Both the position numbers and the translations under genes were made by a program. 64,000 nt of DNA, from positions 1,896,879 through 1,960,878 of the forward strand of contig NZ_AZAJ01000001.1 of NCBI RefSeq assembly GCF_000504205.1. The letters are read 5' to 3'. This document shows positions 1-64,000 of the stretch, piece after piece. The DNA is from Methanolobus tindarius DSM 2278 (GTDB lineage: Archaea; Halobacteriota; Methanosarcinia; Methanosarcinales; Methanosarcinaceae). The notes beneath the pieces are model-generated. The model ran no database searches. It worked only from the letters and a program-made list of their open reading frames with translations, and was not told where the DNA came from. Positions within the stretch are counted from its first letter, which is position 1; every line of letters begins with the position of its first letter.

Positions 1-811
1 TGAACATTTCCTGGTTCTTTGCTCTCTGGAGATCAGTAAGGCCTGCATGGTATGAAAGTGCATTAAATCCGTCTTTCCTGAGTTTGGTGGTCAGGCTGTC
101 CACAGTCCTGCGGCTCTGGCAGTAAATTATTCCGCTTTCACCTTTCTTTTTCCGCAGGTACTTCAGAAGGTTGTTATATGTGTCTTTCTTGGCACGCACA
201 CGGTAAAACAGGTTCTGCCTGTTAAAGCTTGCAATGTATACTCCACACTGCTCGATACCAAGTTGTTTTATGGTGTCTTCTCTTACCTTTGGGGTAGCTG
301 TGGCGGTCAGTGCAATAATGGGTATTTCCGGAAACTTCTTTTTTAACATGCCGAGTTTTCTGTACTCCGGTCTAAAATCATGTCCCCATTCTGAGATGCA
401 GTGACTCTCATCAATGGCAAAAAGGCTTACGTTAAGACTCTTAAGAAGTGTGATGGTGCCTGACATCGTCAACCTTTCAGGTGCCACATAGAGAATTTTG
501 ATTTCCCCTCTTTTCAGCTCGTCATAAATGCGTTTTGACTGGGCAGGTTTCAGTGTACTGTTAAGGTATGCGGCATCAACACCATTCTCTTTCAGACTGT
601 CAACCTGGTCCTTCATAAGGGATATCAGCGGAGAGACTACAACTGTGATGCCATCTTTTAGAAGTGCAGGTAGCTGGTAACAAAGAGATTTCCCTCCCCC
701 GGTAGGCATAAGAACAAAAGTATCACGGTCATTTAGCACATCATTGATTATTTCCTTTTGTAAAGGACGAAAATCAGAATATCCGAAGTACTTGCTGAGA
801 GTCTCGTGCAT
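1..811 (-). CDS. recQ: ATP-dependent DNA helicase RecQ (N-terminal part, cut by window edge)
   Basis: The minus strand from 811 is open to the left edge, so only about the first 270 residues are present. It starts MHETLSKYFGYSDFRPLQKE and carries the RecQ Walker A (PTGGGKSLCYQLP), the DESHCISEWGHDFRPEY box that includes motif II, and a Q-SRRTVDSL segment typical of helicase domain 2. RecQ helicases are superfamily 2 3'-5' DNA helicases acting in recombination and repair. The start at 811 is the first ATG of the conserved N-terminus; the RQC/HRDC part would lie outside the window. Confidence 0.93.
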   Translation of the reverse strand, partial: MHETLSKYFGYSDFRPLQKEIINDVLNDRDTFVLMPTGGGKSLCYQLPALLKDGITVVVSPLISLMKDQVDSLKENGVDAAYLNSTLKPAQSKRIYDELKRGEIKILYVAPERLTMSGTITLLKSLNVSLFAIDESHCISEWGHDFRPEYRKLGMLKKKFPEIPIIALTATATPKVREDTIKQLGIEQCGVYIASFNRQNLFYRVRAKKDTYNNLLKYLRKKKGESGIIYCQSRRTVDSLTTKLRKDGFNALSYHAGLTDLQRAKNQEMF

Positions 812-987
812 CTTTAGACCATACTTGTTTTTCCTGAATATATGTTACTGACGTATTTAATCTTCGGGTATGCAGGGTGAAAGTATTCTACTATTCAGTA
901 CAGTAAAATTAGAATCAAAAAAGAGGGGGTAATGGATGATTTCAGGAGAAAAAGAGGAGGGGATATTTTCCCTGAAATCATTCCTGT

Positions 988-1569
988 TTATTCTCTTCTG
1001 CGCTGCATAACAAGTGCAAGACCTATTATAGCTAGCATTGGTATGGCAATAGTTGGGAACTCCGGAATCTCCTCTCTCTGGCATGTGCAGAACTTCAGGT
1101 TATCGATCCATGCAAACTCAGCATATCCTGTTTCCTGGTAGGTAATTGTAATGTAGGATATGCAACTGTCTCCGTTAGACGCTAATTCTATAATTTCAGG
1201 AATAAACAAATTTCCTCCTGATGCTGTATCAACTACATTTCCCTGATTATCGTATGCTGTAGCTTGAGTCCCTGCATAGCTACTATGTTTAAAGCTCACG
1301 CAGGAAACTTCCGGGAAGAAACTAATAGTTGTTGTTTCTGTGAATTCTGCTACTTTGTTACCGTTTGATGCGCTTCCGGACATTGCAGGTTCAAACGTAA
1401 CTCCATTGTACTGTGTTCCTATTGTTTCTCCGCATGTTGTGTCTTCAAAAGTGATGACCACGCCTTCACAGTCACATCCATAATCGCAATTAGCACAACC
1501 TCCATTTGCGCCTGCAACGACTACAAACAAGGCTAATAAACTCAATAAAATAACTATAATTTTTCTCAT
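988..1569 (-). CDS. Secreted surface protein with PEF-CTERM sorting signal
   Basis: About 193 residues. The ATG at 1569 is preferred over the upstream ATG at 1599 because it follows AAAGGGG with good spacing and gives a clean signal peptide (MRKIIVILLSLLALFVVVAG). A cysteine cluster (CANCDYGCDCEG) follows the cleavage region. The C-terminus has the sequence PEFPTIAIPMLAIIGLALVM followed by QRRRE, which matches the archaeal PEF-CTERM signal cleaved by an archaeosortase. The middle is probably a beta-rich carbohydrate-binding-like fold; no enzyme motif is visible. It is probably displayed on the cell surface. Confidence 0.85.
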   Translation of the reverse strand: MRKIIVILLSLLALFVVVAGANGGCANCDYGCDCEGVVITFEDTTCGETIGTQYNGVTFEPAMSGSASNGNKVAEFTETTTISFFPEVSCVSFKHSSYAGTQATAYDNQGNVVDTASGGNLFIPEIIELASNGDSCISYITITYQETGYAEFAWIDNLKFCTCQREEIPEFPTIAIPMLAIIGLALVMQRRRE

Positions 1570-1835
1570 TCTAAAACCCCTTTGATTAAAAACTGCCACG
1601 TATGCAGTATGAACTCTTCAATATTTTCTATTTATATTTCGAGAATATATTAGAATAAGAAACAATGTTAAGCAACAATTTTTCTAAATAATCAAATTCG
1701 GTACATGGTAGGCTATTTTGTAAATACTTTTTATTTTTCTCCGGTAAGGCTCTTATCTCCGGGCGAGCATTAATATGTACGAAACACTATTTCAGGGTAA
1801 AATTCATAGTAATCTTATAATCGGAGTTCTCATTC

Positions 1836-2750
1836 ATGGTAAAAGTAGACAAATTCATTCCTAAAGCAATAGATAAAATCCAGAAGCAGATAGATGGAAA
1901 AGCCATCATAGCACTCTCTGGTGGTGTGGACAGTTCAGTCTGCGCAATACTTGCACATCGTGCCATCGGTGACAAACTTACACCAATTTACATTGACACA
2001 GGTCTCATGCGTAAAGGTGAGACTGAGAGAATAAAGGAAATATTCTCCGACATGAACCTTGAGGTCGTAGACGCAAAAGACCGTTTCCTTTCAGCACTTG
2101 CAGGTCTCGATGATCCTGAAGAGAAGCGCAAGGCAGTTGGTGAGGCATTTATTCGTGTTTTTGAGGAAGAAGCAAAATTAATCAAGGCTGAATATCTCAT
2201 TCAGGGAACCATCTACCCGGACAGAATTGAATCAGAAGGCGGAATCAAGTCCCACCATAATGTAGGCGGCCTTCCATCAGTTATGGACTTCAAGGCAATT
2301 GTAGAGCCTATAGATGACCTTTACAAAGATGAGGTTCGTGAAGTTGCCCGTGCACTTGAGCTTCCACACGAGATATCTGAGAGAATGCCATTCCCGGGAC
2401 CTGGACTTTCCGTAAGGATTGTTGGCGAGGTAACCGAAGAGCTTGTTGACGCTGTAAGGGAAGCCAATGCAATCGTTGAGGAAGAACTCGTTGAACAGTT
2501 CCATCCATGGCAGACCTTTGCCGCAATTGTCGGAAAGGGAACCGGTGTGAAAGGTGACGTCAGGGTCCATGGCTGGATTGTTGCTGTCAGGGCAGTCGGT
2601 TCAAGAGATGGAATGACTGCAGAGGCAATGGAACTCCCATGGAGTGTCCTCAGGAAGATTGAATCAAGGATCACCGCTGAGATTCCTTCAGTTGCAAGAG
2701 TACTTTATGACCTTACTCCAAAGCCACCTGCAACAATCGAGTTCGAGTAA
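1836..2750 (+). CDS. guaAB: GMP synthase (glutamine-hydrolysing) subunit B, ATP-pyrophosphatase
   Basis: 304 residues, the size of the stand-alone archaeal GuaAB subunit. The PP-loop SGGVDSS is at residues 28-34 and adenylates XMP; the C-terminus ends KPPATIEFE, matching the GMPS dimerisation/XMP-binding tail (family knowledge). It makes GMP from XMP using ammonia delivered by a separate glutaminase subunit GuaAA, which is not in this window. The start ATG at 1836 is the first in-frame codon. The next gene follows after 26 bp, so the two may be co-transcribed. Confidence 0.95.
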
Positions 2751-2776
2751 TCATCTAATTTACCAGAGCAAGATAA

Positions 2777-3817
2777 ATGTCACTCAACAAAGCAGTTCTT
2801 GATATTCGAAATCGCCAGAGGATAAAACCCTCTCCTTTAGATGTTCCTGCAGCCTCATGGACTGGGAAGGATGTCATTGAATCCGGTGAGATAGATACTA
2901 TTACTATTATCTTTAAGACCTCCGGATGCTGGTGGGGCAAGGCAGGCGGCTGTACCATGTGCGGTTATGTCTATGACAGCGCACAGGACGTACCTTCAGA
3001 TGATGACCTGATGGCACAGCTCGAAAAGGCAATGAGGAAAGTTTCAGACTATGACCGTTTCATGGTCAAGATATTTACCTCCGGTAGTTTCCTTGACACA
3101 AAGGAGATTCCCATTGAGGTAAGGCACAGGATACTTGAAAAGCTGGACGGCGATGAAAGGATTGTCAAAGTTCTGGCAGAGACTCGTCCTGAGTTTGTGA
3201 CCGAAGAAAATGTGAAGGATTGTGTTTCAGTTCTTAAGAACACGGACTTTGAAGTTGCAATGGGTCTTGAGACAAGTTCTGATGTCATACGCAAGCAATC
3301 TATCAATAAAGGCTTTAGTTTCCAGAACTTTGCAGATGCAGCGATTGCAGCCAGGGAAAACGGTGCAACCGTAAAGTCGTATCTTATGCTTAAACCTCTG
3401 TTCCTTTCAGAAAAAGAGGCCCTTGAAGATATTGTTCAGACTGTCCGTGATTCGGCAGAGTACACTGATACATTTTCAATTAATCTCTGTAATGTCCAGC
3501 GAGGAACTTATGTTGAATATCTCTGGGACAGGAAACAATATCGTTCGCCATGGCTCTGGAGCATTGTAGACATTCTTCAGAGAACAAAGGCAGAGTTTCC
3601 TGATATGATAATTACATCCGACCCGGTTGGTGCAGGTTCAAAAAGAGGACCACATAATTGCAGGGAATGCAGTCACGATGTTGCCGATGCAATAAGGTTG
3701 TTCTCATTGACGCAGGATTTATCATGCTTTGAGCATTTGTCCTGTGATTGCAAAGATCTATGGGAGCAGGTTCTGGAACTGGAAGACCACACCTTCGGCA
3801 GTCCGATCCTCGATTGA
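2777..3817 (+). CDS. Archaeosine biosynthesis radical SAM enzyme (RaSEA-like)
   Basis: 346 residues. Cysteines at 51, 59 and 62 in GCWWGKAGGCTMCGY form an unusual CX7CX2C radical-SAM cluster motif, and a second cysteine-rich tail (CRECSHD, CFEHLSCDC) lies near the C-terminus. This layout fits the archaeal RaSEA/TIGR01210 family, which with ArcS converts preQ0-lysine-tRNA to archaeosine at position 15 of tRNAs. arcS is not seen nearby. It lies 26 bp after guaAB; no strong Shine-Dalgarno is visible. A more general radical SAM role cannot be excluded without alignment. Confidence 0.78.
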   Translation: MSLNKAVLDIRNRQRIKPSPLDVPAASWTGKDVIESGEIDTITIIFKTSGCWWGKAGGCTMCGYVYDSAQDVPSDDDLMAQLEKAMRKVSDYDRFMVKIFTSGSFLDTKEIPIEVRHRILEKLDGDERIVKVLAETRPEFVTEENVKDCVSVLKNTDFEVAMGLETSSDVIRKQSINKGFSFQNFADAAIAARENGATVKSYLMLKPLFLSEKEALEDIVQTVRDSAEYTDTFSINLCNVQRGTYVEYLWDRKQYRSPWLWSIVDILQRTKAEFPDMIITSDPVGAGSKRGPHNCRECSHDVADAIRLFSLTQDLSCFEHLSCDCKDLWEQVLELEDHTFGSPILD

Positions 3818-3852
3818 TTTGATTGGTTTTTTATTTGAAAATGAAATCTTAA

Positions 3853-3870
3853 GATGAGTTTTCACTCATC
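3853..3870. terminator. Hairpin between convergent RaSEA gene and argB
   Basis: GATGAG (3853-3858) and CTCATC (3865-3870) pair around a 6-nt loop and are followed on the plus strand by TTCTCTTTT. The arm overlaps the argB stop codon. It may end transcription of the plus-strand pair guaAB-RaSEA. Confidence 0.45.
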
Positions 3871-4755
3871 TTCTCTTTTAAATACCATTGTTCCGATTCC
3901 GGTGTCAGTGAATAACTCAAGTAATATTGAGTGTGAGACGCTTCCATCGATAATGTGAATCTTTTCGACACCGCTGGTAACTGATGTTGCGGCACTCCTC
4001 ATTTTAGGTATCATTCCGCCGGATATTAGCCCACTGTCAACCAGTTCCTCTATATCCTCAATGGCAACTCTGGATATGCGTGAGCTTCTGTCATTAATGT
4101 CTTTGAGAAGACCGGGGACGTCTGTCATCAATATGAGTTTTTTAGCTTTCAGCGCAGCAGCAATATCTCCTGCAACGGTATCAGCATTTATGTTCAGGGC
4201 TTTTCCGTTGATGTCCATGGCAATTGGTGAGATTACCGGGATGTAGTCTTCTTTTATGAGTATATTAATAAGCTCGGTGTTGATTATCTCGGTATCACCC
4301 ACCCAGCCGAGGTCTACTTCATGCTCCACATCCTCGATCATTACTTTTTGGGATGGCTTCTTTTTGGCTATGATGGTTTTTCCATCCTTGCCTGAGAGTC
4401 CGACTCCTTTTCCGCCGTGCTTGCCTATGAGCGCAACGATTTCCGTATTGATGTTTCCTACAAGAACCATGCGTGCTATCTCAAGAGTTTCATCGTCTGT
4501 TACCCGCAGGCCGCCTACAAATTGAGATTCCTTGCCCATCCGTTTCATCTTTTCTGAAATTTCAGGTCCTCCTCCATGCACGATTATGGGATGGATTCCT
4601 ACGAATCTCAAAAGGACTACGTCCTGTATGATATCGCTCATTACTTCAGGATTGACCATTGCGTGACCACCGACCTTGATCACCATTATGGAGTCATAAA
4701 AATCTCTTATGTATGGCAATGCTTCGATCAGTACATTCTCTCGATTAAGTGTCAT
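3862..4755 (-). CDS. argB: Acetylglutamate kinase
   Basis: 297 residues, typical ArgB length. Amino-acid-kinase family motifs are visible: VIKVGGHAM near residue 26 for phosphate binding and VHGGGPEIS near residue 60 for N-acetylglutamate binding, plus NINADTVAGDIA and the SGGMIPKM segment. It phosphorylates N-acetyl-L-glutamate in arginine synthesis. It is transcribed alone on the minus strand. A short NAGS-like GNAT at 9875-10327 could supply its substrate, though the two are not linked in an operon. Confidence 0.95.
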   Translation of the reverse strand: MTLNRENVLIEALPYIRDFYDSIMVIKVGGHAMVNPEVMSDIIQDVVLLRFVGIHPIIVHGGGPEISEKMKRMGKESQFVGGLRVTDDETLEIARMVLVGNINTEIVALIGKHGGKGVGLSGKDGKTIIAKKKPSQKVMIEDVEHEVDLGWVGDTEIINTELINILIKEDYIPVISPIAMDINGKALNINADTVAGDIAAALKAKKLILMTDVPGLLKDINDRSSRISRVAIEDIEELVDSGLISGGMIPKMRSAATSVTSGVEKIHIIDGSVSHSILLELFTDTGIGTMVFKREDE

Positions 4756-4916
4756 GATGTTTACCTATGATTATTTTCTGGATTCGGCTAGTCATCAAAT
4801 AATAGCCGGAGCTCTCTGTTAATATGCTCAATTGATTTAAAAATAGTTACTGCTACAAAGAATCCAGTTGTTTATAGCTGTTTATTGAATAAAAACCAGA
4901 ATCTGGAAAGTAAAAC

Positions 4917-4940
4917 AAAAGACCCGTAGTTGGGTCTTTT
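4917..4940 (-). terminator. Terminator hairpin behind the MC1 gene
   Basis: AAAAGACCC (4917-4925) pairs perfectly with GGGTCTTTT (4932-4940) around a 6-nt loop, immediately after the MC1 stop codon; the minus-strand transcript continues with GTTTTAC. Confidence 0.65.
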
Positions 4941-4947
4941 ATGAAAA

Positions 4948-5238
4948 TCAGACTTTCTCGAGTTTCTCGATGCCGACCTTCTTTACGAATGGTTTGTTTA
5001 TCTTGTCAGGCATCCAGTCTGGCTTGTTCTTTGGAGCGTCGACAATTTCTTTCCATCCCTTGAATACGTGTACTTTCTTTGTTCCACGCTCGCGGAGTCT
5101 AATCTCCTCTGGCTTTGACTTCTTACCTTTACCTCTGTTTGCCACCTTCAAAGCTGCCTGTCTTGGCTGCTTTCCAGTGAATACCCCGTGCTCATTTCCT
5201 TTCTTGTCTCTTAACACAAAATTTCTTGTTTCAGACAT
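4948..5238 (-). CDS. MC1 family chromosomal DNA-bending protein
   Basis: 96 residues, highly basic, starting MSETRNFVLRDKKGNEHGVF and with PRQAALKVANRG and KVHVFKGWKEIVDAP segments, which match the methanogen MC1 protein. MC1 is a small monomeric architectural protein that binds and sharply bends double-stranded DNA; it replaces or complements histones in Methanosarcinaceae. A TATA-like stretch (minus strand, about 5283-5306) precedes the gene and a hairpin terminator follows it, consistent with a single-gene transcript. Confidence 0.95.
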   Translation of the reverse strand: MSETRNFVLRDKKGNEHGVFTGKQPRQAALKVANRGKGKKSKPEEIRLRERGTKKVHVFKGWKEIVDAPKNKPDWMPDKINKPFVKKVGIEKLEKV

Positions 5239-5676
5239 GATGTCACCTCGTAATCATTATGCGATTACATCTGCTAACCGTATTTAGTATATAAGGTATA
5301 TATATTTTTCTTTTAATGTCGTCTTTTGTTCTCGTTTTGTAGTATTTACTACTATTTAGAGCAATTATTTCGGCAGAATATGGGTGTATTTTTATATAAT
5401 TTTGCAAAAGTAGCTTCAGTTATCAGAGCGGTATGTGGCAACATGTCAAGTTAACTTGATTTGTAAACCGTTAGTGATTTATATTATTTATGCAATCGGT
5501 TGCCGCATTATAACTTATTATATTCTTATATTTCTATTTTCTTTTCTTTTACCATTCCAGGGCTGTAACACAACATTTACATGTAATGAATCCCTTTCAC
5601 CATGATATAATTACTATCCGGTATCTGTATTTGCAGACCGGATCCTCATCCTTTACTTGATTTTAGAGGTATAATT
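5239..5676. other. Non-coding spacer between MC1 and mptA, with a 14-bp palindrome
   Basis: No convincing gene. It should hold the divergent promoters: a TATA-like tract for MC1 around 5283-5306 and AT-rich boxes before mptA. A perfect palindrome TCAAGTTAACTTGA lies at 5446-5459, and GGCAAC (5437-5442) is mirrored by GTTGCC (5498-5503). These could be regulator-binding sites; no regulator can be named. Confidence 0.5.
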
Positions 5677-6633
5677 ATGGAAGTCCCGGTTGTCAAATTA
5701 CCAGATATACAGGCTAACAAGCCCCAGATACCCATTAACCTGACACGCGTCGGTGTTACTAACGTAAAAAAACTCGTACAGATTAAAAGGAGGGACAAGC
5801 GTCCGGTAATCCTCATCTGTACCTTTGATATTTTTGTAGATTTGCCATCACACCTGAAAGGTGCAAACCTCTCACGTAACTTTGAGGCTGTCGATGAAGT
5901 TCTCGAGAAGGCAGTAAACATGCCTGTCTATGAAATCGAACAGCTTTGCAGTGATGTTGCCCAGAGCCTTTTGAAGCGTCATGAATACGCAACCCGCGCA
6001 GAAGTAATTCTTAAAAGTGAGTATGTTCTCAAAAGAGAATCCCCTTCAACAAAGATGGAATGCCAGGAAGTTGTTGATATCTTTGCTGAAGCTATCGCAA
6101 TGCGTGAAGATGTAGAAAACATGAAAGTTAAGAAACTCATCGGTGCTGAAGTTGTAGGGATGACTGCATGTCCATGTGCCCAGGAAATCATGAGGGATAA
6201 CGCAAGGCAGGAACTCGAGAATATCGGTGTTGATAACAAGCACATTGCAGAGTTCCTTCACAGGGTCCCAATGGCAACACACAACCAGCGTGGACGCGGT
6301 ATAATCTCAATCGAAGTTATCGGAAACGTTTATGTTTCACTCGAGAGAATCATTGAAATTATCGAAAAGTCAATGAGTGCAAGTGTCTTTGAGCTTCTTA
6401 AAAGGGCTGATGAGGCAAATGTTGTTCAGACTGCTCACAATAATCCAAAGTTTGTTGAGGACTGTGTCAGAACAATGGCAAAGAATGTTGTCAAAGACTT
6501 CGAACATCTTCCTGATGAAGCAGTTATCACTATCAAGCAGATAAATGAAGAAAGTATCCACAGGCACAACGCCTTTGCCGAAAGGGTTGCAACCATTGGT
6601 GATCTTCGTCTTGAGATCGCTCAGGATGCTTAA
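5677..6633 (+). CDS. mptA: GTP cyclohydrolase MptA (methanopterin synthesis)
   Basis: 318 residues. The FolE2-like family signature is seen in [30 protein letters not shown] (described here in parts) and in the metal-site segment ACPCAQE near residue 165. MptA is an Fe(II)-dependent GTP cyclohydrolase that makes 7,8-dihydro-neopterin 2',3'-cyclic phosphate, the first step to tetrahydromethanopterin. An RBS-like AGAGGT precedes the ATG at 5677. It is followed 56 bp later by a DUF2098 gene; that neighbour may share the transcript. Confidence 0.94.
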
Positions 6634-6689
6634 CTATTAAATCTGTAAGGCTCATATATCTTCAAAGTAACGATTTAAGGAGTTATATT

Positions 6690-7007
6690 GTGGACGATTC
6701 AGAAAAGATCGAGGCTTTAAGTATGGATGGCAGTCCCATTGAAGTTGGTTCTGTTGTTAGATACCTGAACACAGGTACTGTGGGAATAGTTACCGATCTT
6801 ACTAAAGATGAAGAAGGTGTCTGGGTATTACTTGACAGTACCGGCTTGTTCTATAAGCCGGAGGTACTTGTCATTACAGATGAAAGTGAACTAAAAGGTG
6901 AAATGAAAGAGCGCACCTCTGCAGAGGCTGCAGAATCTTATATGCGTTCTTATAATGCCGAAAATGAGGCTGGTTATGATATCGGCCAGGTAACAGGCGG
7001 TGGCTAA
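6690..7007 (+). CDS. DUF2098 family protein
   Basis: 105 residues from a GTG at 6690; TTAAGGAGTT at 6674-6683 is the ribosome site that selects it. The sequence GSVVRYLNTGTVGIVTDL followed by WVLLDSTGLFYKPEVL matches a small methanogen-specific family (DUF2098) that looks like a compact beta-barrel. The function is unknown. Its place behind mptA suggests, but does not show, a link to pterin metabolism. Confidence 0.8.
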   Translation: MDDSEKIEALSMDGSPIEVGSVVRYLNTGTVGIVTDLTKDEEGVWVLLDSTGLFYKPEVLVITDESELKGEMKERTSAEAAESYMRSYNAENEAGYDIGQVTGGG

Positions 7008-7064
7008 ACCGCCTTTATGTCTTTTTTAAAATTTAAAATTAAAATTGGTTTCTAATTTTGTATC

Positions 7065-8006
7065 TCAAATAAATCTTTCTTTTTCAAGCAGTGTAAGTGA
7101 ACGAATCCATTCGCCCTTTGGTTCCCTGGAAGTGCCAACTACAAGTCTTTTGATGTCTCCTACCTGTTCCACAACACCTTGAGCTTCAATGGTCTCTCCT
7201 TCAAGAGCTTGTCCTGCATAAGTGTGAGTATACGAAAGCACATGGTCAATTTCATCGTGGTCCACTTTGTAAACAGAAGGGGCATCAAATGCAAGATCGG
7301 CATTTGTAACTTTTGCTTCTATCTTCATTGTGCCAATGTCCTCGCCTCTCTGAGTAGGGTGCTTAATCTGTTCCCAGTCCCTGACAAAAAGAAGATCAAA
7401 ATAAGTACCTTCTACCATTCCACGATTTCCTTTTCTCTTCTCGTGGACCATAAATTCTTCAAAAGATATCTCCGGGATGCGCTTATTGTATATACGTTTC
7501 CACATGTTCAAATCTATATCCTCTATAGGCCCATCTTCTGATTTTGCTTTTGCGATAGCATCCCTTGCAACGAACCACTGTTCACCGTAAACAACAAAAT
7601 CAATGTCTGAACCTTCGTTCTGAAGTCCCGGCAGGAGTGATCCTGTTATTCCCATCATATCCCTGCTGATTCCGGCTTTTTCAAGGGTGTCCACAACAAC
7701 TGTCACTCTGCTGTCAACACCGTACCACTTTTCGATGGCACTTGATGGGGGAAGTACTTTTTTGATTTTATCTTCAGGGACTACATGTACATCTTCTACC
7801 CATTCAGGGCGGTTCTGGCGCATAAAATCAAAAGCAACATCAAAATCATATTTCTTGTAGTGTTTCCCGTCAAGTTCGCGCTCTCCGTTTTCATCCGGCA
7901 CGTACCTTAATGTGGACCTGACTCCATGTGGGTGGAAATAATCGGAAACTGCAAAGATCCAGTCATCTTCTGTTACAAGGAAATCCCTGAGTCTTGTTTT
8001 TGTCAT
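7065..8006 (-). CDS. Predicted nucleotidyltransferase (DNA polymerase beta-like fold)
   Basis: 313 residues. The central GITGSLLPGLQNEGSDIDFVV has the GS...DxD pattern of the minimal nucleotidyltransferase fold, with the two metal-binding aspartates in SDIDF. A C-terminal part (about 220-313) is beta-rich and looks like an OB-like or domain-specific extension (EGETIEAQGVVEQVGDIKRLVVG). It resembles archaeal COG2413-type proteins, whose substrate is not known to me. It is convergent with the DUF2098 gene. Confidence 0.75.
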   Translation of the reverse strand: MTKTRLRDFLVTEDDWIFAVSDYFHPHGVRSTLRYVPDENGERELDGKHYKKYDFDVAFDFMRQNRPEWVEDVHVVPEDKIKKVLPPSSAIEKWYGVDSRVTVVVDTLEKAGISRDMMGITGSLLPGLQNEGSDIDFVVYGEQWFVARDAIAKAKSEDGPIEDIDLNMWKRIYNKRIPEISFEEFMVHEKRKGNRGMVEGTYFDLLFVRDWEQIKHPTQRGEDIGTMKIEAKVTNADLAFDAPSVYKVDHDEIDHVLSYTHTYAGQALEGETIEAQGVVEQVGDIKRLVVGTSREPKGEWIRSLTLLEKERFI

Positions 8007-8227
8007 ATTTAGCCTTCCTGTTAGTATTCAACTCTGTACAGGTAACTGCCTTTTCACATAAAAATAGTACGACTTTTATTCTCCACGTTCTGCTCAGATA
8101 AAATCTAATATATACTTCAGCAACATGTCTATCTATGGTTTTATGTTGATAGTCTCTGAAGTGGTTTCTACAATGGTTTCTATATTTGTAATTTTTAAAA
8201 ATATGTCTGCATGAATGGTGATAAAAT

Positions 8228-9418
8228 TTGCAATCATTTGAAAAATGGGTACGTGAGATCCGAAGAGAGTTCCACCAAAATCCGGAGCTCAGTTTTCATG
8301 AGTACGGTACGCAGTCAAGGATAATGTCCGTACTGAGGGAACTCGGGATAGATTGCAGAAAGATCGCTGATACGGGTGTAATTGCAGAAGTTAGAGGCGC
8401 TTCTTCCGGTCCATGCATTGCCATACGTTCTGATATTGATGCCCTTGCGGCACACGAGGTGCCTTCTCCAGAAAACCATGAATATATTTCCCAGAATCCT
8501 GGTGTCATGCATGCTTGCGGTCATGACGGGCACATGGCTATTGTTCTGGGTGTTGCCCGCATGGTGAAAGAGAATCGAAAGAAAATATGCGGTACTGTCA
8601 GATTCATTTTTCAGCCAGCAGAAGAAGTCCCTCCAGGGGGCGCTATCAGGGTAATAGAGGAAGGCGGCCTGGAAGGTGTGGATGCTATAATCGGATTGCA
8701 TATTTTTGGTGATGTGGATGTAGGTCAGATAAACGTGCGCTCCGGGCCTTTAATGGCAAGTTCCAACCGGTTCACTTTAAAGATATTCGGAAAAGGCGGT
8801 CACCATGCAACACCCGATATGTGCATCGACCCGATTCAGATTGCTGCTGAGTTTATTTCTGCTTTAAAGCCTGCTGTTTCCCGGAAAGTGGATATTTCCG
8901 ATCATGTACTCGGATTTGGTACTGTGAACAGTGGTAAGCAATTCAACAGAACCCCTGATGAACTTGAACTTGTTGGTAGTTTCAGGACGTTTGATGATAA
9001 TGACATTGATATTATAGAACAGATAATGTACGATTTGCTTGATTCGCTAATGCATTCGTATACAATGGCGGATCTGGAAGGAGTTCCTTCATATGACCTG
9101 AATGTTTATCGTGGTTATCCTGTACTTTTTAATGATCCGCTTTTCACAGAAAGAGCCTCTTTACTTCTTAAAAGTAAATTTGAACAAGTAAACACCCATG
9201 CAAAACCAATATTCGGTGCAGAAGATTTTGCTTACTACCTGCAGGAAGTTCCAGGTATGTATGCAATAATAGGCACAAGAAATATTGAAAAAGGAATCGT
9301 GGAAGGGAATCATTCTTCAAGTTTTGATATTGATGAAGACGTGTTGCTACATGGTGTGGAATTGTTGTATTCTGTGGCAATGGATTTCCTTAAAAACTCC
9401 GGGGAATATCTTGAATGA
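8228..9418 (+). CDS. M20-family amidohydrolase / peptidase
   Basis: 396 residues from a TTG at 8228 (GGTGAT at 8216-8221 gives the spacing; no ATG fits the conserved N-terminus). M20D signatures: the double-metal motif MHACGHDGHMA near residue 97, EEVPPGGA with the catalytic glutamate, and the late GAEDFAYY histidine/aspartate region. The family hydrolyses N-acyl amino acids or N-acetyl-diaminopimelate-type amides; the true substrate cannot be read from sequence. Its stop overlaps the start of a GNAT gene by 4 bp, so the two are probably co-translated. Confidence 0.9.
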   Translation: MQSFEKWVREIRREFHQNPELSFHEYGTQSRIMSVLRELGIDCRKIADTGVIAEVRGASSGPCIAIRSDIDALAAHEVPSPENHEYISQNPGVMHACGHDGHMAIVLGVARMVKENRKKICGTVRFIFQPAEEVPPGGAIRVIEEGGLEGVDAIIGLHIFGDVDVGQINVRSGPLMASSNRFTLKIFGKGGHHATPDMCIDPIQIAAEFISALKPAVSRKVDISDHVLGFGTVNSGKQFNRTPDELELVGSFRTFDDNDIDIIEQIMYDLLDSLMHSYTMADLEGVPSYDLNVYRGYPVLFNDPLFTERASLLLKSKFEQVNTHAKPIFGAEDFAYYLQEVPGMYAIIGTRNIEKGIVEGNHSSSFDIDEDVLLHGVELLYSVAMDFLKNSGEYLE

Positions 9419-9870
9419 TTGTTTTGCCGTTCTCAAATGAATATTCTTCAATGGTAAAGTCATTTGTAATAGCTGTACTTGCCGGAGAAGGTTTTGATTA
9501 TGATCCGGTTAAGGATTTTGATCTCGATGATATTCAGGGAATATATCTTGAAAAAGGCGGTGCTTTTTTTATGTGTCTTTCAGATGATGAAATTGTAGGG
9601 ACATCTGCAGTAAAGAATATTGGCTCAGATGTATGTGAGATTAAAAGACTTTATGTAAAAAAAGAGTGCAGGGGTGAAGGTCTCGGTTTTACTCTTTTTC
9701 AGAAAGCCCTGAATTATGCTGAGATTAATTATACTAAGGTTAAGCTGAAAACAGATTCTTCTCTGAAAAAAGCCATATCTATCTACCTTAAAAATGGTTT
9801 TTCAGTAGTAAAAGAAGAGAGTGGGACGGTTTATTTTGAAAAGTCCCTGCAATCAGATAAAAGTGAATGA
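9415..9870 (+). CDS. GNAT family N-acetyltransferase
   Basis: 151 residues. The acetyl-CoA binding stretch is seen in CEIKRLYVKKECRGEGLGFTLFQKAL, and a typical late NGF motif (YLKNGFSV) follows. The ATG overlaps the stop of the M20 amidohydrolase gene (ATGA), so an acyl-transferase and an acyl-hydrolase are translationally coupled. The acceptor is unknown. Confidence 0.87.
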   Translation: MIVLPFSNEYSSMVKSFVIAVLAGEGFDYDPVKDFDLDDIQGIYLEKGGAFFMCLSDDEIVGTSAVKNIGSDVCEIKRLYVKKECRGEGLGFTLFQKALNYAEINYTKVKLKTDSSLKKAISIYLKNGFSVVKEESGTVYFEKSLQSDKSE

Positions 9871-9874
9871 TGTT

Positions 9875-10327
9875 TCATACTTCTTTCATCATTGCTACTT
9901 CATCGCAGTTCGGGAATTTGGGACACTTGATGCATCCGGTCCATACTTTATGTGGAAGCATCTGCTTGTCTATTATCTCAAATCCCTGTTTTTCAAAGAA
10001 AGGAACTGCATAAGTTAGTGTGAACACTTTGTTTATTCCAAGTTCATCTGATTCTTCCAGACAGGCTTTGACAAGTTTTGTTCCGATGCCTTTGTCTCTG
10101 TATTCCTTCTTAACTGCAAATGATAAAACTTCTGCCATGTCCTCCCAGCTAACCTGAAGGGCACAGCACCCGATTATTTCCCCGTCAATCTCGCAGACGT
10201 GAAAACTGCGAGTAAATTCATACAGCTCGCTCAATGAACGGGGGAGCATCATCTCCTGTTTTGCGTAGATGTCTATGATGCTTTTAATTGCAGGAATATC
10301 ATTAACTTTAGCCTTTCTTATTATCAA
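9875..10327 (-). CDS. GNAT N-acetyltransferase of the short N-acetylglutamate synthase type
   Basis: 150 residues. MIIRKAKVNDIPAIKSIID opens the GNAT fold; VKKEYRDKGIGTKLVKACL is the acetyl-CoA loop. The C-terminus LPHKVWTGCIKCPKFPNCDE is characteristic of short ArgA-like enzymes that acetylate glutamate. It may feed argB. Its 3' end lies 4 bp from the convergent GNAT gene's stop. Whether it is a true NAGS in a methanogen, where ArgJ often recycles the acetyl group, is unproven. Confidence 0.8.
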   Translation of the reverse strand: MIIRKAKVNDIPAIKSIIDIYAKQEMMLPRSLSELYEFTRSFHVCEIDGEIIGCCALQVSWEDMAEVLSFAVKKEYRDKGIGTKLVKACLEESDELGINKVFTLTYAVPFFEKQGFEIIDKQMLPHKVWTGCIKCPKFPNCDEVAMMKEV

Positions 10328-10363
10328 CTATCAATCTCCGGTAATTGTTAAAAAGAGAAATAG

Positions 10364-10438
10364 CGAGCGTGAAGGGATTTGAACCCCCGGCTTGCAGCTT
10401 AGGAGGCTGCCGCCATATCCTGACTAGGCCACACGCTC
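10364..10438 (-). tRNA. tRNA-Arg (CCT anticodon)
   Basis: Read on the minus strand: acceptor arms GAGCGTG (10438-10432) and CACGCTC (10371-10365), discriminator G at 10364, anticodon stem GCAGC/GCTGC with loop CTCCTAA (anticodon CCT, complement at 10401-10403), and T-loop TTCAAAT with a five-pair stem that contains two G-U pairs. No encoded CCA. It reads the arginine codon AGG. Confidence 0.95.
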
Positions 10439-10567
10439 ATGTTGTGCTACTCACGTAATAACATTCAATATCTTAAAGTTATTGGTGAAAAACCTTTCTC
10501 GCAGGGAAACCAATTGATTTTTATTGTATATTTTCTAAAATCAGGAATCAAGAATTGTTATAGGATT

Positions 10568-11464
10568 CTATGATTCTATCCGGGAGTCCAGAAGTTCCAT
10601 GAGTTTCCTGTTCTTTTCAATGCCCGTGTCAATTCCAAGCAGTTCGGGGGGCAATCCAAGTGCAATTCCAAGAAGTTGTGTGTAGTGGAGTACTGGTATT
10701 TCAAATTCAGTTCCTGTTAGCTCCTTGATTTCATCCTGGCCGCTGTCAAGCTGCATGTGGCAGAAAGGGCATGAGTTTACTATACAGTCCACACCTGCTT
10801 CCTGTATTTTTGCAAGTTTTGCCTCTGTCATTTTCAGAGATCTTTCTTTCATAGCAGAACGAACACCTCCGCCAGCTCCACAGCATGCCATCTTGTCCGG
10901 GTATTCCACACTTGTTGCACCAAGTGCAGTTATAAGTTCATCAAAGAATGCAGGCCTTTCAGAACCTCCAAGCCCTCTTTCTTTTGTAGGCTTAATCAAG
11001 TGACAACCATAATGGACTGCAATTCTGATGTCCAGCGGCCTTTGCACAAATGAACTGATCTTTTCTGTCCCAAACTCCTGATAAAGATACTCTATTATAT
11101 GTCTGACATCAATATTGCCTTTAACTTCCCTGCCTATCTTTTGCAGATGAGAATTCACCTCATCTTTTGCCAGTTCATCTTTCTGGATAATGTGGTTTGC
11201 ATCAGCAAGTGTGCTAAAACACCCGTTGCATATTGTGAGGATATCTCTTTCCATTTCTTCTGAAAGGACTATATTGCGACTTGCAAGTGTGAGCCAGGAA
11301 CTTTTATCGAAAGAACGGAACACTCCCGGGGCAGGACAACAGGATGCACCTGGAAGATCGCTGCAGTCAATGTCTAATGTGGCAAGACATAATTTGGTGG
11401 CAAGTTCAATGCCGGGATACCTGTTGGGCACAAGGCATCCGAGGAAAAGTGACAATCCTTTCAT
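10568..11464 (-). CDS. hdrB: CoB-CoM heterodisulfide reductase subunit B homologue
   Basis: 298 residues with two CCG domains: SCCPAPG near residue 41 and DKMACCGAGGG near residue 196, the pattern that binds the noncubane [4Fe-4S] clusters at the heterodisulfide site. HdrB reduces CoM-S-S-CoB at the end of methanogenesis. It overlaps hdrC upstream by 4 bp, forming a cytosolic HdrCB pair. No hdrA is beside it; in Methanosarcinaceae the CB pair can work with a distant HdrA (family knowledge). Confidence 0.9.
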   Translation of the reverse strand: MKGLSLFLGCLVPNRYPGIELATKLCLATLDIDCSDLPGASCCPAPGVFRSFDKSSWLTLASRNIVLSEEMERDILTICNGCFSTLADANHIIQKDELAKDEVNSHLQKIGREVKGNIDVRHIIEYLYQEFGTEKISSFVQRPLDIRIAVHYGCHLIKPTKERGLGGSERPAFFDELITALGATSVEYPDKMACCGAGGGVRSAMKERSLKMTEAKLAKIQEAGVDCIVNSCPFCHMQLDSGQDEIKELTGTEFEIPVLHYTQLLGIALGLPPELLGIDTGIEKNRKLMELLDSRIES

Positions 11465-11994
11465 GCTGTTTTCTCCGTATTCTCATTATAGTCTGTATTC
11501 TTTTCAGTGAATATCTCAAAACCACATGACGTAAGAAGTTTTTTTACTTCGTTAAGTGAATCTGTGTATTTATGTACGGTTTCCGGCAGTTCTTCCAGAC
11601 CTATCTCTGTTCTTTTAATTTTGTTTTGATCATTAATGGGGACTGCATGCCCGTATTTGATAAGCATCTGGCAGACTTCTCTGTGTTCGGGAAAAATAAT
11701 TCCATGCTGGGCTGAAATTGATCTTATGTTCAGTAATGTATCTACGATATCAATTCCACGTGGACATCTTTCCTGGCAGTTGTAGCAGGTCGTGCACATC
11801 CATACTTCTTCATTTTTTATTATGTCCGGATTTCTGCCTGCAATTTTCACAAGTTTGCGGATATTAAGACTGGTATGCCTTCCGGACGGGCAACTACTGC
11901 TGCAAACTCCACATTGCATGCAACGGAGAGCGTTAGTAGATGCTTCTCTCAATTGTTTTTTTATATTTGAGTACTCCTCTGGTATTTCGTCCAT
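11461..11994 (-). CDS. hdrC: CoB-CoM heterodisulfide reductase subunit C homologue
   Basis: 177 residues with two [4Fe-4S] motifs, CMQCGVCSSSCP near residue 25 and CTTCYNCQERCP near residue 68, which match HdrC. It passes electrons from HdrA or another donor to HdrB. The tail past residue 130 is lysine/glutamate-rich and less conserved. The start ATG at 11994 gives the full family N-terminus. It is the first gene of the hdrCB unit. Confidence 0.9.
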   Translation of the reverse strand: MDEIPEEYSNIKKQLREASTNALRCMQCGVCSSSCPSGRHTSLNIRKLVKIAGRNPDIIKNEEVWMCTTCYNCQERCPRGIDIVDTLLNIRSISAQHGIIFPEHREVCQMLIKYGHAVPINDQNKIKRTEIGLEELPETVHKYTDSLNEVKKLLTSCGFEIFTEKNTDYNENTEKTA

Positions 11995-12342
11995 GTTTGC
12001 TCCTGCCTGTTAAAATTATTATTTTTGCAATGCTGATAAAGTTTCCGAAGCTTGGCAATAGTTGCGGCAACCTGTGGCATAAATGTCCTTATTTCTATCT
12101 TTTAACTTTTATCAGTCGTATTTTAAGGGATCAACATATTATCTTTCAATGCGATTCATTATTTTCCGGAAATTTGTTCACGCATATTTTTATATCAATT
12201 AATGGATAAGATTTTAATAATATTCGCTTTTTTTATTTTTTGGAGAGTGGTGTGTTTAGTTCATACCAAATAGTAATTTATATATATGACCTGATAGGTA
12301 ATGGGTTACTCACACCCCTTAGTGAATAGAGGAGTAGTCAAA
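11995..12342. promoter_or_regulatory. Divergent hdrCB / glnA promoter region
   Basis: A 348-bp AT-rich spacer. A TATA box (AATTTATATATATGAC, about 12270-12285) lies before glnA, followed by the inverted repeat GGTAA-TGGG-TTACT just downstream at about 12297-12310, a position where a repressor would block transcription. A further perfect palindrome TTTCCGGAAA sits at 12163-12172. Whether either is an NrpR site cannot be decided by eye. No gene is seen. Confidence 0.5.
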
Positions 12343-13683
12343 ATGGTAATAGCAAATCCAGCAACAAAGGAAGAAGTTTTACAGACTGTAAAAGAGTGCG
12401 ATGTTAAATTCATTAGAATCCAGTTTACCGACACAATGGGTATGATCAAAAGCTGGGCAATCCCTGCAGAAGATCTCGAAGGTGCATTTGAGAACGGTGT
12501 AATGTTCGATGGTTCATCAATCGAAGGTTTCACAAGGATCGAAGAATCCGATATGATTCTCATGCCAGACCCAACAACCTTCAGGATTCTCCCATGGAGA
12601 CCACAGGAAGGCGCAGTCGCTCGTATCATTGGTGATGTATACAGGCCAAACGGTAAGCCATTCGAAGGTGATCCTAGGTATGTCCTCAAACAGGCAATTG
12701 AAAAGGCAGCCGAAAAAGGATACACAATGAATATCGGTCCAGAACTTGAGTTCTTCCTCTTCGAGCTCGATGAGAAAGGTCACCCAACCACAAACCTCAC
12801 AGACCAGGGAGGATATTTCGACTTTGCACCTCTTGACAAAGCACAGGATGTCAGGAGAGCAATCGACTTCGCTCTTGAGGAAATGGGATTCAAGATTGAA
12901 GCATCCCACCACGAGGTAGCTCCATCACAGCACGAGATCAATTTCAGATTCGGTGATGTACTTACCACATGTGACAACATTGTAACATTCAAGTATGTTG
13001 TAAAATCCATTGCAGCACACATGGGCTACTACGCAACATTCATGCCCAAACCACTCTTTGGTGTAAACGGTTCAGGTATGCACTCCAACCAGTCCCTCAT
13101 GAAGGACGGAGAGAACGCATTCTATGACCCAAGCACATCTGACCAGCTCTCAATAACTGCAAAGCAGTACATTGCAGGTCTTCTTACTCACATCCGTGAA
13201 TTTGCAGCTATCACAAACTCAACTGTCAATTCATACAAGAGGCTTGTACCAGGATATGAGGCACCTATTTACTGTACATGGTCTGCATCAAACCGCAGTT
13301 CCCTTATCAGAATACCTGCATCTAGGGGTAAGGGTACAAGGGTAGAGCTCAGATGCCCAGACCCAGCATGTAATCCATACCTTGCATTCGCTGCAATGCT
13401 CAGTGCAGGTCTTGACGGTATTGAGAAGGGAATGGAAGCACCAGCATCAACTGATGTTAACATCTTCAAGCTCACCGAGGAAGACAGAGAAGCAAGAGGA
13501 ATTGAGTCCCTCCCAGGCAACCTTAAGGAAGCTATCGACCTCATGGCAGCTAGCGAATTCGTAAAGGGTGTAATTGGAGAACACGTCTTTGAGAACTACA
13601 TTGAGTCAAAGAAAGCTCAGTGGGATGACTACAAGGCTCAGGTCCACCAGTGGGAACTTGACACATACCTAAGCATACTGTAA
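12343..13683 (+). CDS. glnA: Glutamine synthetase type I (copy 1)
   Basis: 446 residues. The ATG at 12343, behind GAGGAG, gives the conserved N-terminus MVIANPATKEEVLQ; the ATG at 12301 in the same frame only adds a non-conserved extension. Motifs: MFDGSSIEGF, the metal-site EASHHEVAPSQHEINFRF, NGSGMHSNQSL, and the active-site NRSSLIRIPASRGKGTRVELR. No adenylylation tyrosine motif of the beta subtype is evident, so it is the GSI-alpha type. It assimilates ammonia and leads into the glutamate synthase genes downstream. Confidence 0.96.
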   Translation: MVIANPATKEEVLQTVKECDVKFIRIQFTDTMGMIKSWAIPAEDLEGAFENGVMFDGSSIEGFTRIEESDMILMPDPTTFRILPWRPQEGAVARIIGDVYRPNGKPFEGDPRYVLKQAIEKAAEKGYTMNIGPELEFFLFELDEKGHPTTNLTDQGGYFDFAPLDKAQDVRRAIDFALEEMGFKIEASHHEVAPSQHEINFRFGDVLTTCDNIVTFKYVVKSIAAHMGYYATFMPKPLFGVNGSGMHSNQSLMKDGENAFYDPSTSDQLSITAKQYIAGLLTHIREFAAITNSTVNSYKRLVPGYEAPIYCTWSASNRSSLIRIPASRGKGTRVELRCPDPACNPYLAFAAMLSAGLDGIEKGMEAPASTDVNIFKLTEEDREARGIESLPGNLKEAIDLMAASEFVKGVIGEHVFENYIESKKAQWDDYKAQVHQWELDTYLSIL

Positions 13684-13702
13684 GGGGAATCTTTTCCCTT
13701 AC
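13680..13702 (+). terminator. glnA terminator hairpin
   Basis: GTAAGGG (13680-13686) pairs with CCCTTAC (13696-13702) around a 9-nt loop, directly at the glnA stop codon, and is followed by a T-rich tract. Confidence 0.55.
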
Positions 13703-13884
13703 TTTCACTTTATTTAAACGATATTTCCATATACTTCGGTCAGCTGCTTTTCAGGCTGATAAAACGTGAATATAAGTTGTTCACGAAAAACCGGGCTTTT
13801 CCTGAACGAATTTTTGCATGGTTAAGTTCATATCAGGTAAATACTATCTCATAGCCCCAAGACTAAATACTCATAGTGATCAAC

Positions 13885-14937
13885 ATGTGCGGAATTATAG
13901 GCGTAATCGATCGGACCATGTCCAGAATGGACGGCTCACATATTAAGAGAGCTCTAAGTCTGATGGATGAAAGAGGAAGTGGAGAAGGCGCAGGATATGT
14001 AGCATATGGCATTTATCCTGATTATGCTGACTGCTATGCCATCCACGTATTTTTTGATAATCTGTTAGAACCAAAGACCAAGGTTGACGCAATACTTAAA
14101 CAGTGGGGAAGGATAGTTCATCAGGAAGAGATCCCAACCTATGAACAGCCAGGTCTCAAGAAAGAACACATACCATGGAGATATTTCTTCAAACCTTATG
14201 CTGACCTTATGGTTGGAACCACAAATCCTGATGATGATAATGTCACAAATCTTGTGATGAAGATCAATTCAGAGATTGAAGGTGCTCTTGTTTTCTCATC
14301 TGGTAAGAACCTTGGAGTCTTTAAAGCTTCAGGATGGCCTGAGGATGTAGCAAACTTTTACAGAATTGAGGATTATGAAGGTTACATATGGCTCGCTCAC
14401 AACCGCTATCCAACAAATACATCCGGTTGGTGGGGAGGGGCTCACCCGTTCAATCTGCTTGACTGGTCAGTTGTTCACAATGGTGAAATTACATCATATG
14501 GTACAAATCGTAGATACGTTGAAGGTCATGGTTACCAGTGTACAATGTTAACTGACACAGAAGTAGTAGCTTATCTTTTTGACCTTCTTGGCAGAAAACA
14601 CGGTCTTCCATCAGAAATGGTAGTTGAGGCACTTGCTCCTCCATTCTGGGATGAGATAGACGAGATGCCAGAAAAGAAGGAAGAATTCATGAAGGCACTT
14701 CGCCTTACATACGGCCCTGCTCTGATGAATGGTCCTTTTGCAATTGTTGTTGCAACAAAGGACGGAATTGTAGGCTTCACAGACAGGATTAAGCTGCGCC
14801 CTCTTATTGTAGGAGAGAACGGCTCAAAACTTTACATCTCAAGTGAAGAGGCAGCAATTCGTACAATGGACCCCGATGTAGATACAATATACATGCCAAG
14901 GGCAGGAGAACCTGTTATCGGGAGGGTTGTAGAATGA
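13885..14937 (+). CDS. gltA: Archaeal glutamate synthase, glutamine amidotransferase subunit
   Basis: About 350 residues. The ATG at 13885 is preferred to the GTG at 13876 because it yields Met-Cys-Gly-Ile-Ile, exposing the Cys nucleophile needed by class II (Ntn) amidotransferases after Met removal. [14 protein letters not shown] and [18 protein letters not shown] are the glutaminase-site motifs. It corresponds to the N-terminal domain of bacterial GltB, here a separate subunit. It overlaps the next gene by 4 bp. Confidence 0.92.
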
Positions 14938-16442
14938 GTCTCGGTAGTGTACCACTCAAGTACAAGATCAACATCGATCGCGATCAGTGTATGAAATGTA
15001 TGCGCTGTGTCGATAACTGTTCCTATGGTGTTTACAGAGTAGAGGATGACAAGATCCTCATAGACTCACGCAAATGTACTGCATGCCACCGCTGTATTTC
15101 CATGTGTCCAAGGGACGCAATTATGCTCAAGGAGAGGCCAGTTGACTACCGCAGTCATCCGCTCTGGACAGTTGAAGCACGTGAAGATGTTATTAACCAG
15201 GCACGTACAGGAAAGATTATCCTTGCGGGAATGGGTAATGCAGTTGATTATCCTATTATATTTGACAGGCTGTTACTTGACGCATGTCAGGTAACAAACC
15301 CAAGTATCGATCCTCTGAGAGAACCAATGGAACTGAGGACATACATTGGAAAGAAGCCTGCAAAACTCGAATTTACAAAGAACAATGGAGACATTGATCT
15401 TAAGACCAAACTGACTCCGAATCTTAAACTCGACACCCCTATTATGGTCGGTCACATGAGCTATGGTGCTATCAGTCTTCCAGCCCAGCTCAGTATTGCA
15501 AAGGCAGTAAAGAAGACTGGAACCTTCATGGGAACAGGTGAAGGAGGAATGCACGAGGCGATCTATCCATATCAGGATCATTCAATAGTTCAGATCGCAT
15601 CAGGACGTTTTGGTGTGGATATTGACTATCTGGAGCGCGGCGCAGCAATTGAGATCAAGGTGGGTCAGGGTGCAAAACCAGGTATTGGCGGTCACCTTCC
15701 AGGAGAAAAGGTCTGTGCAGATGTATCATGCACACGTATGATTCCACTGGGTTCTGACGCAATCAGTCCTGCTCCTCATCATGATATTTACAGTATAGAA
15801 GACCTTGCCCAACTTGTGCGCAGTCTTAAGGAAGCCACAAACTGGGAAAAGCCTGTCTTCGTAAAGATAGCTGCAGTACACAATGTAGCCGCAATTGCAG
15901 CAGGTATCGCAAGATCATCTGCAGATGCTGTTGTAATTGATGGTTTTAAGGGTGGTACAGGTGCAGCACCAAAGGTATTCAGGGACAACGTAGGTATCCC
16001 GATTGAAGCAGCAGTTGCTGCAGTAGACCAGAAGCTCAACGACCAGGGTATCAGGAACGAGGTTTCCATCATAGCCAGTGGTGGTATACGCAACAGTGGT
16101 GACCTTGCAAAGTCCATAGCACTTGGTGCTGATGCAGTCTATATCGGAACTGCTTCACTTATAGCACTGGGATGTCGTGTTTGTGGTAACTGCTACCGTG
16201 GACTCTGTCCATGGGGTATTGCAACCCAGAAGCCGGAACTTGTCAGCCGTATTGATTCTGATGTTGGTGCAGAGAATATTGCAAACCTTATCCACGCATG
16301 GACACTTGAACTGAGTGAACTCATGGGTGCAGCAGGTCTTAACAGCATTGAGAGTCTGCGCGGCAACCGTGAACGTCTGAGAGGATACATGCTTGATCAG
16401 GGATTACTTGATGTACTCCAGATAGAATCCATGGGGGCCTGA
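14934..16442 (+). CDS. gltB: Archaeal glutamate synthase, FMN/Fe-S synthase subunit
   Basis: 502 residues. N-terminal ferredoxin domain with two [4Fe-4S] motifs ([32 protein letters not shown]), then the FMN-binding TIM barrel of glutamate synthase ([13 protein letters not shown]), then [17 protein letters not shown] for the [3Fe-4S]-type cluster. It converts 2-oxoglutarate and ammonia from glutamine to glutamate, taking electrons through the added ferredoxin domain. It starts inside the gltA stop (ATGA) and is followed 2 bp later by the GXGXG subunit. Confidence 0.94.
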
Positions 16443-16444
16443 AG

Positions 16445-17188
16445 ATGGCGGAACCTTTGGTTATAGATGTAAAGGGTATGCACTACTCTCCATTGAATAA
16501 ACAGATCCGTGCAGCAGTAGCTTCCGGAGTAAAGGAGATAGTGCTCAATAATGTTCTTGGACAGCGTTTCATAGGAAACGGCGTAAGAGGCGACGCAAAA
16601 ATTACCATTAATGGTGTTCCTGGTGGGGACCTCGGAATGTTCATGAGTGGTCCTGAATGCGAAGTATTCGGAAATGCAGAACATGCTCCCGGTAACACAA
16701 TGGATAGAGGCTCATTGATAATCCACGGAAGTGCCGGGGATGCTGTTGCACACAGCATGCGTGGCGGAAAGGTATTCGTGGAAGGAAACATCGGCTACCG
16801 TGGAGGAATTCACATGAAGGAGTATGAGGGTAAACGTCCGATTCTCGTAATAGGCGGTACATCACATGCATTCCTTGGTGAATACATGGCTGGCGGGCTG
16901 ATCCTTGTTCTTGGTATAGATAATGAACCGGCAGTACAGGACCGCGGTATCGGCAGTGGTATACACGGCGGAGAGATCGTCATAAGGGGCGATGTGGATG
17001 ATAATCTGCTTGGTGTCGGAGCCAAGAAAGTCGAGTTTACCGATGATGACCTGGTAAGGCTGTCTCCTGTGATAGAAGAGTTCTGTGGTAGGTTCGATAT
17101 AGACCCTACTCCTTTCTTAGACACGAACTATTCAAGAATTATCCCTGCAAGCGCCAGGCCATTTGCAGGTAAATACACATGGGAGTGA
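16445..17188 (+). CDS. gltC: Archaeal glutamate synthase, GXGXG-domain subunit
   Basis: 247 residues of repeated glycine-rich turns (GDLGMFMSG, RGGIHMKEYEG, GIGSGIHGGEIVIRGD), the right-handed beta-helix equivalent to the C-terminal domain of bacterial GltB. It has a structural role in joining the amidotransferase and synthase parts. It lies 2 bp after the FMN subunit and 5 bp before the F420 subunit gene, all in one operon. Confidence 0.92.
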   Translation: MAEPLVIDVKGMHYSPLNKQIRAAVASGVKEIVLNNVLGQRFIGNGVRGDAKITINGVPGGDLGMFMSGPECEVFGNAEHAPGNTMDRGSLIIHGSAGDAVAHSMRGGKVFVEGNIGYRGGIHMKEYEGKRPILVIGGTSHAFLGEYMAGGLILVLGIDNEPAVQDRGIGSGIHGGEIVIRGDVDDNLLGVGAKKVEFTDDDLVRLSPVIEEFCGRFDIDPTPFLDTNYSRIIPASARPFAGKYTWE

Positions 17189-17193
17189 TCACA

Positions 17194-18216
17194 ATGGCAG
17201 GTAAAAATTATCTTGATCTTAAGGCAGAAATCTGGGAAACAGATAAATGTGCAGCATGTGGTGCATGTGTAGCTGTATGCCCGGCAGATGCAATTTACTT
17301 TAAATTAGGAGAAGACTCCACACATCCACTTAACAGTGGTTACTGCAAGGATGTCAATGACGGAGTTCCATGCGGTGCATGCTATGAAGTATGCCCAAGG
17401 AATAAAAAAGCGCCATCTGAGGTTCTTGGAGAATACCTTGAAATCAAGACCGCAAAGGCTGAGATGAATGTTCCAAGAAAACAGAGTGGTGGTGCTGTAA
17501 CAGCAATACTTACCAATGCTCTTGAAGAAGGCATGATCGATGCGGTCGTCACTGTTGCTGAAGACCAGTGGACCCTTAAACCTTCATCTGCTGTGATTAC
17601 TTCCACAGATGTACTGGTTCACCAGGCAGGAAGCCGTTACAACTGGTGGGTTCCACTTGTAGCCTCCCTTAAGGAAGCTGTTATGACACGCAAGTTCACA
17701 AACATAGCAGTTGTCGGTGTTCCTTGTGTTACACAGGCTATGAGGCAGATGAGACAGAGCGACCTTGACCTGTTGCGTCCATTCAGGAAAAATATCCGTT
17801 TTGTAATGGGACTTTTCTGTACAGAGACTTTTGACTATGAGAAACTCGTGCAGGACAAGCTCATCACAGAACGCCAGATAAATCCTCTGGATATCATACA
17901 CTTTGATGTCAAGGGTAAACTTGAGATTACCTTAAAAGACGGAAGTATGACAGTGATCTCCCTGAAAGATGTAGATGATTGTGTACGTCCCGGATGTCAT
18001 ATCTGTACTGATTTCACAGCTCTTGATGCTGATGTATCTGCAGGTTCAGTTGGCAGTTCCAAGGGTTATACAACCCTTATAATACGCAACCCCGTTGGTA
18101 AGCAATTTGTAGAAAGTGCAGTAAACAACGGAAAACTGTCACTTAACGATGATGTAAATCTGGAATTGGTTGAAAAGCTCTCCAAAAAGAAGCTTGAACG
18201 AATGCCAGAGGAGTAA
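17194..18216 (+). CDS. FrhB-type F420-binding subunit, probable electron donor to glutamate synthase
   Basis: About 340 residues from ATG 17194 (GGAGTGAT upstream chooses it over the ATG at 17179, which overlaps gltC). N-terminal clusters CAACGACVAVCPADAIYF and CGACYEVCPRNKK, then the F420H2 dehydrogenase/hydrogenase beta-subunit domain (VVGVPCVTQAMRQM, MGLFCTETFDYEKL, CRPGCHICTDFTA-like segment). FrhB-family proteins oxidise F420H2 through FAD. Its position as the last gene of gltABC suggests an F420H2-dependent glutamate synthase, an inference from context and known FrhB-GltS predictions. Confidence 0.88.
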   Translation: MAGKNYLDLKAEIWETDKCAACGACVAVCPADAIYFKLGEDSTHPLNSGYCKDVNDGVPCGACYEVCPRNKKAPSEVLGEYLEIKTAKAEMNVPRKQSGGAVTAILTNALEEGMIDAVVTVAEDQWTLKPSSAVITSTDVLVHQAGSRYNWWVPLVASLKEAVMTRKFTNIAVVGVPCVTQAMRQMRQSDLDLLRPFRKNIRFVMGLFCTETFDYEKLVQDKLITERQINPLDIIHFDVKGKLEITLKDGSMTVISLKDVDDCVRPGCHICTDFTALDADVSAGSVGSSKGYTTLIIRNPVGKQFVESAVNNGKLSLNDDVNLELVEKLSKKKLERMPEE

Positions 18217-18240
18217 ATAAAAACGAAAAATGATGTTTAT

Positions 18241-18310
18241 GGACACGGTGCCTATCCACTTCCTCTATTCTTCCTAACCATGCAATAGGCACTCGTGTCC
18301 TGTCTTTTTT
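18241..18310 (+). terminator. Long hairpin and T-tract ending the glutamate synthase operon
   Basis: GGACACG and TGCCTAT at 18241-18255 pair with ATAGGCA and CGTGTCC at 18285-18300 (one small internal bulge), giving a stem of 14 pairs with a loop of about 29 nt, followed by TGTCTTTTTT. The large pyrimidine-rich loop is unusual for a plain terminator. Confidence 0.65.
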
Positions 18311-18434
18311 CAATCAAAGCGGTCTGACTTCCAGATATTAATCTGTCAGGTTTTCCGCGATGATAAGGATTTCAGGAAGAGCCCTCTTATCGAGACTCTG
18401 ATGATATATTATTGTTTTGCATCATAACTGCATC

Positions 18435-18938
18435 TTAAATTTTTTTCTTATAGTAAATAGTATCAACTCCCTTTCCTCTATGATTCAACACAACAGAATA
18501 GGCGCTGTATCCCAGTTTTTCATAGAAATTCATTGCAGCAGGATTGCTTGACCATGTGCAAAGATAGATTCTGTTAAATCCTTGTTTTCCTAGTAACAAT
18601 TCAAGTTCTCTGTTTAGTGCTTTACCGACTCCATTTATTCTATATTCCTGATGAACCGCAAGGAAATTCACATAGGCACTGCTTTCATCTTTCCAGTTCT
18701 TTGTACATCCTATCATTCCTATAATTCCACCAGGTAGATCGGAAAGATCTTTCTCATTTAATCTGGCAATCAGGTAGTTCGCTTCAGGAGTGTCCAGGCA
18801 TCTCCGGACTCTTTCGGGAATACCTCCTCCCCTTTGGCTCAGGGGAGGATAAAAATCATGGTCGACAAGTTCAATGAATCTTTGAACATGCAAATTGTCT
18901 GATTTTTTTGCTTCCCGAATGGAATAAATATGCTTCAT
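18435..18938 (-). CDS. GNAT family N-acetyltransferase
   Basis: 167 residues. GNAT pattern: AYVNFLAVHQEYRINGVGKALNREL for acetyl-CoA binding, then YLCTWSSNPAAMNFYEKLGY. The acceptor is unknown. It lies 7 bp downstream of the second glnA on the same strand and is probably co-transcribed with it, but no known step links them. Confidence 0.85.
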   Translation of the reverse strand: MKHIYSIREAKKSDNLHVQRFIELVDHDFYPPLSQRGGGIPERVRRCLDTPEANYLIARLNEKDLSDLPGGIIGMIGCTKNWKDESSAYVNFLAVHQEYRINGVGKALNRELELLLGKQGFNRIYLCTWSSNPAAMNFYEKLGYSAYSVVLNHRGKGVDTIYYKKKI

Positions 18939-18945
18939 ACGTTTT

Positions 18946-20274
18946 TCATATTGTATTCAGGTAACGCTGAATCTCCCAGTCATGCACTTGGGTTCTGTAC
19001 GCATCCCATTCTGCCCTTGCAATACGCAGAATGTTATCATGGACATGCGCACCAAGAGTCTCTTTCAGGAGTTCGTTTTTTTCCAGGTAGTCTGCACTTT
19101 CATTGATAGTTGAGGGAAGAGTCTCAATTCCTCTTTCAACACGCTCTTGCTTTGTCAGGTCAAAAACATTGTAATCCATCATTTTTCCAGGATCAATCTT
19201 GTTCTTGATACCGTCAAGTCCTGCCGCAAGAATTGCTGCAAAAGTCAGGTATGGATTGCATGAAGGGTCCGGACTTCTCAGTTCGACACGGGTACTTTTT
19301 CCCCTTGCGGAAGGGATACGTATCAGGGAGCTTCGATTTGCACCTGACCATGTAATATATACAGGAGCCTCGTATCCGGGGATGAGTCTCTTGTATGAAT
19401 TCACAAGTGGATTTGAGATGCAGGATATGGCTTTGATATGTTTCAAAACACCTGCAATAAACTGTTTTGTGGTATCACTTATTTCCATTTCACCGTCCGG
19501 ATCATAAAATGCATTTTCTTCTCCCTTTGAAAGTGAGAGGTTTACATGCATTCCTGACCCGTTCTCCGATGCAATTGGTTTTGGCATGAATGTGGCATGA
19601 AGGCCGTGTAACTTTGCGATTGTCCTTGTAACATACTTGAAAGTCATCACATTGTCTGCTGTTGTCAGGGCATCACCATATTTAAAGTCAATTTCATGCT
19701 GCCCAAAAGCAACTTCATGGTGGGATGCTTCAATATCAAAATTAAGGTCAGTGAGTGTCAGAACAATTTCTCTTCTGATATCCTCTGCAAGATCAGTTGG
19801 TGCAAATTCAAAATACGTACCATAATCATGAGGGATTGTTGTTGCTTTTCCATCGACCTTTTCAAAAAGGAAAAATTCCAGTTCAGGGCCTACATTCAGG
19901 GAAAATCCCATCTTTTCAGCTTCTTTCATTACCTTTTTGAGAACATAGCGTGGGTCAGCTTTGAACTGGCTTCCATCTGGCATCTCTATATCGCATATTA
20001 TCCTTGCCACTCCACCTTTATCTTTACTCCAGGGAAGTATTGCAAAAGTTTTAATGTCTGGTTTTAAGACCATGTCCGATTCATCGATCCTGACAAAACC
20101 TTCTATTGATGATCCGTCAAAGGATATTCCTGTGGTTAATGCTTTTTCTATCTGGGTAACAGGGATTTCAACATCCTTGACAACTCCCTGTATGTCCGTA
20201 AACTGCAAACGTATAAACTTCACGTTATTAGTTTCAATGGCTTTGATAACGTCTTCCTTATTGCAAATTATCAT
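18946..20274 (-). CDS. glnA: Glutamine synthetase type I (copy 2)
   Basis: 442 residues, paralogous to the 12343-13683 copy and with all GSI motifs (SFDGSSIEGF, EASHHEVAFGQHEIDF, NGSGMHVNLSL, NRSSLIRIPSARGKSTRVELR). The start at 20274 sits behind AGAGGAAG. Two GS genes flank the glutamate synthase operon on opposite strands. In Methanosarcina two GlnA paralogues are known to be regulated differently; which one this is cannot be told here. Confidence 0.95.
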   Translation of the reverse strand: MIICNKEDVIKAIETNNVKFIRLQFTDIQGVVKDVEIPVTQIEKALTTGISFDGSSIEGFVRIDESDMVLKPDIKTFAILPWSKDKGGVARIICDIEMPDGSQFKADPRYVLKKVMKEAEKMGFSLNVGPELEFFLFEKVDGKATTIPHDYGTYFEFAPTDLAEDIRREIVLTLTDLNFDIEASHHEVAFGQHEIDFKYGDALTTADNVMTFKYVTRTIAKLHGLHATFMPKPIASENGSGMHVNLSLSKGEENAFYDPDGEMEISDTTKQFIAGVLKHIKAISCISNPLVNSYKRLIPGYEAPVYITWSGANRSSLIRIPSARGKSTRVELRSPDPSCNPYLTFAAILAAGLDGIKNKIDPGKMMDYNVFDLTKQERVERGIETLPSTINESADYLEKNELLKETLGAHVHDNILRIARAEWDAYRTQVHDWEIQRYLNTI

Positions 20275-20705
20275 TTGATCGCCTGCTATTCTTCCTCTAT
20301 ATCTTGCACATGCAATGCAAAATTATTTTAGGCTATCTAAGTTCATGAAGTTATAGTTTGCTGTATGAATATTTGTTTTATATGGAATATTGTTTGTAGT
20401 TTTCAAAATAACATAAGTTTTAGTTCAACAAGAATATGTTATTTTACTACTTGAGGCATAATATATATGCTAACTTTATATTTTCTGGTAATTATACATA
20501 GGTATTTGTATATATGAGAAGTCAGCAAGCAGTTGCTGGATGGTGATATCCTCCTGGTAAACACTCATGGAAATAAAAATCTTTATATATTTGCACAAGC
20601 CAACCGTAATCCTACTATTAGTTTTCCAGGATGGTTAGGAAAGGGTCGGAGGTAGGAAGACCGGCTTGATAATAGTATCGTAAAAATAGAGGAAGTGACT
20701 AAAAC
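20275..20705 (+). promoter_or_regulatory. Spacer with promoter and folded leader before the glutamate-synthase-like gene
   Basis: A 431-bp spacer. TATA box at 20582-20592 (CTTTATATATTTG region) predicts a start near 20610. The next 65 nt can fold as a three-way junction: TACTATTA (20613-20620) with TAATAGTA (20670-20677); TTTCC (20623-20627) with GGAAA (20638-20642); GGTC (20644-20647) with GACC (20659-20662). AGAGGAAG at 20688 is the ribosome site. The shape is leader/riboswitch-like but unassigned. The rest, toward glnA copy 2, is AT-rich promoter DNA without a gene. Confidence 0.5.
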
Positions 20706-22298
20706 ATGGGTAACCTTAGGAGACCAAACTCTAATGACGCTACTCAGACCTTCAACAGGTCAAAAAGCGTGGTACCGATGTCAGGACTCTGTACACGTTG
20801 TGTTGATGGATGTCGTGGCAACTGTGAAATATTTAAATCATCTTTCAGGGGACGTGAAGTCCTGTACCCCGGACCTTTCGGAGAGGTCACAGCTGGTGCA
20901 GATAAAGACTATCCTATAGACTACTCCCACATAAATATCCAGGGATATGCTGTTGGAGCCATAGGTATGCCAGATGATATGGTGCCAGGTCCTGAAACTG
21001 CACGATTCCCAAACGTCAGTACTGAAACTGAATACGGATGGGACAAAAAAGTAAAGATGAAGGTTCCGATATTTACCGGGGCACTTGGTTCTACTGAAAT
21101 TGCAAGAAAGAACTGGGAACACTTTGCAATTGGTGCGGCAATTTCAGGTGTCACCATAGTTTGTGGTGAAAATGTTTGTGGTATAGATCCTGGTCTTAAA
21201 AGAGGCAGTGATGGGCTTGTCACAGAATCTCCGGAGATGGATCGCAGGATTGAGCTTTACAGGAAGTTCTACGATGGCTACGGTGAAATGCTGGTGCAGA
21301 TGAATGTGGAAGATACAAATCTTGGTGTTGCAGAATACCTTTCCGGCAAACATGAAATGGACACCATTGAACTCAAATGGGGACAGGGTGCAAAATGTAT
21401 TGGTGGAGAAATAAAGGTCAAAGAACTTGACCGTGCAATCGAGCTTAAGAAAAGAGGTTATATTGTCACTCCTGATCCTGAACTTGCATCAGTACAGGAA
21501 GCCTACAAGGTAGGTGCAATAAGAGAATTTGAAAGACATTCAAGGCTTGGTTTTGTAACTGAAGAAGGATTCCATGCTGAGTGTGACAGGCTAAGAGATC
21601 TTGGATTTAAGCGCATTACTTTAAAGACCGGTGCTTATTCAATGGCAGAAACTGCAATGGCACTCAAGTACAGTTCCGATGCAAAGATTGACCTGCTGAC
21701 ATATGACGGTGCACCAGGTGGAACCGGAATGAGCCCATGGCCTATGATGGAAGAATGGGGAACACCAACATTCTACCTGCAGTCGCTTGTATATGAGTTT
21801 GCAGAAAAACTTAATTCCAGGGGCAAGAGAGTACCAGACCTTGCAATGGCCGGTGGATTCTCAACAGAGGATGGGATTTATAAGGTAATGGCAATGGGAG
21901 CTCCATATTTCAAAGCCGTATGTATGGGACGTGGCCTGATGATTCCTGGAATGGTTGGTAAGAACATCGGTAAATGGCTTGAAGATGGAGATCTTCCAAA
22001 GACGGTATCCGAGTTTGGACACAGGAAGGAAGAGATCTTTGTTCACTATGAAGAACTCGAGGAACGTTATGGAAGCGACATAGATGAGATCCCACTGGGT
22101 GCTATTGGTATTTACTCATACGCCCAGAAAACAAAGGTAGGACTCCAGCAGCTAATGGCAGGTTCCAGAAGGTTCAATACCAACACACTCTCACGCAAAG
22201 ACCTCATGGCACTTACTGAAGAGGCAGCAAAGGTTTCCGGCATAGATTATGTCATGGAGGCATACAGGGATATTGCAGAAGAGATTCTTGACGGATAA
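20706..22298 (+). CDS. Glutamate-synthase-like FMN oxidoreductase
   Basis: 530 residues. An N-terminal cysteine set (CTRCVDGCRGNC) precedes a glutamate-synthase-type FMN TIM barrel (LLTYDGAPGGTGMSPWPMMEEWG, DLAMAGGFSTEDGIYKVMAMGAPY). It lacks the ferredoxin domain and the C-terminal Fe-S motif of the gltB copy at 14934, so it is a divergent member and may act on another substrate. It is monocistronic, with its own promoter, folded leader and terminator. I would not name a reaction. Confidence 0.8.
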   Translation: MGNLRRPNSNDATQTFNRSKSVVPMSGLCTRCVDGCRGNCEIFKSSFRGREVLYPGPFGEVTAGADKDYPIDYSHINIQGYAVGAIGMPDDMVPGPETARFPNVSTETEYGWDKKVKMKVPIFTGALGSTEIARKNWEHFAIGAAISGVTIVCGENVCGIDPGLKRGSDGLVTESPEMDRRIELYRKFYDGYGEMLVQMNVEDTNLGVAEYLSGKHEMDTIELKWGQGAKCIGGEIKVKELDRAIELKKRGYIVTPDPELASVQEAYKVGAIREFERHSRLGFVTEEGFHAECDRLRDLGFKRITLKTGAYSMAETAMALKYSSDAKIDLLTYDGAPGGTGMSPWPMMEEWGTPTFYLQSLVYEFAEKLNSRGKRVPDLAMAGGFSTEDGIYKVMAMGAPYFKAVCMGRGLMIPGMVGKNIGKWLEDGDLPKTVSEFGHRKEEIFVHYEELEERYGSDIDEIPLGAIGIYSYAQKTKVGLQQLMAGSRRFNTNTLSRKDLMALTEEAAKVSGIDYVMEAYRDIAEEILDG

Positions 22299-22300
22299 TT

Positions 22301-22331
22301 AAGTAAGCTTAATGCTTACTTTTTCTTTTTT
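22301..22331 (+). terminator. Intrinsic-type terminator
   Basis: AAGTAAGC (22301-22308) pairs perfectly with GCTTACTT (22314-22321) around TTAAT, followed by TTTCTTTTTT. It lies 2 bp after the stop of the glutamate-synthase-like gene. Confidence 0.75.
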
Positions 22332-22420
22332 AATCTTGCATGATAAGTTCACTTCCTCATTCGATTTCAGTTTTCTCCGGGAAGTGATTGATTAAAAAAT
22401 GAAAAAAATCAGAACCACAA

Positions 22421-23140
22421 TCAGATGAATTTCAGACTAACATCCTTCATCTCATTTCTTGCGGCAACGTTGATAAGCAGTGGTGTAAGGGACTCAATCA
22501 TTCCTGCAGTTTCAAGAGGTCCGATGTCAAGTGGCCTCATGTTGGAAATATCATTTACAAGGCCAAAAACAATTTCCTTTGCATGCATGGAGTTACCACA
22601 TACTCCAATATCATAATCAAGTTCCATGTCAAGGTTTGCCAGTTTTCTTGCAGGTACTGTGTGGAAAGCTGCCACAAGCTCAGTGTTATCAGGTATCATG
22701 GTAAAAATTTCCTGAGCGGCACTACCAAGTTCAGGCATTGAGAAACAGAAATACTCAGTATTGAAATCCTTGCTCTCTATGGGAGCTCTTGGATAACTGC
22801 TTCCCGGACTTATGTAACACATATTCCTCTCCATGGGAACAACGACACTGATGACGATCTTGTTCTCTATGACAGGTCTTATAAGGTCCATTACAGGAGC
22901 AAGCTGGTTATACCTAATGGCAACAACGATTATCTCTGCTTTTTCGGCAGCTGTTTTGTTATCAGTACCTGTAATACTTGTTTTATGACCATATTTTTCA
23001 AGTATTTCATTGTATTCTGATGCAACCGCTTTGGCTTTATCCTGTTCTCTGGAACCAATGATTATCTCATGTTTCTGGCCCCATCGCAGTGCAAAACCCT
23101 TGCCTATATTACCTGTGCCTCCAAGTATTGCAATTTTCAT
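22421..23140 (-). CDS. npdG: F420H2:NADP oxidoreductase
   Basis: 239 residues. MKIAILGGTGNIGKGFALRW is the Rossmann GGTGNIG nucleotide site of Fno/NpdG, followed by IIIGSREQDKA with the NADP 2'-phosphate residues, and AAFHTVPARKLA, typical of the F420-binding part. It moves hydride between F420 and NADP and so supplies NADPH for biosynthesis. It is transcribed alone, convergent with the glutamate-synthase-like gene. Confidence 0.92.
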   Translation of the reverse strand: MKIAILGGTGNIGKGFALRWGQKHEIIIGSREQDKAKAVASEYNEILEKYGHKTSITGTDNKTAAEKAEIIVVAIRYNQLAPVMDLIRPVIENKIVISVVVPMERNMCYISPGSSYPRAPIESKDFNTEYFCFSMPELGSAAQEIFTMIPDNTELVAAFHTVPARKLANLDMELDYDIGVCGNSMHAKEIVFGLVNDISNMRPLDIGPLETAGMIESLTPLLINVAARNEMKDVSLKFI

Positions 23141-23652
23141 GACATTTCTCCTGCTGTAAGTGGAATATTACCATAATCTATTGTATGTTAATGTTTTTGG
23201 TATTATCCTTAGAGAGTAATAGACTGTGTTAATCAGTGTCATGGTATTTATAGTAACTCCTGTTAATTTCGTTCTAACAACAGAAATTCAAAGCTCCTTC
23301 AAATTTTCCATCAGCACCATATATCAAACAAATAATAGTTAAATCTCAGTCAGTTAGTATATGTTATATTATATATGATACTGCATTATATAACTTATCA
23401 GAGCAAGATATCAATCAGAAAACCAATATCATTTGACATGTTGTAATATTGTCAATGTAAGTTTAGTTATGAACATTATCTAAGTCTTAATGGGCAGTTT
23501 AAAAAGAACTTATTTGTATATATTTTCACTCAAAATAAATTAAGAAACTCTTTTTAAAAATAGAATATTATGAAAAAAGGTCTGCCTGATCAATGATATC
23601 AGGAGAATATAGTAAATATCAGGCAAACCCGGATTATATAAAAGTCATTGTT
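23141..23652. other. Non-coding AT-rich spacer
   Basis: 512 bp. No credible gene. It holds the npdG promoter side and, close to the end of the next gene, an inverted repeat GCCTGAT / ATCAGGC (about 23582-23628) with internal repeats of ATATCAGG that may act as the terminator of the minus-strand gene at 23653. Confidence 0.45.
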
Positions 23653-24273
23653 TCAGAACAATGACTTAAGCATGTTGATCAGACCACTGAGAAGTCCTGT
23701 ACTTTCTTCAGTTGAGTCTGTAGTGGAATCTGAACTGCCGGAATCATCTTCTGCAGATTCTCTGTCCGGCCTTTCCATCTGAGTTCCATCATCCATGCTT
23801 CCATTACCAGGGAATTCTCCATCTGGTGCTCCTTCAGGTGCCTGCATGGTTCCGTTACCCATCATTCCTTCACCGTCCATGCCTCCCATGCCGCCTTCGC
23901 CGCCAGGCCCATTCTGCACCAGGGATTCACGTACTTCATCAGGTGCATCTTCCATCAATGATCTGAAATCTTCCATTATGTCCTCAACAGCATCTTCGTC
24001 ATCTGTATCTTCAAGTTCTGTTTTCAGTGATTCCATCTGTTCAAGAAGACTGTCTATGGCTTCTAATGTGTCATCATCGTCTGTTTCAGACTGAAGGGTG
24101 GTAAGTGCATCTATATTGTTCTCTATCATTTCAAGTGTCATTTCTTTCATTTGTGCAGCATCCATTTCCGGCCTTTCCATGCTGTCGCTGTCTTCCAGTG
24201 CATAAACACCTGGTATGGCGGTGCTGAACATTATCATTAGTAAAGCAAATGATATCGTTAACTCTCTTCTCAT
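23653..24273 (-). CDS. Exported acidic helical protein
   Basis: 206 residues. Signal peptide MRRELTISFALLMIMFSTAIPGVYA, then an acidic coiled-coil-like part (about 30-110), then a Gly/Met-rich linker with GGEGGMGGMDGEGMMG, and an acidic Ser/Thr tail. AAAGGAG before the ATG at 24273 supports the start. No known domain. It resembles the neighbouring 24371-25441 protein in its Glu/Asp-rich helices and probably shares the envelope location. The C-terminus SGLINMLKSLF is a short amphipathic end, not a sorting signal I recognise. Confidence 0.75.
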   Translation of the reverse strand: MRRELTISFALLMIMFSTAIPGVYALEDSDSMERPEMDAAQMKEMTLEMIENNIDALTTLQSETDDDDTLEAIDSLLEQMESLKTELEDTDDEDAVEDIMEDFRSLMEDAPDEVRESLVQNGPGGEGGMGGMDGEGMMGNGTMQAPEGAPDGEFPGNGSMDDGTQMERPDRESAEDDSGSSDSTTDSTEESTGLLSGLINMLKSLF

Positions 24274-24370
24274 GTTAAAACTCCTTTAAGAATAGTATAT
24301 GAGATAGGAATAAATCCTATCTCATAGAGGTTGGTGGTAGTGATTATATCACAGACTATTCCTTTTCTTC

Positions 24371-25441
24371 TTACTCTTCGCTTACCTCTTCCTCAAGTTC
24401 AGGAGCATGGCTCATAGGTCCGTGTTCTCCTCCATGTCCATGTGGCTGAGGGTTGTTTTCCCTGTATTCTTCCAGAATCTCTTTGAGCTCGTCAAGTGTT
24501 GTTGCACTTTCGATATCTGCAAGAAGATCTTCAAGCTCAGTCATTTGCTCTTCTATTGAGTCTGATGTGATGTTCTCATCTTCTATCTCATCGATATTGT
24601 CAAGCATTTCCTGAAGCATTTCAAGTCTCTTGTTTATCGATTCTGTTTGTCTTTCTACAAGGAACTCCATTTCCTCTTCGTCTGAATCAAATTCCATTTT
24701 CTCCATTTCCGGTTTTTCACCCTTTTCAGGCTTGTTTTCCATCATGGATTCTCTGGCTGCTTCCAGAACTTCTTTGAGCTCATCAAGAGTTGTTGCACTT
24801 TCGATGTTTTCAAGAAGCTCCTCAAGTCCGGCTATCTGCTCTTCTATTTCTGCCTGCTCCTCTTCATCTTCAGTTTCTGCAAGCTTTTCGTCAAGCATTT
24901 CTATTCTTTTAGTGATGTGTTCAGTTTCTCTTTCTACAAGATATGCCATTTCTTCATCATCTGAAGCGAACTCCATATCTTCCATTTCCGGTCTTTCACC
25001 CTTTACCGGATTCTCCGTCATCATAGATTCTCTGGCTGTTTCCAGTATTTCTTTTAGTTCATCAAGTGTTTCTGCACTTTCAATGTCTTCAAGAAGCTCC
25101 TCGAGTTCAGCTATCTGCTCTTCTATTTCTGCCTGCTCTTCTTCATCTTCAGTTTCTGCAAGCTTTTCATTTAGCATTTCGATTCTTTTGGTGATGTGTT
25201 CAGTCTCTTTTTCTACAAGGAACTCCATCTCTTCTTCTTCGCTGTCAAAGACTGGTGCTTCCATGTCCTCGTCTCCCATTTCAGGAGCTCCTCCAGGACC
25301 GTGCATCATCTTATGATCACCGAATTCTTTCGCTTCATCGGCTGTTCCTGTTTCATCGGCAAAGGCACCTGGTGTTATAGCACCTAACACCATTGCTGCC
25401 AATGAAATACAGGCCAGTACTTTCAGGATTTTGTGTTTCAT
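24371..25441 (-). CDS. Exported acidic coiled-coil protein with three tandem repeats
   Basis: 356 residues from ATG 25441 (AAAGGAGAA upstream; the earlier in-frame ATG at 25489 would break the signal peptide MKHKILKVLACISLAAMVLG). Three repeats of about 85-90 residues follow, each with EEEMEFLVE / ETEHITKRIEML, KLAETEDEEEQAEIEEQIA and ESATTLDELKEILE. The third copy has a different central part. The end is His/Gly-rich (PHGHGGEHGPMSH). Strongly acidic helices suggest cation binding or a filament-like role, but there is no direct evidence. Confidence 0.78.
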   Translation of the reverse strand: MKHKILKVLACISLAAMVLGAITPGAFADETGTADEAKEFGDHKMMHGPGGAPEMGDEDMEAPVFDSEEEEMEFLVEKETEHITKRIEMLNEKLAETEDEEEQAEIEEQIAELEELLEDIESAETLDELKEILETARESMMTENPVKGERPEMEDMEFASDDEEMAYLVERETEHITKRIEMLDEKLAETEDEEEQAEIEEQIAGLEELLENIESATTLDELKEVLEAARESMMENKPEKGEKPEMEKMEFDSDEEEMEFLVERQTESINKRLEMLQEMLDNIDEIEDENITSDSIEEQMTELEDLLADIESATTLDELKEILEEYRENNPQPHGHGGEHGPMSHAPELEEEVSEE

Positions 25442-26217
25442 TGTTTCTGATTCTCCTTTTTTCTCTGCCCTGCCAGATAATTTCCTCAATTATTGGCGTG
25501 CTTCTGACATTTTCCAGATTTGCAGGCTTAAATATAAGGATACTTAATAAAAAGAAGCTCAATTATGGCTTTAAATTGAAAAATAAAACTTCCATAAAGG
25601 TTTATTATCAAAGAGAACCTTTGAAACACTTAAAATTAATAAGTATGTTTAATTTTTTCTATAGGACATAGCTAATGTGTCTGCAGGAATCTGTATGATA
25701 GAATTCTCTGGCAGAAAAAAGAATTTCTGTATTTCCCAGATATTATCAGTTTTTTCTGTCAGTCCATGTTTGTTCAATCTCAATTGGGATAGGGTAATAA
25801 GTTTTTGAAATTTTCAGATAATCAATAAAATGCCAGGTTCATTTCATAATTATTTCTATCATTATTTCGATATGGTTCTTTTATTCATTTCTCTTCAGAA
25901 ATTATTATATCAAGCAATTTCACAATATCTCTAAAATATCTCTGTTCTGATTAAAAAGATAATTTATTAGCTATTATCTATTTTTAGCTATTAATATAGT
26001 TTTAAATTTGTTTTTCATTGTCAAAAAAGCTTCATAAAGCTTAAAATGCCACTTTATTGCTTACTATTTTTCAGAAAATCTCTTTCCTTTTAAGTATGTT
26101 TATATTTTAATCTCCCAATTCAGAGTGTAATTCAAAAAACGTCAAGGTGCATTATACTATGTTAAATATGCTATATAGAATACCACAACAGGAGAATAAC
26201 CAGATGAGGTGATATCC
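25442..26217. other. Long AT-rich spacer with promoter for the first duplicated module
   Basis: 776 bp without a supportable gene. It is extremely AT-rich. It contains the promoter of the minus-strand repeat protein near 25500 and, at 26091-26110, the shared element TAAGTATG plus TATA tract placed before 26218. A plus-strand open frame at 25393-25671 overlaps the antisense of the repeat gene and has no ribosome site. Confidence 0.5.
26091..26110 (+). promoter_or_regulatory. Promoter with shared TAAGTATG element (copy 1)
   Basis: TAAGTATG directly abuts a TATA-like tract (TTTATATTTTAA). The same TAAGTATG-TATA arrangement recurs at 28227 and 31165, followed in all three by a nearby AATT-type stretch. 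It probably drives the 26218-27966 gene pair. Confidence 0.5.
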
Positions 26218-27117
26218 GTGAAGAAGTTACCACTTATAATACTGGGTATTCTCATACTGATGGTATTGATATCAGGTCTGTCAGATTCTGACAGGCATTC
26301 AGGCAAGGAAGGTCCCAAAATGTCTTCCGGCCAGCCAGGATATATCAATAAAGAATTATATGAAGAGGTGCCCTCTTCTATTTCAGAAGAAAAACTGAAG
26401 CCACAGGATGAAAATGAATTTCTGGAAGATAATATACAGAAATCCGATGAAATAATTCTTCGTCTTGAAGACTCAATAGAACGTCTGGAAACGGAAGGAA
26501 ATGATGTGAGCGATCTTGAGGAAATGGTAGCAGATTATTCATCACTTGTTTCAGATGCCGGTTCATATCTTGAAAAGGCAGACAGTGCTGATTCAGTTTC
26601 AGAGGAAAGGAAATACGTTGAATTATCCAAAGAAAATATGGTTCAGTCAGATATCTTATTGAAAAAGATATTTGTGGCAATGCATAACTATATGCCGGGA
26701 CCTGTTGAACTTGAAGGAAATGAAAGTCTGGACGCAAGTGGAAGCGGAGTAATGATTCTCACCGGTGATCTGGATGTAAATCTCAGCATGTCTTCAGGAA
26801 AGTTCTCTGTAGTAGACTTTGAAGGAGATATGTCCGTAGACACAGATGGCTTAATGAATCTGAATATGGTAACCGAATCCGCAGTATCAACTTCAGTGAG
26901 TGAGGATCTTCATCATATGATATCATATGTGGATGTTCAGGGCAACGTTAGCCTCTCAGGTTCAGGAATGACAATCGCTGTGATGGGTGACAATACCACT
27001 CTCCATGTAACAGGTGTTGGAGAAATCCAGCTCTATGGTAATGGTAATTATTATCTGGATGATTCCGGTTCAATAAAGGAAGGAGTCTGGTTAGCACCTA
27101 TATTTGAAACCGTATGA
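26218..27117 (+). CDS. Exported protein, first copy of duplicated module (A1)
   Basis: 299 residues from the GTG at 26218 (GAGGTGAT precedes it; the 29-kb paralogue starts with the same MKK). Signal/anchor KKLPLIILGILILMVLISGL, then a helical part (about 65-155, FLEDNIQKSDEIILRLEDSIERLE) and a beta-rich part (about 160-299) with GSGVMILTGDLDV and DFEGDMSVDTDG, a polymer-like beta-helix pattern. About half the residues align with the 28970-29899 protein. Unknown function; outside-facing. It is followed 36 bp later by a membrane-bound winged-helix gene. Confidence 0.75.
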   Translation: MKKLPLIILGILILMVLISGLSDSDRHSGKEGPKMSSGQPGYINKELYEEVPSSISEEKLKPQDENEFLEDNIQKSDEIILRLEDSIERLETEGNDVSDLEEMVADYSSLVSDAGSYLEKADSADSVSEERKYVELSKENMVQSDILLKKIFVAMHNYMPGPVELEGNESLDASGSGVMILTGDLDVNLSMSSGKFSVVDFEGDMSVDTDGLMNLNMVTESAVSTSVSEDLHHMISYVDVQGNVSLSGSGMTIAVMGDNTTLHVTGVGEIQLYGNGNYYLDDSGSIKEGVWLAPIFETV

Positions 27118-27153
27118 CAATGAAATAAAACCACCTCTGGATGGTAGTGTAAC

Positions 27154-27966
27154 ATGAAAGTGACATCCTGTGCAGGTTGCATCACCATCCTTCTTCTTCT
27201 TCTTTTGTCTCCAATCGCTGCTGCAGAGGACACTGCAACAGTTCACGGAGTGGCTTATGACTGGAGTACTCTTGCTCCTCTTGATAACGTTGTAATTGAA
27301 GTAAATTCCACACCTGTGCAATCTATGGTTGCAAAATACGGGATGTATTCTTTTGAGCTTCCACAAGGGAGTTATTGTGTCACTGCAAGTTATTACGTAA
27401 ATGGCGATCTCATCTGCTATGATGAGGAAAACATTACGATTGCAGACGAAGGAAATTATGTTGTTGACCTTCTTCTTGTTCCTTCATATTCGGATGAAAC
27501 TAATGACACAGAAGAAACCGTTAGCTCCACTCCTTCACTTTCTTCCTCTAGCCTTTTGATAGTATTTGGTATCATCATTTTGATACTGCTTCTTTCAATC
27601 ATTTTCAAGATACGAAGTCCCGAGGAAAAAGATATTGTAAAGAAAAAACCGGATGATGTTTTTAATATTCATGTAAACAAGACAGATAAAGCTCATTCAG
27701 CTCCTGTCACTTCAAAAGATAAAGTTCCATACAATAAAATGCCGTCACAGCAAGCATTAGTAAATTTGAGTTCTGAGCACCTGGAAATACTGGATATTAT
27801 TCGTTCAGCCGGTGGAACTATGCCGCAAAAAGAATTACGTAAACACCTGAGTTACTCTGAAGGTAAGGCAAGTGTAATGATTTTGGAACTCGAAAAAAAA
27901 GGTCTTATAAAGAAAGTGAAAAAAGGCCGTGGTAATCTCCTCTTTCTAACAGGAATGGAAGTTTGA
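27154..27966 (+). CDS. Membrane-anchored winged-helix protein (B1)
   Basis: 270 residues. Signal peptide (residues 1-24), an exported beta domain starting ATVHGVAYDWSTLAPLDNVVIEV (carboxypeptidase-regulatory-like, about 28-112), one transmembrane helix (about 132-150, LLIVFGIIILILLLSIIF), a basic linker, and a C-terminal wHTH (about 205-268: EILDIIRSAGGTMPQKELRKHL, then SYSEGKASVMILELEKKGLI). This places an outside sensor and a cytoplasmic DNA-binding domain on one chain. Its paralogue at 29938-30903 follows the paralogue of A1. The ligand and targets are unknown; self-regulation of the module is plausible. Confidence 0.85.
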   Translation: MKVTSCAGCITILLLLLLSPIAAAEDTATVHGVAYDWSTLAPLDNVVIEVNSTPVQSMVAKYGMYSFELPQGSYCVTASYYVNGDLICYDEENITIADEGNYVVDLLLVPSYSDETNDTEETVSSTPSLSSSSLLIVFGIIILILLLSIIFKIRSPEEKDIVKKKPDDVFNIHVNKTDKAHSAPVTSKDKVPYNKMPSQQALVNLSSEHLEILDIIRSAGGTMPQKELRKHLSYSEGKASVMILELEKKGLIKKVKKGRGNLLFLTGMEV

Positions 27967-27979
27967 TCTGGGTGATACA

Positions 27980-28078
27980 ATGGACAAATACCTGTTTCTT
28001 TGCGTTTTTTGGCTATTTTTAAGTAATCACCTCCTTTTGGGCAGGATATATCTGAATCAATGTCAGAATATTGAATGA
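27980..28078 (+). CDS. Possible 32-residue hydrophobic small protein
   Basis: ATG at 27980 preceded by GGTGAT, 32 codons (MDKYLFLCVFWLFLSNHLLL then GRIYLNQCQNIE) and a TGA. It starts 13 bp after B1. The hydrophobic stretch could be a membrane helix. No counterpart is seen after B2, so conservation is not supported. Confidence 0.3.
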   Translation: MDKYLFLCVFWLFLSNHLLLGRIYLNQCQNIE

Positions 28079-28226
28079 TATTACCACTATTAAAGAGGGG
28101 GTATGTGCTCTTTGAAGGTTTCAGGTAGCTCTGATAAGTGTTAAAAGCTCTATTTACATTTTTTTTTCAATTAGATGTGGCTATAAAGTATTAATGTCCA
28201 TATTTTATGAATAATCCTTTTTCTTG

Positions 28227-28247
28227 TAAGTATGCTTTTATTTAAAA
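28227..28247 (+). promoter_or_regulatory. Promoter with shared TAAGTATG element (copy 2)
   Basis: TAAGTATG joined to CTTTTATTTAAAA, the same unit as at 31165 and similar to 26091. A start about 25 nt downstream would open the folded leader at 28252-28406. Confidence 0.6.
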
Positions 28248-28251
28248 TTAC

Positions 28252-28406
28252 CAATTGGTGAATTGCCCGACAACTAATACGTTGGAGGGTACCACCCCAC
28301 TTAGGTGGCACCTAACCCCCAACCACATCCAGCCTAAGGTGCCACCACTGTACCAACAACCCCCTCCTCGCTTAAGAGGTGCCCATCCTATCCGGGGCAT
28401 CTCTTA
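28252..28406 (+). ncRNA. Structured leader RNA, copy 1
   Basis: Pairs read by eye: P1 CAAC/GTTG (28271-28274, 28281-28284); P2 GGT-CCACC/GGTGG-ACC (28288-28296, 28304-28312); P3 GGTGGCACCT/AGGTGCCACC (28304-28313, 28337-28346), which competes with P2 for the same strand; P4 AAGAGGTGCCC/GGGCATCTCTT (28374-28384, 28395-28405). The P3 loop CCCCAACCACATCCAGCCT and the P4 loop core CTATCCG are identical in copy 2 while the stems differ with compensating changes. The P4 arm ends 7 nt before the ATG at 28413. Confidence 0.6.
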
Positions 28407-28412
28407 ATCGAT

Positions 28413-28673
28413 ATGAGTAAAAAGGTGAATATTTTGTCTGATATGAAAGATACCTTAAAGGAATTCATTGACTCAAGGCTTCAGGAAGCAACCCGTGCCC
28501 AGGCCATTTATCCCGACAGGGTATATGTTGCATCCGGTTTTATAAGGCAGCTTAATTCTGAAAAGCTCCGCAAGTCTTCTGAGCCATCCTCATGTGATCC
28601 TGGCTTTAAGGACAATGATGCTTTCAGATCCCACTCCGACAGTGTGTCAGCAAAAAAGGATTTCATGTGGTGA
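28413..28673 (+). CDS. Small protein behind leader RNA copy 1
   Basis: 86 residues, MSKKVNILSDMKDTLKEFID start, Lys/Glu-rich, no signal peptide or known domain. The GFIRQLNSEKLRKS segment loosely resembles SLCRKLNPEQMSRL in the 31373 small protein that follows leader copy 2. No Shine-Dalgarno separates it from the P4 hairpin, so translation may be controlled by the leader or begin from a reinitiation event. Function unknown. Confidence 0.6.
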   Translation: MSKKVNILSDMKDTLKEFIDSRLQEATRAQAIYPDRVYVASGFIRQLNSEKLRKSSEPSSCDPGFKDNDAFRSHSDSVSAKKDFMW

Positions 28674-28674
28674 T

Positions 28675-28842
28675 TTATTTCTTCTTTGCTTTGCTTAATC
28701 CTTGCTTGTTTTTTATTGTCTTGCGGCCATTTTCTGCTTTGTCGGCCCGAGGCATATTTTCTTTTAAAAATTTTAGTACTTCATATGCTTTGTTTTGTCC
28801 TTCTTTCGTCTGTTTATTCAATTTCTCTGGCAATTGGTTCAC
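28675..28842 (-). CDS. Possible 55-residue basic small protein
   Basis: Minus-strand open frame with a GTG at 28842; the product would be MNQLPEKLNKQTKEGQNKAY and so on, lysine-rich and hydrophilic, ending KAKKK. It is convergent with the 28413 gene with one base between stops. A TATA-like ATTTATATAAAT lies only about 15-20 nt upstream, so a leaderless mRNA would be needed. The AT-rich DNA could also give this frame by chance. Confidence 0.35.
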   Translation of the reverse strand: MNQLPEKLNKQTKEGQNKAYEVLKFLKENMPRADKAENGRKTIKNKQGLSKAKKK

Positions 28843-28969
28843 AACTATTTATTTATATAAATAAAATCAATTAAAACAGAGAAAACGTTTAAGGCACATG
28901 ATATCTGTTACCTTTGTAAAATCGGAGATACGTAGTTATAGTTAATTGCTCCTGAAGATGTGATCATCA

Positions 28970-29899
28970 ATGAAAAAAATGCCTCTTACAGTATTAATTA
29001 TCCTTATGTTAATGGTTGTAATTTCAGGTTTGGCTGATTCTGATGATGTTTTTCCATATCCGGACAACAGGCCGGATTCAGATTACAGGCCAGATGATCA
29101 CAGAGATGGTCCCATGCCTCCTTTGGACAGGGATTCTTCTCCTGTAGAAGTTTTCATGGTAACGCATATGTTTTCTTCATATCAGGTAGTGGACGAAGAA
29201 AGCTTCCTAGAAGATAATATAGATAAATCCGAGTCAATGGTCCGAAGGCTTGAAAATGCAAGCAAGGAACTGGAAACAAAAGGAGAAAATGTTTCCCGGC
29301 TTAAAAGTATGATTGGCAGCTATTCTGATCTTGTATCTGAATCCAGGTCTTCTCTTGAAATGGCAAAGACTTCCTCTTCAGAATCTGAAAAGCAGGAATA
29401 TCTGGCAGAGTCCCGAAAAAGTATCATAAAGGCAAATTCAGAGCTTAAACCAATACTGGATGAAATTAAGAAATATCTGCAAGGTCCGGTTGTTTTTACA
29501 AACGCAACACTGAGTTCACAAGGAAGTGGTGCTGCTATTCTATCAGGCGACCTTGACCTGAGTTTCTTCCTGTCAGACGGTAAATTCTCAGTAGTTGACT
29601 TTAGTGGTGACCTTGTAATAGATACAGAGGCTGATTACAAGCAGGAGTTTGCTCCTGAAAGAGATGGGTCACCTGATCTGATAATGCCGCATTCAATGGT
29701 ATCATATCGTGATGTAACCGGAAATGTTTCGATGTCCGGTTCAGCTTACACGGTTGCTATTATGGCAGACAGGATAGTTCTGACCGCAAACGGTAATGGT
29801 GAAGCAGAACTTGTAGGAAATGGTACTTATTATCTTGATAGTGATGTCTTTGAAGGAAAAGAAAATGTATGGATGACTCCAATATTTGAGAGTGATTAA
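28970..29899 (+). CDS. Exported protein, second copy of duplicated module (A2)
   Basis: 309 residues. MKKMPLTVLIILMLMVVISGLAD is the signal/anchor, followed by an acidic proline-rich segment, a helical part beginning EESFLEDNIDKSESMVRRLE and a beta-rich part with GSGAAILSGDLDL and DFSGDLVIDTEAD. It is clearly paralogous to 26218-27117 along its whole length. It lies 38 bp before B2. Function unknown; outside the membrane. Confidence 0.77.
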   Translation: MKKMPLTVLIILMLMVVISGLADSDDVFPYPDNRPDSDYRPDDHRDGPMPPLDRDSSPVEVFMVTHMFSSYQVVDEESFLEDNIDKSESMVRRLENASKELETKGENVSRLKSMIGSYSDLVSESRSSLEMAKTSSSESEKQEYLAESRKSIIKANSELKPILDEIKKYLQGPVVFTNATLSSQGSGAAILSGDLDLSFFLSDGKFSVVDFSGDLVIDTEADYKQEFAPERDGSPDLIMPHSMVSYRDVTGNVSMSGSAYTVAIMADRIVLTANGNGEAELVGNGTYYLDSDVFEGKENVWMTPIFESD

Positions 29900-29937
29900 T
29901 ATTGGGGAAAGGTTCAGGAATGACAGGGTTGCGTAAC

Positions 29938-30903
29938 ATGAAACCAGTATATCTAATTTGCTTTATTGCAATTATCCTGATGCTGACAGGTGTTGGATCT
30001 GCAGCTAATATTGCAACTGTGCATGGCGTAGCCTATGAATGGAGTACATTTGAACCTCTTGATAATGCTATTATTGAGGTGAATTCAACACCAACACAAT
30101 CAATGGTGGCTCAGTATGGAGTCTACTCCTTTGAACTTGCAAATGGTACATACATGATTACTGCAAGTTATTATGAGGACGATCAGCTTACTTATTATGC
30201 AGAGGATATAATCACAGTTTCTGAGGAAGGAAGCTATGTTCTTGATCTGTTACTGGTGCCTTCCTATTCAAGTTCCAATGAAACCGAGTCTGAAGTTTCC
30301 AATATCGAAAGTTCATCAGGTACCAACAGTAATTCTCTTGTTTATGGTTCTATACTGGTAATTGTTATTCTTCTTGTTCTTCTTATATCCCAGATGAAAC
30401 AAAAGCCTCAGTCTACCAAACATGCCGTAAAGAAGGAACAAGCTCATCAAGTTACTGCAGAAGTTCCTTCAGAAATTGAAGTAAAACCTGTTCAACAAGA
30501 GGAAAAAGCAGCGGCATTTGAAATCGAAACTTCAAGTCCGACAGTTGTAGTACAGGAAACACGTGAATTTGCAGAACTTTTGCCAGAGGCTGAGGAACCA
30601 GTGGAAGAAGTAACTTCTTCTGCCATAAAAACTGAATCAGTTCCTGAAGAGCCCGAATCTGTGTCCGCACCAACTCAGGAACCGGATATTTCTAACGAAC
30701 CCGTTCCCGCTGACCTTCAGGAAATACTGGATATACTGAAATCCCAGGGTGGAAGAATGACGCAGAAAGATATGCGTAAGCGCCTGAAGTACTCAGAAGG
30801 AAAGGTAAGTCTTATGCTTCTTGATCTTGAGAAGAGGGGCAAGATCCAGAAATTCAAGAAAGGACGTGGAAATGTTCTTTTCCTTGTGGAATCTGAAAAA
30901 TAA
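29938..30903 (+). CDS. Membrane-anchored winged-helix protein (B2)
   Basis: About 322 residues from the ATG at 29938, chosen because GTAAC-ATG-AAA matches the B1 start and gives a clean signal peptide; ATG 29920 and TTG 29902 are alternatives. Same architecture as B1: ATVHGVAYEWSTFEPLDNAIIEV outer domain, one membrane helix (about 148-165 of the long form), and a C-terminal wHTH (EILDILKSQGGRMTQKDMRKRL). It differs by a long acidic, glutamate/proline-rich cytoplasmic linker of about 90 residues. Likely a one-component membrane-bound regulator. Confidence 0.85.
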   Translation: MKPVYLICFIAIILMLTGVGSAANIATVHGVAYEWSTFEPLDNAIIEVNSTPTQSMVAQYGVYSFELANGTYMITASYYEDDQLTYYAEDIITVSEEGSYVLDLLLVPSYSSSNETESEVSNIESSSGTNSNSLVYGSILVIVILLVLLISQMKQKPQSTKHAVKKEQAHQVTAEVPSEIEVKPVQQEEKAAAFEIETSSPTVVVQETREFAELLPEAEEPVEEVTSSAIKTESVPEEPESVSAPTQEPDISNEPVPADLQEILDILKSQGGRMTQKDMRKRLKYSEGKVSLMLLDLEKRGKIQKFKKGRGNVLFLVESEK

Positions 30904-30912
30904 TATCATTTT

Positions 30913-30971
30913 ATCAGGGTAATCTAAAGGATAGTTTTAAGGATATAATTATCCTCACTTATTACTCTGAT
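30913..30971 (+). terminator. Hairpin after B2
   Basis: ATCAGGGTAAT (30913-30923) pairs with ATTACTCTGAT (30961-30971) with a single G-U, enclosing the palindrome AGGATATAATTATCCT, and is followed by a T-rich CATGTTTTTTG tract. It probably ends the A2-B2 transcript. Confidence 0.55.
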
Positions 30972-31164
30972 ATCTCATGTTTTTTGTAATTTTAATCCTA
31001 ACTATCTTTTATGTGTAATATTCATTTTTATCTCTTTTAAACAGGATTAATGGCGTTATATATTTGTGATAAGTTTTTTAATATTCTATAAATCGTTTAT
31101 TTTCTATTATAATCTCTATAAAGCTTCATTGGTTAATTATGGGGATTTTCGACTCTTTTTGAAA

Positions 31165-31185
31165 TAAGTATGCTTTTATTTAAAA
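31165..31185 (+). promoter_or_regulatory. Promoter with shared TAAGTATG element (copy 3)
   Basis: TAAGTATGCTTTTATTTAAA is identical over the element and TATA tract to the promoter at 28227. It should start the second folded leader. Confidence 0.6.
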
Positions 31186-31189
31186 CTGC

Positions 31190-31350
31190 TAATTTGGGGA
31201 TTGCTTGTCAGCAGTGAGCTGACAGGTAACCACCCAAGCTAAGGTGGCACCAACCCCAACCACATCCAGCCTGGTGCCACCAATGTACCAACAACCAACA
31301 ACCCCCACTCGTGTAAGAGACACCTGCTACCTATCCGTCAGGTGTCTCTT
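31190..31350 (+). ncRNA. Structured leader RNA, copy 2
   Basis: P1 TGTCAGC/GCTGACA (31206-31212, 31218-31224); P2 GGT-CCACC/GGTGG-ACC (31225-31234, 31243-31251); P3 GGTGGCACCA/TGGTGCCACC (31243-31252, 31272-31281), competing with P2; P4 AAGAGACACCTG/CAGGTGTCTCTT, 12 perfect pairs (31315-31326, 31339-31350). The loops match copy 1. P3's last pair is A-T here and T-A in copy 1; P4 differs in both arms yet pairs in both copies. It precedes a 58-codon ORF that has its own AGAGG site. Confidence 0.62.
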
Positions 31351-31372
31351 ATCCGATACAGAGGCATGAATT

Positions 31373-31549
31373 ATGAACACCAATAACATGCAGATTATGT
31401 TTGAAGAGAAAACTACCGGCGGTTCTGCTGAACAGAAAGGAACAAACGGACATGAAAATGCAGTTGATTCTCTGTGCAGAAAACTGAATCCAGAACAGAT
31501 GAGCCGTTTGATCAGAATCTCCCCCATAATCCATATGGGGAAAAGGTAA
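31373..31549 (+). CDS. Small protein behind leader RNA copy 2
   Basis: 58 residues (MNTNNMQIMFEEKTTGGSAE start) with CAGAGG at 31360-31365. It has a SLCRKLNPEQMSRLIRISP tail that loosely resembles the 28413 protein. No membrane segment or known domain. It sits where the second module copy ends and about 100 bp before the ABC transporter gene, so it may be the first gene of that transcript. Confidence 0.5.
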   Translation: MNTNNMQIMFEEKTTGGSAEQKGTNGHENAVDSLCRKLNPEQMSRLIRISPIIHMGKR

Positions 31550-31650
31550 GTTGTCACTTTAGAGTAAATTTAAGTAAGCACAATTATATTCAATTGTTGA
31601 TATTTATTGTACAATATAAAAACAAAAACGGGAATGATTTGAGGTATATC

Positions 31651-32406
31651 ATGGACGAGAATCTCAATAATACTGAACAAGAAAAACAGCCGCAAAATGG
31701 CACTCCTGACACTCTCATGCGTCTGACAGACGTGTGGAAGATCTACAAAATGGGAGAAGTCGAGTTTGCGGCATTAAAAGGTATTGATCTGGAGATCCTG
31801 CATGGTGAATTTGTAGTCATACTTGGTCCAAGTGGAAGCGGTAAGAGTACAATGATGAACCTGCTGGGCTGCCTTGATCTTCCAAGCAAGGGAGTTGTTG
31901 AACTCAACAACAAGGATATTTCCAAAATGAAAGAATCCGAACTTGCCCAGATCAGAGGTCAGCTAATTGGATTCATTTTCCAGACTTTCAACCTGCTTCC
32001 TACATTGAACACCATCGAAAATGTGATGCTACCTCTTGAATTCCAGGAAGCAAATCCGGATGAATCGTGGAAAAGAGCAGAGCAGCTTCTTGATATAGTG
32101 AGTCTTGGAAATAAAAAATACAATCTTCCTTCACAGTTATCAGGAGGACAAAGGCAGAGGGTTGCTATTGCAAGATCTCTTGCAGTAGACCCTAAAGTAA
32201 TACTTGCTGACGAACCAACTGGTAATCTCGATAGTGAAACGGGAAATTATATTCTTGAGTTCCTAAGTGATCTTCACAAGAGAGAAGGTAAGACTATCAT
32301 TATGATAACCCACGATCCTGAATTAACGAAATATGCAGATCGTGTTGTTCACATCAAAGACGGATTGGTCGATAATATAGAGATAATAAAGCATGAAGCA
32401 ATGTGA
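31651..32406 (+). CDS. MacB/LolD-type ABC transporter ATPase
   Basis: 251 residues from ATG 31651 (GAGGT upstream); the open frame extends 59 codons further up but without homology. Walker A GPSGSGKST, Q-loop FIFQTFNLLPTLNT, signature LSGGQRQRVAIARSL, Walker B VILADEPTGNLD and H-loop MITHD are all present. This subfamily powers MacB/FtsX-like permeases in mechanotransmission or export rather than classical import. It is followed 5 bp later by a surface protein and then a MacB permease. Confidence 0.93.
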   Translation: MDENLNNTEQEKQPQNGTPDTLMRLTDVWKIYKMGEVEFAALKGIDLEILHGEFVVILGPSGSGKSTMMNLLGCLDLPSKGVVELNNKDISKMKESELAQIRGQLIGFIFQTFNLLPTLNTIENVMLPLEFQEANPDESWKRAEQLLDIVSLGNKKYNLPSQLSGGQRQRVAIARSLAVDPKVILADEPTGNLDSETGNYILEFLSDLHKREGKTIIMITHDPELTKYADRVVHIKDGLVDNIEIIKHEAM

Positions 32407-32411
32407 TAAAA

Positions 32412-33794
32412 ATGAAAAAAATCCTATTATTAATGTTAGTTTTGCTGTTGCCATTAACAAATATAGCAGCAGCAGGTATGAACGCCGGGGCTTCAGGGGT
32501 GAATGTAGACCTTATGTCACAGAGTCCCTATCCTGCAAGACCTGGTGAAACAGTAGAATTAACAGTAAGCCTCCAGAACGAGGGAAGCAATGATCTTTCT
32601 GATGTAACAGTTACTATCGATGCCGACTATCCTTTTTCACAGGTATCCGGTGAATCATTGTCCAAGACAGTATCCTACATGGAAGCCCGTCAGGACGAGG
32701 ATGATGCAACTTATCTTAAATTCAAGTTGAAAGTTGATTCTGATGTTTCAGATGGAACTTATGATGTAGATGTAATAGTAAAGGACAGTGAGTCCGATTC
32801 AAGTTCAGTAACAACCCTTGAAGTTGAAGTACAGGGTAAGGAATACGCACAGATTGTTACAATAAGTGATTCCAGCATAGATGTTGCAACTGTGGAACCC
32901 CTTGAGTTTGTCATAACCAACACAGGTTCATCTCCACTCAAGAATATGGAAATCTCATGGGATGAATCCACAGGTGTAATACTTCCGGTATACTCATCCA
33001 ACACCAAGTACATAACTTACCTAGGAGTCAACGATTCAGCCACAGTTGTTTATTCTGTAATGGCTGATGTGAATGCGGATCCGGGACTTTACCAGCTCGA
33101 TATTACTCTTGAATTCCAGGATTACAACTCTAACACTACAACAATAGAAACAAAGGCCGGAATGTTTGTGGGAGGAACCACTGACTTTGACCTGAGTTAC
33201 TCAGAAAGTGATGAAGGAGAAGTTTCACTATCCCTTGCAAATGTGGGTAATAATGAGGCTTACTCTGTGAAGGTATCCATACCGGAACAGGACAATTTCC
33301 AGGCATCAGGAAGTACATCTACAATTGTAGGTAACCTTGAGAAAGGTGACTATACAATCACGTCATTCACTATAAGCCAGACCAGTTCAATGCCGTCTAT
33401 GGGTGAAGATTCTGATGATGGAACTGCCAGTGCAGAACCAGGTGAGATGACAGAAGAAGACATGGCAGCCATGCAGGAAGAAATGGAAGCAAAGACTGAG
33501 CTTCTTGTCAACATCGAATACACAGACTCTGCAGGTCAGAGACACACTGTGGAAAAGGCAGTTCAGATCGAGGAATTGACCGGTGGCACAATGGCAGCTG
33601 GAATGTCCGGTGGACCAGGAGGTCAGAGTTCATCATCTAACAGCTACCTGTTGTACGGTGCAGTTGTACTTATAGTAGTATTTGTAGGATTCAATTACAG
33701 AAAGAAGAAGATGATGAAAGAAGGCAACTATGTTCCACTCAACGTAGAGCTTAAGAATCTCAAGGCTAAGATATTGAAGAAGGAAAAGCAATGA
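32412..33794 (+). CDS. Membrane-anchored surface protein with CARDB-like Ig domains
   Basis: 460 residues from ATG 32412. Signal peptide MKKILLLMLVLLLPLTNIAAA, then repeated beta-sandwich domains typical of archaeal S-layer/COG1361 proteins (GETVELTVSLQNEGSNDLSDVTVTI and similar later), a transmembrane helix near residues 410-428 (YLLYGAVVLIVVFVGFNY) and a basic cytoplasmic tail. It lies between the ATPase and permease genes and overlaps the permease by 4 bp, so it is probably the outside partner of that ABC unit. Confidence 0.85.
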   Translation: MKKILLLMLVLLLPLTNIAAAGMNAGASGVNVDLMSQSPYPARPGETVELTVSLQNEGSNDLSDVTVTIDADYPFSQVSGESLSKTVSYMEARQDEDDATYLKFKLKVDSDVSDGTYDVDVIVKDSESDSSSVTTLEVEVQGKEYAQIVTISDSSIDVATVEPLEFVITNTGSSPLKNMEISWDESTGVILPVYSSNTKYITYLGVNDSATVVYSVMADVNADPGLYQLDITLEFQDYNSNTTTIETKAGMFVGGTTDFDLSYSESDEGEVSLSLANVGNNEAYSVKVSIPEQDNFQASGSTSTIVGNLEKGDYTITSFTISQTSSMPSMGEDSDDGTASAEPGEMTEEDMAAMQEEMEAKTELLVNIEYTDSAGQRHTVEKAVQIEELTGGTMAAGMSGGPGGQSSSSNSYLLYGAVVLIVVFVGFNYRKKKMMKEGNYVPLNVELKNLKAKILKKEKQ

Positions 33795-35050
33795 GGCGCA
33801 GTACCTATATCAAGCTCGCTACTAACATCCTGGTTCACAGTAAGATCAGAAGCTGGCTCACTATAATAGGTATCGTCATAGGTGTAGGATCAGTTGTCAC
33901 AATCATGGCACTGAGTGATAGTATGGCTGCAGATATGGAAGAACAATTTGCAGATATGGACCTTACATTGATTCAGGTAACTCCTGGTTATTCCCATGCA
34001 TCTGCAGGAGGGCCAGGAGGAGGTCCGCCTGGATCCGGTGGTTCAACTAGCTCATCTTCCTCATCTGATGACGATGATCCCGAGTTGACCAAAAAGGACA
34101 TACAGGCCCTGAAAGCGGTTAGCAACATAGATTACATCTATGGAGAGATATCCGGTAGTGACCTGGAAGTGTATTTCATGGGTGAAACTGCGGATCTTTC
34201 GGTGACAGGAGTCGATAGTCAGGTATGGCAGTACACCGTAACCTATGACCTGGAATCCGGCAGATTGCTGGATGCCTCTGATGCTAACGTTGTGGTCATA
34301 GGATATGGTATAGCTCATGACATGTTTGACGATGAAGTAGGCCTTAACCGTGTGCTAACCATTGAAGGCAAATCTTACAGGGTCGTAGGTATACTGGCAG
34401 AAGATGAAGATGACAATTCAATTTTCATGCCGATAGATGCAGCAGTCGAAATCGTTGAAGACGCAGAAGATGATGTATATGATACCATTGTAGTCAAGGC
34501 ATCTGATGTAGATTACGTTGAAACAGTTGTTGATGACATCGAAGAACGCCTGATGTTGTCAAGAGGTATCATGGACGAAGATGACAGGGACTTCTCTGTT
34601 TCAGATTCATTATCACGGGCAGAATCTGCCAGTGAGATGATGGAGTCCATGACAATATTCCTGGGAGCCATAGCAGGAGTTTCACTTCTTGTAGGTTCTG
34701 TGGGTATTGCAAATACGATGTTCACATCAGTAATGGAAAAAACCAAGGAAATAGGAACAATGAAGGCTATAGGTGCTAAGAACAGAGATATTCTAATGAT
34801 ATTCCTGTTCAACTCTGCACTGGTAGGCTTTGTAGGAGGTGTGCTGGGCATATTGCTAAGTCTTGTGCTGACCATGCTGATGCCGTACCTTGGAATTTCC
34901 ATGATGCGTTCATCCATGGGTATGACCGTTGCTCCATATCTGATGGTGCTGGGTGTATCCATTGCGATATTCATTGGAGTGTTGTCAGGTATCATACCGG
35001 CATACAATGCTTCGAAGATGAAGCCGGTTGACGCGCTGAGATACGAATAA
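33791..35050 (+). CDS. MacB-like ABC transporter permease
   Basis: 419 residues. One N-terminal transmembrane helix (WLTIIGIVIGVGSVVTIMAL), a large outside MacB periplasmic-core-like domain with a Gly/Ser/Asp-rich low-complexity insert near residues 75-100, and three C-terminal helices with the FtsX signature region (GSVGIANTMFTSVMEKTKEIGTMKAIGA, described in parts). With the ATPase and the surface protein it forms a three-gene transport/mechanical unit. Substrate unknown. Confidence 0.92.
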   Translation: MRRSTYIKLATNILVHSKIRSWLTIIGIVIGVGSVVTIMALSDSMAADMEEQFADMDLTLIQVTPGYSHASAGGPGGGPPGSGGSTSSSSSSDDDDPELTKKDIQALKAVSNIDYIYGEISGSDLEVYFMGETADLSVTGVDSQVWQYTVTYDLESGRLLDASDANVVVIGYGIAHDMFDDEVGLNRVLTIEGKSYRVVGILAEDEDDNSIFMPIDAAVEIVEDAEDDVYDTIVVKASDVDYVETVVDDIEERLMLSRGIMDEDDRDFSVSDSLSRAESASEMMESMTIFLGAIAGVSLLVGSVGIANTMFTSVMEKTKEIGTMKAIGAKNRDILMIFLFNSALVGFVGGVLGILLSLVLTMLMPYLGISMMRSSMGMTVAPYLMVLGVSIAIFIGVLSGIIPAYNASKMKPVDALRYE

Positions 35051-35229
35051 GCCAGTAAGTTAAAGCAAAAACAAAACTTAAGATTTCTCTCCTGAAGGGA
35101 ATCGATGGGTTTCATATGAGGCTTTTGCTTCATATGATGCCTTTACTATATTCAGGAACAAGTGGGGTAAGTAAGGAAAAATAAACATGAATGAATAGAG
35201 AATCGTATGGAAAAGTAAGGTGAAATGCT

Positions 35230-36306
35230 ATGAAGAAAATGATATTGTCTACACTTGTGGCACTTATACTAATGTTTTCAGCCTATGCAGTGGCTGTTGA
35301 GAATGACGATGCGACTCTATCCCTTTCTTCTGTTTCCATTGAGGATGGTGTTTCAGGTCGCATGCAGGCAAAAGCCCAGCAGATATATTATGCGACAAGC
35401 CAGCAGTTTTTTAATTCCAATATGGCCCAGAGATTAGGATTTAGTCAGGGTCAGATGCAGAGTGCTCAAAACATGCAGACTCCGCAATCGACCCTAACTC
35501 CACAGAACAATATGCAAAACCAGAACCAGAACCCTCAGACCATGAGGCAGCAGGGTCAGCAGGGAGGAATGAATACAGCTCCTTCAAATGTGCCTGCCCA
35601 GAATGCCCCTATGCAGCAGCCAGTTCCAAGGATGCAGCAGGAAATGATGGACAGGGAAGAGTTGATGGATTTCCTGCAGGAGAATACTTTTTCAGTAACA
35701 GATGTCTCTGAATTACAGGAATATGTAACTCCATATGCAGATGCGGTTCAGGATTATCTTGATGATGAATACCTCGATGACGAGGATGAAATATATGAGA
35801 CGGCAGTTGAATGGATATGGGTATCTGACAGTACCTTGAACGGCCAGCAGGAATTATGGTTAACTCCAACTGAGTTCCTTGAGGAAACTCCTGACTATGA
35901 TTCAAACCCGGTTCCCGGTGAGATAGTAAGCGACTGTGAAGACCAGGCCAACACTCTGGCATCACTGCTTATAGGCTCCGGCGAATATGACGAGAGCGAA
36001 GTAAGGGTTGCCATAGGTCTTGTGAACTTCGATGGTAGTACCGGCGGACACGCATGGGTAGAGGTCTACGAGGACGGAGAATGGTTCCCTGTGGACGCTA
36101 CAGTTGGTCCATACTATGACGACGACGAGGAAGAAGTGATCTATCCTGATGACTATGAGGATATAGATTTCGATTACTTCCTGGACGAGGATTACTCTGT
36201 CATAGAAATATGGTACTATTACAACAACGAATACTTCATGGACTTGAGTTCAGGAACAGAAGATGCTCCGGATAACTGGGACGAGACACCGTCCAGTTAT
36301 AACTGA
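35230..36306 (+). CDS. Exported transglutaminase-like cysteine protease
   Basis: 358 residues. Signal peptide, a long Gln/Asn/Met-rich linker (about 70-140), then a transglutaminase-like core with catalytic Cys in SDCEDQANTLASLL, His in GGHAWVEVYEDG and Asp in FPVDATVG. The tail is extremely acidic with runs of Asp/Glu and Tyr. The family includes proteases and amide-bond hydrolases or crosslinkers. It lies 180 bp after the MacB operon and might act on envelope proteins next to it; this is context only. Confidence 0.85.
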   Translation: MKKMILSTLVALILMFSAYAVAVENDDATLSLSSVSIEDGVSGRMQAKAQQIYYATSQQFFNSNMAQRLGFSQGQMQSAQNMQTPQSTLTPQNNMQNQNQNPQTMRQQGQQGGMNTAPSNVPAQNAPMQQPVPRMQQEMMDREELMDFLQENTFSVTDVSELQEYVTPYADAVQDYLDDEYLDDEDEIYETAVEWIWVSDSTLNGQQELWLTPTEFLEETPDYDSNPVPGEIVSDCEDQANTLASLLIGSGEYDESEVRVAIGLVNFDGSTGGHAWVEVYEDGEWFPVDATVGPYYDDDEEEVIYPDDYEDIDFDYFLDEDYSVIEIWYYYNNEYFMDLSSGTEDAPDNWDETPSSYN

Positions 36307-36497
36307 GCATTTTCTTCTTTTTTTATTTTATTAAATACTATCTTTGAAATTCAAATATGTTTATATGCTATCGAATATATTTTGAGTAGTGTAAATTCAT
36401 GTGTTTATCTCCAAACTTTATGGAACTGGGCATATATTTGTAGCATTTGTCAGCATGTTCGTTGTATCAATCATGCTTATATTTTTGTGGTGGCATA

Positions 36498-37346
36498 ATG
36501 GTTGTAACTAATAAAATATGGAAAAGCTTACTGATTCTATTCTTAAGTACATTACTCATAATAAACTATTCAAGTGCTGCAACTGAATTATTTCAAGAAT
36601 TTACAGAAGATTCTCATTTCATAGCTAGTAGAGGAAGCTTACCCGATACTATTGATCAAGAATGGAATAATACAATACAAGATTGCTGGTTAAATATCAC
36701 AAGTCCTTCATATTACAAATTTGATGAATCCATAAATAGCATTGGGAATAGAAACGAGGTATTAACTGTATATCTCGGTTCTGCTTATGAAGGGCAAATC
36801 AATGATTCGCGAATTGATGAAATATACAGTAAAATTGGATCATATTGTGAAGAAAATAGTGGCATAAGTGATGTACCAGTAGTTTTTTTGTGGGATGAAG
36901 ATGAAGAAGATTTGACATATGAGTATGATCCGGATGCTTTTGAAAACATCAAAAATGACCCTGATTTTGTGGCAGCCCGTGGAATAGTGCCCATATTTGA
37001 AGATGAAAATGAATGGAGTAACTGGTCAGATTCTGTTTTCGAGGCACGACAAATTGATGAATTGGATCAATATTACACTCATAACGGTGGTCCGATATTG
37101 TCATATGGATTTAATAGATATAGCGGCTATATAAGAATTGGAGTTGACAAAACCTCGCCGGAAAAAGTAACTGATTCCTCCATAAATGAAATATATCAAA
37201 TTGTAAAAGATCATTTTGAAGAAGAAGGTGTCAGTGACATTCCAGTAGTCTTTATGTGGTTTGAACCACCTACTGAAGATAGTTCTGGTTTCTCTTCTAT
37301 TATGTTAGTCATGTGCATCCTTATATTGACAAGATTTAGAAAATAA
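36498..37346 (+). CDS. PGF-CTERM-like exported protein, copy 1
   Basis: 282 residues from ATG 36498 (GTGGTGG upstream; the earlier in-frame ATG at 36447 adds cysteines inconsistent with a signal peptide). Signal peptide, then an internal two-fold repeat: each half has an acidic FxxxxEDSHFIASRG/PDFVAARG part and a DVPVVFLWDEDEE or DIPVVFMWFEPP strand. The C-terminus SSGFSSIMLVMCILILTRFRK resembles the archaeal PGF-CTERM anchor. It is paralogous to the next gene. Unknown function. Confidence 0.75.
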   Translation: MVVTNKIWKSLLILFLSTLLIINYSSAATELFQEFTEDSHFIASRGSLPDTIDQEWNNTIQDCWLNITSPSYYKFDESINSIGNRNEVLTVYLGSAYEGQINDSRIDEIYSKIGSYCEENSGISDVPVVFLWDEDEEDLTYEYDPDAFENIKNDPDFVAARGIVPIFEDENEWSNWSDSVFEARQIDELDQYYTHNGGPILSYGFNRYSGYIRIGVDKTSPEKVTDSSINEIYQIVKDHFEEEGVSDIPVVFMWFEPPTEDSSGFSSIMLVMCILILTRFRK

Positions 37347-37357
37347 GGAGGAATTGC

Positions 37358-38311
37358 ATGTGTAAATGGCATAAATATGGAACATGGTTTTTGCTATCAT
37401 TAGCTTTATTGTTAATGTTGGTAGGTTTTGCAAGCGCGGAAACTGACACATTTGAAGAATACGCCGAAGACTCTCATTTTATAACAAGCAAAGGTACTTT
37501 TGCAGACACAATTGACCAGGAATGGAGAAATATAATTGGCAATTGCTGTAGAAGTCTCCCCGATTCGTATTCTTATTATAGATTTGATAAAGCCATAAGA
37601 ACATTTGCATGCAGTGAGTTCATAATAGTTGAGTTAAAATCTGAATACAAAGGAGAGATTAATGATTCCAGAATCGACCAGTTGTATCAAAAAATTGAAG
37701 CTCATTGTGAAGAACATACAGGTTTAAGTGAAGTTCCCGTTGTTTTCATGTGGGCAGAAGATGAAGAGGATTTGAAATTTGAATACGATCCAGATGCATT
37801 TGAAAAAGCAAAAAATAGTTCCTGGTTTGTAGCTGCTATGGGAAATGTCCCGGTATTTGCTGATGAAACAGAATGGCTGGAGTGGTCTGAGAAAGTTCAT
37901 GAAGGTAGATTTCTTGATTTGGAATCTTATACTCCCGCAAACGGTGGCCCTCTTTTGTCATATGGATTCAAAAAGTACAGTGGATACATTGAAGTTGGAG
38001 TTAATAAAGGGACACCAGATAAAGTCAATGATACATCTTTAAACGAAATATATCAAACAATTGATGAACATTTTGGAGATGAAGGTATTAGTAATATTTC
38101 AGTCGTTTTTGTGTGGGAATTTCCAGCACAAACAGACGAGGCTTTCTTAGAGGAAATCCCTCCCACTGAAGAAGAATCTCCTCAAACAATGGAGGAATCT
38201 ATTGAAAATGAATCTGCTGAAGATGGAGAAGAAACTTCACAAACCACGCCTGGTTTCACTTCAATTATGCTCATTCTCTGTTTGTTGATAATATCCCGGT
38301 TCACTAAATAA
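37358..38311 (+). CDS. PGF-CTERM-like exported protein, copy 2
   Basis: 317 residues behind AAGGAGG. Same architecture as 36498-37346: signal peptide, two-fold repeat (EDSHFITSKG, SEVPVVFMWAEDEED; SSWFVAAMGNV, ISVVFVWE), then an acidic Glu/Thr-rich linker and a C-terminal TPGFTSIMLILCLLII helix with SRFTK. Tandem duplication is clear. Two cysteines are conserved in the first half (GNCCRS / CEEH). An IS element lies 36 bp downstream. Function unknown. Confidence 0.77.
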   Translation: MCKWHKYGTWFLLSLALLLMLVGFASAETDTFEEYAEDSHFITSKGTFADTIDQEWRNIIGNCCRSLPDSYSYYRFDKAIRTFACSEFIIVELKSEYKGEINDSRIDQLYQKIEAHCEEHTGLSEVPVVFMWAEDEEDLKFEYDPDAFEKAKNSSWFVAAMGNVPVFADETEWLEWSEKVHEGRFLDLESYTPANGGPLLSYGFKKYSGYIEVGVNKGTPDKVNDTSLNEIYQTIDEHFGDEGISNISVVFVWEFPAQTDEAFLEEIPPTEEESPQTMEESIENESAEDGEETSQTTPGFTSIMLILCLLIISRFTK

Positions 38312-38337
38312 CTTTGAAGCATAGTCATTCAGATTGT

Positions 38338-39240
38338 CTATATTTTCGGCTTTGTAGAAATCCTCATTTTGACAACAATTATAACCTTGACATACCTGTC
38401 AAGGTTATGTACAAGCAGCTTGAATTTGACTTCTTTTAGTTGATTCCAATACCTTTTTGCCCTAATTTCTTCACCATATTTCCTTTTCAGGACTGAGAAC
38501 ATCGTTTCAACCAGATTTCTGTTATGATACAATTCTCTGTCAAATTCCCGTACCATTTTTCTGCGGTACAATCCTTTGATTCTCTTCCTTTTTCTTTGTC
38601 TCAAAGGAATCATAGCTATGGATTCAAGTTGTTCTCTTGTTAGTGAATGTATGTCTTCTGAATCGTATCCTTTGTCCATTACATAATACTTGGATTTACG
38701 ATTCTTATGACATTGCTTTAGCAATGTCATTGCATGCTTCGCATCATGAACAGGTTTACCTGAAATCTTGAAACCTGTAATTATGAACTTTTCCGTATCA
38801 ACAGAGATACTTGTTTTCAGGAAAGATCTTCGTTTCTTTCCTGTTCTCCAAGAGTAATAGTAACTACAATGACCACTAGTAAACCCACTTGAATCAATAG
38901 CAGTAATCTCTATCTGTTCCCCATATGAATAAAACAGTTTTAATGTTTGTTGCAGTAGTCCATTGAAGTAGATCGATCTTAATCTTGTAATGAATTTATG
39001 GAGTGTAGTAAAGTGTGGAACTTGTTTAAGTCCAATTCTTGCTTTAACTTTATCCATTAATTCTACAACTTCTACTATGTCCCTATAATCTTCATCAAGA
39101 TATTCTTTCAACAAAACCAATGTCAGTAGTTGGTGTTGAGTATATTTCCTTTTAGAATATTTACAACTATAAATCTGAAGGTGTGAGTTTCCTGATACAG
39201 CTAGCGCTGTATCAACAAACTTTAAATACTTATTAGACAA
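38338..39240 (-). CDS. IS5-family transposase
   Basis: 300 residues. DDE domain of the IS5 type: [22 protein letters not shown] (first Asp), [15 protein letters not shown] (second Asp), [17 protein letters not shown] (Glu). The coding region runs 10 bp past the element's left end at 38348: the last residues and the TAG stop come from flanking DNA. It lies within an element with matched ends and a target duplication, so it is probably functional. Confidence 0.88.
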
Positions 39241-39348
39241 AACACAATCATCCCCTATGTGTTTTCTGTTGCAAGTAATACTTAGGGGACTAATTCTTTT
39301 TAAATTATGATGCTGAAATAAAATTCAAAGAAGGTTTTCTACAGAGCC
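38348..39348 (-). mobile_element. IS5-family insertion sequence, 1,001 bp, apparently intact
   Basis: The left end reads GGCTTTGTAGAAATCC at 38348 and the reverse complement of the right end reads GGCTCTGTAGAAAACC at 39348; the ends match at most of the first 25 positions. Both ends are flanked by ATATTTTC (38340-38347 and 39349-39356), an 8-bp target duplication. The end sequence and 8-bp duplication fit the ISH1/IS903-like side of the IS5 family. It sits between a PGF-CTERM gene and the MarR gene. Confidence 0.9.
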
Positions 39349-39386
39349 ATATTTTCTTCTTTTTTTATTTTTCATATAGATTAGCT

Positions 39387-39433
39387 TTATATATTAGTTT
39401 CACATTAAACTAATTAGTTTCACACGGAACTAA
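39387..39433 (+). promoter_or_regulatory. TATA box and twin MarR operators
   Basis: TATA box TTTATATA at 39387-39394, followed by two adjacent 20-bp palindromes TTAGTT-N8-AACTAA (39394-39413 and 39414-39433). The transcription start should fall inside them, so a dimer bound to each would block initiation. The downstream gene encodes a MarR protein, consistent with autorepression. Confidence 0.7.
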
Positions 39434-39456
39434 TTAAAACGGGAACTTTACAAAAC

Positions 39457-39900
39457 ATGAAACAGTCTGAAAGAATCGGTGCTAAGATCGCTTGTATCTT
39501 TTCACATAATCATCGTTACATCGAGAATGCGCTTGAATCATACAAGCTGAAAGGTCCGATGTTTGCATTCCTGCTGACACTCTCACATAAAGACGGGTGT
39601 TCTCAGGAAAGTCTGGCACGTTATCTTAAGTTTAGCAAAGCTACGGCAACCAGGGTCATTACAGCACTTGAAAAAGAAGGCTATGTCTATCGTGAAAAGG
39701 ACGAGAATGACAGGCGTATATATCGTGTTTTCATTTCCGACAAAGGCATGGGAGTTGTTCCGGCGATAAACGCTGCTCTTCAGGAATGGAATGACATTCT
39801 GCTTTCAGATCTGTCAGATGACGAGGAACAAATATTCAGAAAGCTCCTCGATAAAACAAAAAATACCCTTGAGGAATATGACAGAAATTCCTCTAATTGA
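39457..39900 (+). CDS. MarR-family transcriptional regulator
   Basis: 147 residues with a winged HTH: CSQESLARYLKFSKATATRVITALEKEGYVYRE, wing DENDRRIYRVFISDKG, and helical dimerisation ends. The promoter carries twin palindromes likely bound by this protein. It is followed 33 bp later by a MATE transporter gene, so the pair forms a typical drug-responsive efflux unit. Confidence 0.9.
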   Translation: MKQSERIGAKIACIFSHNHRYIENALESYKLKGPMFAFLLTLSHKDGCSQESLARYLKFSKATATRVITALEKEGYVYREKDENDRRIYRVFISDKGMGVVPAINAALQEWNDILLSDLSDDEEQIFRKLLDKTKNTLEEYDRNSSN

Positions 39901-39933
39901 ATGAAAAACAAATATTGATATCAGGATAACATC

Positions 39934-41298
39934 ATGAATGAAAAAAGTGAGTTTTTAGGTACTGAGAAGATCAACAAACTTCTCTGGCAGCTTGCCACAC
40001 CGGCAATAATCGGACTTCTTGTCCAGGCATTCTACAATCTAGTAGACACCTTCTTTGTAGGAAGAGCACTCGGAGACCAGAGTGTGCTTGGAATTGCAGG
40101 AGTTGCTGTTGCTTTCCCACTCCAGATGCTCATGATAGCACTCTCCATCGGAATAGGAGTAGGCGGTTCCTCGGTAATTTCCAGGATGCTGGGTTCAAAG
40201 GATGTAAAAAAGGCAGAAAGGACACTTGGTAATGTCTTTACCTTTACACTGGTACTCAGTATTATATTCCAGATTTTGTTCTTCTTCAATGTAGATGCGA
40301 TACTGAATCTTTTCGGTGCAACCGCTGATAATCTTGTTTATGCAAAGGAATATGCTGTTGTCATATTGCAGGGAACACTGGCATTCACCTTTGGTTTCGT
40401 CCTGAACAACCTTGTGAGGGCTGAAGGTAATCCGAAGATTGCAATGAACAACATGATATTCTCAGGTGTTCTGAACATCTTCCTTGATGCCATTCTTATG
40501 TTCGGATTTGGCATGGGTGTAAAAGGTGCGGCTCTTGCAACCGTACTTGCACAACTTGCAGGAACTATCTATCTATTATATTACTACATTGGCGGAAAAA
40601 GTCCTCTCAGGCTTGAACTGGCAAATTTCAAACCACAATTTGAGCTTATAAAAGAAATATCAGTAATTGGTTTCGGTTCATTTATCATGGGAGCATCCAA
40701 CAGTTTCATGATGCTGGTACTGAACAACGTACTTGCAGTTTATGGAGGAGACCTCTCAATAGCTGTATTTGGTGTAGCAATCAAACTGTTAATGCTGATA
40801 TTAATGCCGATAATAGGTATATCCCATGGACTTCAACCAATTGTCGGGTATAACTACGGGGCAGAGAATTACGAAAGAGTCAATGAATCAGTTAAGAAAT
40901 CATTGATGATTACAACTCTCTTCGGACTGGCAGGTTTTATTCTGCTGTCGGCGTTTCCGGGAACATTCTTCAGCATGTTCAGCACAGATGCAGATCTCAT
41001 AAACAGCGGAGCATCAGCTCTGAGAATAATGGTACTGGCAAGTCCTTTGATAGGTCTTAATGTTATCGGAACAACGTTTTTCCAGTCACTTGGCAGGGCA
41101 AGACCATCATTCTTCCTTTCAATGTGCCGCCAGATTCTGTTCCTGATTCCTCTGGTAATACTTTTGCCATATTACTTTGACCTTTCAGGAGTATGGATGG
41201 CATTTCCGATATCAGACCTCATGGCTGCCATCATAAGTTTATTCCTTGTCTGGAAAGAATATCGTTATTTCCAGGACAGAAGTAGTAGCAAGGCATAA
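39934..41298 (+). CDS. MATE-family multidrug efflux transporter
   Basis: 454 residues with about 12 membrane helices in two homologous halves; LLWQLATPAIIGLLVQAFYNLVDTFFVGRALG is the MATE N-terminal signature. It exports cationic drugs or metabolites using Na+ or H+. It sits directly behind the MarR gene and is probably repressed through the twin operators at 39394-39433. Confidence 0.92.
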   Translation: MNEKSEFLGTEKINKLLWQLATPAIIGLLVQAFYNLVDTFFVGRALGDQSVLGIAGVAVAFPLQMLMIALSIGIGVGGSSVISRMLGSKDVKKAERTLGNVFTFTLVLSIIFQILFFFNVDAILNLFGATADNLVYAKEYAVVILQGTLAFTFGFVLNNLVRAEGNPKIAMNNMIFSGVLNIFLDAILMFGFGMGVKGAALATVLAQLAGTIYLLYYYIGGKSPLRLELANFKPQFELIKEISVIGFGSFIMGASNSFMMLVLNNVLAVYGGDLSIAVFGVAIKLLMLILMPIIGISHGLQPIVGYNYGAENYERVNESVKKSLMITTLFGLAGFILLSAFPGTFFSMFSTDADLINSGASALRIMVLASPLIGLNVIGTTFFQSLGRARPSFFLSMCRQILFLIPLVILLPYYFDLSGVWMAFPISDLMAAIISLFLVWKEYRYFQDRSSSKA

Positions 41299-41371
41299 TT
41301 CTTGCTACATTATTTTATTTCACGACAACTATTTATATTTTTGAATCCCTGAATATTTATGGGAGATATAA

Positions 41372-41686
41372 ATGCCGGAAAAATCATGGTTCTTTGCTAT
41401 AAAAGCCGATGACCTTAAAGAAGGCAGTATGGAGTTTGCAAGGGTAAAAGGGACGCCTGTACTTCTTATCAGGAAGAATGACACTGTATATTCCCTTTTC
41501 GGAAAATGTAAACATATGGGCTGTCGTTTATCAAAAGGAACTTTCAGTGAAGAATATGTGCTCAAATGTCCGTGCCATGGTTGGGAATATGATATAAGGT
41601 CCGGTAAGTATCTCGGAGATAAGGATGAAGAACTTTCTGTCTTTGAGAACAAGGTTGAAGACGGGGAAATACTTGTCCTTCTTTAA
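41372..41686 (+). CDS. Rieske-type [2Fe-2S] ferredoxin, copy 1
   Basis: 104 residues. The Rieske motif CKHMGC...CPCHGW (C-X-H then C-X2-H) binds the [2Fe-2S] cluster through two Cys and two His. It starts MPEKSWFFAIKADDLKEGS, like the other two, has no membrane anchor and so is a soluble carrier. It is the first of three tandem Rieske genes, with an RBS GGGAGA before the ATG. TTTATATTTT near 41331 is a probable TATA box. Confidence 0.9.
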   Translation: MPEKSWFFAIKADDLKEGSMEFARVKGTPVLLIRKNDTVYSLFGKCKHMGCRLSKGTFSEEYVLKCPCHGWEYDIRSGKYLGDKDEELSVFENKVEDGEILVLL

Positions 41687-41709
41687 ATCCGTATAAGCGG
41701 AGAGTACAA

Positions 41710-42015
41710 ATGACTTCATGGACGATAGCTGCAAGCGAAACTGATGTGAAAGAAGGCAAAATGAAACCCGTAGAACTTGGAGGTACCAGAATCCTCCTGG
41801 TTCGAGTTGACGGGGAAATATTTGCTATTGAGAATCGTTGTCCCCATATGAATTGCCCTCTCCAGGGAGGCATCCTTGTGGACCATTCTATAAAATGTCC
41901 GTGTCATAGCTGGACTTTTGATCTTCGCACCGGGGCATATGTAGCATCAGACAAGATTAAAGTCAATGTATATGAAACACAGCTTAAGGACGGAAATATA
42001 TCTGTCCTCGTGTGA
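41710..42015 (+). CDS. Rieske-type [2Fe-2S] ferredoxin, copy 2
   Basis: 101 residues. CPHMNC...CPCHSW is the cluster motif. It is closest in layout to copies 1 and 3 but differs in the loop before the second motif. It lies 23 bp after copy 1, behind a weak GCGGAG site, and 16 bp before copy 3. No oxygenase subunit is nearby, so it is a carrier, not a dioxygenase component. Confidence 0.9.
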   Translation: MTSWTIAASETDVKEGKMKPVELGGTRILLVRVDGEIFAIENRCPHMNCPLQGGILVDHSIKCPCHSWTFDLRTGAYVASDKIKVNVYETQLKDGNISVLV

Positions 42016-42031
42016 TAGCGGGAATATATCT

Positions 42032-42367
42032 ATGAAACAGGAAGATAACTGGGTATTTGCACTAAAGGCAGATGAACTTGGTAACGGCGAAAAGAAGCCT
42101 TTACTTATAGAAGGTAATAAAGTGCTTGTCCTGAAGGTCGACGATGACTTTTTTGCAATGTCCAACAAGTGTCCGCATATGGAGTGTCCTCTGTCAAAGG
42201 GAACTCTTGAACAATACGTGATCAAATGTCCCTGTCATGACTGGAGATTTGATGTCCGTGAAGGCAAATTCCTTGATGCAGAAGAGATCAGGGTACCTAT
42301 CTATGAAACCAAGGTTATGGAAGAAGGTGTTTTTGTAAATTTAAGTAAGGAAGGTGCAGGTAAATGA
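42032..42367 (+). CDS. Rieske-type [2Fe-2S] ferredoxin, copy 3
   Basis: 111 residues from ATG 42032 (the in-frame ATG at 41966 overlaps copy 2 and gives an unrelated N-terminus). CPHMEC...CPCHDW is the cluster motif. Its stop overlaps the glutaredoxin-like gene start (ATGA), which couples the two. Confidence 0.9.
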   Translation: MKQEDNWVFALKADELGNGEKKPLLIEGNKVLVLKVDDDFFAMSNKCPHMECPLSKGTLEQYVIKCPCHDWRFDVREGKFLDAEEIRVPIYETKVMEEGVFVNLSKEGAGK

Positions 42368-42612
42368 AGAAAGTGGTAATGTATACCCTGAGCACCTGTC
42401 CCTGGTGCATGAGGGCAAAGAAATTCTTCAGGGAACATGAAGTTCCTTTTGAATATACTGATTATGACAAAGCGGATGCTAAGACAAAGGAAGCCATAAA
42501 GGAAGATTGTCTTGCACATGGGGCTGAAATGTCTTTCCCGTTTGTTAAAATTGATGATGAGGTTGTAGTCGGTTACAATCCTGACAAATACGCTACATTA
42601 CTGGATCTCTGA
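42364..42612 (+). CDS. Glutaredoxin-like thiol oxidoreductase
   Basis: 82 residues with the CPWC redox motif in MYTLSTCPWCMRAKKFF and the conserved cis-proline region SFPFVKIDDEVVVGYN. It reduces disulfides with thiols or with the FTR encoded next. It is translationally coupled to the third Rieske gene and lies 6 bp before the FTR gene. Confidence 0.92.
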   Translation: MKKVVMYTLSTCPWCMRAKKFFREHEVPFEYTDYDKADAKTKEAIKEDCLAHGAEMSFPFVKIDDEVVVGYNPDKYATLLDL

Positions 42613-42618
42613 TCTACT

Positions 42619-42966
42619 ATGGATGAAAAAAAGCGTAAAGAGCAACTGAGAACCATGTTCTCAAAAGTTGTAGACCCTCTGGGATACAAGTTCAGTCCCG
42701 ATGAGGAATTAGTTGAATTCCTGCTTGAACAGGAAGTCAACATCGAAAAGGAAAAAGGAAGTCCGTTCTGTCCTTGCCAGGGACTTACGGACGAAAGGGA
42801 ACATGACATGAAACTTGTGTGTCCGTGTATTCCCTTCCACCGGGAACACTATGATGCAATGAAGCGTTGCTGGTGTGGTCTCTACGTCCATAAGGATGTT
42901 GAAGATCCCGACAGCTTGATGCAGATTTCTTTCAAGGAGTTTCTGGAATCAAAAAATAAAAGTTGA
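42619..42966 (+). CDS. Ferredoxin:thioredoxin reductase catalytic subunit
   Basis: 115 residues. The FTR-beta cysteine set is present: CPCQG, CPCIPFHREHYDAMKRCWCG. The [4Fe-4S] cluster works next to a redox disulfide and takes one electron at a time from ferredoxin. It has no thioredoxin-reductase partner here, so the preceding glutaredoxin-like protein is the probable substrate. It overlaps or abuts the nitroreductase region downstream. Confidence 0.92.
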   Translation: MDEKKRKEQLRTMFSKVVDPLGYKFSPDEELVEFLLEQEVNIEKEKGSPFCPCQGLTDEREHDMKLVCPCIPFHREHYDAMKRCWCGLYVHKDVEDPDSLMQISFKEFLESKNKS

Positions 42967-42998
42967 AACAGAATAAAGGGGAAACAGGGAGTGAATTT

Positions 42999-43580
42999 AT
43001 GGGAGTGGCAGAAAATACAGTAATTGAAAATATAAAGACCAGAAGAAGTGTCCGTGAATATACGGATAAAGAGGTAAGTGATGAGGACATCAATACAATA
43101 ATTGATGCAGGTATCCATGCTCCGTCAGCTTTTAACAGTCAGCCATGGTTTTTTGTTGTAATTAAAAATCGTGAAATGATGACACGTATCTCTGATCATT
43201 GTAAACCACGTCTTCTGGCAAAACTGGAAGAGGCTACCGGTGAAACGATAGAAGACTTCAAGAAATATCTTTCTCAGGAAGAATTCAATATTTTTTATGA
43301 TGCTCCGGTACTTGTCATAATCCTTGGTAACAATGCAGCTATAACTGCGGACTATGATTGTTCCCTTTGTGCTGAAAATATGATGCTTGCAGCCCATTCA
43401 ATGGGAATTGGCAGTTGCTGGATAGGTTCTGCATGTTTTGTACAGGAAAGTGCTGAACTGCTTGAAGAGCTTGGAATTACACCTGATTACAGGGTGATTG
43501 CACCTATTGTATTCGGTTATGAACTAAGGGTGACTGAAGAACCACCTAAAAAAGAACCACCGATTGTGTGGGTTGACTGA
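42999..43580 (+). CDS. Nitroreductase-family FMN protein
   Basis: About 193 residues from ATG 42999 (GGGAGTG upstream; an in-frame TTG at 42963 is the alternative). NIKTRRSVREYTDKEVSDEDI and HAPSAFNSQPWFFVVI are the FMN-binding signatures; AENMMLAAHSMGIGSCWIG is the dimer/FMN loop. It reduces nitroaromatics, quinones or other acceptors. It ends the six-gene redox operon and may be the flavin that feeds or drains the Rieske carriers. Confidence 0.9.
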   Translation: MGVAENTVIENIKTRRSVREYTDKEVSDEDINTIIDAGIHAPSAFNSQPWFFVVIKNREMMTRISDHCKPRLLAKLEEATGETIEDFKKYLSQEEFNIFYDAPVLVIILGNNAAITADYDCSLCAENMMLAAHSMGIGSCWIGSACFVQESAELLEELGITPDYRVIAPIVFGYELRVTEEPPKKEPPIVWVD

Positions 43581-43820
43581 ATACACATATCAATTATTTT
43601 TAATTTTTTAGTATAAGAATAAACACTTATATATGGTGTGTGAATTACCTTTTATTTAAGGTGGTTCGGTGCACACTAGTTTTACTACTCTGTTTAATGA
43701 TATAGCATCAGGACCATTCCGTCTATTGTGTTTGTTCTTTTCTGAAACAAAGTTCGATTGGCTTTTTATACATAACTTTTTATATATAACTCCATTCTTA
43801 TATTGAGAAGGTGGCACCAG
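43581..43820 (+). promoter_or_regulatory. Promoter region of the giant surface protein
   Basis: A 240-bp spacer with TATA-like tracts at about 43650 (CTTTTATTTAAG) and 43786-43796. The ribosome site is AAGGTGGCACCAG (43808-43820). Its GGTGGCACCA is the exact complement of the 3' arm of P3 in leader RNA copy 2. Confidence 0.45.
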
Positions 43821-46800
43821 ATGAAGAATATTTTTTTTCAGGTACTTTTAGTTATAACTTTACTATCAGCTCAGTTCTATCCGGCTGTTGCAGCAAACAA
43901 TGAAGACATTTTCAACGAGGAAGATTCAGCCTATATTCCTCAGGATACCGTCACGGCTCTTTCGATGGTTTCCCAGATAAAAATGCAGAATCCTGCAGCT
44001 AACGGGTTAGACGTTCTTGAACTAATAAACGTAACAACTGATCCTACCGACACTGACGGTGATGGTTTGCCGGACACTGTTGAAGTTATCCTTGGAACTG
44101 ATATTAACTCAACTGATTCTGATTTTGACCAGCTTGACGATTATAACGAAACCATTCTCTATTTTTCCGATCCTCTTGAAATGGATTCCAACTTTGACGG
44201 TCTTGCTGATAACTTTGAAGTAACTGATGTACTTTCGCTTGACATTGATTCAGATGGTGTCTCCAATATCTGGGACTTTGATAACGATGATGACGGTGTG
44301 GAAGACAACGTCGACTCATCACCTTTTGCAGTGTCAACAAAATATGATTATTTCAATTTTGATATTAGCACTAATGGAAATCCTGTTTACATTGATTTTC
44401 AGATTGTTCCTGAAAGTTCCAGTCATGTAAGACTTGCCAACCAAAAACTGGACTGGCCATTTGATAATAAAAGTGCTATGCAGGATCTTGATGGTTCTAC
44501 GGAGGACCTGACAATCGTGCCCCTTCTTGAATTGACAATGGACTCTGTACCTGCTCAGGCAGATATTGATGATTATGGCCTTGGTGTTTCCGGTGACAGA
44601 GTATATGTTCCACTTTTCCAGGTAAATGGAATAGGTGGAGAGACAGCTCTTGCAGGAAAGATGTTCTATCCTGAATCAAGTAACAATGACATCAATATGA
44701 ACGCAAGCCTTCTGTGGCTAGTTCAGGCAAAAACAGATACTCTGGATGAGGCCAATAGTACAATAAGTACAGAATCCACAACTCTCATAACATACAGGGA
44801 AGATTTCACTCTCACAGGTTTAAGCATTGAGGAGAGCTATGGAAGTGATGTTGGTATTTTCTATACGGATGACATCAACCAGAGCATTGGCAGCAACTTC
44901 ATGATGGCTTATTCATTTTTGAGAGACAACCAGTCAACAATACAGGATATGCCACAGGAACTGGCTGCTCACAATATAACTATATCATCTGACATCGATA
45001 ATTTTGCACACCGTGACCTTGGATTGCAGTCACTTACAACTGAAATGACGCCTGATGCGCTGAATTCACTTCCTGATGACCGAGTTCTTCCGGTAGTATC
45101 TGCTATCCAGAGTAATTTTACAATAGCAGACCTTTCTGATTTTGGTTCCGGTTCATACGTTATTGGCAATGATATTTCCATAGATATGAGTGCTGAATCT
45201 GTAATTTCCTTAAAGACAATTCAGACCAACTGGTACAATACTAAGGATAATTCTGCTGCGGATTCTGAGTCTATGCTCGGAGAACTGGAGGACTGGGGTT
45301 CTGCAGTGAGTATTGATGCAGACTCTCTTGAGTCAGTAATGGCACTGTCGCTTGTCTGGTCTGTGGGTGAATCAAAGGTCACAAGCATTGGCGGGGATCT
45401 TCAATCATTTGAATTCCCAGTTGAAATGGAGATTCTAAATGAGATCCAGTCGTGGGTTGGAAATGTTGTTTTTGTAAGCTTCGCGTTCATTGACCTTGTA
45501 TCCAATGCAACTGAAATAGCTTACAGGGCTTTCTTTGCTACTAAATATGTTCTTGAAGCAGTACAGGGATTTCTGGGAATTTTGCTGACAAGCAGCCAGT
45601 CGCTGAGTAAGACTCTTGGGGTGGTGGGAACCATTGCCAAAGGCCTGAACGGTTTAGGAGAAGTGCTTGGTGTTATTGGTATAGTAACAATGATAGCCGG
45701 TTTTGTCCTTGATGTTGGTTTTGCACTATGGGGATTCTTTAACATTGCCATGAGTGAGGGCTGGTCAAACACCGGTACTTTCCAGGGCGCTGTTTATGCT
45801 TCTATTATGATCGCATACGCTGCTGTAATGCTAACTATTGGTGTGATACTTCTGGCATGTGCAACCATACCTACAGTGGGATGGATAATTGCTCTTGTTG
45901 GTGGTATCATTATGGGACTAATTGGTTTAACTGATTTTATCCTCGGAATCTTTGGAATAGGTTTCTCAGACCTGGTCTCATGGATTGTCGGTACATTCCA
46001 TCAGACGTATCCGAACACGGAATGTTCACTGGGAATTATAAACACATCACTTGACCTTCAGGACGGCGAAGGCAATGGGCTGGATCTTGGAGATCGGATA
46101 ATTTTCAGGAGTTATATCAACGGAACAATTGCGAAAACATCTTCTGGCACCTGTTCGGATGTACAGAACAGCTACATCATTCCTCATTACAAGAACTATA
46201 GGGTTGGATACGCAGAGACCCCACTGTCTTACTGGCTCTCTGATTATGGCGATTATACCAACACCATTTCAATACACAATACGTATCCTGACGTACAGAA
46301 CACCACCTATGAGGCGGTAGCATGGATAGAGCCGGAATCTGCCGTTATCAATTTCCCGGTTCCAACGATGTTCATAGCTGAATACAATATAGTGTATACA
46401 GATCGCAAAATAGAGTGGGATTTCTGGAATGGTTACAAATACACCATATTGAATGAAACCGACTCCTCCTATAGTATACTGGACACTCTCTACTTTGATG
46501 TCCTCCCTAACAATATAGATGACCTTGTAAGATGGAGTCCGCTCTCTGCGCTGGATTATGACCATGACGGACTTGCAAACGGTGATGATCCGTATCCACG
46601 TTCATGGGATGCAGATGGTGATGGTCTTAGTGATGTTTTTGAAATAAATACCACTGGTACTGATCCTTCAAAGTCAGATGCCGATGGCGACGGCCTGAAT
46701 GACAGGATGGAACTCATCTATGGTACAAATGCTTCCGCTTATGATACTGATAACGATAACATGTCCGATTATCTTGAGATAAGCGGATGGCAGATAAGTT

Positions 46801-48947
46801 TCAACTACTGTAACCATACTTTCAACATGACAGTCTACTCCGACCCACTCTCACCTGATAGTGACAGGGATGGTCTTGGTGATGAAGAAGAATACCTGAA
46901 CAATCTTAACCCGATGGCACCGACCAATACTACAGATACTGACGATGATGGCCTGATGGATGTTATCGAAACAGCCGGATGGGATGTGACCTTTACCAAT
47001 GAGTCCGGAACTTACACGGTCCATGTTGGTAGTGAAACTCTTAATGAAGACACAGATTATGACGGCTTGAGTGACCTGGCAGAATATAGTAATTCAACCA
47101 ATCCAAGGGATACAGATTCTGATGATGATGGCCTGAGCGATCTTGTGGAGCTAAGTCTGGGTACAAACCTTCTTGACTATGATAGCGATGGAGAAAGATT
47201 GGATGATAACGCCGAGATTATTTTCGGCACAGATCCATGGGATACTGACACAGATGGTGATTTTTTAAGCGATTGGGAAGAAATACGTGATGGTACGGAT
47301 CCACTTAACGAAGACACCGATAATGACGGTCTTTCCGATGGTTTGGAACTTGAGAGCTGTACAAGTGCAACAGACGCAGATTCCGATGATGACCTGATAC
47401 CAGATGGTCAGGAATTTAGTTGGGACACTAATCATGCATGTAATCCTGATATTGATGGTGATGGGGTGCTTGACGGTTACGAAGTGTTCTATAATACCAG
47501 CATGTATCTCAATGATACGGATGGTGACGGGCTGCTTGATGGTATGGAGATAAGCAACAGGACTGATCCAAAGAACAATGATACCGATGGTGACGGACTT
47601 TCTGATATGTTCGAAATCATGAATGGTACTGATCCTAATGATGGCGACACTGATGGAAATGGCCTGAATGATTCAGAGGACCCGTATTCATTTGCTGACA
47701 ATGTTGAAAGAATATGGGCCAGCTATGATGAGGATGAAGCTACCCTTGAGCTGATAGAGAATCTTGAAAAGTACACTAATGTAATTGTCTTCAATCCTGA
47801 AAACATCAGTAATTATTCTGCCAGGGAAAACATCCTGTTTGTAGGAAGGCCGGGAACTGTTGATGATACGGCTGGTAATATTACAATGAATATTCTTGCT
47901 TCAGTAGCTCCTGATACACTTTCAGAAATGCAGGAGTCTGATTATGACAGGTTTGCAGTTGAGTACGATGTATGGTCTGAAAACCAGACTGTTGTCATGC
48001 TCTCAAGTCCATATCCAAACGACCACTATAAAATACTTGAGCTGTTCAAGACCGGTTCTGAACTGGAATATCCAACTGCTGTAAGCCAGTTCAGGACAGA
48101 TTCAATCAGCAAAATGGGACTTTATGTGATGGTTGAGCTTAAAGAACCGGTTCAGCCTTCCATTGAACTGACTCAATATAATGAAGATGAACTTCCTCAC
48201 AACTTAAGTTTCGGACTATCCTCAGGTGACCTTGGAGTAAGGTACCTTGACATTAATGTCAGTGAAAATGTCATGAACGAAACATCCAATAATATCCAGC
48301 GTGCTTTGCTTGTGATATATTACAAAGGCCGCGATCTTGACAGGACAGGTGACCTTGATGGCAACGATGCCGGTGACATTGACGAATCCAGTCTTTCCAT
48401 GATCTGGTATAACGAGACCAGCGGTCTGTGGGAAAAGATGAGCACTGATATGGATTGGGTTTATGAACTTGGAATAAACACCGACAATGATGTTATAAAC
48501 GGAAAAGAGTATGAAGGTTACATGTGGGCGAATGTTTCCCACTTCAGCACTTACGGACTTTCCGGAGGAGCAAGGGCTGAATCTGTTGTATCGGCTGATG
48601 GCAGTGACGATGACAGTCCTCTTGATTCGGACCGTGACGGACTTTTTGATTTCGTAGAAAGAAGAATGGGTACTGATCCTTTCAACCCGGATACTGATGG
48701 TGACGGCATTATAGATTCAAAAGATGATACTCCGGCGGGGGCAGATATTTCTGATGAAAATGCAATTGACACTATTACATCTGAAGAAACAGCAGTTACT
48801 CTGGATAACACACCGGAATCTTCAGGAGATGACAGTCCTACTTCAGATAAAGGAGGTACCTCTGGTTCCTCAGCTTTACTCGGGATGCTGGCTCTTGTTA
48901 CGGTGGCACTTCTGGCCGGTATTGTAGTTCTGAAAAGAAAAGAATAA
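43821..48947 (+). CDS. Giant thrombospondin type 3 repeat surface protein
   Basis: 1,708 residues from ATG 43821 (an upstream TTG at 43803 is less likely). Signal peptide MKNIFFQVLLVITLLSAQFY; early Asp-rich TSP3-like repeats (TDTDGDGLPDTVEV); a long unannotated beta region; a very hydrophobic block at about 536-730 with several helices and Gly-rich turns; then a second dense TSP3/Ca-binding array (DTDGDGLSDMFEI and many similar, about 911-1290); a beta domain; a last DRDGLFDFVE repeat; and a C-terminal membrane anchor LLGMLALVTVALLAGIVVL with KRKE. It is probably a calcium-stiffened cell-surface stalk with an unusual internal membrane-like segment. Confidence 0.82.
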   Translation: MKNIFFQVLLVITLLSAQFYPAVAANNEDIFNEEDSAYIPQDTVTALSMVSQIKMQNPAANGLDVLELINVTTDPTDTDGDGLPDTVEVILGTDINSTDSDFDQLDDYNETILYFSDPLEMDSNFDGLADNFEVTDVLSLDIDSDGVSNIWDFDNDDDGVEDNVDSSPFAVSTKYDYFNFDISTNGNPVYIDFQIVPESSSHVRLANQKLDWPFDNKSAMQDLDGSTEDLTIVPLLELTMDSVPAQADIDDYGLGVSGDRVYVPLFQVNGIGGETALAGKMFYPESSNNDINMNASLLWLVQAKTDTLDEANSTISTESTTLITYREDFTLTGLSIEESYGSDVGIFYTDDINQSIGSNFMMAYSFLRDNQSTIQDMPQELAAHNITISSDIDNFAHRDLGLQSLTTEMTPDALNSLPDDRVLPVVSAIQSNFTIADLSDFGSGSYVIGNDISIDMSAESVISLKTIQTNWYNTKDNSAADSESMLGELEDWGSAVSIDADSLESVMALSLVWSVGESKVTSIGGDLQSFEFPVEMEILNEIQSWVGNVVFVSFAFIDLVSNATEIAYRAFFATKYVLEAVQGFLGILLTSSQSLSKTLGVVGTIAKGLNGLGEVLGVIGIVTMIAGFVLDVGFALWGFFNIAMSEGWSNTGTFQGAVYASIMIAYAAVMLTIGVILLACATIPTVGWIIALVGGIIMGLIGLTDFILGIFGIGFSDLVSWIVGTFHQTYPNTECSLGIINTSLDLQDGEGNGLDLGDRIIFRSYINGTIAKTSSGTCSDVQNSYIIPHYKNYRVGYAETPLSYWLSDYGDYTNTISIHNTYPDVQNTTYEAVAWIEPESAVINFPVPTMFIAEYNIVYTDRKIEWDFWNGYKYTILNETDSSYSILDTLYFDVLPNNIDDLVRWSPLSALDYDHDGLANGDDPYPRSWDADGDGLSDVFEINTTGTDPSKSDADGDGLNDRMELIYGTNASAYDTDNDNMSDYLEISGWQISFNYCNHTFNMTVYSDPLSPDSDRDGLGDEEEYLNNLNPMAPTNTTDTDDDGLMDVIETAGWDVTFTNESGTYTVHVGSETLNEDTDYDGLSDLAEYSNSTNPRDTDSDDDGLSDLVELSLGTNLLDYDSDGERLDDNAEIIFGTDPWDTDTDGDFLSDWEEIRDGTDPLNEDTDNDGLSDGLELESCTSATDADSDDDLIPDGQEFSWDTNHACNPDIDGDGVLDGYEVFYNTSMYLNDTDGDGLLDGMEISNRTDPKNNDTDGDGLSDMFEIMNGTDPNDGDTDGNGLNDSEDPYSFADNVERIWASYDEDEATLELIENLEKYTNVIVFNPENISNYSARENILFVGRPGTVDDTAGNITMNILASVAPDTLSEMQESDYDRFAVEYDVWSENQTVVMLSSPYPNDHYKILELFKTGSELEYPTAVSQFRTDSISKMGLYVMVELKEPVQPSIELTQYNEDELPHNLSFGLSSGDLGVRYLDINVSENVMNETSNNIQRALLVIYYKGRDLDRTGDLDGNDAGDIDESSLSMIWYNETSGLWEKMSTDMDWVYELGINTDNDVINGKEYEGYMWANVSHFSTYGLSGGARAESVVSADGSDDDSPLDSDRDGLFDFVERRMGTDPFNPDTDGDGIIDSKDDTPAGADISDENAIDTITSEETAVTLDNTPESSGDDSPTSDKGGTSGSSALLGMLALVTVALLAGIVVLKRKE

Positions 48948-48984
48948 GAGGAAGCCTGTAATCTATTATACGAAGGTGGTTTGA

Positions 48985-49707
48985 TTGTCATCAGAAAAAA
49001 AAGGAACAGATAACAAACAGCTTTATGCTGGTATTGTTATCGTTTCCATCTTGATATTGTCAGGCGTTTTTTATTATGCAGAGTACAGGGAAATTAATGA
49101 CCCTTACGAACTGGCAGGAAGAGTTATACATGTCTCGGAGGATATCAAATCCTACCGGTTTAACATGAGCAGTAACATAACAATTCTGGGGGAGACAGTT
49201 TCTCCTCTGCAGGGAAATGGATATGTCGGTTATGTTGACCATGAGATGGATATCACTTTTTTCTCTCCTGAAAAGTCAATTGATATGGTAGTTGTTGATG
49301 AGACAGCATACATGAGAGAGGATGATGGAACATGGGAATCCAGAAATCTTGATGAAGACACCTGGCAAAGCAATGACCAGTTATCCCAGAATGAATATCT
49401 TCTTAAAGAATCTACAAATCTCAGTATGGAAAGAACTGATGCAGGCATAATTCTTACAGCAATTCCTGACAAGACAACATTGATTGAAGAAGCTGACAGG
49501 ACAGGTCTGGATCTTCAGGGCAGTGAGCAGTTAAATGATTATTATGTGAACTATCTCATTGATGAAAATAATTATCACGTGCTCTCTATTGAAACTTATA
49601 TCGATATACAGATGAAAGTTCAGGGGATGAGCTCACCTGTTATTATTGACAATACAATCAACATCTATGATTATGACCAGGAGACAGATGTTGAAGCTCC
49701 TCTTTAG
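48985..49707 (+). CDS. Membrane-anchored LolA/LppX-like protein
   Basis: 240 residues from a TTG at 48985 (GGTGGTTTG upstream). One N-terminal helix (LYAGIVIVSILILSGVFYYA), then a beta-rich outside part (SYRFNMSSNITILG, MDITFFSPEKSIDMVVVDETAYM) with the half-barrel pattern of lipoprotein-carrier-like DUFs. It lies 37 bp after the giant TSP3 gene and may assist it. The fold assignment is tentative. Confidence 0.65.
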   Translation: MSSEKKGTDNKQLYAGIVIVSILILSGVFYYAEYREINDPYELAGRVIHVSEDIKSYRFNMSSNITILGETVSPLQGNGYVGYVDHEMDITFFSPEKSIDMVVVDETAYMREDDGTWESRNLDEDTWQSNDQLSQNEYLLKESTNLSMERTDAGIILTAIPDKTTLIEEADRTGLDLQGSEQLNDYYVNYLIDENNYHVLSIETYIDIQMKVQGMSSPVIIDNTINIYDYDQETDVEAPL

Positions 49708-49731
49708 AAAGAAAAAAGAAAAAAAGATTTA

Positions 49732-49773
49732 ATGCAGGATGGAATTTACGTTTTTAATCCTGCATCGTTTTTT
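49732..49773. terminator. Bidirectional terminator between the envelope genes and the nif operon
   Basis: ATGCAGGAT (49732-49740) pairs perfectly with ATCCTGCAT (49757-49765). The plus side continues CGTTTTTT and the minus side TAAATCTTTTTTTC, so it can end both convergent transcripts. Confidence 0.75.
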
Positions 49774-49793
49774 ACACATTCTTGGTTTCGTCC

Positions 49794-51209
49794 TCACGCT
49801 TCTGCGGAGTGAAAGCTACTTTCGCCGAGCGGAACGTAGCTTTCCGGTTCAGACCATTTCGCAGCTAATTCAGTATCCTCGACTTCAAGGATTGTATTGG
49901 TAATTCTGTCAAGCATGCGCATTGCTCCCTTGTATCCAAGTGTCAGTAACCTCTGGGCACCGACTCTGTCATGGATTGGGAACCCGAATCTAATTAACGG
50001 GATGTTCATCTCCTTTGCAATATACTTTCCGTTGGAGTTGCCTATCATCATCTGTGGCTTTGCCTTCTGAACAGCATCGTTGAATGTATCAAAGTCAACA
50101 TCCTCAAGGATTGTAACATCGCAATCTGGCTTTACCTGCTTTACTCTTTCCATAGCCTGTTCAGCAAATCTTGGTGACTTGCTGGAAGCAACCACAAGTA
50201 TTGGGTGCATTCCGTTCTCAAGCACAAGTGAAAGCATACCAAGCACGTTGTTTGGGTCACCATAGATAGCAACCTTTGTACCATAAACGTACTTGTGAGA
50301 GTCTACCATGGCATCAATAAGCCTTCCGCGTTCCTTCTGGAACTCATCTGGTATTTCTGCCCCGGATATATTAGACAATGCGGCCAAAACCCTGTCAGTG
50401 TACTCAAGTCCTATCGGGAGGGGCAGATTCTGCGAAGGGATATCAAAAGTCTGCTCAAGGTAGTTGACCGCTTTGTTATCATTGGTAATTCCCAGTCCGA
50501 TTGTTGCAGCACTGTTCTTCATGTCTGCAATATCAGCATGAGTTGTTCCTCCCGGAGGGATCTTGTGAAGATCTCCTGTCATAGGAGCATCAAAGGTTTC
50601 AGAGATGTCAGGGAGAAGTATGTATGAGTTCTGTCCCACAATACTGTCAAATACGTGCTTAAGTTCCCTTGTGTCTTCAGGTGAGATATTCTCTGAAAGC
50701 ACGACATTGAGCTTATTGTTGAATATCTCCTTCTTTGAATCATCAAGGGTAAATGTCTTGACAATAGCTTCAACAGCCTTAATGTATCCGCTGTTGTGGC
50801 TCTCTTCATAGCTTGGTGTCGGGACAGGAATTATTATTCTCTCATCTCCAACGCCCTCTTCTTCTCTGAATTCACTGATGATACGTGAAATGTCATCTCC
50901 GATTGTCTCTGCGAGACATGTTGTGGAGACACCGATCACCTTTGGATTGTAACGTGATATCAGGTTCTTAAGTCCCTTCTTCAGGTTCTCGCTTCCACCG
51001 TACACAGCTCCCTTTTCGCTAAGTGAGCTTGAACCAATGTCCACAGGTTCCCTGAAATGGTGTGCAAGGTGCAGTCTCATATAGGTGCTGCAACCCTGGG
51101 ACCCATGTAAAAGAACCATTGAATCTTCTATTCCCTTAAAAGCCATTACACTGCCAATTGGCTGGCACATGATACATGGATTGACTGTAGTATAATTGCG
51201 TTCGCTCAT
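49794..51209 (-). CDS. nifN: Nitrogenase FeMo-cofactor scaffold subunit NifN
   Basis: 471 residues. CMCQPIGSVMAFKGIEDSM and LLHGSQGCSTYMRLHLAHHFREP match the NifN/NifK-like fold with scaffold cluster ligands. With NifE it holds the NifB-derived core while molybdenum and homocitrate are added. It overlaps nifE by 4 bp and is the last gene of the operon. Confidence 0.95.
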   Translation of the reverse strand: MSERNYTTVNPCIMCQPIGSVMAFKGIEDSMVLLHGSQGCSTYMRLHLAHHFREPVDIGSSSLSEKGAVYGGSENLKKGLKNLISRYNPKVIGVSTTCLAETIGDDISRIISEFREEEGVGDERIIIPVPTPSYEESHNSGYIKAVEAIVKTFTLDDSKKEIFNNKLNVVLSENISPEDTRELKHVFDSIVGQNSYILLPDISETFDAPMTGDLHKIPPGGTTHADIADMKNSAATIGLGITNDNKAVNYLEQTFDIPSQNLPLPIGLEYTDRVLAALSNISGAEIPDEFQKERGRLIDAMVDSHKYVYGTKVAIYGDPNNVLGMLSLVLENGMHPILVVASSKSPRFAEQAMERVKQVKPDCDVTILEDVDFDTFNDAVQKAKPQMMIGNSNGKYIAKEMNIPLIRFGFPIHDRVGAQRLLTLGYKGAMRMLDRITNTILEVEDTELAAKWSEPESYVPLGESSFHSAEA

Positions 51210-52696
51210 GCCACTGGCTCCTGTTGAAGTGTAATGGGATCAATCTTCTGCATACTTCTCTCCCCAGTTATCTTGTTGGATGTCTTTGTCTCATCTTCAG
51301 TTTCGCAGTCTGCCCCACTGCTTTCTGAATAAGCTCCTTCTATCTTACTACCAACGTACTTCCAGACAGGACTGTTAACTGAAGTGTCAAGTTCCCTTGC
51401 AAAGTTCAGGAAACCGTCGTAACCTTCAAATTCAATTGTTCTGTCGTGGTTAAAATCACAGAAAGAAACACCAAGCTTGTAAGCCAGGAACCTTTCCTTG
51501 ACACCTGCTACCATAAGGTCTGCCTTCTGGTTGACAATAAGGTCTGCAAGTTCCAGAGGGTTTGCATCATCCACAATGACGGTTCCGTCCTTTACCTGAT
51601 AACTTATCTGCTTGTAGTCATCACGCTTTCCTGTCTGTGTTCCTATTATAACGACTTCCATTCCAAGTTCCCGGAAGCCCTTTATCAATGTTAATGCCTT
51701 GGCCGCCCCGCCCATGTAAATTGCTGCAGTCTTCCCTTCAAGTCTGCTTCTTATTTCCTGAATTTCAGGCATTATCCTGTTTGTTTCCTGCTCGATTATT
51801 TCTTCTGCAATGTTCATCATTTCTTCAGAACCGAAGAATTCAGCAGTTGTTCTAAGTGCAATTGCAAGATCCTCTATTCCAAAATAGCTGACCTTTCTGA
51901 AAGGAATCCCGAATTCCTTATTCATCCACTTCGCGAGATATGTCATGGAACCAGAACACTGAACAAGATTCAGCTGTGCTCCATGTGCCTTTGAGATGCT
52001 ATCTGCCGTCGCATCCCCTGTCATAGAAGTGATCACCTGTATTCCCATCTTCTCAAAGAGGGGCTTTACTAACCAGACGTCTCCTGCCACATTGTAATCG
52101 CCAAGAATGTTTATCCTGTACTCAGATGTGATCTCAGGTTCCTTTGTTCCGACAAGCTCCATAAGTGCATGACATGCAGCCTTGTATCCATCGGACTTTG
52201 TACCCTTGAATCCTTCTGACTTAACAGGTATAACAGGTATTCCTACCCTTTCAGTTGCTTCCTTACAAATGGCTTCGAGATCATCGCCGATTATACCGAC
52301 AATACAGGTTGAATAGACAAAGATGACAGGTGGGTTATATAACTCGACCAGTTCGTCAATGCTCTTTGAAAGTTTTTTCTCGCCACCGAATATAACATCG
52401 AGTTCCTTCATATCAGTTGAGAAACTGGTACGGAAGGTCTCCTTGTCACTTGACAGGCTGCCTCTGATATCCCAGGTGTAACTTGCACAACCAATGGGAC
52501 CGTGCACGAGGTGAACTGCATCGGTTACGGGGTTAAGTGCCACACGTGCTCCTGAATATACACAGGCTCTCTGGCTCATAGAACCTGCGATAGATGTACT
52601 ATCACATGAAAGTTCACCTGCCTTGTTTGCCTGCTTCAGTTCTATGTATGGCTTTCTTTCATCCAGCGTGTTAACCACGCTTGTAATGTCTGGCAT
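51206..52696 (-). CDS. nifE: Nitrogenase FeMo-cofactor scaffold subunit NifE
   Basis: 496 residues, with SQRACVYSGARVALNPVTDAVHLVHGPIGCASYTWDIRG in parts showing the NifD-like cysteine pattern of NifE and a Ser/Thr-rich C-terminal extension (SESSGADCETEDETKTSNK) not needed for the fold. It forms the NifE2N2 scaffold. SD GGAGTGA precedes the ATG at 52696. A 73-bp spacer with four complementary arms separates it from nifK. Confidence 0.95.
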   Translation of the reverse strand: MPDITSVVNTLDERKPYIELKQANKAGELSCDSTSIAGSMSQRACVYSGARVALNPVTDAVHLVHGPIGCASYTWDIRGSLSSDKETFRTSFSTDMKELDVIFGGEKKLSKSIDELVELYNPPVIFVYSTCIVGIIGDDLEAICKEATERVGIPVIPVKSEGFKGTKSDGYKAACHALMELVGTKEPEITSEYRINILGDYNVAGDVWLVKPLFEKMGIQVITSMTGDATADSISKAHGAQLNLVQCSGSMTYLAKWMNKEFGIPFRKVSYFGIEDLAIALRTTAEFFGSEEMMNIAEEIIEQETNRIMPEIQEIRSRLEGKTAAIYMGGAAKALTLIKGFRELGMEVVIIGTQTGKRDDYKQISYQVKDGTVIVDDANPLELADLIVNQKADLMVAGVKERFLAYKLGVSFCDFNHDRTIEFEGYDGFLNFARELDTSVNSPVWKYVGSKIEGAYSESSGADCETEDETKTSNKITGERSMQKIDPITLQQEPVA

Positions 52697-52720
52697 GTTC
52701 TCACTCCAAAATAAATTATT

Positions 52721-52785
52721 CAGAGGCCGTTTTGCGACCTCTGGCTTTTCTTCAAATATGAAGAGGTCGTTACTGTACGACCTCT
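52721..52785 (-). promoter_or_regulatory. Four-arm hairpin set between nifK and nifE
   Basis: Minus-strand RNA reads arm 1 AGAGGTCGT, arm 2 ACGACCTCT (loop contains the nifK stop), arm 3 CAGAGGTCG, arm 4 CGGCCTCTG. 1-2 and 3-4 form 9-bp hairpins, or 2-3 forms an 8-bp hairpin. This is a classic attenuator-like arrangement; it could set the ratio of nifDK to nifEN or stabilise an upstream mRNA. No leader peptide is seen. Confidence 0.5.
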
Positions 52786-54140
52786 AGCTCTTCTTCAGGA
52801 ACTGTCTTGTCCTTGATGTCAAGGAAAGTGTTTCCTATCCACTCAATCAAGCGAGCTGCTCCTGCGTATCCCATGACCGGGAAGTGGTGCAGGTTTGCCC
52901 TGTCCATGATTGGGAATCCTACCCTGATCAGTGGGATATCCTCGGCAAGAGCAATGTGCTTACCATAGGTGTTACCGATCAGCATGTCTACAGGCTCGTT
53001 CTTTATGATCTGGTGGAGTGTGAAAAGGTCAGCTTCGTCAAGAATCTGTGCGTCAGGGTACAGTGGATGTACCATTTCAGAGACTCTTTCAACGTAAGCC
53101 TTGCTAATTGATCCTGAAAGTACTACAACAGGCTCCATTCCCATTTCAAGCACAAGGCTTGTGACACCTTCTATTATGTCCGGGTCACCGAAAATGGCTA
53201 CCTTCTTTCCATAGAAGTGTGGATGAGCATCTGTCATCATGTCAACAACCCTTGCCCTTTCCTGTTCAAGTTCAGGTGGGATTGCTACATTTGCAAGCTC
53301 AGCTGCCTTCATAACGAACCTGTCTGTAAAGCGTACGCCTATTGGTACAGGACCGATCTGGACTGGCATCTTGAACTTGTTCTGGAATACCTTTGCTGCT
53401 GCGCCTCCTGCCATTCCACAGAGTGCGATTGTACCCATGGAGTTTGCACTGTCTTCCACGTCACCGATTGGTGTTCCGCCATTTGCGAACAGTCCTCTTT
53501 CCATTCCAATTCCGTTGTCCAGAACATCTGTCTGGTCAGGGAAGACAATTGAAGGGATATTCATGATGGAGAGTATTCTCTTGATCTCACGAATGTCTCC
53601 CGGGTCTACAAAACCAGGGATTACGTTCAGCTTTCCGTTTGGCTTTGTCTTCTGTGCAAAGGTTGTGACAAATGACTTTACCATGTTGTCGTAACCTGTT
53701 ACGTGGGAACCCACGTAACTTGGGGTTGATGCTGCACAGAGCTTGATTGATGGGTCTATGAGTTCTTCTTCTTTTACATCTTCAATCATTGAACCTACAT
53801 CGTCACCAATTGTCTCTGAGAGACATGTTGTGTGAATTGCAACTACTTCCGGTGTGTATACAGCTTCGATGTTTTCAAGTGACTTCTTGAGGTTTGATGC
53901 ACCACCGAATACAGCAGTACCTTCATAGAAACTGCTGGTTGTACCGATGGTTGGTTCCCTGAAGTGTCTTGTAAGGCACATTCTCAGGTATGAAAGACAT
54001 CCCTGTGAACCATGGCTGTGAGGCATACAGTTGCGTATACCCAATGCAGCGTAAGTTGCACCAATTGGCTGGCAAATCTTTGCAGGATTAACAACCAGTG
54101 CATTTCTTTCCACTTCTTCCTTTGGTGTATAATCTAACAT
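52770..54140 (-). CDS. nifK: Nitrogenase MoFe protein beta subunit NifK
   Basis: 456 residues, short N-terminus as in methanogens and clostridia. ICQPIGATYAALGIRNCMPHSHGSQGCLSYLRMCL (described in parts) includes the P-cluster Cys ligands, and TTCLSETIGDDV carries the third. With NifD it forms the alpha2beta2 MoFe protein. It lies 14 bp after nifD. No separate vnfG/anfG-like delta gene is present, which supports a Mo enzyme. Confidence 0.97.
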   Translation of the reverse strand: MLDYTPKEEVERNALVVNPAKICQPIGATYAALGIRNCMPHSHGSQGCLSYLRMCLTRHFREPTIGTTSSFYEGTAVFGGASNLKKSLENIEAVYTPEVVAIHTTCLSETIGDDVGSMIEDVKEEELIDPSIKLCAASTPSYVGSHVTGYDNMVKSFVTTFAQKTKPNGKLNVIPGFVDPGDIREIKRILSIMNIPSIVFPDQTDVLDNGIGMERGLFANGGTPIGDVEDSANSMGTIALCGMAGGAAAKVFQNKFKMPVQIGPVPIGVRFTDRFVMKAAELANVAIPPELEQERARVVDMMTDAHPHFYGKKVAIFGDPDIIEGVTSLVLEMGMEPVVVLSGSISKAYVERVSEMVHPLYPDAQILDEADLFTLHQIIKNEPVDMLIGNTYGKHIALAEDIPLIRVGFPIMDRANLHHFPVMGYAGAARLIEWIGNTFLDIKDKTVPEEELEVVQ

Positions 54141-54154
54141 TTTTCAGTCCTCCT

Positions 54155-55738
54155 TTATTCTCCCTTCCATGGAGTCTTCTGGAGCTTCCAGCTTGGGTTG
54201 TTCACTGCCATGTCTACATCTCTTGCAAAGTTCAGCACACCAGTAAATCCGGTGTAACGTCCACTGTAGTCATATGAGTGTATCTGTCTGGATGGGACAC
54301 CCATCTTCTGTGCCCAGTACTTGTCCTTGATACCTGAACAGAACAGGTCTGGCTTGAGTTCCTTGATGAGGAATTCTGTTTCGTGGTGGTTAAGATCATC
54401 CACAGCGATTGTACCATCCTTCATTTCAGGAAGCATTCCTTCATATTGCATAAGACCAAGCTTTTCCTTGAGTTCTTCCATACGTTCCGGACTGATAGCA
54501 GGTTCGAAATCCGGATCTCTTTCATAGTGGAGATCTTCAAGAATTCCACTGGATGCCTTTTCCTTCAGCCCGTCAAGAATCTGTCTACCTTCGTAGTCAT
54601 CACGGTGAGCGAACTGATATCCTGCAACAAGTACCTTCATTCCGAGATCCTCAAAGAGGTTCTGGTAGTGGTGGGATCTTGATCCACCAGCATAGATGAA
54701 TGCTGTCTTGCCCTGGAGTTTGTTCTTATACTTCTCAAGTTCTGGCTGTATCTTTGCCATTTCTTCTTCAATTACTTCCTCAGTCTTCTTTGTGAGTTCT
54801 TCATTGTCGAAGTATTCAGCCATCTTTCTGAGTGTCTTCTTTGTTCCTTCGACACCAACGTAATTGACCTTGAGCCATGGAACTCCATACTTCTCTTCCA
54901 TCATACGGTTAGTGTAGTTAACTGACCTGTGACAGAGAAGAATACTGAGCTTTGCCAGGTGTGCCTTTGATATATTGTGGTATGAACCGTCTCCAGTGAA
55001 GCTTGATACGATTCGGTATCCGATCTTCTCAAAGAGCGTCTTGATTTCCCATAGGTCACCACCAATGTTGTATTCACCAAAGATGTTGATGTCAAATGGT
55101 GTTGGGTTCTCAAGTTCTTCAGTACCGATGAGCTGTTCCATAATTACGTTACTTGCAACGTGGTGCCCTGCTGACTGGCTTACACCTCTGTACCCTTCAC
55201 AGCGAAGAGCCAGTACTTTTAATCCTGGATAATCCTTTTCTGCGTTACGTGCAACGTCTTCAATATCATCACCGATAAGTCCTACCGGACATGTTGCATT
55301 GATGGAGATAGCTCCAGGCTTGAAGATTCTCATTGCATCATCAATTGCATCCCTGAGCTTCTTTTCACCACCGAATACGATATCTGTTTCTTTCATATCT
55401 GTTGAGAAACAGTATTGCAGGTAGTTGTCGCCGCCATCTTCTGCCTTTGCCATGTTTCTCCTGGTTCCCCAGGTGTAGTATCCACAGCCAATTGGTCCGT
55501 GTGTGATGTGAACCATATCCTTGATAGGTCCCATTACCACACCCTTTCCACCGGCATATGCACAACCACGGTTTGTCATTATACCTGGTACGGTCTTAGC
55601 GTTGGCTTCGATGTGCTGCTCTGTTTCGCAGGAGTCCTTTACTGTAAAGTGCTTCCTTCTGTCCTTTTCAGTCTTCTTTGGATAGACCTTCATCATCTCG
55701 TCGATGACGCTCTGTGACTTCTCTACTTCAGAACTCAT
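54155..55738 (-). CDS. nifD: Nitrogenase MoFe protein alpha subunit NifD
   Basis: 527 residues. P-cluster Cys in [18 protein letters not shown] and [12 protein letters not shown]; FeMo-cofactor Cys in [11 protein letters not shown] and His in [16 protein letters not shown]. An insertion of about 50 residues near 395-455 (acidic, [20 protein letters not shown]) is the hallmark of the methanogen/clostridial NifD group. The ATG overlaps the nifI2 stop (ATGA). It reduces N2 at the cofactor. Confidence 0.97.
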
Positions 55739-56112
55739 TCTACATTCCTCCCTACAGTATCTTCTCCAGATTCTCCTGTCCTTACTCTGATAACTTCAGG
55801 TATGTCTGTGACGAAGATCTTTCCATCTCCTGCATGGCCTGTCTGGTTGATGTCGATTATTTTCTGTATTACCTTCTCAGCTGCATTGTCACTCACAACG
55901 ATGGTAAACATACGCTTTGGGACAAAAGGTATGTGAGTCATTTCTGGCTCTGGCTGTTCTGGAAGTGGAGGATTGAATTCAAAGCACAATCCCTTTTGCT
56001 TACCACGGCCCATCACCTTTTCTACGGTGAAAGAGGGGTAACCGCATCCATCAAGGGCATCAAGTGTCTTGTGCACCTTGTTCATGCGGATGATTGCCGT
56101 TATTTCCTTCAT
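55735..56112 (-). CDS. nifI2: PII-like nitrogenase regulator NifI2
   Basis: 125 residues, PII fold with an enlarged T-loop (residues 38-66, [19 protein letters not shown]) and the C-terminal [20 protein letters not shown]. NifI1/NifI2 sense ammonium and 2-oxoglutarate and switch off nitrogenase post-translationally by blocking NifH docking (known in methanogens). It overlaps nifD. Confidence 0.95.
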
Positions 56113-56130
56113 TTAAAAATCCCTCCGGAT

Positions 56131-56448
56131 TTAAAGTCCGCTTGCGCCTGTACGGATTGTGTATGCGTTTTCTACTGGGTTCACGAAGACCTTACCGTCT
56201 CCGTACTTTCCTGTGTGAGCTGATGACTTGATTATCTCAAGGACCTTGTCCTTGTCAGCATCTTCAACTACTAACATAAGCATTGTTTTTGGAAGTTCAT
56301 TGAACTGTAAATCTGCTGTGTGGATACCTCTCTGCTTTCCTCTTCCGAATACATCGGTCTTAGTAAGGGATACAAAGTCTTCCTTTTCAAGTGCGTCTAC
56401 AACATCAACTACCTTTTCCGGTCTGATTATTGCACGAATCATCTGCAT
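56131..56448 (-). CDS. nifI1: PII-like nitrogenase regulator NifI1
   Basis: 105 residues with PII motifs (IRAIIRPEKVVDVVDALEKE, VFGRGKQRG in the T-loop region, GKYGDGKVFVNPVENAYTIRTG). It acts with NifI2 as a hexamer-type inhibitor of NifDK. It lies 18 bp before nifI2 and 24 bp after nifH. Confidence 0.95.
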   Translation of the reverse strand: MQMIRAIIRPEKVVDVVDALEKEDFVSLTKTDVFGRGKQRGIHTADLQFNELPKTMLMLVVEDADKDKVLEIIKSSAHTGKYGDGKVFVNPVENAYTIRTGASGL

Positions 56449-56472
56449 AGTTTTTCACCTCAGATATTGTAA

Positions 56473-57312
<840 letters not shown>

Positions 57313-57388
57313 TTATTTGATGTGTTTTTTTGTTGTGTTTGTTGTACGACTGTGTTAATTATTGGAGCTGCGTTGTTTTGTATCGTAC

Positions 57389-57424
57389 AACGGAATCCTA
57401 TGTACTATGTTCCAATATATAAAA
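57389..57424 (-). promoter_or_regulatory. nifH promoter and operator-like palindrome
   Basis: On the minus strand TTTTATATATTGG is the TATA box (57412-57424), followed by GGAACATAGTACATAGGATTCC, an inverted repeat with GGAA/TTCC ends, where a repressor such as NrpR would sit. The 19-nt plus-strand string AACGGAATCCTATGTACTA (57389-57407) recurs exactly at 57849-57867. Operator identity is an inference. Confidence 0.65.
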
Positions 57425-57667
57425 CTATTGCTACTTTACTTTTATTTATTTTTCATACATTAGTTAAAAACAGTATCAGTGGCGCAAGTCCACTCGCATT
57501 TTATTTTTTATTAGTAAGTGCAGGTTATTTGTCCATTTCAGGGAATATTCGTATTTTTTGGCCCATTTTGGCAAACACTTATATATTGTAATATCTGACC
57601 TTTTCAATAAAGACCATAAACTGAAGAGTTAAGGCAATATTCTTTCTGTATTATATATTTATATTTC

Positions 57668-57851
57668 AAAAAAGCCAGGTACCGCTCTGATTTTCCGGAG
57701 CTGCGTTCAAAGCGGACCTGTCACCTAAGAGGTAGTTAGTACCATTTCCCTGCGAACGTTTTTCTCATGGCTGGTCTACCATGATTACAGGGTATGTGTT
57801 TCGTTTTTGTTTGCTTTAGGAAGCAGGTTCTATGCTTGTTAGGATACTAAC
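57668..57851 (-). ncRNA. Putative nitrogen-controlled small RNA of about 180 nt
   Basis: Behind a near-copy of the nifH promoter and with no ORF. Minus-strand folds seen: GTTAG/CTAAC at the 5' end (57851-57838); CCCTG/CAGGG (57792-57748) enclosing TCATGG/CCATGA; and a long terminator stem CAGGT-CCGCTTTGA with TCAGAGCGG-TACCTG (57720-57674) followed by TTTTTT at 57673-57668. The M. mazei sRNA154 is a known nif-linked sRNA; homology is not established here. Confidence 0.6.
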
Positions 57852-57883
57852 GGAATCCTATGTACTAGGTCTTTATATTTAAA
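57849..57883 (-). promoter_or_regulatory. Second nif-type promoter, for the ncRNA
   Basis: Minus-strand TATA TTTAAATATAAAG (57871-57883) and the same 19-nt element as nifH (57849-57867). Upstream GTAGAAATAGG mirrors GTAGCAATAGT before nifH, so about 45 bp of promoter is shared. A transposon is inserted 14 bp upstream of the TATA. Confidence 0.62.
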
Positions 57884-57897
57884 CCTATTTCTACATA

Positions 57898-57919
57898 GAT
57901 TCTGTTAAGTTAAGGAGTA
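57898..57919 (+). repeat. Left terminal inverted repeat
   Basis: 22 bp, perfect inverse of 63159-63180. Its inner end TTAAGGAGTA also supplies a Shine-Dalgarno for the gene at 57926. Confidence 0.9.
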
Positions 57920-57925
57920 TGAAAA

Positions 57926-58285
57926 ATGAAAGGAACTAACTCAAAAAATATGGAAACAAATTTAAATGTTAAAAATGATGTGAAAAGTTGGATGAGGACT
58001 TTAATTCAAGGAATTAGTTTACTTATTTTTGCTTTCTTATTGCTAATACTAACAAGCATTGATAATATGGTAGGTTTTAGCACATTTTCAAAACAATTAA
58101 CAACATTTGTAACCTTAATTTATCTTATTATTTTTTTACTATTGATAATCGATCCTAATCAAGTAAGAATATTTACACTTGGTCATTTTGAACCATATAA
58201 AAAGCTGTTGATTTTAATTGCGATGTTGCTGCTGACATATGTTTTTTTGGTACCTGCAATATTATATATGGTTGGGATGGTGTGA
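57926..58285 (+). CDS. Transposon cargo: small membrane protein (3 helices)
   Basis: 119 residues with a hydrophilic N-terminus and three likely transmembrane helices (about 30-46, 58-76, 92-112). No known family recognised. AAGGAG inside the left inverted repeat lies 7-12 nt before the ATG. It abuts the next membrane protein gene (stop then ATG with no gap), so the two are one operon. Function unknown. Confidence 0.72.
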   Translation: MKGTNSKNMETNLNVKNDVKSWMRTLIQGISLLIFAFLLLILTSIDNMVGFSTFSKQLTTFVTLIYLIIFLLLIIDPNQVRIFTLGHFEPYKKLLILIAMLLLTYVFLVPAILYMVGMV

Positions 58286-58870
58286 ATGGACCTATATGAG
58301 CTTCCACCCTACATGGATGCATTATCAACTAGTGTATGGAACACCATCTTGGGTCTAGAGATTTTGAAAACTTTGCAGTACACTGGAATTTACATTTTAT
58401 TTGGGCTAATAATGAGTGTGTTTGTGATTGTGTATTTTGATGAGAGATTAATTGATAGTTTCCTTTCATCAGATAGTAAGACATATAGCTATCCCTTAGT
58501 GTTTTATTTAACAATCTTACTTATCATTCAATTAGTAAATGCAAAAACAAACATAACAGCAATATTTGTAGAGGTTCTATTTATTCTTTTTATTGTAAAA
58601 TTGATAGGGTTAATAAATGCCAACGCTGGAAAAAATATATTGGAAATTCTGGGCGGATTTGCTTTAATAGAAATTATTTTATCACCGAATGGTAACTTAG
58701 ATAACTTAGATTATATACTAATAACTCCACTTTTTTTAATATCAATTATACTATTGTCTACAATTAAGTGTAAATGGAGTAAAGAGTTAATAGTGAACTT
58801 TTATACATGGGCTACAAATTACATTTTAATGAAGCTAATTAAAGATGAGTCAGTTAAAGAAAAAGACTAA
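58286..58870 (+). CDS. Transposon cargo: multi-spanning membrane protein
   Basis: 194 residues with five or six hydrophobic helices (for example ILGLEILKTLQYTGIYILFGLIMSVFVIVY region, and later helices to residue 160) and a lysine-rich end. No family recognised. It shares the operon with the 3-helix protein. Its stop overlaps the stop of the minus-strand 56-residue gene. Confidence 0.68.
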   Translation: MDLYELPPYMDALSTSVWNTILGLEILKTLQYTGIYILFGLIMSVFVIVYFDERLIDSFLSSDSKTYSYPLVFYLTILLIIQLVNAKTNITAIFVEVLFILFIVKLIGLINANAGKNILEILGGFALIEIILSPNGNLDNLDYILITPLFLISIILLSTIKCKWSKELIVNFYTWATNYILMKLIKDESVKEKD

Positions 58871-59037
58871 TCTTCCAAATCTTCAAATTTGGTTAAGCCC
58901 TTGACCTCATCCAACTTTTCACGCAACTTGTTTTCCCACTCTTCATACTCGATTACCCCTTTTTCTTCTAAGAGTTCAACCAAGGATGTTATCATTTTAT
59001 CCAAATGATAAATTTCACCTTCAATGTCTTTTGTCAT
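58867..59037 (-). CDS. Transposon cargo: 56-residue acidic/helical protein
   Basis: Starts MTKDIEGEIYHLDKMITSLV, then charged helix up to LTKFEDLED. It is below the usual size cutoff. Its ATG overlaps the AbrB-like stop (ATGA), so it is a coupled second gene. Possible toxin, partner or accessory protein; nothing is certain. Confidence 0.6.
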   Translation of the reverse strand: MTKDIEGEIYHLDKMITSLVELLEEKGVIEYEEWENKLREKLDEVKGLTKFEDLED

Positions 59038-59192
59038 TGTTTCACGACCTTAAGAACGAGATTGCTATTATCCATCGTCCACATCAGCTTATCACCTTTA
59101 TGAATATCAAGAAGGTTAATAAGTGCTGTGGGAATCGGTGTCGTATATTTCCCACTTGACTCCTGCACCGTTGTTTTTAGTCCTTTCGTCAT
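59034..59192 (-). CDS. Transposon cargo: AbrB/MazE-like DNA-binding protein
   Basis: 52 residues, MTKGLKTTVQESSGKYTTPI, then PTALINLLDIHKGDKLMWTM and a short tail. This is the SpoVT/AbrB swapped-hairpin pattern (KYTTPIPTAL... GDKL) of antitoxins and regulators. It starts 4 bp after the transposase stop and is coupled to the 56-residue gene. It may regulate the transposase. Confidence 0.7.
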   Translation of the reverse strand: MTKGLKTTVQESSGKYTTPIPTALINLLDIHKGDKLMWTMDNSNLVLKVVKQ

Positions 59193-59196
59193 ATCA

Positions 59197-60057
59197 TCAC
59201 GCTCCGTTTATAGATGCTTGCCATTTTGTAGCCTGATCAATCAGTGATTCCCATTTATTAGAAGTATCAATGTCAACTCCTGCAGCTTCTGCTGGAGTTT
59301 TGCCTTTAAGTGCGCTGTGTGGTCTAAGGAAATTGTAATGAACAAACCAACCCTCAAGAAGCAGTCTTGTTTTATCCATTGAATCAAGTCCACGTCTTGC
59401 CCTAAGCATGTCTTTAAGGCTTCCGTGCAGTCTTTCAACAATATTATTTGTTCTTCTGCTATTGATGCCTACATTCTGTATAAGCTTTGTATCCTTTGTA
59501 CGCCTGTCATAGAATACCTTGTTAAATGGCTTTCTGTATGCGAAACAACCATCTGCAAAGATAAACTTAGGCTTATTCATTGCCCTATTTGCTGCATCCT
59601 CAAAAAGAATTGTACAATCCTTGTTTGTACGGGTATTAGATAGATGTCCTGCGACCATGAACCGAGTATCTTCATCTATAATCTCCCAGAACCATTTTTG
59701 TTCGCCCTTGATCTTAATAGCTGTTTCATCAACGTGCCAGTTGTCACCAAATTCTACTTTGAGGCTAGAAACGTAATCATAAACGAGATTGGAGTATTTT
59801 GTAATCCAATTGTGAATTGTGACCTGTGAGACATCGACTTTAAAGATATACCTTATCTGCTCTTGGATTTTCCTTACGCTCATTCCGTCAAAGTAAAAAC
59901 CAATTGCAACAGCAATGATATGCTTCTGACTTCTCATGCGCCCGAAGTTATCATTTTCAAGGAATCTAAAGTTACATTCCTTGCACTTGTATCTCTGGAT
60001 TCCATCTCTCTTGCCTATTTTGACAACTTTTGATGAATCACATTTCTTACAGTTCAT
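59197..60057 (-). CDS. IS6/IS240-type transposase of the transposon
   Basis: 286 residues. N-terminal zinc ribbon CKKCDSSKVVKIGKRDGIQRYKCKECNFRF (in parts), an HTH, then the DDE domain: WHVDETAIKIKG (D), FIFADGCFAYRKPF (D), NIVERLHGSLKDMLRARRG (E). The catalytic triad is complete, and no frameshift is visible. Because the next gene starts 4 bp after its stop, the gene has no private left end, and the element's own ends must be the outer 22-bp repeats. Confidence 0.9.
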   Translation of the reverse strand: MNCKKCDSSKVVKIGKRDGIQRYKCKECNFRFLENDNFGRMRSQKHIIAVAIGFYFDGMSVRKIQEQIRYIFKVDVSQVTIHNWITKYSNLVYDYVSSLKVEFGDNWHVDETAIKIKGEQKWFWEIIDEDTRFMVAGHLSNTRTNKDCTILFEDAANRAMNKPKFIFADGCFAYRKPFNKVFYDRRTKDTKLIQNVGINSRRTNNIVERLHGSLKDMLRARRGLDSMDKTRLLLEGWFVHYNFLRPHSALKGKTPAEAAGVDIDTSNKWESLIDQATKWQASINGA

Positions 60058-60204
60058 AATTTAGCCTCTACTTAATATTAAGGCACCATATTATATATAC
60101 TTATTCTTACCTAAAAAGGTACCTTTATTTTACAGTGTTGGCGTAAACAATATTTATTAGTAATTCCACATATAGTTCATATATAGAGCATATATGGTAC
60201 AAAA
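60058..60204. promoter_or_regulatory. Divergent promoters of the transposase and RHH genes
   Basis: 147 bp. TATA-like ATTATATATAC near 60090 reads toward the minus-strand transposase. A perfect palindrome AAAGGTACCTTT (60115-60126) lies between the two genes, and repeated CATATA boxes (CATATAGTTCATATATAG...) precede the plus-strand RHH gene, suitable for an RHH operator. Confidence 0.5.
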
Positions 60205-60399
60205 ATGTCTATAGAAACTACAACCTATAGCAAAGTAAGTATCCCAAATCATATGAGAGATGAGATAGAAAGGATAATTGAAAATGACAAAAGGCTTGGT
60301 TTTGTTTCAATTCAAGAATTTGTGAAAGAAGCTATCAGGAGAAGTATTATACAATATGGGGGGATTTCTGATCAAAACCCTGATGAACTCGATGAATAG
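60205..60399 (+). CDS. Transposon cargo: ribbon-helix-helix (CopG-type) regulator
   Basis: 64 residues. YSKVSIPNHMRDEIERIIEN gives the beta-strand and first helix, and LGFVSIQEFVKEAIRRSIIQ the second helix, the standard RHH layout. The tail is acidic (DQNPDELDE). It lies alone before a small spacer (62 bp) with its own TATA (about 60418). It may repress the cargo or itself. Confidence 0.8.
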   Translation: MSIETTTYSKVSIPNHMRDEIERIIENDKRLGFVSIQEFVKEAIRRSIIQYGGISDQNPDELDE

Positions 60400-60461
60400 T
60401 TTCACCATGCAAATTTAGTCTATATATAGCACAAAAAACAAAATGGATATTAGGTAGACAA

Positions 60462-61061
60462 ATGGAAAACAACTCTAATAATTATGAAGGGGAGCATCCC
60501 GAAATTATAAAGCAAAAGGGACTTGAAAGTTTAATATTACTAATAATAGGTGCAGATAAATCTCCTATCTCGTTACTTCATCTCCAAAAAGAAACTTTTT
60601 TGTTATGGAACTTTCACCCATATATGAAAGAGTTTATCCACTTTGTTGGACATTACAGAGGTCCATTTTCATCAGAAGTAGAAAAGACTGTACTTTATCC
60701 ACGTTATCTTGAAGACTGCTGGTCATACATTCCACCACGTGCAAAACCATCGCGGGATATACTTAGTGGTGGATATGTGCAGATAACTCAAAAAGGACAA
60801 AATAAGTATGATGAAATATACTCAAGAGCCGTTAAATTAGATAACTTAAGAGTATTGTTATCTGGGATTAAGGCAGTTCGTGAATTATATGATAAACTGA
60901 ACGAAGAAGAGCTTCTCCTTTTGATTTATGATACTTATCCCGAATATAAACTAAAATCGAATGTTTCAAATATGATATTTGATAAAAAAAATATGTTAGC
61001 GAAACAAATTTATGAAAAAGGCTTCATTGATAAAGAAAGAATGGAAAATCTGATAGGGTAG
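60462..61061 (+). CDS. Transposon cargo: unknown protein, first of a three-gene unit
   Basis: 199 residues. LHLQKETFLLWNF and HYRGPFSSEVEK recall the Panacea/SocA-like (DUF4065) antitoxin pattern (LQK..., GP-S), but the match is weak and read by eye. Mixed helices, no membrane segment. It lies 6 bp before the PIN-like gene, which is the position an antitoxin would have. Start ATG 60462; TCTATATATAGC at about 60418-60429 is the likely TATA box. Confidence 0.6.
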   Translation: MENNSNNYEGEHPEIIKQKGLESLILLIIGADKSPISLLHLQKETFLLWNFHPYMKEFIHFVGHYRGPFSSEVEKTVLYPRYLEDCWSYIPPRAKPSRDILSGGYVQITQKGQNKYDEIYSRAVKLDNLRVLLSGIKAVRELYDKLNEEELLLLIYDTYPEYKLKSNVSNMIFDKKNMLAKQIYEKGFIDKERMENLIG

Positions 61062-61067
61062 AGTCAA

Positions 61068-61658
61068 ATGTGTGATAATGTTGTTGCTGATAGTTCTTTT
61101 TATATTTGCTATTGTGATGACATAAAAAAACACGATTTTTTATCTGACATTTTATCTTTGTATTCATTTCATGTAGGTCCGATAATAAAAGGTGAATTGC
61201 CAGAAGATTTAATTGATTCTAATTATTTTCAATCATCTGTTGCAGTCAATGATGCATCTTTTTTTGAGCTTGTAAAACCATATTTCGGCAGAATAGATAG
61301 TCATAAAAATGATGGTGAATATGAAGCAATTGGATTAGCATACGATTTAAATACTACATCAAATTTAAAATGTTTAATCATAGATGAAAGAAGGGCATAT
61401 AATTTTGTAAATAGTAATTTTCCCTCGTTGAAAAGCAAGTTAACTCGGAACATCGGCTTTATTCTGAATTGCTGCCAAACAGATAAAACAGTATCTGTTC
61501 ACTTAGTGATTGATATTCTAGAAAGCATAAAAGAATGTATCATTGAAGCGGAAACCAATGGAAACCAAAAACGTCCATGTAGTTTTGATAAAAAAACATG
61601 TGAAGAGATTATTGTAAAATTAATTAAACAACTTAAGGATAAATATGTCTGTTCTTGA
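61068..61658 (+). CDS. Transposon cargo: PIN-like nuclease (DUF3368-like)
   Basis: 196 residues. Acidic residues fall at the places expected of a PIN fold: VADSSFYICYCD (N-terminal Asp), HKNDGEYEAIGLAYDL (Glu), CLIIDERRAYNFV (Asp, Glu). DUF3368 PIN proteins have just this GEYEA...IIDERRA order. It would be a ribonuclease toxin or an RNA-cutting effector. It is overlapped by 14 bp by the next gene. Confidence 0.65.
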   Translation: MCDNVVADSSFYICYCDDIKKHDFLSDILSLYSFHVGPIIKGELPEDLIDSNYFQSSVAVNDASFFELVKPYFGRIDSHKNDGEYEAIGLAYDLNTTSNLKCLIIDERRAYNFVNSNFPSLKSKLTRNIGFILNCCQTDKTVSVHLVIDILESIKECIIEAETNGNQKRPCSFDKKTCEEIIVKLIKQLKDKYVCS

Positions 61659-62958
61659 ATATGATTCTCACATTACAATTGAAGAAGAGCCTATAGCAGA
61701 AGTCAGAAACCCTGATTACTGCGTTCGTTCTATTGAACTAGAAAATATAGGTAAGAAGCTGGATACTCCATTTAAGATATTATCAGGCGATGGAGTTACT
61801 GAAACAGAGCTAAACCATTATAGTACAGCTTTATCAAATCCAATATTTGAAAGTGCGAGGTTCTTACAGGCCCCTATAAGTTGGGCTGGATTAGAAAAAT
61901 ATCTTACTGAATACTCTTCTCACAAAAGAAACCAAAGCCTGAGAGATTTTTTTAAAATTAAAAACAAACAATTTTGGGATAAATCCTTAACAACGCTTTC
62001 GTTGTCATTTCCAAGAAATCCATTTGAAAAACAGTCATTTAAAACAGTTGAATTTGGTGGGCTTGACGATGATAGTTATCTCTATTTATTGAATTTTATA
62101 CATGCTAATTCTTCCGCTTTTGTTTTAGTTCCTGATATAAAAATTGAAACCAATGATTTTGTTTCAACCTATCTTGAAAAAATAGATTTTAGTGTAAAGA
62201 TACTTTCTGATATAAACAGTAAACCTATTTTTGTTCCTTTGCCGCTAACTGCATCTGAAAATGTAACGGTAAAGATATTACAACACTATAAACAAAATAA
62301 GTATTCTAATATATGGATCAATTTTAATGATAAGCCATGTGATTCTAATTTTTCTGCAGATCTTCGATCAACAAAACAATTGATTAACAAATATATGGAT
62401 GGCTTGAGTGTTGTTCTTCACTGTTCTCATATAAAAAGAGGGATACTACCACATTTACAAGATACGCAAGTGGCTTCATCTGATGTTTTGACACAGTTTT
62501 TTGGTGCAGACTTTATAGGCGTTAAGCGATTTGGTGCTGGAAGAAATCCATATGCTGATGATCCAGAACACTTAGCACAAGAAGCACTTAAAAATAATTT
62601 TGACACTATAGAACAATACCAGCAAGCAAAAGAAGATAGTGCAACAAGAATGTTTGATCCAACCACTTATTATTATCACAATTTGGATGAATATTCATAT
62701 AGCACTGATTTTGACATGACACTACTGCGGGATCGAACACACAACAAAATAGTAAATGATTTGTTAATACATGGTGAAGTTGAGTCAGTAAAAAAGTATG
62801 TTGAAGAAAATGCAGATACGTCTATAACTAGCCGCCCACTTAAAAAGTATCTTCAACAAAAGAAAATGATTCAAGAAAACCTATTGATTAAGGATGCACT
62901 TATTCCAAAAACAATTGCTCCTACACTATCTGATCTTGCAGATATATTAGGCATTTAA
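61645..62958 (+). CDS. Transposon cargo: 437-residue unknown protein
   Basis: No family recognised. It has mixed alpha/beta segments such as KPIFVPLPLTASENVTVKIL, SNIWINFNDKP and LSVVLHCSHIKRGILPHLQDTQVASSDVLTQFFGAD (TIM-barrel-like spacing; possible distant relation to tRNA-guanine-transglycosylase-like enzymes is a guess). The C-terminus is helical (PLKKYLQQKKMIQENLLI). It overlaps the PIN-like gene by 14 bp, so the two are translated together. Confidence 0.55.
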   Translation: MSVLEYDSHITIEEEPIAEVRNPDYCVRSIELENIGKKLDTPFKILSGDGVTETELNHYSTALSNPIFESARFLQAPISWAGLEKYLTEYSSHKRNQSLRDFFKIKNKQFWDKSLTTLSLSFPRNPFEKQSFKTVEFGGLDDDSYLYLLNFIHANSSAFVLVPDIKIETNDFVSTYLEKIDFSVKILSDINSKPIFVPLPLTASENVTVKILQHYKQNKYSNIWINFNDKPCDSNFSADLRSTKQLINKYMDGLSVVLHCSHIKRGILPHLQDTQVASSDVLTQFFGADFIGVKRFGAGRNPYADDPEHLAQEALKNNFDTIEQYQQAKEDSATRMFDPTTYYYHNLDEYSYSTDFDMTLLRDRTHNKIVNDLLIHGEVESVKKYVEENADTSITSRPLKKYLQQKKMIQENLLIKDALIPKTIAPTLSDLADILGI

Positions 62959-63158
62959 GTTTTTACCGTTATTCTCTTAGAATCACACATATTGCTATCA
63001 TTGAAGTATAGTTGTTCAACGCTTCTTATTAGCAGTGAAAATAATAGTAAATGCTAAATACCAGAACTCAATTACAAACCTTTTTATACTACTTTTTAGC
63101 GCACTGAAACTGATTTTTTAGCAACATTTTGAAGCCAGAGCATTGCGTTTTTTCTGCG
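62959..63158. other. Spacer before the right transposon end
   Basis: 200 bp, AT-rich. No gene or clear hairpin is seen. It may hold the transcription end of the three-gene unit. Confidence 0.4.
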
Positions 63159-63180
63159 TACTCCTTAACTTAACAGAATC
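63159..63180 (-). repeat. Right terminal inverted repeat
   Basis: 22 bp, perfect inverse of 57898-57919. Confidence 0.9.
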
Positions 63181-63224
63181 TTCTACATATGGTTTACTTT
63201 TGCTTATTCTTGGAATTGTCCAAT

Positions 63225-64000
63225 TTAATATGCCTTTTTTAAGGTAAACCAGAAGATACTACCATGCCCTTCCTGATTGTCGAAAACTCCAACCTTTTCT
63301 CCATGAAGATCCATGATTCGTTTTACAATAGCAAGTCCTATCCCACTGCCTTTGATATTTTCTTTGTGCAGCCTGTTAAAACGTGTGAATACAGCCTCTT
63401 TGTCAGCGTCAGGGATGCCATCACCCTGGTCAGCAACAGAGACCTTCCATTTGTCCGCAAAGTCTTCTATTTTCACAGTAATAGTGGTGTTATCGGGGCT
63501 GTATTTGATTGCATTTGATATGAGGTTTGTAAATACACCTTCAATCATGGGATTGGCAAATGCAAAGCATGTTTCGCTTTTTTCAAATACTAATTTCATT
63601 TTGTGGCTATTCAGACTCTGTTCGAAGGAACATAATGTAGTTTCTGCCATGGAAGCAATATCGGTTCTGACAAATGCCATCTCATCAATTGATTCAAGTT
63701 TAGCGAGTTTGGCTGCATTCTCTATAAGATCTGTAAGTTTGAGATTTGATTTTTTAATGTTCTCGATGAGAAGTTTCTGTTTTTCACTTGTTGCTGTCTC
63801 CTCAAGAAGCTCTGTAAATGATTTAATAAGTCCTGCAGGGTTTAGCAGGTCATGGCGAAGAACATCGGTAAAAAGGTCTTTTATTTCATTGGATTTCTGG
63901 AGTTTTTTTGCATATTCTATGAGTTTAATCTCATCCTTTCTCTTTTCGGTAATATCTTCTCCTGAAATCAGTATGTTTGTGATATTTCCTTTAGCATCTT
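63225..64000 (-). CDS. Sensor histidine kinase, C-terminal part (cut by window edge)
   Basis: Minus strand, open to the right edge; about 258 residues are visible. The upstream end reads GEDITEKRKDEIKLIEYAKKLQKSN, the end of a PAS/PAC domain; then the phosphoacceptor box LFTDVLRHDLLNPAGLIKSF with His; then the ATPase motifs N (LISNAIKYS), G1 (VADQGDGIPD) and G2 (GSGIGLAIVKRIMDLHGE). It is a HisKA-type kinase of the archaeal PAS class. The transposon end is 45 bp past its stop. The signal and partner regulator are unknown. Confidence 0.93.
   Translation of the reverse strand, partial: DAKGNITNILISGEDITEKRKDEIKLIEYAKKLQKSNEIKDLFTDVLRHDLLNPAGLIKSFTELLEETATSEKQKLLIENIKKSNLKLTDLIENAAKLAKLESIDEMAFVRTDIASMAETTLCSFEQSLNSHKMKLVFEKSETCFAFANPMIEGVFTNLISNAIKYSPDNTTITVKIEDFADKWKVSVADQGDGIPDADKEAVFTRFNRLHKENIKGSGIGLAIVKRIMDLHGEKVGVFDNQEGHGSIFWFTLKKAY

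Follow-up and report, generated by a model that had tools for sequence, protein, structure and literature searches.

Only a few archaeal cis-regulatory RNAs with a defined structure are known, and none has been described for the present lineage in the literature searched. In bacteria, TRAP-type leaders present repeated short single-stranded triplets, GAG/UAG, as a binding array. Archaeal regulation through a protein-bound 5' UTR is exemplified by L7Ae, which regulates its own synthesis through a k-turn in the 5' UTR (PMC5539422). Here we describe a leader RNA of Methanolobus tindarius DSM 2278, present twice in the 64,000-nucleotide stretch that was analysed (the window, G000:C1:1896879-1960878) of a 3.15 Mb genome. 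Like the L7Ae leaders (PMC5539422) it is a structured archaeal 5' UTR that is probably read by a protein. However, it differs from them in its A/C-rich strands, in the lack of a k-turn by inspection and in the occurrence of several operons under one promoter. The k-turn is a three-nucleotide bulge followed by tandem G-A pairs, whereas inspection of the first helix (P1) in copy-1-type leaders reveals tandem G-A/A-G mismatches and no bulge. With the riboswitches of Rfam 15 the leader shares a conserved structure upstream of transport genes, but the Methanolobus leaders lack a supported switch and come in two unrelated architectures with common loop words. The resemblance to TRAP-type leaders, an analogy only, lies in repeated single-stranded triplets that may form a binding array; the Methanolobus triplets are ACC/CCA instead of GAG/UAG and the host is an archaeon.

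Searches against Rfam 15 (4227 families) did not yield a match to the leader: the window at gathering threshold gives only a tRNA elsewhere, and the leader loci searched at E<=5 give nothing on the leaders. This agrees with the sequence-only reading, which recognized no known riboswitch class. The element is also not described in the freely accessible literature on archaeal leader motifs that was searched. The leader forms a new family within a familiar type of RNA, and its regulon-wide organisation in two architectures is unusual. A leader family with strong covariation, a defined promoter, few target operons and two architectures that have loop words in common provides a direct handle, as RNA bait or in reporter fusions, on envelope coordination in methylotrophic methanogens. 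It could also show whether array-type RNA-binding regulators operate in archaea.

Both copies are located on the + strand, copy 1 at 28264..28411 (its start placed by the distance from the TATA element) and copy 2 at 31200..31356, as defined by alignment, covariance model and covariation. The duplicated structured leader RNA is thus found where the sequence-only reading had placed it. In leader 1, P1 stands at the inferred 5' end (28265-28274 with 28281-28290, span 28265..28290), P3 encloses CCCCAACCACATCCAGCC (28304-28312 with 28338-28346, span 28304..28346) and P4 consists of 28368-28370 with 28409-28411 and 28372-28384 with 28395-28407 (span 28368..28411), all on the + strand. The same helices of leader 2, also on +, are P1 at 31203-31212/31218-31227, P3 at 31243-31251/31273-31281 and P4 at 31309-31311/31354-31356 and 31313-31325/31340-31352. 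Predicted folding energies are -54.4 kcal/mol for leader 1 and -60.6 kcal/mol for leader 2 (z = -6.1 and -7.6), values which none of 300 dinucleotide shuffles equals for either leader. The window contains two occurrences of the 19-mer CCCCAACCACATCCAGCCT, whereas 100 shuffles contain none. P4 strands read AAGAGGTGCCC/GGGCATCTCTT in one copy and AAGAGACACCTG/CAGGTGTCTCTT in the other, with the compensating changes that had been claimed for them, and P3 is, as described earlier, 10 bp long and ends T-A in one copy and A-T in the other. Conservation of the loops holds in part: CCCCAACCACATCCAGCC is identical in both copies, but the P4 loop CTATCC, also taken as conserved, is missing from some homologues in the alignment (e.g. 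copy 1 of L033, copy 1 of L034, and L037). The loop sequences CAACCACATCCAGCC and TACCAACAACC are among the most conserved alignment columns. The spacers vary in length. Unpaired letters between P1 and P4 are 47% C, 33% A and 5% G.

Covariation was analysed in a first set of 27 aligned leader copies from 14 Methanolobus genomes, with P1, P3 and P4 imposed. Standard pairs fill 95.5% of the cells of the three helices, compared with 90.1% in shuffled alignments, and sliding the partners by 1-3 columns lowers pairing to 37-46%. Double changes are seen at 16 of the 35 helix pairs; shuffles give 8.0, and none of 500 reaches 16. P1 carries double changes at 7/10 pairs with 87% of its cells paired, P3 at 3/9 and P4 at 6/16. 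Homologues exist, and pairing is kept in 99.2% of the P3 cells and 98.6% of the P4 cells. P1, P3 and P4 are thus supported by covariation among the 27 homologues, and the covarying stems of the sequence-only reading are borne out. The non-Watson-Crick helix cells comprise 82 G-T against 7 A-C, a wobble bias which identifies + as the transcribed strand of the leader. A simple double-change filter is passed by 7/35 structure pairs and by 25/8088 other column pairs; since pairs outside the structure pass it too, the split into copy-1 and copy-2 subfamilies contributes to the signal. A ranking of column pairs by APC, uncorrected for phylogeny, has no more than 4 structure pairs among its first 20 and was discarded as uninformative because the same split dominates it. 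The covariation support is real, yet partly carried by this deep subfamily split. Independent support for the structure is given by distant copies: in an alignment of 23 diverse copies P3 and P4 are retained, and 11/18 predicted pairs are doubly changed. Such compensatory conservation of helices on the transcribed strand is that of a structured cis-regulatory leader RNA.

DNA search of 60 relatives reveals the tandem leader pair in most of the closest genomes, and near-identical leaders are present in records of Methanolobus profundi, M. vulcani, M. bombayensis and M. psychrotolerans. The first covariance model found further copies, most at E values of 1e-5 to 1e-11. Of the 186 genomes from the order, 24 have matches to a broader model (about 40 copies in three genera of one family), with E values down to 1e-34. 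Antisense matches of the covariance model were rejected as palindromic shadows of P4. In genus g25 (L089 at ~6760-6887 and L090 at ~6840-6982; G094) P3 is lacking or reduced, and the ABC operon is preceded by the gene of a small protein from a different family, about 45 aa long, KKYGFKNYDVLDKRQLNLLLWNM. In another genus, a 4.2-Mb genome (G036) has at L053 8705-9010 the same TAAGTATGCTTTTATT-like promoter followed by large hairpins and the same ABC operon; these hairpins have no covariance-model match and are a possible remote relative of the leader.

In homologues the leader is situated between a promoter and a coding region. Upstream of nearly all copies (36 aligned upstream regions) are elements resembling TATAAAGCTTCATT and TAAGTATGCTTTTATTTAAA. 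For leader 1 these are the upstream box TATAAAGTATTAA, a form of TATAAAGCTTCATT, at 28182..28194 and the promoter TAAGTATGCTTTTATTTAAA at 28227..28246 (0 mismatches), and for leader 2 the box AAAGCTTCAT at 31120..31129 and the promoter at 31165..31184 (0 mismatches), all on +. The 20-bp promoter element has 6 sites in the genome at <=1 mismatch and none in a simulated genome of equal size; matches with 2-3 mismatches are at chance level when genome and simulation are compared. The six sites precede the two window leaders, the A1-B1 genes (26091..26110, +, 1 mismatch), a divergent gene (25527..25546, -, 1 mismatch) and two distant loci. Leaders are present at four of them, two of the window type and two of a second architecture. 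This points to the leader belonging to a regulon of cell-envelope operons under one promoter. The duplicated-leader picture of the earlier reading was right about the leaders and missed both this wider regulon and the second architecture. The divergent gene under this promoter element (24371-25489, minus strand) encodes a secreted-type protein that is rich in Glu and contains three long internal repeats.

The unit A-B-leader-S is duplicated in the window, as the gene order in tblastn shows. A1, signal-peptide-like, and B1, in which inspection shows one TM segment and Pfam a winged helix at the C-terminus (DUF7343 6.9e-13, MarR 3.9e-6), occupy 26209..27966 (+), and their paralogues A2 and B2 occupy 28970..30903 (+; DUF7343 3.6e-17). 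Leader 1 is followed by the small ORF S1 (28443..28673, +, 76 aa from MKDTLKEF) and leader 2 by its paralogue S2 (31373..31549, +, 58 aa, motif KLxPEQMxRLxxISP). Behind leader 2 lies a MacB-like ABC operon of an ATPase, a COG1361-like exoprotein and a MacB_PCD/FtsX permease (31651..35050, +), assigned by Pfam and conserved order. Leader-bearing Methanolobus genomes keep the order A-B-leader-small ORF, with the MacB-like operon after the last unit; five of them have one leader copy and one A-B pair, and most others carry two A-B-leader-S units. Homology across copies extends to the small ORFs, which are under modest purifying selection (pooled pN/pS 0.49, 0.49 and 0.22, the value being 0.49 for both S1 and S2). 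Some genomes (e.g. G019) have shortened small ORFs or lack them, so that the RNA is better conserved than the peptide. B1 and B2 resemble transmembrane transcription regulators (PMC10269533) in combining a membrane segment with a winged-helix domain, whereas their link to the regulon promoter is drawn from position only.

At the two distant promoter loci a different leader is present, which lacks P3 and P4 and instead has one long outer stem; the loop that it encloses is A/C-rich and bears a small hairpin. A model of this second architecture finds 19 good copies in Methanolobus genomes, which precede DUF4405 genes or VTC-DUF4956-Cthe_2159 operons (the full operon being read in the window's own genome only), and the outer stem covaries. 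Four leader pairs were compared in the window's genome. The DUF4405 leader and window leader 2 have the 17-nt ATGTACCAACAACCAAC in common, a length which 1/500 shuffles reaches; two pairs have only 8-9 nt in common, reached in 175/500 and 82/500 shuffles. For the VTC leader the common stretch is no longer than these 8-9 nt and is not significant. In G106, a genome of another genus, two first-architecture leaders stand before other genes, one for a secreted-type protein with Lcl_C and one for a membrane protein with DUF4405. The leader before DUF4405 genes is thus of the first architecture in G106 and of the second in Methanolobus, an indication that both architectures serve the same job.

Our analysis therefore describes a conserved RNA, structured on the + strand, behind a regulon-specific promoter and ahead of small ORFs and envelope operons, with A/C-rich words in both architectures. 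The explanation that we favour, and hold to be about evenly balanced, is a cis-acting 5'-leader of an envelope regulon, in which the helices expose ACC-rich single strands for recognition by a trans-acting factor that is probably a protein. Transcription would start at the foot of the first helix, leaving the 5' end capped by a stem, since this helix begins close to the start site expected downstream of the TATA element. The helices would then hold the ACC/CCA-rich, almost G-free strands single-stranded, and binding of the factor, most likely an RNA-binding protein, may set translation or stability of the operons jointly. These strands are the probable recognised part because their sequence is conserved where the stems vary and a word recurs in a different fold. 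This pattern suits a single-strand-reading protein better than it does a small ligand, for which a fixed tertiary core is needed. The AAAGCTT/TAAGTAT promoter may control transcription of the same set, perhaps via the membrane-anchored winged-helix B proteins encoded nearby. A more tentative proposal is an undescribed archaeal post-transcriptional regulon, in which two leader classes of different structure, both with one promoter type, would offer the same ACC/CCA-rich words to a single putative RNA-binding regulator coordinating the envelope operons.

The A/C richness may, however, only keep the leader unfolded, which counts against the protein-read leader. The main rival, which we regard as rather unlikely, is a passive 5' stabiliser, where a helix at the inferred +1 and the stems shield the mRNA from 5' decay and the A/C spacer is merely unfolded, with no ligand or partner. 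It agrees with the first helix beginning at the expected start site in both architectures and with the long 5' UTRs documented in the genus: in Methanolobus psychrophilus 51% of 5' UTRs exceed 50 nt, and a contribution to mRNA stability in the cold has been reported for the mtaA and mtaC 5' UTRs of a cold-adaptive methanogen (PMC5378194). However, a pure stabiliser needs no conserved loop sequence, while here loops are among the most conserved columns and a word is common to both architectures. That the element is only DNA, an operator or repeat whose RNA folding is incidental, is highly improbable; the upstream AAAGCTT and TAAGTAT are DNA elements, but helix covariation and the strand asymmetry of the wobble pairs need an RNA, and the latter contradicts a DNA-only element.

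A riboswitch of a new class that senses a metabolite or an ion, alternating between P2 and P3 or between P4 and the ribosome-binding site, would suit the compact covarying helices, the conserved loops and the location before transport genes, and P2 can form in 32/34 homologues. The sequence-only reading had likewise proposed two mutually exclusive pairings. However, P3 is backed by covariation, whereas P2 is only a possible pairing: it shows no double change in 27 sequences, is 5.0-6.3 kcal/mol worse than P3 and is predicted to pair with a probability of <=0.0002, and two homologues (L038 and L041) have lost it but retain P3. The P2/P3 switch is therefore not supported, and two alternative folds, both conserved, as in a riboswitch, are not found. 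Sequestration of the Shine-Dalgarno site, also as an RNA thermometer, was rejected, its mean unpaired fraction being 0.32 against 0.27 with loops shuffled, with no excess occlusion. Together with the variable spacers, a second architecture devoid of P3 and P4 and the missing Rfam match, this makes a riboswitch unlikely. Still more doubtful is a target or source of antisense or trans-acting sRNA, in which the C-rich, G-poor loops pair with G-rich RNA or a released leader binds G-rich Shine-Dalgarno sites. Such sites are often predicted to pair with C tracts of the leader, but this is what base composition gives, and all Methanolobus copies examined have an ORF immediately downstream of the leader.

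A search of the genome for the ACC-repeat pattern gave just one other C-rich stretch, without promoter. The C/A-rich stretch TACCACCAATCCTATCCAACCACCCAACCACCCAACCACC, flanked by GCGAACGGG/CCCGTTCGC at G000:C1:2533635-2533674 on the minus strand (L112), upstream of a PHP-like gene, resembles another A/C-loop hairpin without the regulon promoter. In G106 a fumarate-reductase-like flavoprotein gene follows the DUF4405 gene, and an 11-codon ORF, MKIMGCTYYSK, with a GGTG site lies directly after P4 of both leaders (L088, minus strand, about 10480-10445 and 7842-7805), its copies differing by a synonymous TGT/TGC change.

Follow-up and report, generated by a model that had tools for sequence, protein, structure and literature searches.

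Why should a promoter element of nifH occur a second time, a few hundred base pairs upstream of nifH, at a site that is followed by no gene for a protein? We addressed this question in a window of the Methanolobus tindarius DSM 2278 genome (the window being the whole stretch of 64,000 nucleotides that was analyzed) and in related genomes. The best explanation, to which we assign a probability of about 0.5, is that the second copy belongs to an independent small RNA (sRNA) gene of the nitrogen regulon, and that the RNA acts as a base-pairing regulator that lowers the synthesis of the ammonium transporter AmtB3 in the organisms that carry amtB3. What the sequences themselves show is the shared element, the conservation of the RNA as a unit, the lack of a long ORF, the location in a nitrogen island, and the complementarity observed in relatives.

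The promoter element and the nitrogen island

The gene order in M. tindarius is a ubiB-like gene, nrpR, amtB, glnK, a receiver-PAS-histidine kinase gene, a 5-kb insert with a transposase gene, the RNA, and nifH-nifI1-nifI2-nifDKEN. The nifI names are backed by P-II matches; nifD, nifK, nifE, and nifN were named by reading the ORFs. Two genes encode NrpR regulatory domains, and one of them, with HTH and NRD domains, lies outside the window, ~4 kb past its end. The features of the region are as follows.

56473-57294, minus strand: nifH, followed by nifI1, nifI2, nifD, nifK, nifE, and nifN
57295-57391, minus strand: nifH 5' leader, with the stem GUUGUACGAU/GUCGUACAAC (57391-57382 with 57350-57341) and AACGCAGCTCC (57374-57364) in the loop
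57389-57424, minus strand: nifH promoter, with a TATA box at 57424-57416 and the operator-like element TAGTACATAGGATTCCGTT at 57407-57389
57530-57650, minus strand: another conserved noncoding element, which has a TATA-like box and is located downstream of the RNA and upstream of the nifH promoter
57849-57883, minus strand: RNA promoter, with the TATA box TTTAAATA at 57883-57876 and the second copy of TAGTACATAGGATTCCGTT at 57867-57849
57926-62958, no strand assigned: insert that separates the kinase gene from the RNA and contains the transposase gene at 59197-60057
63225-63998, minus strand: end of the receiver-PAS-histidine kinase gene, which runs past the window and is preceded upstream by glnK, amtB, and nrpR

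The two 19-nt copies of TAGTACATAGGATTCCGTT are both on the minus strand and exactly 460 bp apart, the second lying upstream of nifH. The wider match between the two promoters covers 46 bp (83% identical, E 2.4e-6), and when the ~670-nt region was shuffled 1000 times with dinucleotides preserved, the longest direct repeat was at most 15 nt, compared with the 19 nt observed. An initial sequence-only reading, which described a promoter of about 45 bp with 19 identical nucleotides repeated 460 bp upstream in the same orientation, was thus accurate. Its description of this as a duplicated nif-type promoter holds for the shared element and fails for a recent duplication: the flanks of the two promoters are unrelated and the homologous RNA promoters are 1-2 bases off the nifH element, which indicates an old shared regulatory element.

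The distribution of the 18-mer core, TAGTACATAGGATTCCGT, was examined by scanning the 27 Methanolobus genomes; up to 3 mismatches were allowed, and the reversed pattern served as a control. The M. tindarius genome has two exact sites, the nifH and RNA promoters, and its sole other site has 3 mismatches, which is the level of the control. The core is exact in the nifH promoters of 20 of the 27 genomes and has one mismatch in 4 more, and the RNA promoters of the five RNA-bearing genomes deviate from it by 0-2 mismatches. Nearly all remaining sites in the genus have 3 mismatches and are about as common as those of the reversed pattern, although some of them, which recur ahead of small ORFs, may be genuine.

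In both promoters the TATA box is at about -32/-33 from the inferred start, and nifH and the RNA share the element at an equal distance from it, as members of one regulon would. The nifH copy forms a nearly perfect palindrome, GTACAnnGGATTCCnnTGTAC, of which the RNA copy does not retain the right outer arm; the element is an interrupted palindrome at nifH (GTACATAGGATTCCGTTGTAC, after the TATA box and before the inferred start) and is of the nif type at the RNA (GTACATAGGATTCCG). The amtB-glnK promoter of the genus has a diverged form, TCTACACATAGCATCCGTCTTCC, at the same distance from the TATA box; neither this form nor the palindrome figured in the sequence-only reading. NrpR operators of Methanosarcina, like the Methanolobus element, are located between the TATA box and the start. 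Their sequence is GGTA-N6-TACC, as against GTACAnnGGATTCCnnTGTAC at Methanolobus nifH, and a search of the window and of the 8.5 kb upstream for GGTA-N6-TACC gave no site. Methanosarcina nifH promoters carry TAGTACAACGGTTACCGGCTTCC at the place of the Methanolobus nifH element, with TAGTACAACGG at the position of TAGTACATAGG. As related elements occupy the same place in Methanosarcina nifH and in amtB-glnK of the genus, we infer that the element is an NrpR-type nitrogen operator of Methanolobus, to which NrpR would bind. Production of the RNA together with nif under nitrogen limitation, as the sequence-only reading proposed, is well motivated from these sequences, since the same class of element is present at nifH and amtB-glnK and an NrpR gene is next door.

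Further observations concern the nif leader region. The nitrogen-regulated transcripts of the genus (nifH, 57391-57341; amtB in locus L226; the RNA) seem to begin with a hairpin at +1, which may protect the 5' end; at nifH, the right arm of the operator palindrome is also the 5' arm of this hairpin. The element at 57650-57530 (minus strand) reads TTGCCTT(A/G)AC ... TATATAAG ... AAAAATA, recurs in many Methanolobus genomes, and may serve as an activator site or mark another start. The insert at 57926-62958 contains five ORFs with no Pfam match among those tested and occupies the position of amtB3 in relatives.

The predicted RNA and its relation to sRNA154

The sequence downstream of the second element has the following features.

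57668-57851, minus strand: RNA gene, ~184 nt, with the inferred +1 at 57851 and a terminator T6 run at 57673-57668
57843-57851, minus strand: 5' arm of the closing stem, GUUAGUAUC
57821-57839, minus strand: conserved block ACAAGCAUAGAACCUGCUU, complementary to the Shine-Dalgarno (SD) sequence and AUG of amtB3 in relatives
57789-57805, minus strand: linker AACGAAACACAUACCCU, which in relatives is complementary to the amtB3 leader at its 5' end
57735-57743, minus strand: 3' arm of the closing stem, GGUACUAAC
57721-57738, minus strand: conserved AACUACCUCUUAGGUGA, retained also in the truncated copy of genome G039
57675-57720, minus strand: terminator hairpin, whose loop has AACGCAGCUCC (57707-57697), a sequence also present in the nifH leader

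The RNA contains no ORF of at least 50 amino acids on its strand, in agreement with the sequence-only reading, and its 5' end, GUUAGUAUCC, has no start codon near +1. A 192-nt stretch of the RNA folded in ViennaRNA with z = -3.55. The consensus fold comprises the terminator, a 9-bp stem that begins at +1, and three hairpins: AAGCA..UGCUU, a nested central one, and the small ACCUcuuAGGU. Among the structures that the sequence-only reading described, the nested central hairpin and the terminator (a stem of 14 pairs with one bulge, followed by the T6 run) were recovered. The local 5' hairpin, GUUAG..CUAAC, is present in M. tindarius and broken in 2 of 5 homologues, and its arm is shared with a long-range stem: GUUAG alternatively pairs with CUAAC at about nucleotides 113-117, within the 9-bp closing stem, in which 93% of cells are paired. 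In the core of the consensus structure 94% of cells pair, versus 25-46% in slid versions. Covariation does not serve as proof of this structure: a single pair is changed on both sides, and 374 of 500 shuffles reach the observed values. The consensus structure is therefore plausible rather than proven.

A search of the window against Rfam returned a tRNA as its sole match; the RNA was below the gathering threshold of every family, its best match having an E value of 0.46, far below threshold. The closest known counterpart is sRNA154 of Methanosarcina mazei, an RNA of ~135 nt that is transcribed only under nitrogen limitation, stabilizes the nifH, nrpA, and glnA1 mRNAs, and masks the ribosome-binding site of glnA2. 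The literature describes sRNA154 as an intergenic RNA with a nitrogen-regulator-type operator (PMC3177094, PMC11549558, PMC5867862, PMC11456600), specifically an NrpRI operator GGTA-N6-TACC in its promoter (PMC3177094), as having a conserved leaderless small ORF (sORF) from nucleotide 4 (PMC11456600), and as highly conserved within the Methanosarcinales (PMC9765008).

The two RNAs have several features in common. In both, the operator immediately follows the TATA box and a long closing stem starts at +1 with loops inside, a stem for which covariation is weak in the Methanolobus RNA. Both have an A/C-rich linker with CGAAAC and CACACA, and some sRNA154 copies share AACUACC(C/U)UCU directly after the closing stem. 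Both belong to methylotrophic methanogens of the same family, and by analogy the Methanolobus RNA would be expressed under nitrogen limitation. These similarities raise the possibility that it is a highly diverged orthologue of sRNA154 that stabilizes nif, nrpA, and glnA mRNAs. We consider this unlikely, because covariance models of the two RNAs miss each other in both directions. The sRNA154 model, built from 9 Methanosarcina copies after the M. mazei gene had been located via published primers, matched 17 of 30 genomes of group g13 at E <=2.5e-23 (with two further weak matches there, 0.2 and 0.99) and 3 of 4 genomes of g5 (E 7.6e-17, 7.4e-14, and 0.012). It matched none of the 27 Methanolobus genomes (g1), most of which have nif genes, and what stands under the nif element here is instead an unrelated RNA. 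Applied unfiltered to the window, the model found nothing at the RNA and nothing above chance, the top score being 8.4 bits elsewhere; conversely, the model of the Methanolobus RNA matched no sRNA154 locus. The Methanolobus RNA is also longer (184 versus ~135 nt), is flanked by amtB3 or nif genes rather than located in the MM3337/MM3338 intergenic region, has no leaderless TTG start of an sORF at nucleotide 4, has a nif-type element in place of GGTA-N6-TACC, and has a different predicted target, an ammonium transporter. Membership of the sRNA154 family is thus rejected, and of the comparison made in the sequence-only reading the analogy in regulatory logic is what stands.

NfiS and NfiR of Pseudomonas stutzeri are bacterial small RNAs that are also tied to nitrogen fixation. 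The likeness is one of description; they differ from the Methanolobus RNA in their domain, regulator, and targets. Our literature search yielded neither a paper on a Methanolobus sRNA regulated by nitrogen, nor transcript data for this RNA, nor expression data for the genus under nitrogen limitation; "nif" is absent from the accessible part of the start-site paper on M. psychrophilus (PMC5378194).

Conservation of the RNA within the genus

Full copies of the RNA with its promoter are present in M. tindarius and four related genomes (G046, G061, G062, and G063), i.e., in 5 of the 27 genomes of the genus and 5 of the 111 of the family, so that the sequence-only claim of a folded noncoding RNA behind the second copy gains a unit that is conserved together with its promoter. 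The best matches to the covariance model had E values of 5.8e-29 to 2.2e-32 and the weakest 8.1e-28, the matched copies being members of the model by construction. None of the 84 other genomes of the family has a convincing copy; matches in three further family genomes, at E 0.65-0.96, are regarded as chance. Most genomes of the genus lack the RNA, and its distribution is patchy. In a nifH tree the carriers fall in one part, mixed with genomes without the RNA; several nodes are weak (support 0.1-0.6), so that this is a rough placement only.

A possible objection is that the locus is simply a DNA site for a shared regulator, giving rise to a short abortive or read-through transcript with no function. 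Loss or truncation of the RNA in the close relatives G039, G043, G058, and G060 would be in accord with this, and in G039 the remnant is the 3' half of the RNA alone, without a promoter, directly behind the kinase gene (L189, 5092-5174). However, conservation spans the entire RNA as far as the terminator and peaks in the loops and linker rather than in the promoter, which makes this explanation improbable. Identity to G062 per 30-nt block is 0.83-0.97 from 57870 to 57721 and 0.60-0.73 in the terminator region, and is 0.17-0.47 just upstream of the RNA promoter (57901-58020). Downstream of the RNA, at 57660-57541, it is 0.67-0.90, because the second conserved element precedes nifH there. The core AGCAUAGAACCUGCUU of the block ACAAGCAUAGAACCUGCUU is invariant in all five copies. 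In G063 the RNA and nifH are 4 kb apart, with an IS element and other DNA between them, which indicates an independent RNA gene rather than a remote leader of nifH.

The loop of the terminator suggests another role. Since its AACGCAGCUCC is identical over 11 nt to the loop of the nifH 5' hairpin in M. tindarius, the RNA could be a decoy of the nifH leader that titrates a binding protein or RNA, and the motif GCAGCUCC is found in 20 of 24 nifH leaders of the genus, in 3 of 5 RNA copies, and in the G039 remnant. We judge this role to be very unlikely: 34 of 2000 shuffles share at least 11 nt, and the motif has been lost from the RNAs of G046 and G063 but retained in their nifH leaders. A short coding transcript, whose product would be a 10-codon ORF (MRKTFAGKWY in M. 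tindarius, with related ORFs of 8-10 codons in 5 of 5 copies) or other micro-ORFs, is the least credible alternative, as no ribosome-binding site precedes the ORF, its length varies (G061 has a stop after 8 codons), and its conservation follows from its position within a conserved hairpin.

amtB3 as a candidate target

The sequence-only reading named no target, and the lead described here is new. In G046, G061, and G062, the position of the M. tindarius insert is occupied by a divergent gene, amtB3, for a second ammonium transporter (Pfam Ammonium_transp) that is 31-34% identical to amtB1. In G058, amtB3 is at the same position beside a different RNA, designated RNA C. The RNA or its G058 analogue is thus present at 4 of 4 loci with an adjoining amtB3, versus the RNA at 2 of 10 other loci (Fisher's test, 0.015, kinship being ignored); the G053 and G045 loci stop short of the kinase gene, and absence there applies to the 10 kb examined.

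The most conserved block of the RNA, ACAAGCAUAGAACCUGCUU, can pair with amtB3 at two places, the SD region (AGGCAGGU) and a stretch that includes the start codon (UAUGUUUG). In the amtB3 mRNA of G061, G062, and G058, UGUGUUUCGU at the inferred 5' end can pair with the linker, ACGAAACACA. Both contacts form together, in antiparallel order, in minimum-energy co-folds, with gains of -14.4 (G061) and -11.8 (G062) kcal/mol; the M. tindarius RNA gains -16.6 with the G062 leader and -17.3 kcal/mol with the G061 leader. In G046, where the RNA is ~60 bp from the amtB3 start, the presumed leader has the SD/AUG contact only and the 5'-end contact is missing, and G058, with its different RNA, has the linker contact only.

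Shuffled targets reached the observed gains in 1 of 200 and 3 of 200 cases, and shuffled RNAs did as well in 5 of 100 (G061) and 17 of 100 (G062); for the individual segments the counts were 0-11 of 2000 for RNA blocks and 0-2 of 2000 for targets. These numbers overstate the match, which was spotted by eye post hoc after many sequences had been viewed, and similar duplex energies recur elsewhere about once per several kilobases. Among 86 gene starts pooled from M. tindarius, G061, and G062, the amtB3 start of G061 ranked first and that of G062 fourth (-10.8 in the window used for the pool). Two other M. tindarius gene starts, at 42999 (a nitroreductase-like ORF by reading) and 35230, scored -13.4 and -11.7, so amtB3 is not uniquely separated. 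As for other targets, antisense matches to the gene starts of nif, glnK, amtB1, nrpR, and the kinase gene were limited to 8-10 nt, by estimate no more than chance, and duplexfold without accessibility over 73 gene starts was uninformative.

M. tindarius and G063 keep the conserved pairing segments, although amtB3 was not found in the window or in 12 flanking stretches of ~20 kb of M. tindarius (~240 kb of flanks; the part examined is ~10% of the genome) or within the island of G063. In these organisms amtB3 is elsewhere, has been lost, or is not the target.

In the mechanism that we infer from these sequences, it is a prediction in each case that the RNA is transcribed, that nitrogen controls it, that NrpR is its regulator, that amtB3 is its target, and that the effect is negative. 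In the presence of ammonium, NrpR (or another regulator of the nif element) would repress the RNA together with nifH and amtB-glnK. Under nitrogen limitation, an RNA of ~184 nt would be made, ending at its own terminator. In amtB3 carriers its conserved 5' block would cover the ribosome-binding site and start codon of amtB3 while the linker pairs with the 5' end of the mRNA, so that less AmtB3 would be synthesized while nitrogen is being fixed. The predicted pairing would depend on AGAACCUGC.

The antisense strand of the RNA collinearly resembles the amtB3 5' region, from an inverted copy of which the RNA may have originated. A more far-reaching and distinctly tentative possibility is that this is a lineage-specific archaeal sRNA that originated from the divergent amtB3 leader by inverted, partial copying and came under the nif operator, that switching on nitrogenase shuts off amtB3 translation, and that other genomes substitute other nif-element RNAs (RNAs B and C), so that the slot turns over fast. 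If the RNA works as proposed, archaeal nitrogen control would combine a stable promoter element with small RNAs that change quickly, and the pairing with amtB3 would add a concrete target prediction, testable by mutation, to the few that exist for archaeal sRNAs.

Other transcripts and variants of the element were observed in the genus. RNA C of G058 (L191, 6365-6440) is shorter than the M. tindarius RNA and has a nif-type element, a closing stem of 10 bp, the same linker, ACGAAACACACA, and 12 nt of complementarity to the 5' end of amtB3. A candidate RNA B with a nif-type element is present in G043, G046, and G063, between the RNA or the kinase gene and nifH; its element is the variant GGATGCCGA or CTGCCGA (L190, about 5840-5990; L185, about 6140; L188, about 4950, minus strand). 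In L067, L068, and L182-L184, the variant CACATAGGAATCCGATGTATG, or one close to it, precedes a small conserved ORF (MKDTWEKVFEYASSPLHGTMSRKL...), which is interrupted by a stop in G060. The variant GGATGCCGA or GGCTGCCGA is found before a different small ORF of ~54 codons (MDIATTLRYKVINLNHFRRC... in G059) in L179, L180, and L181.
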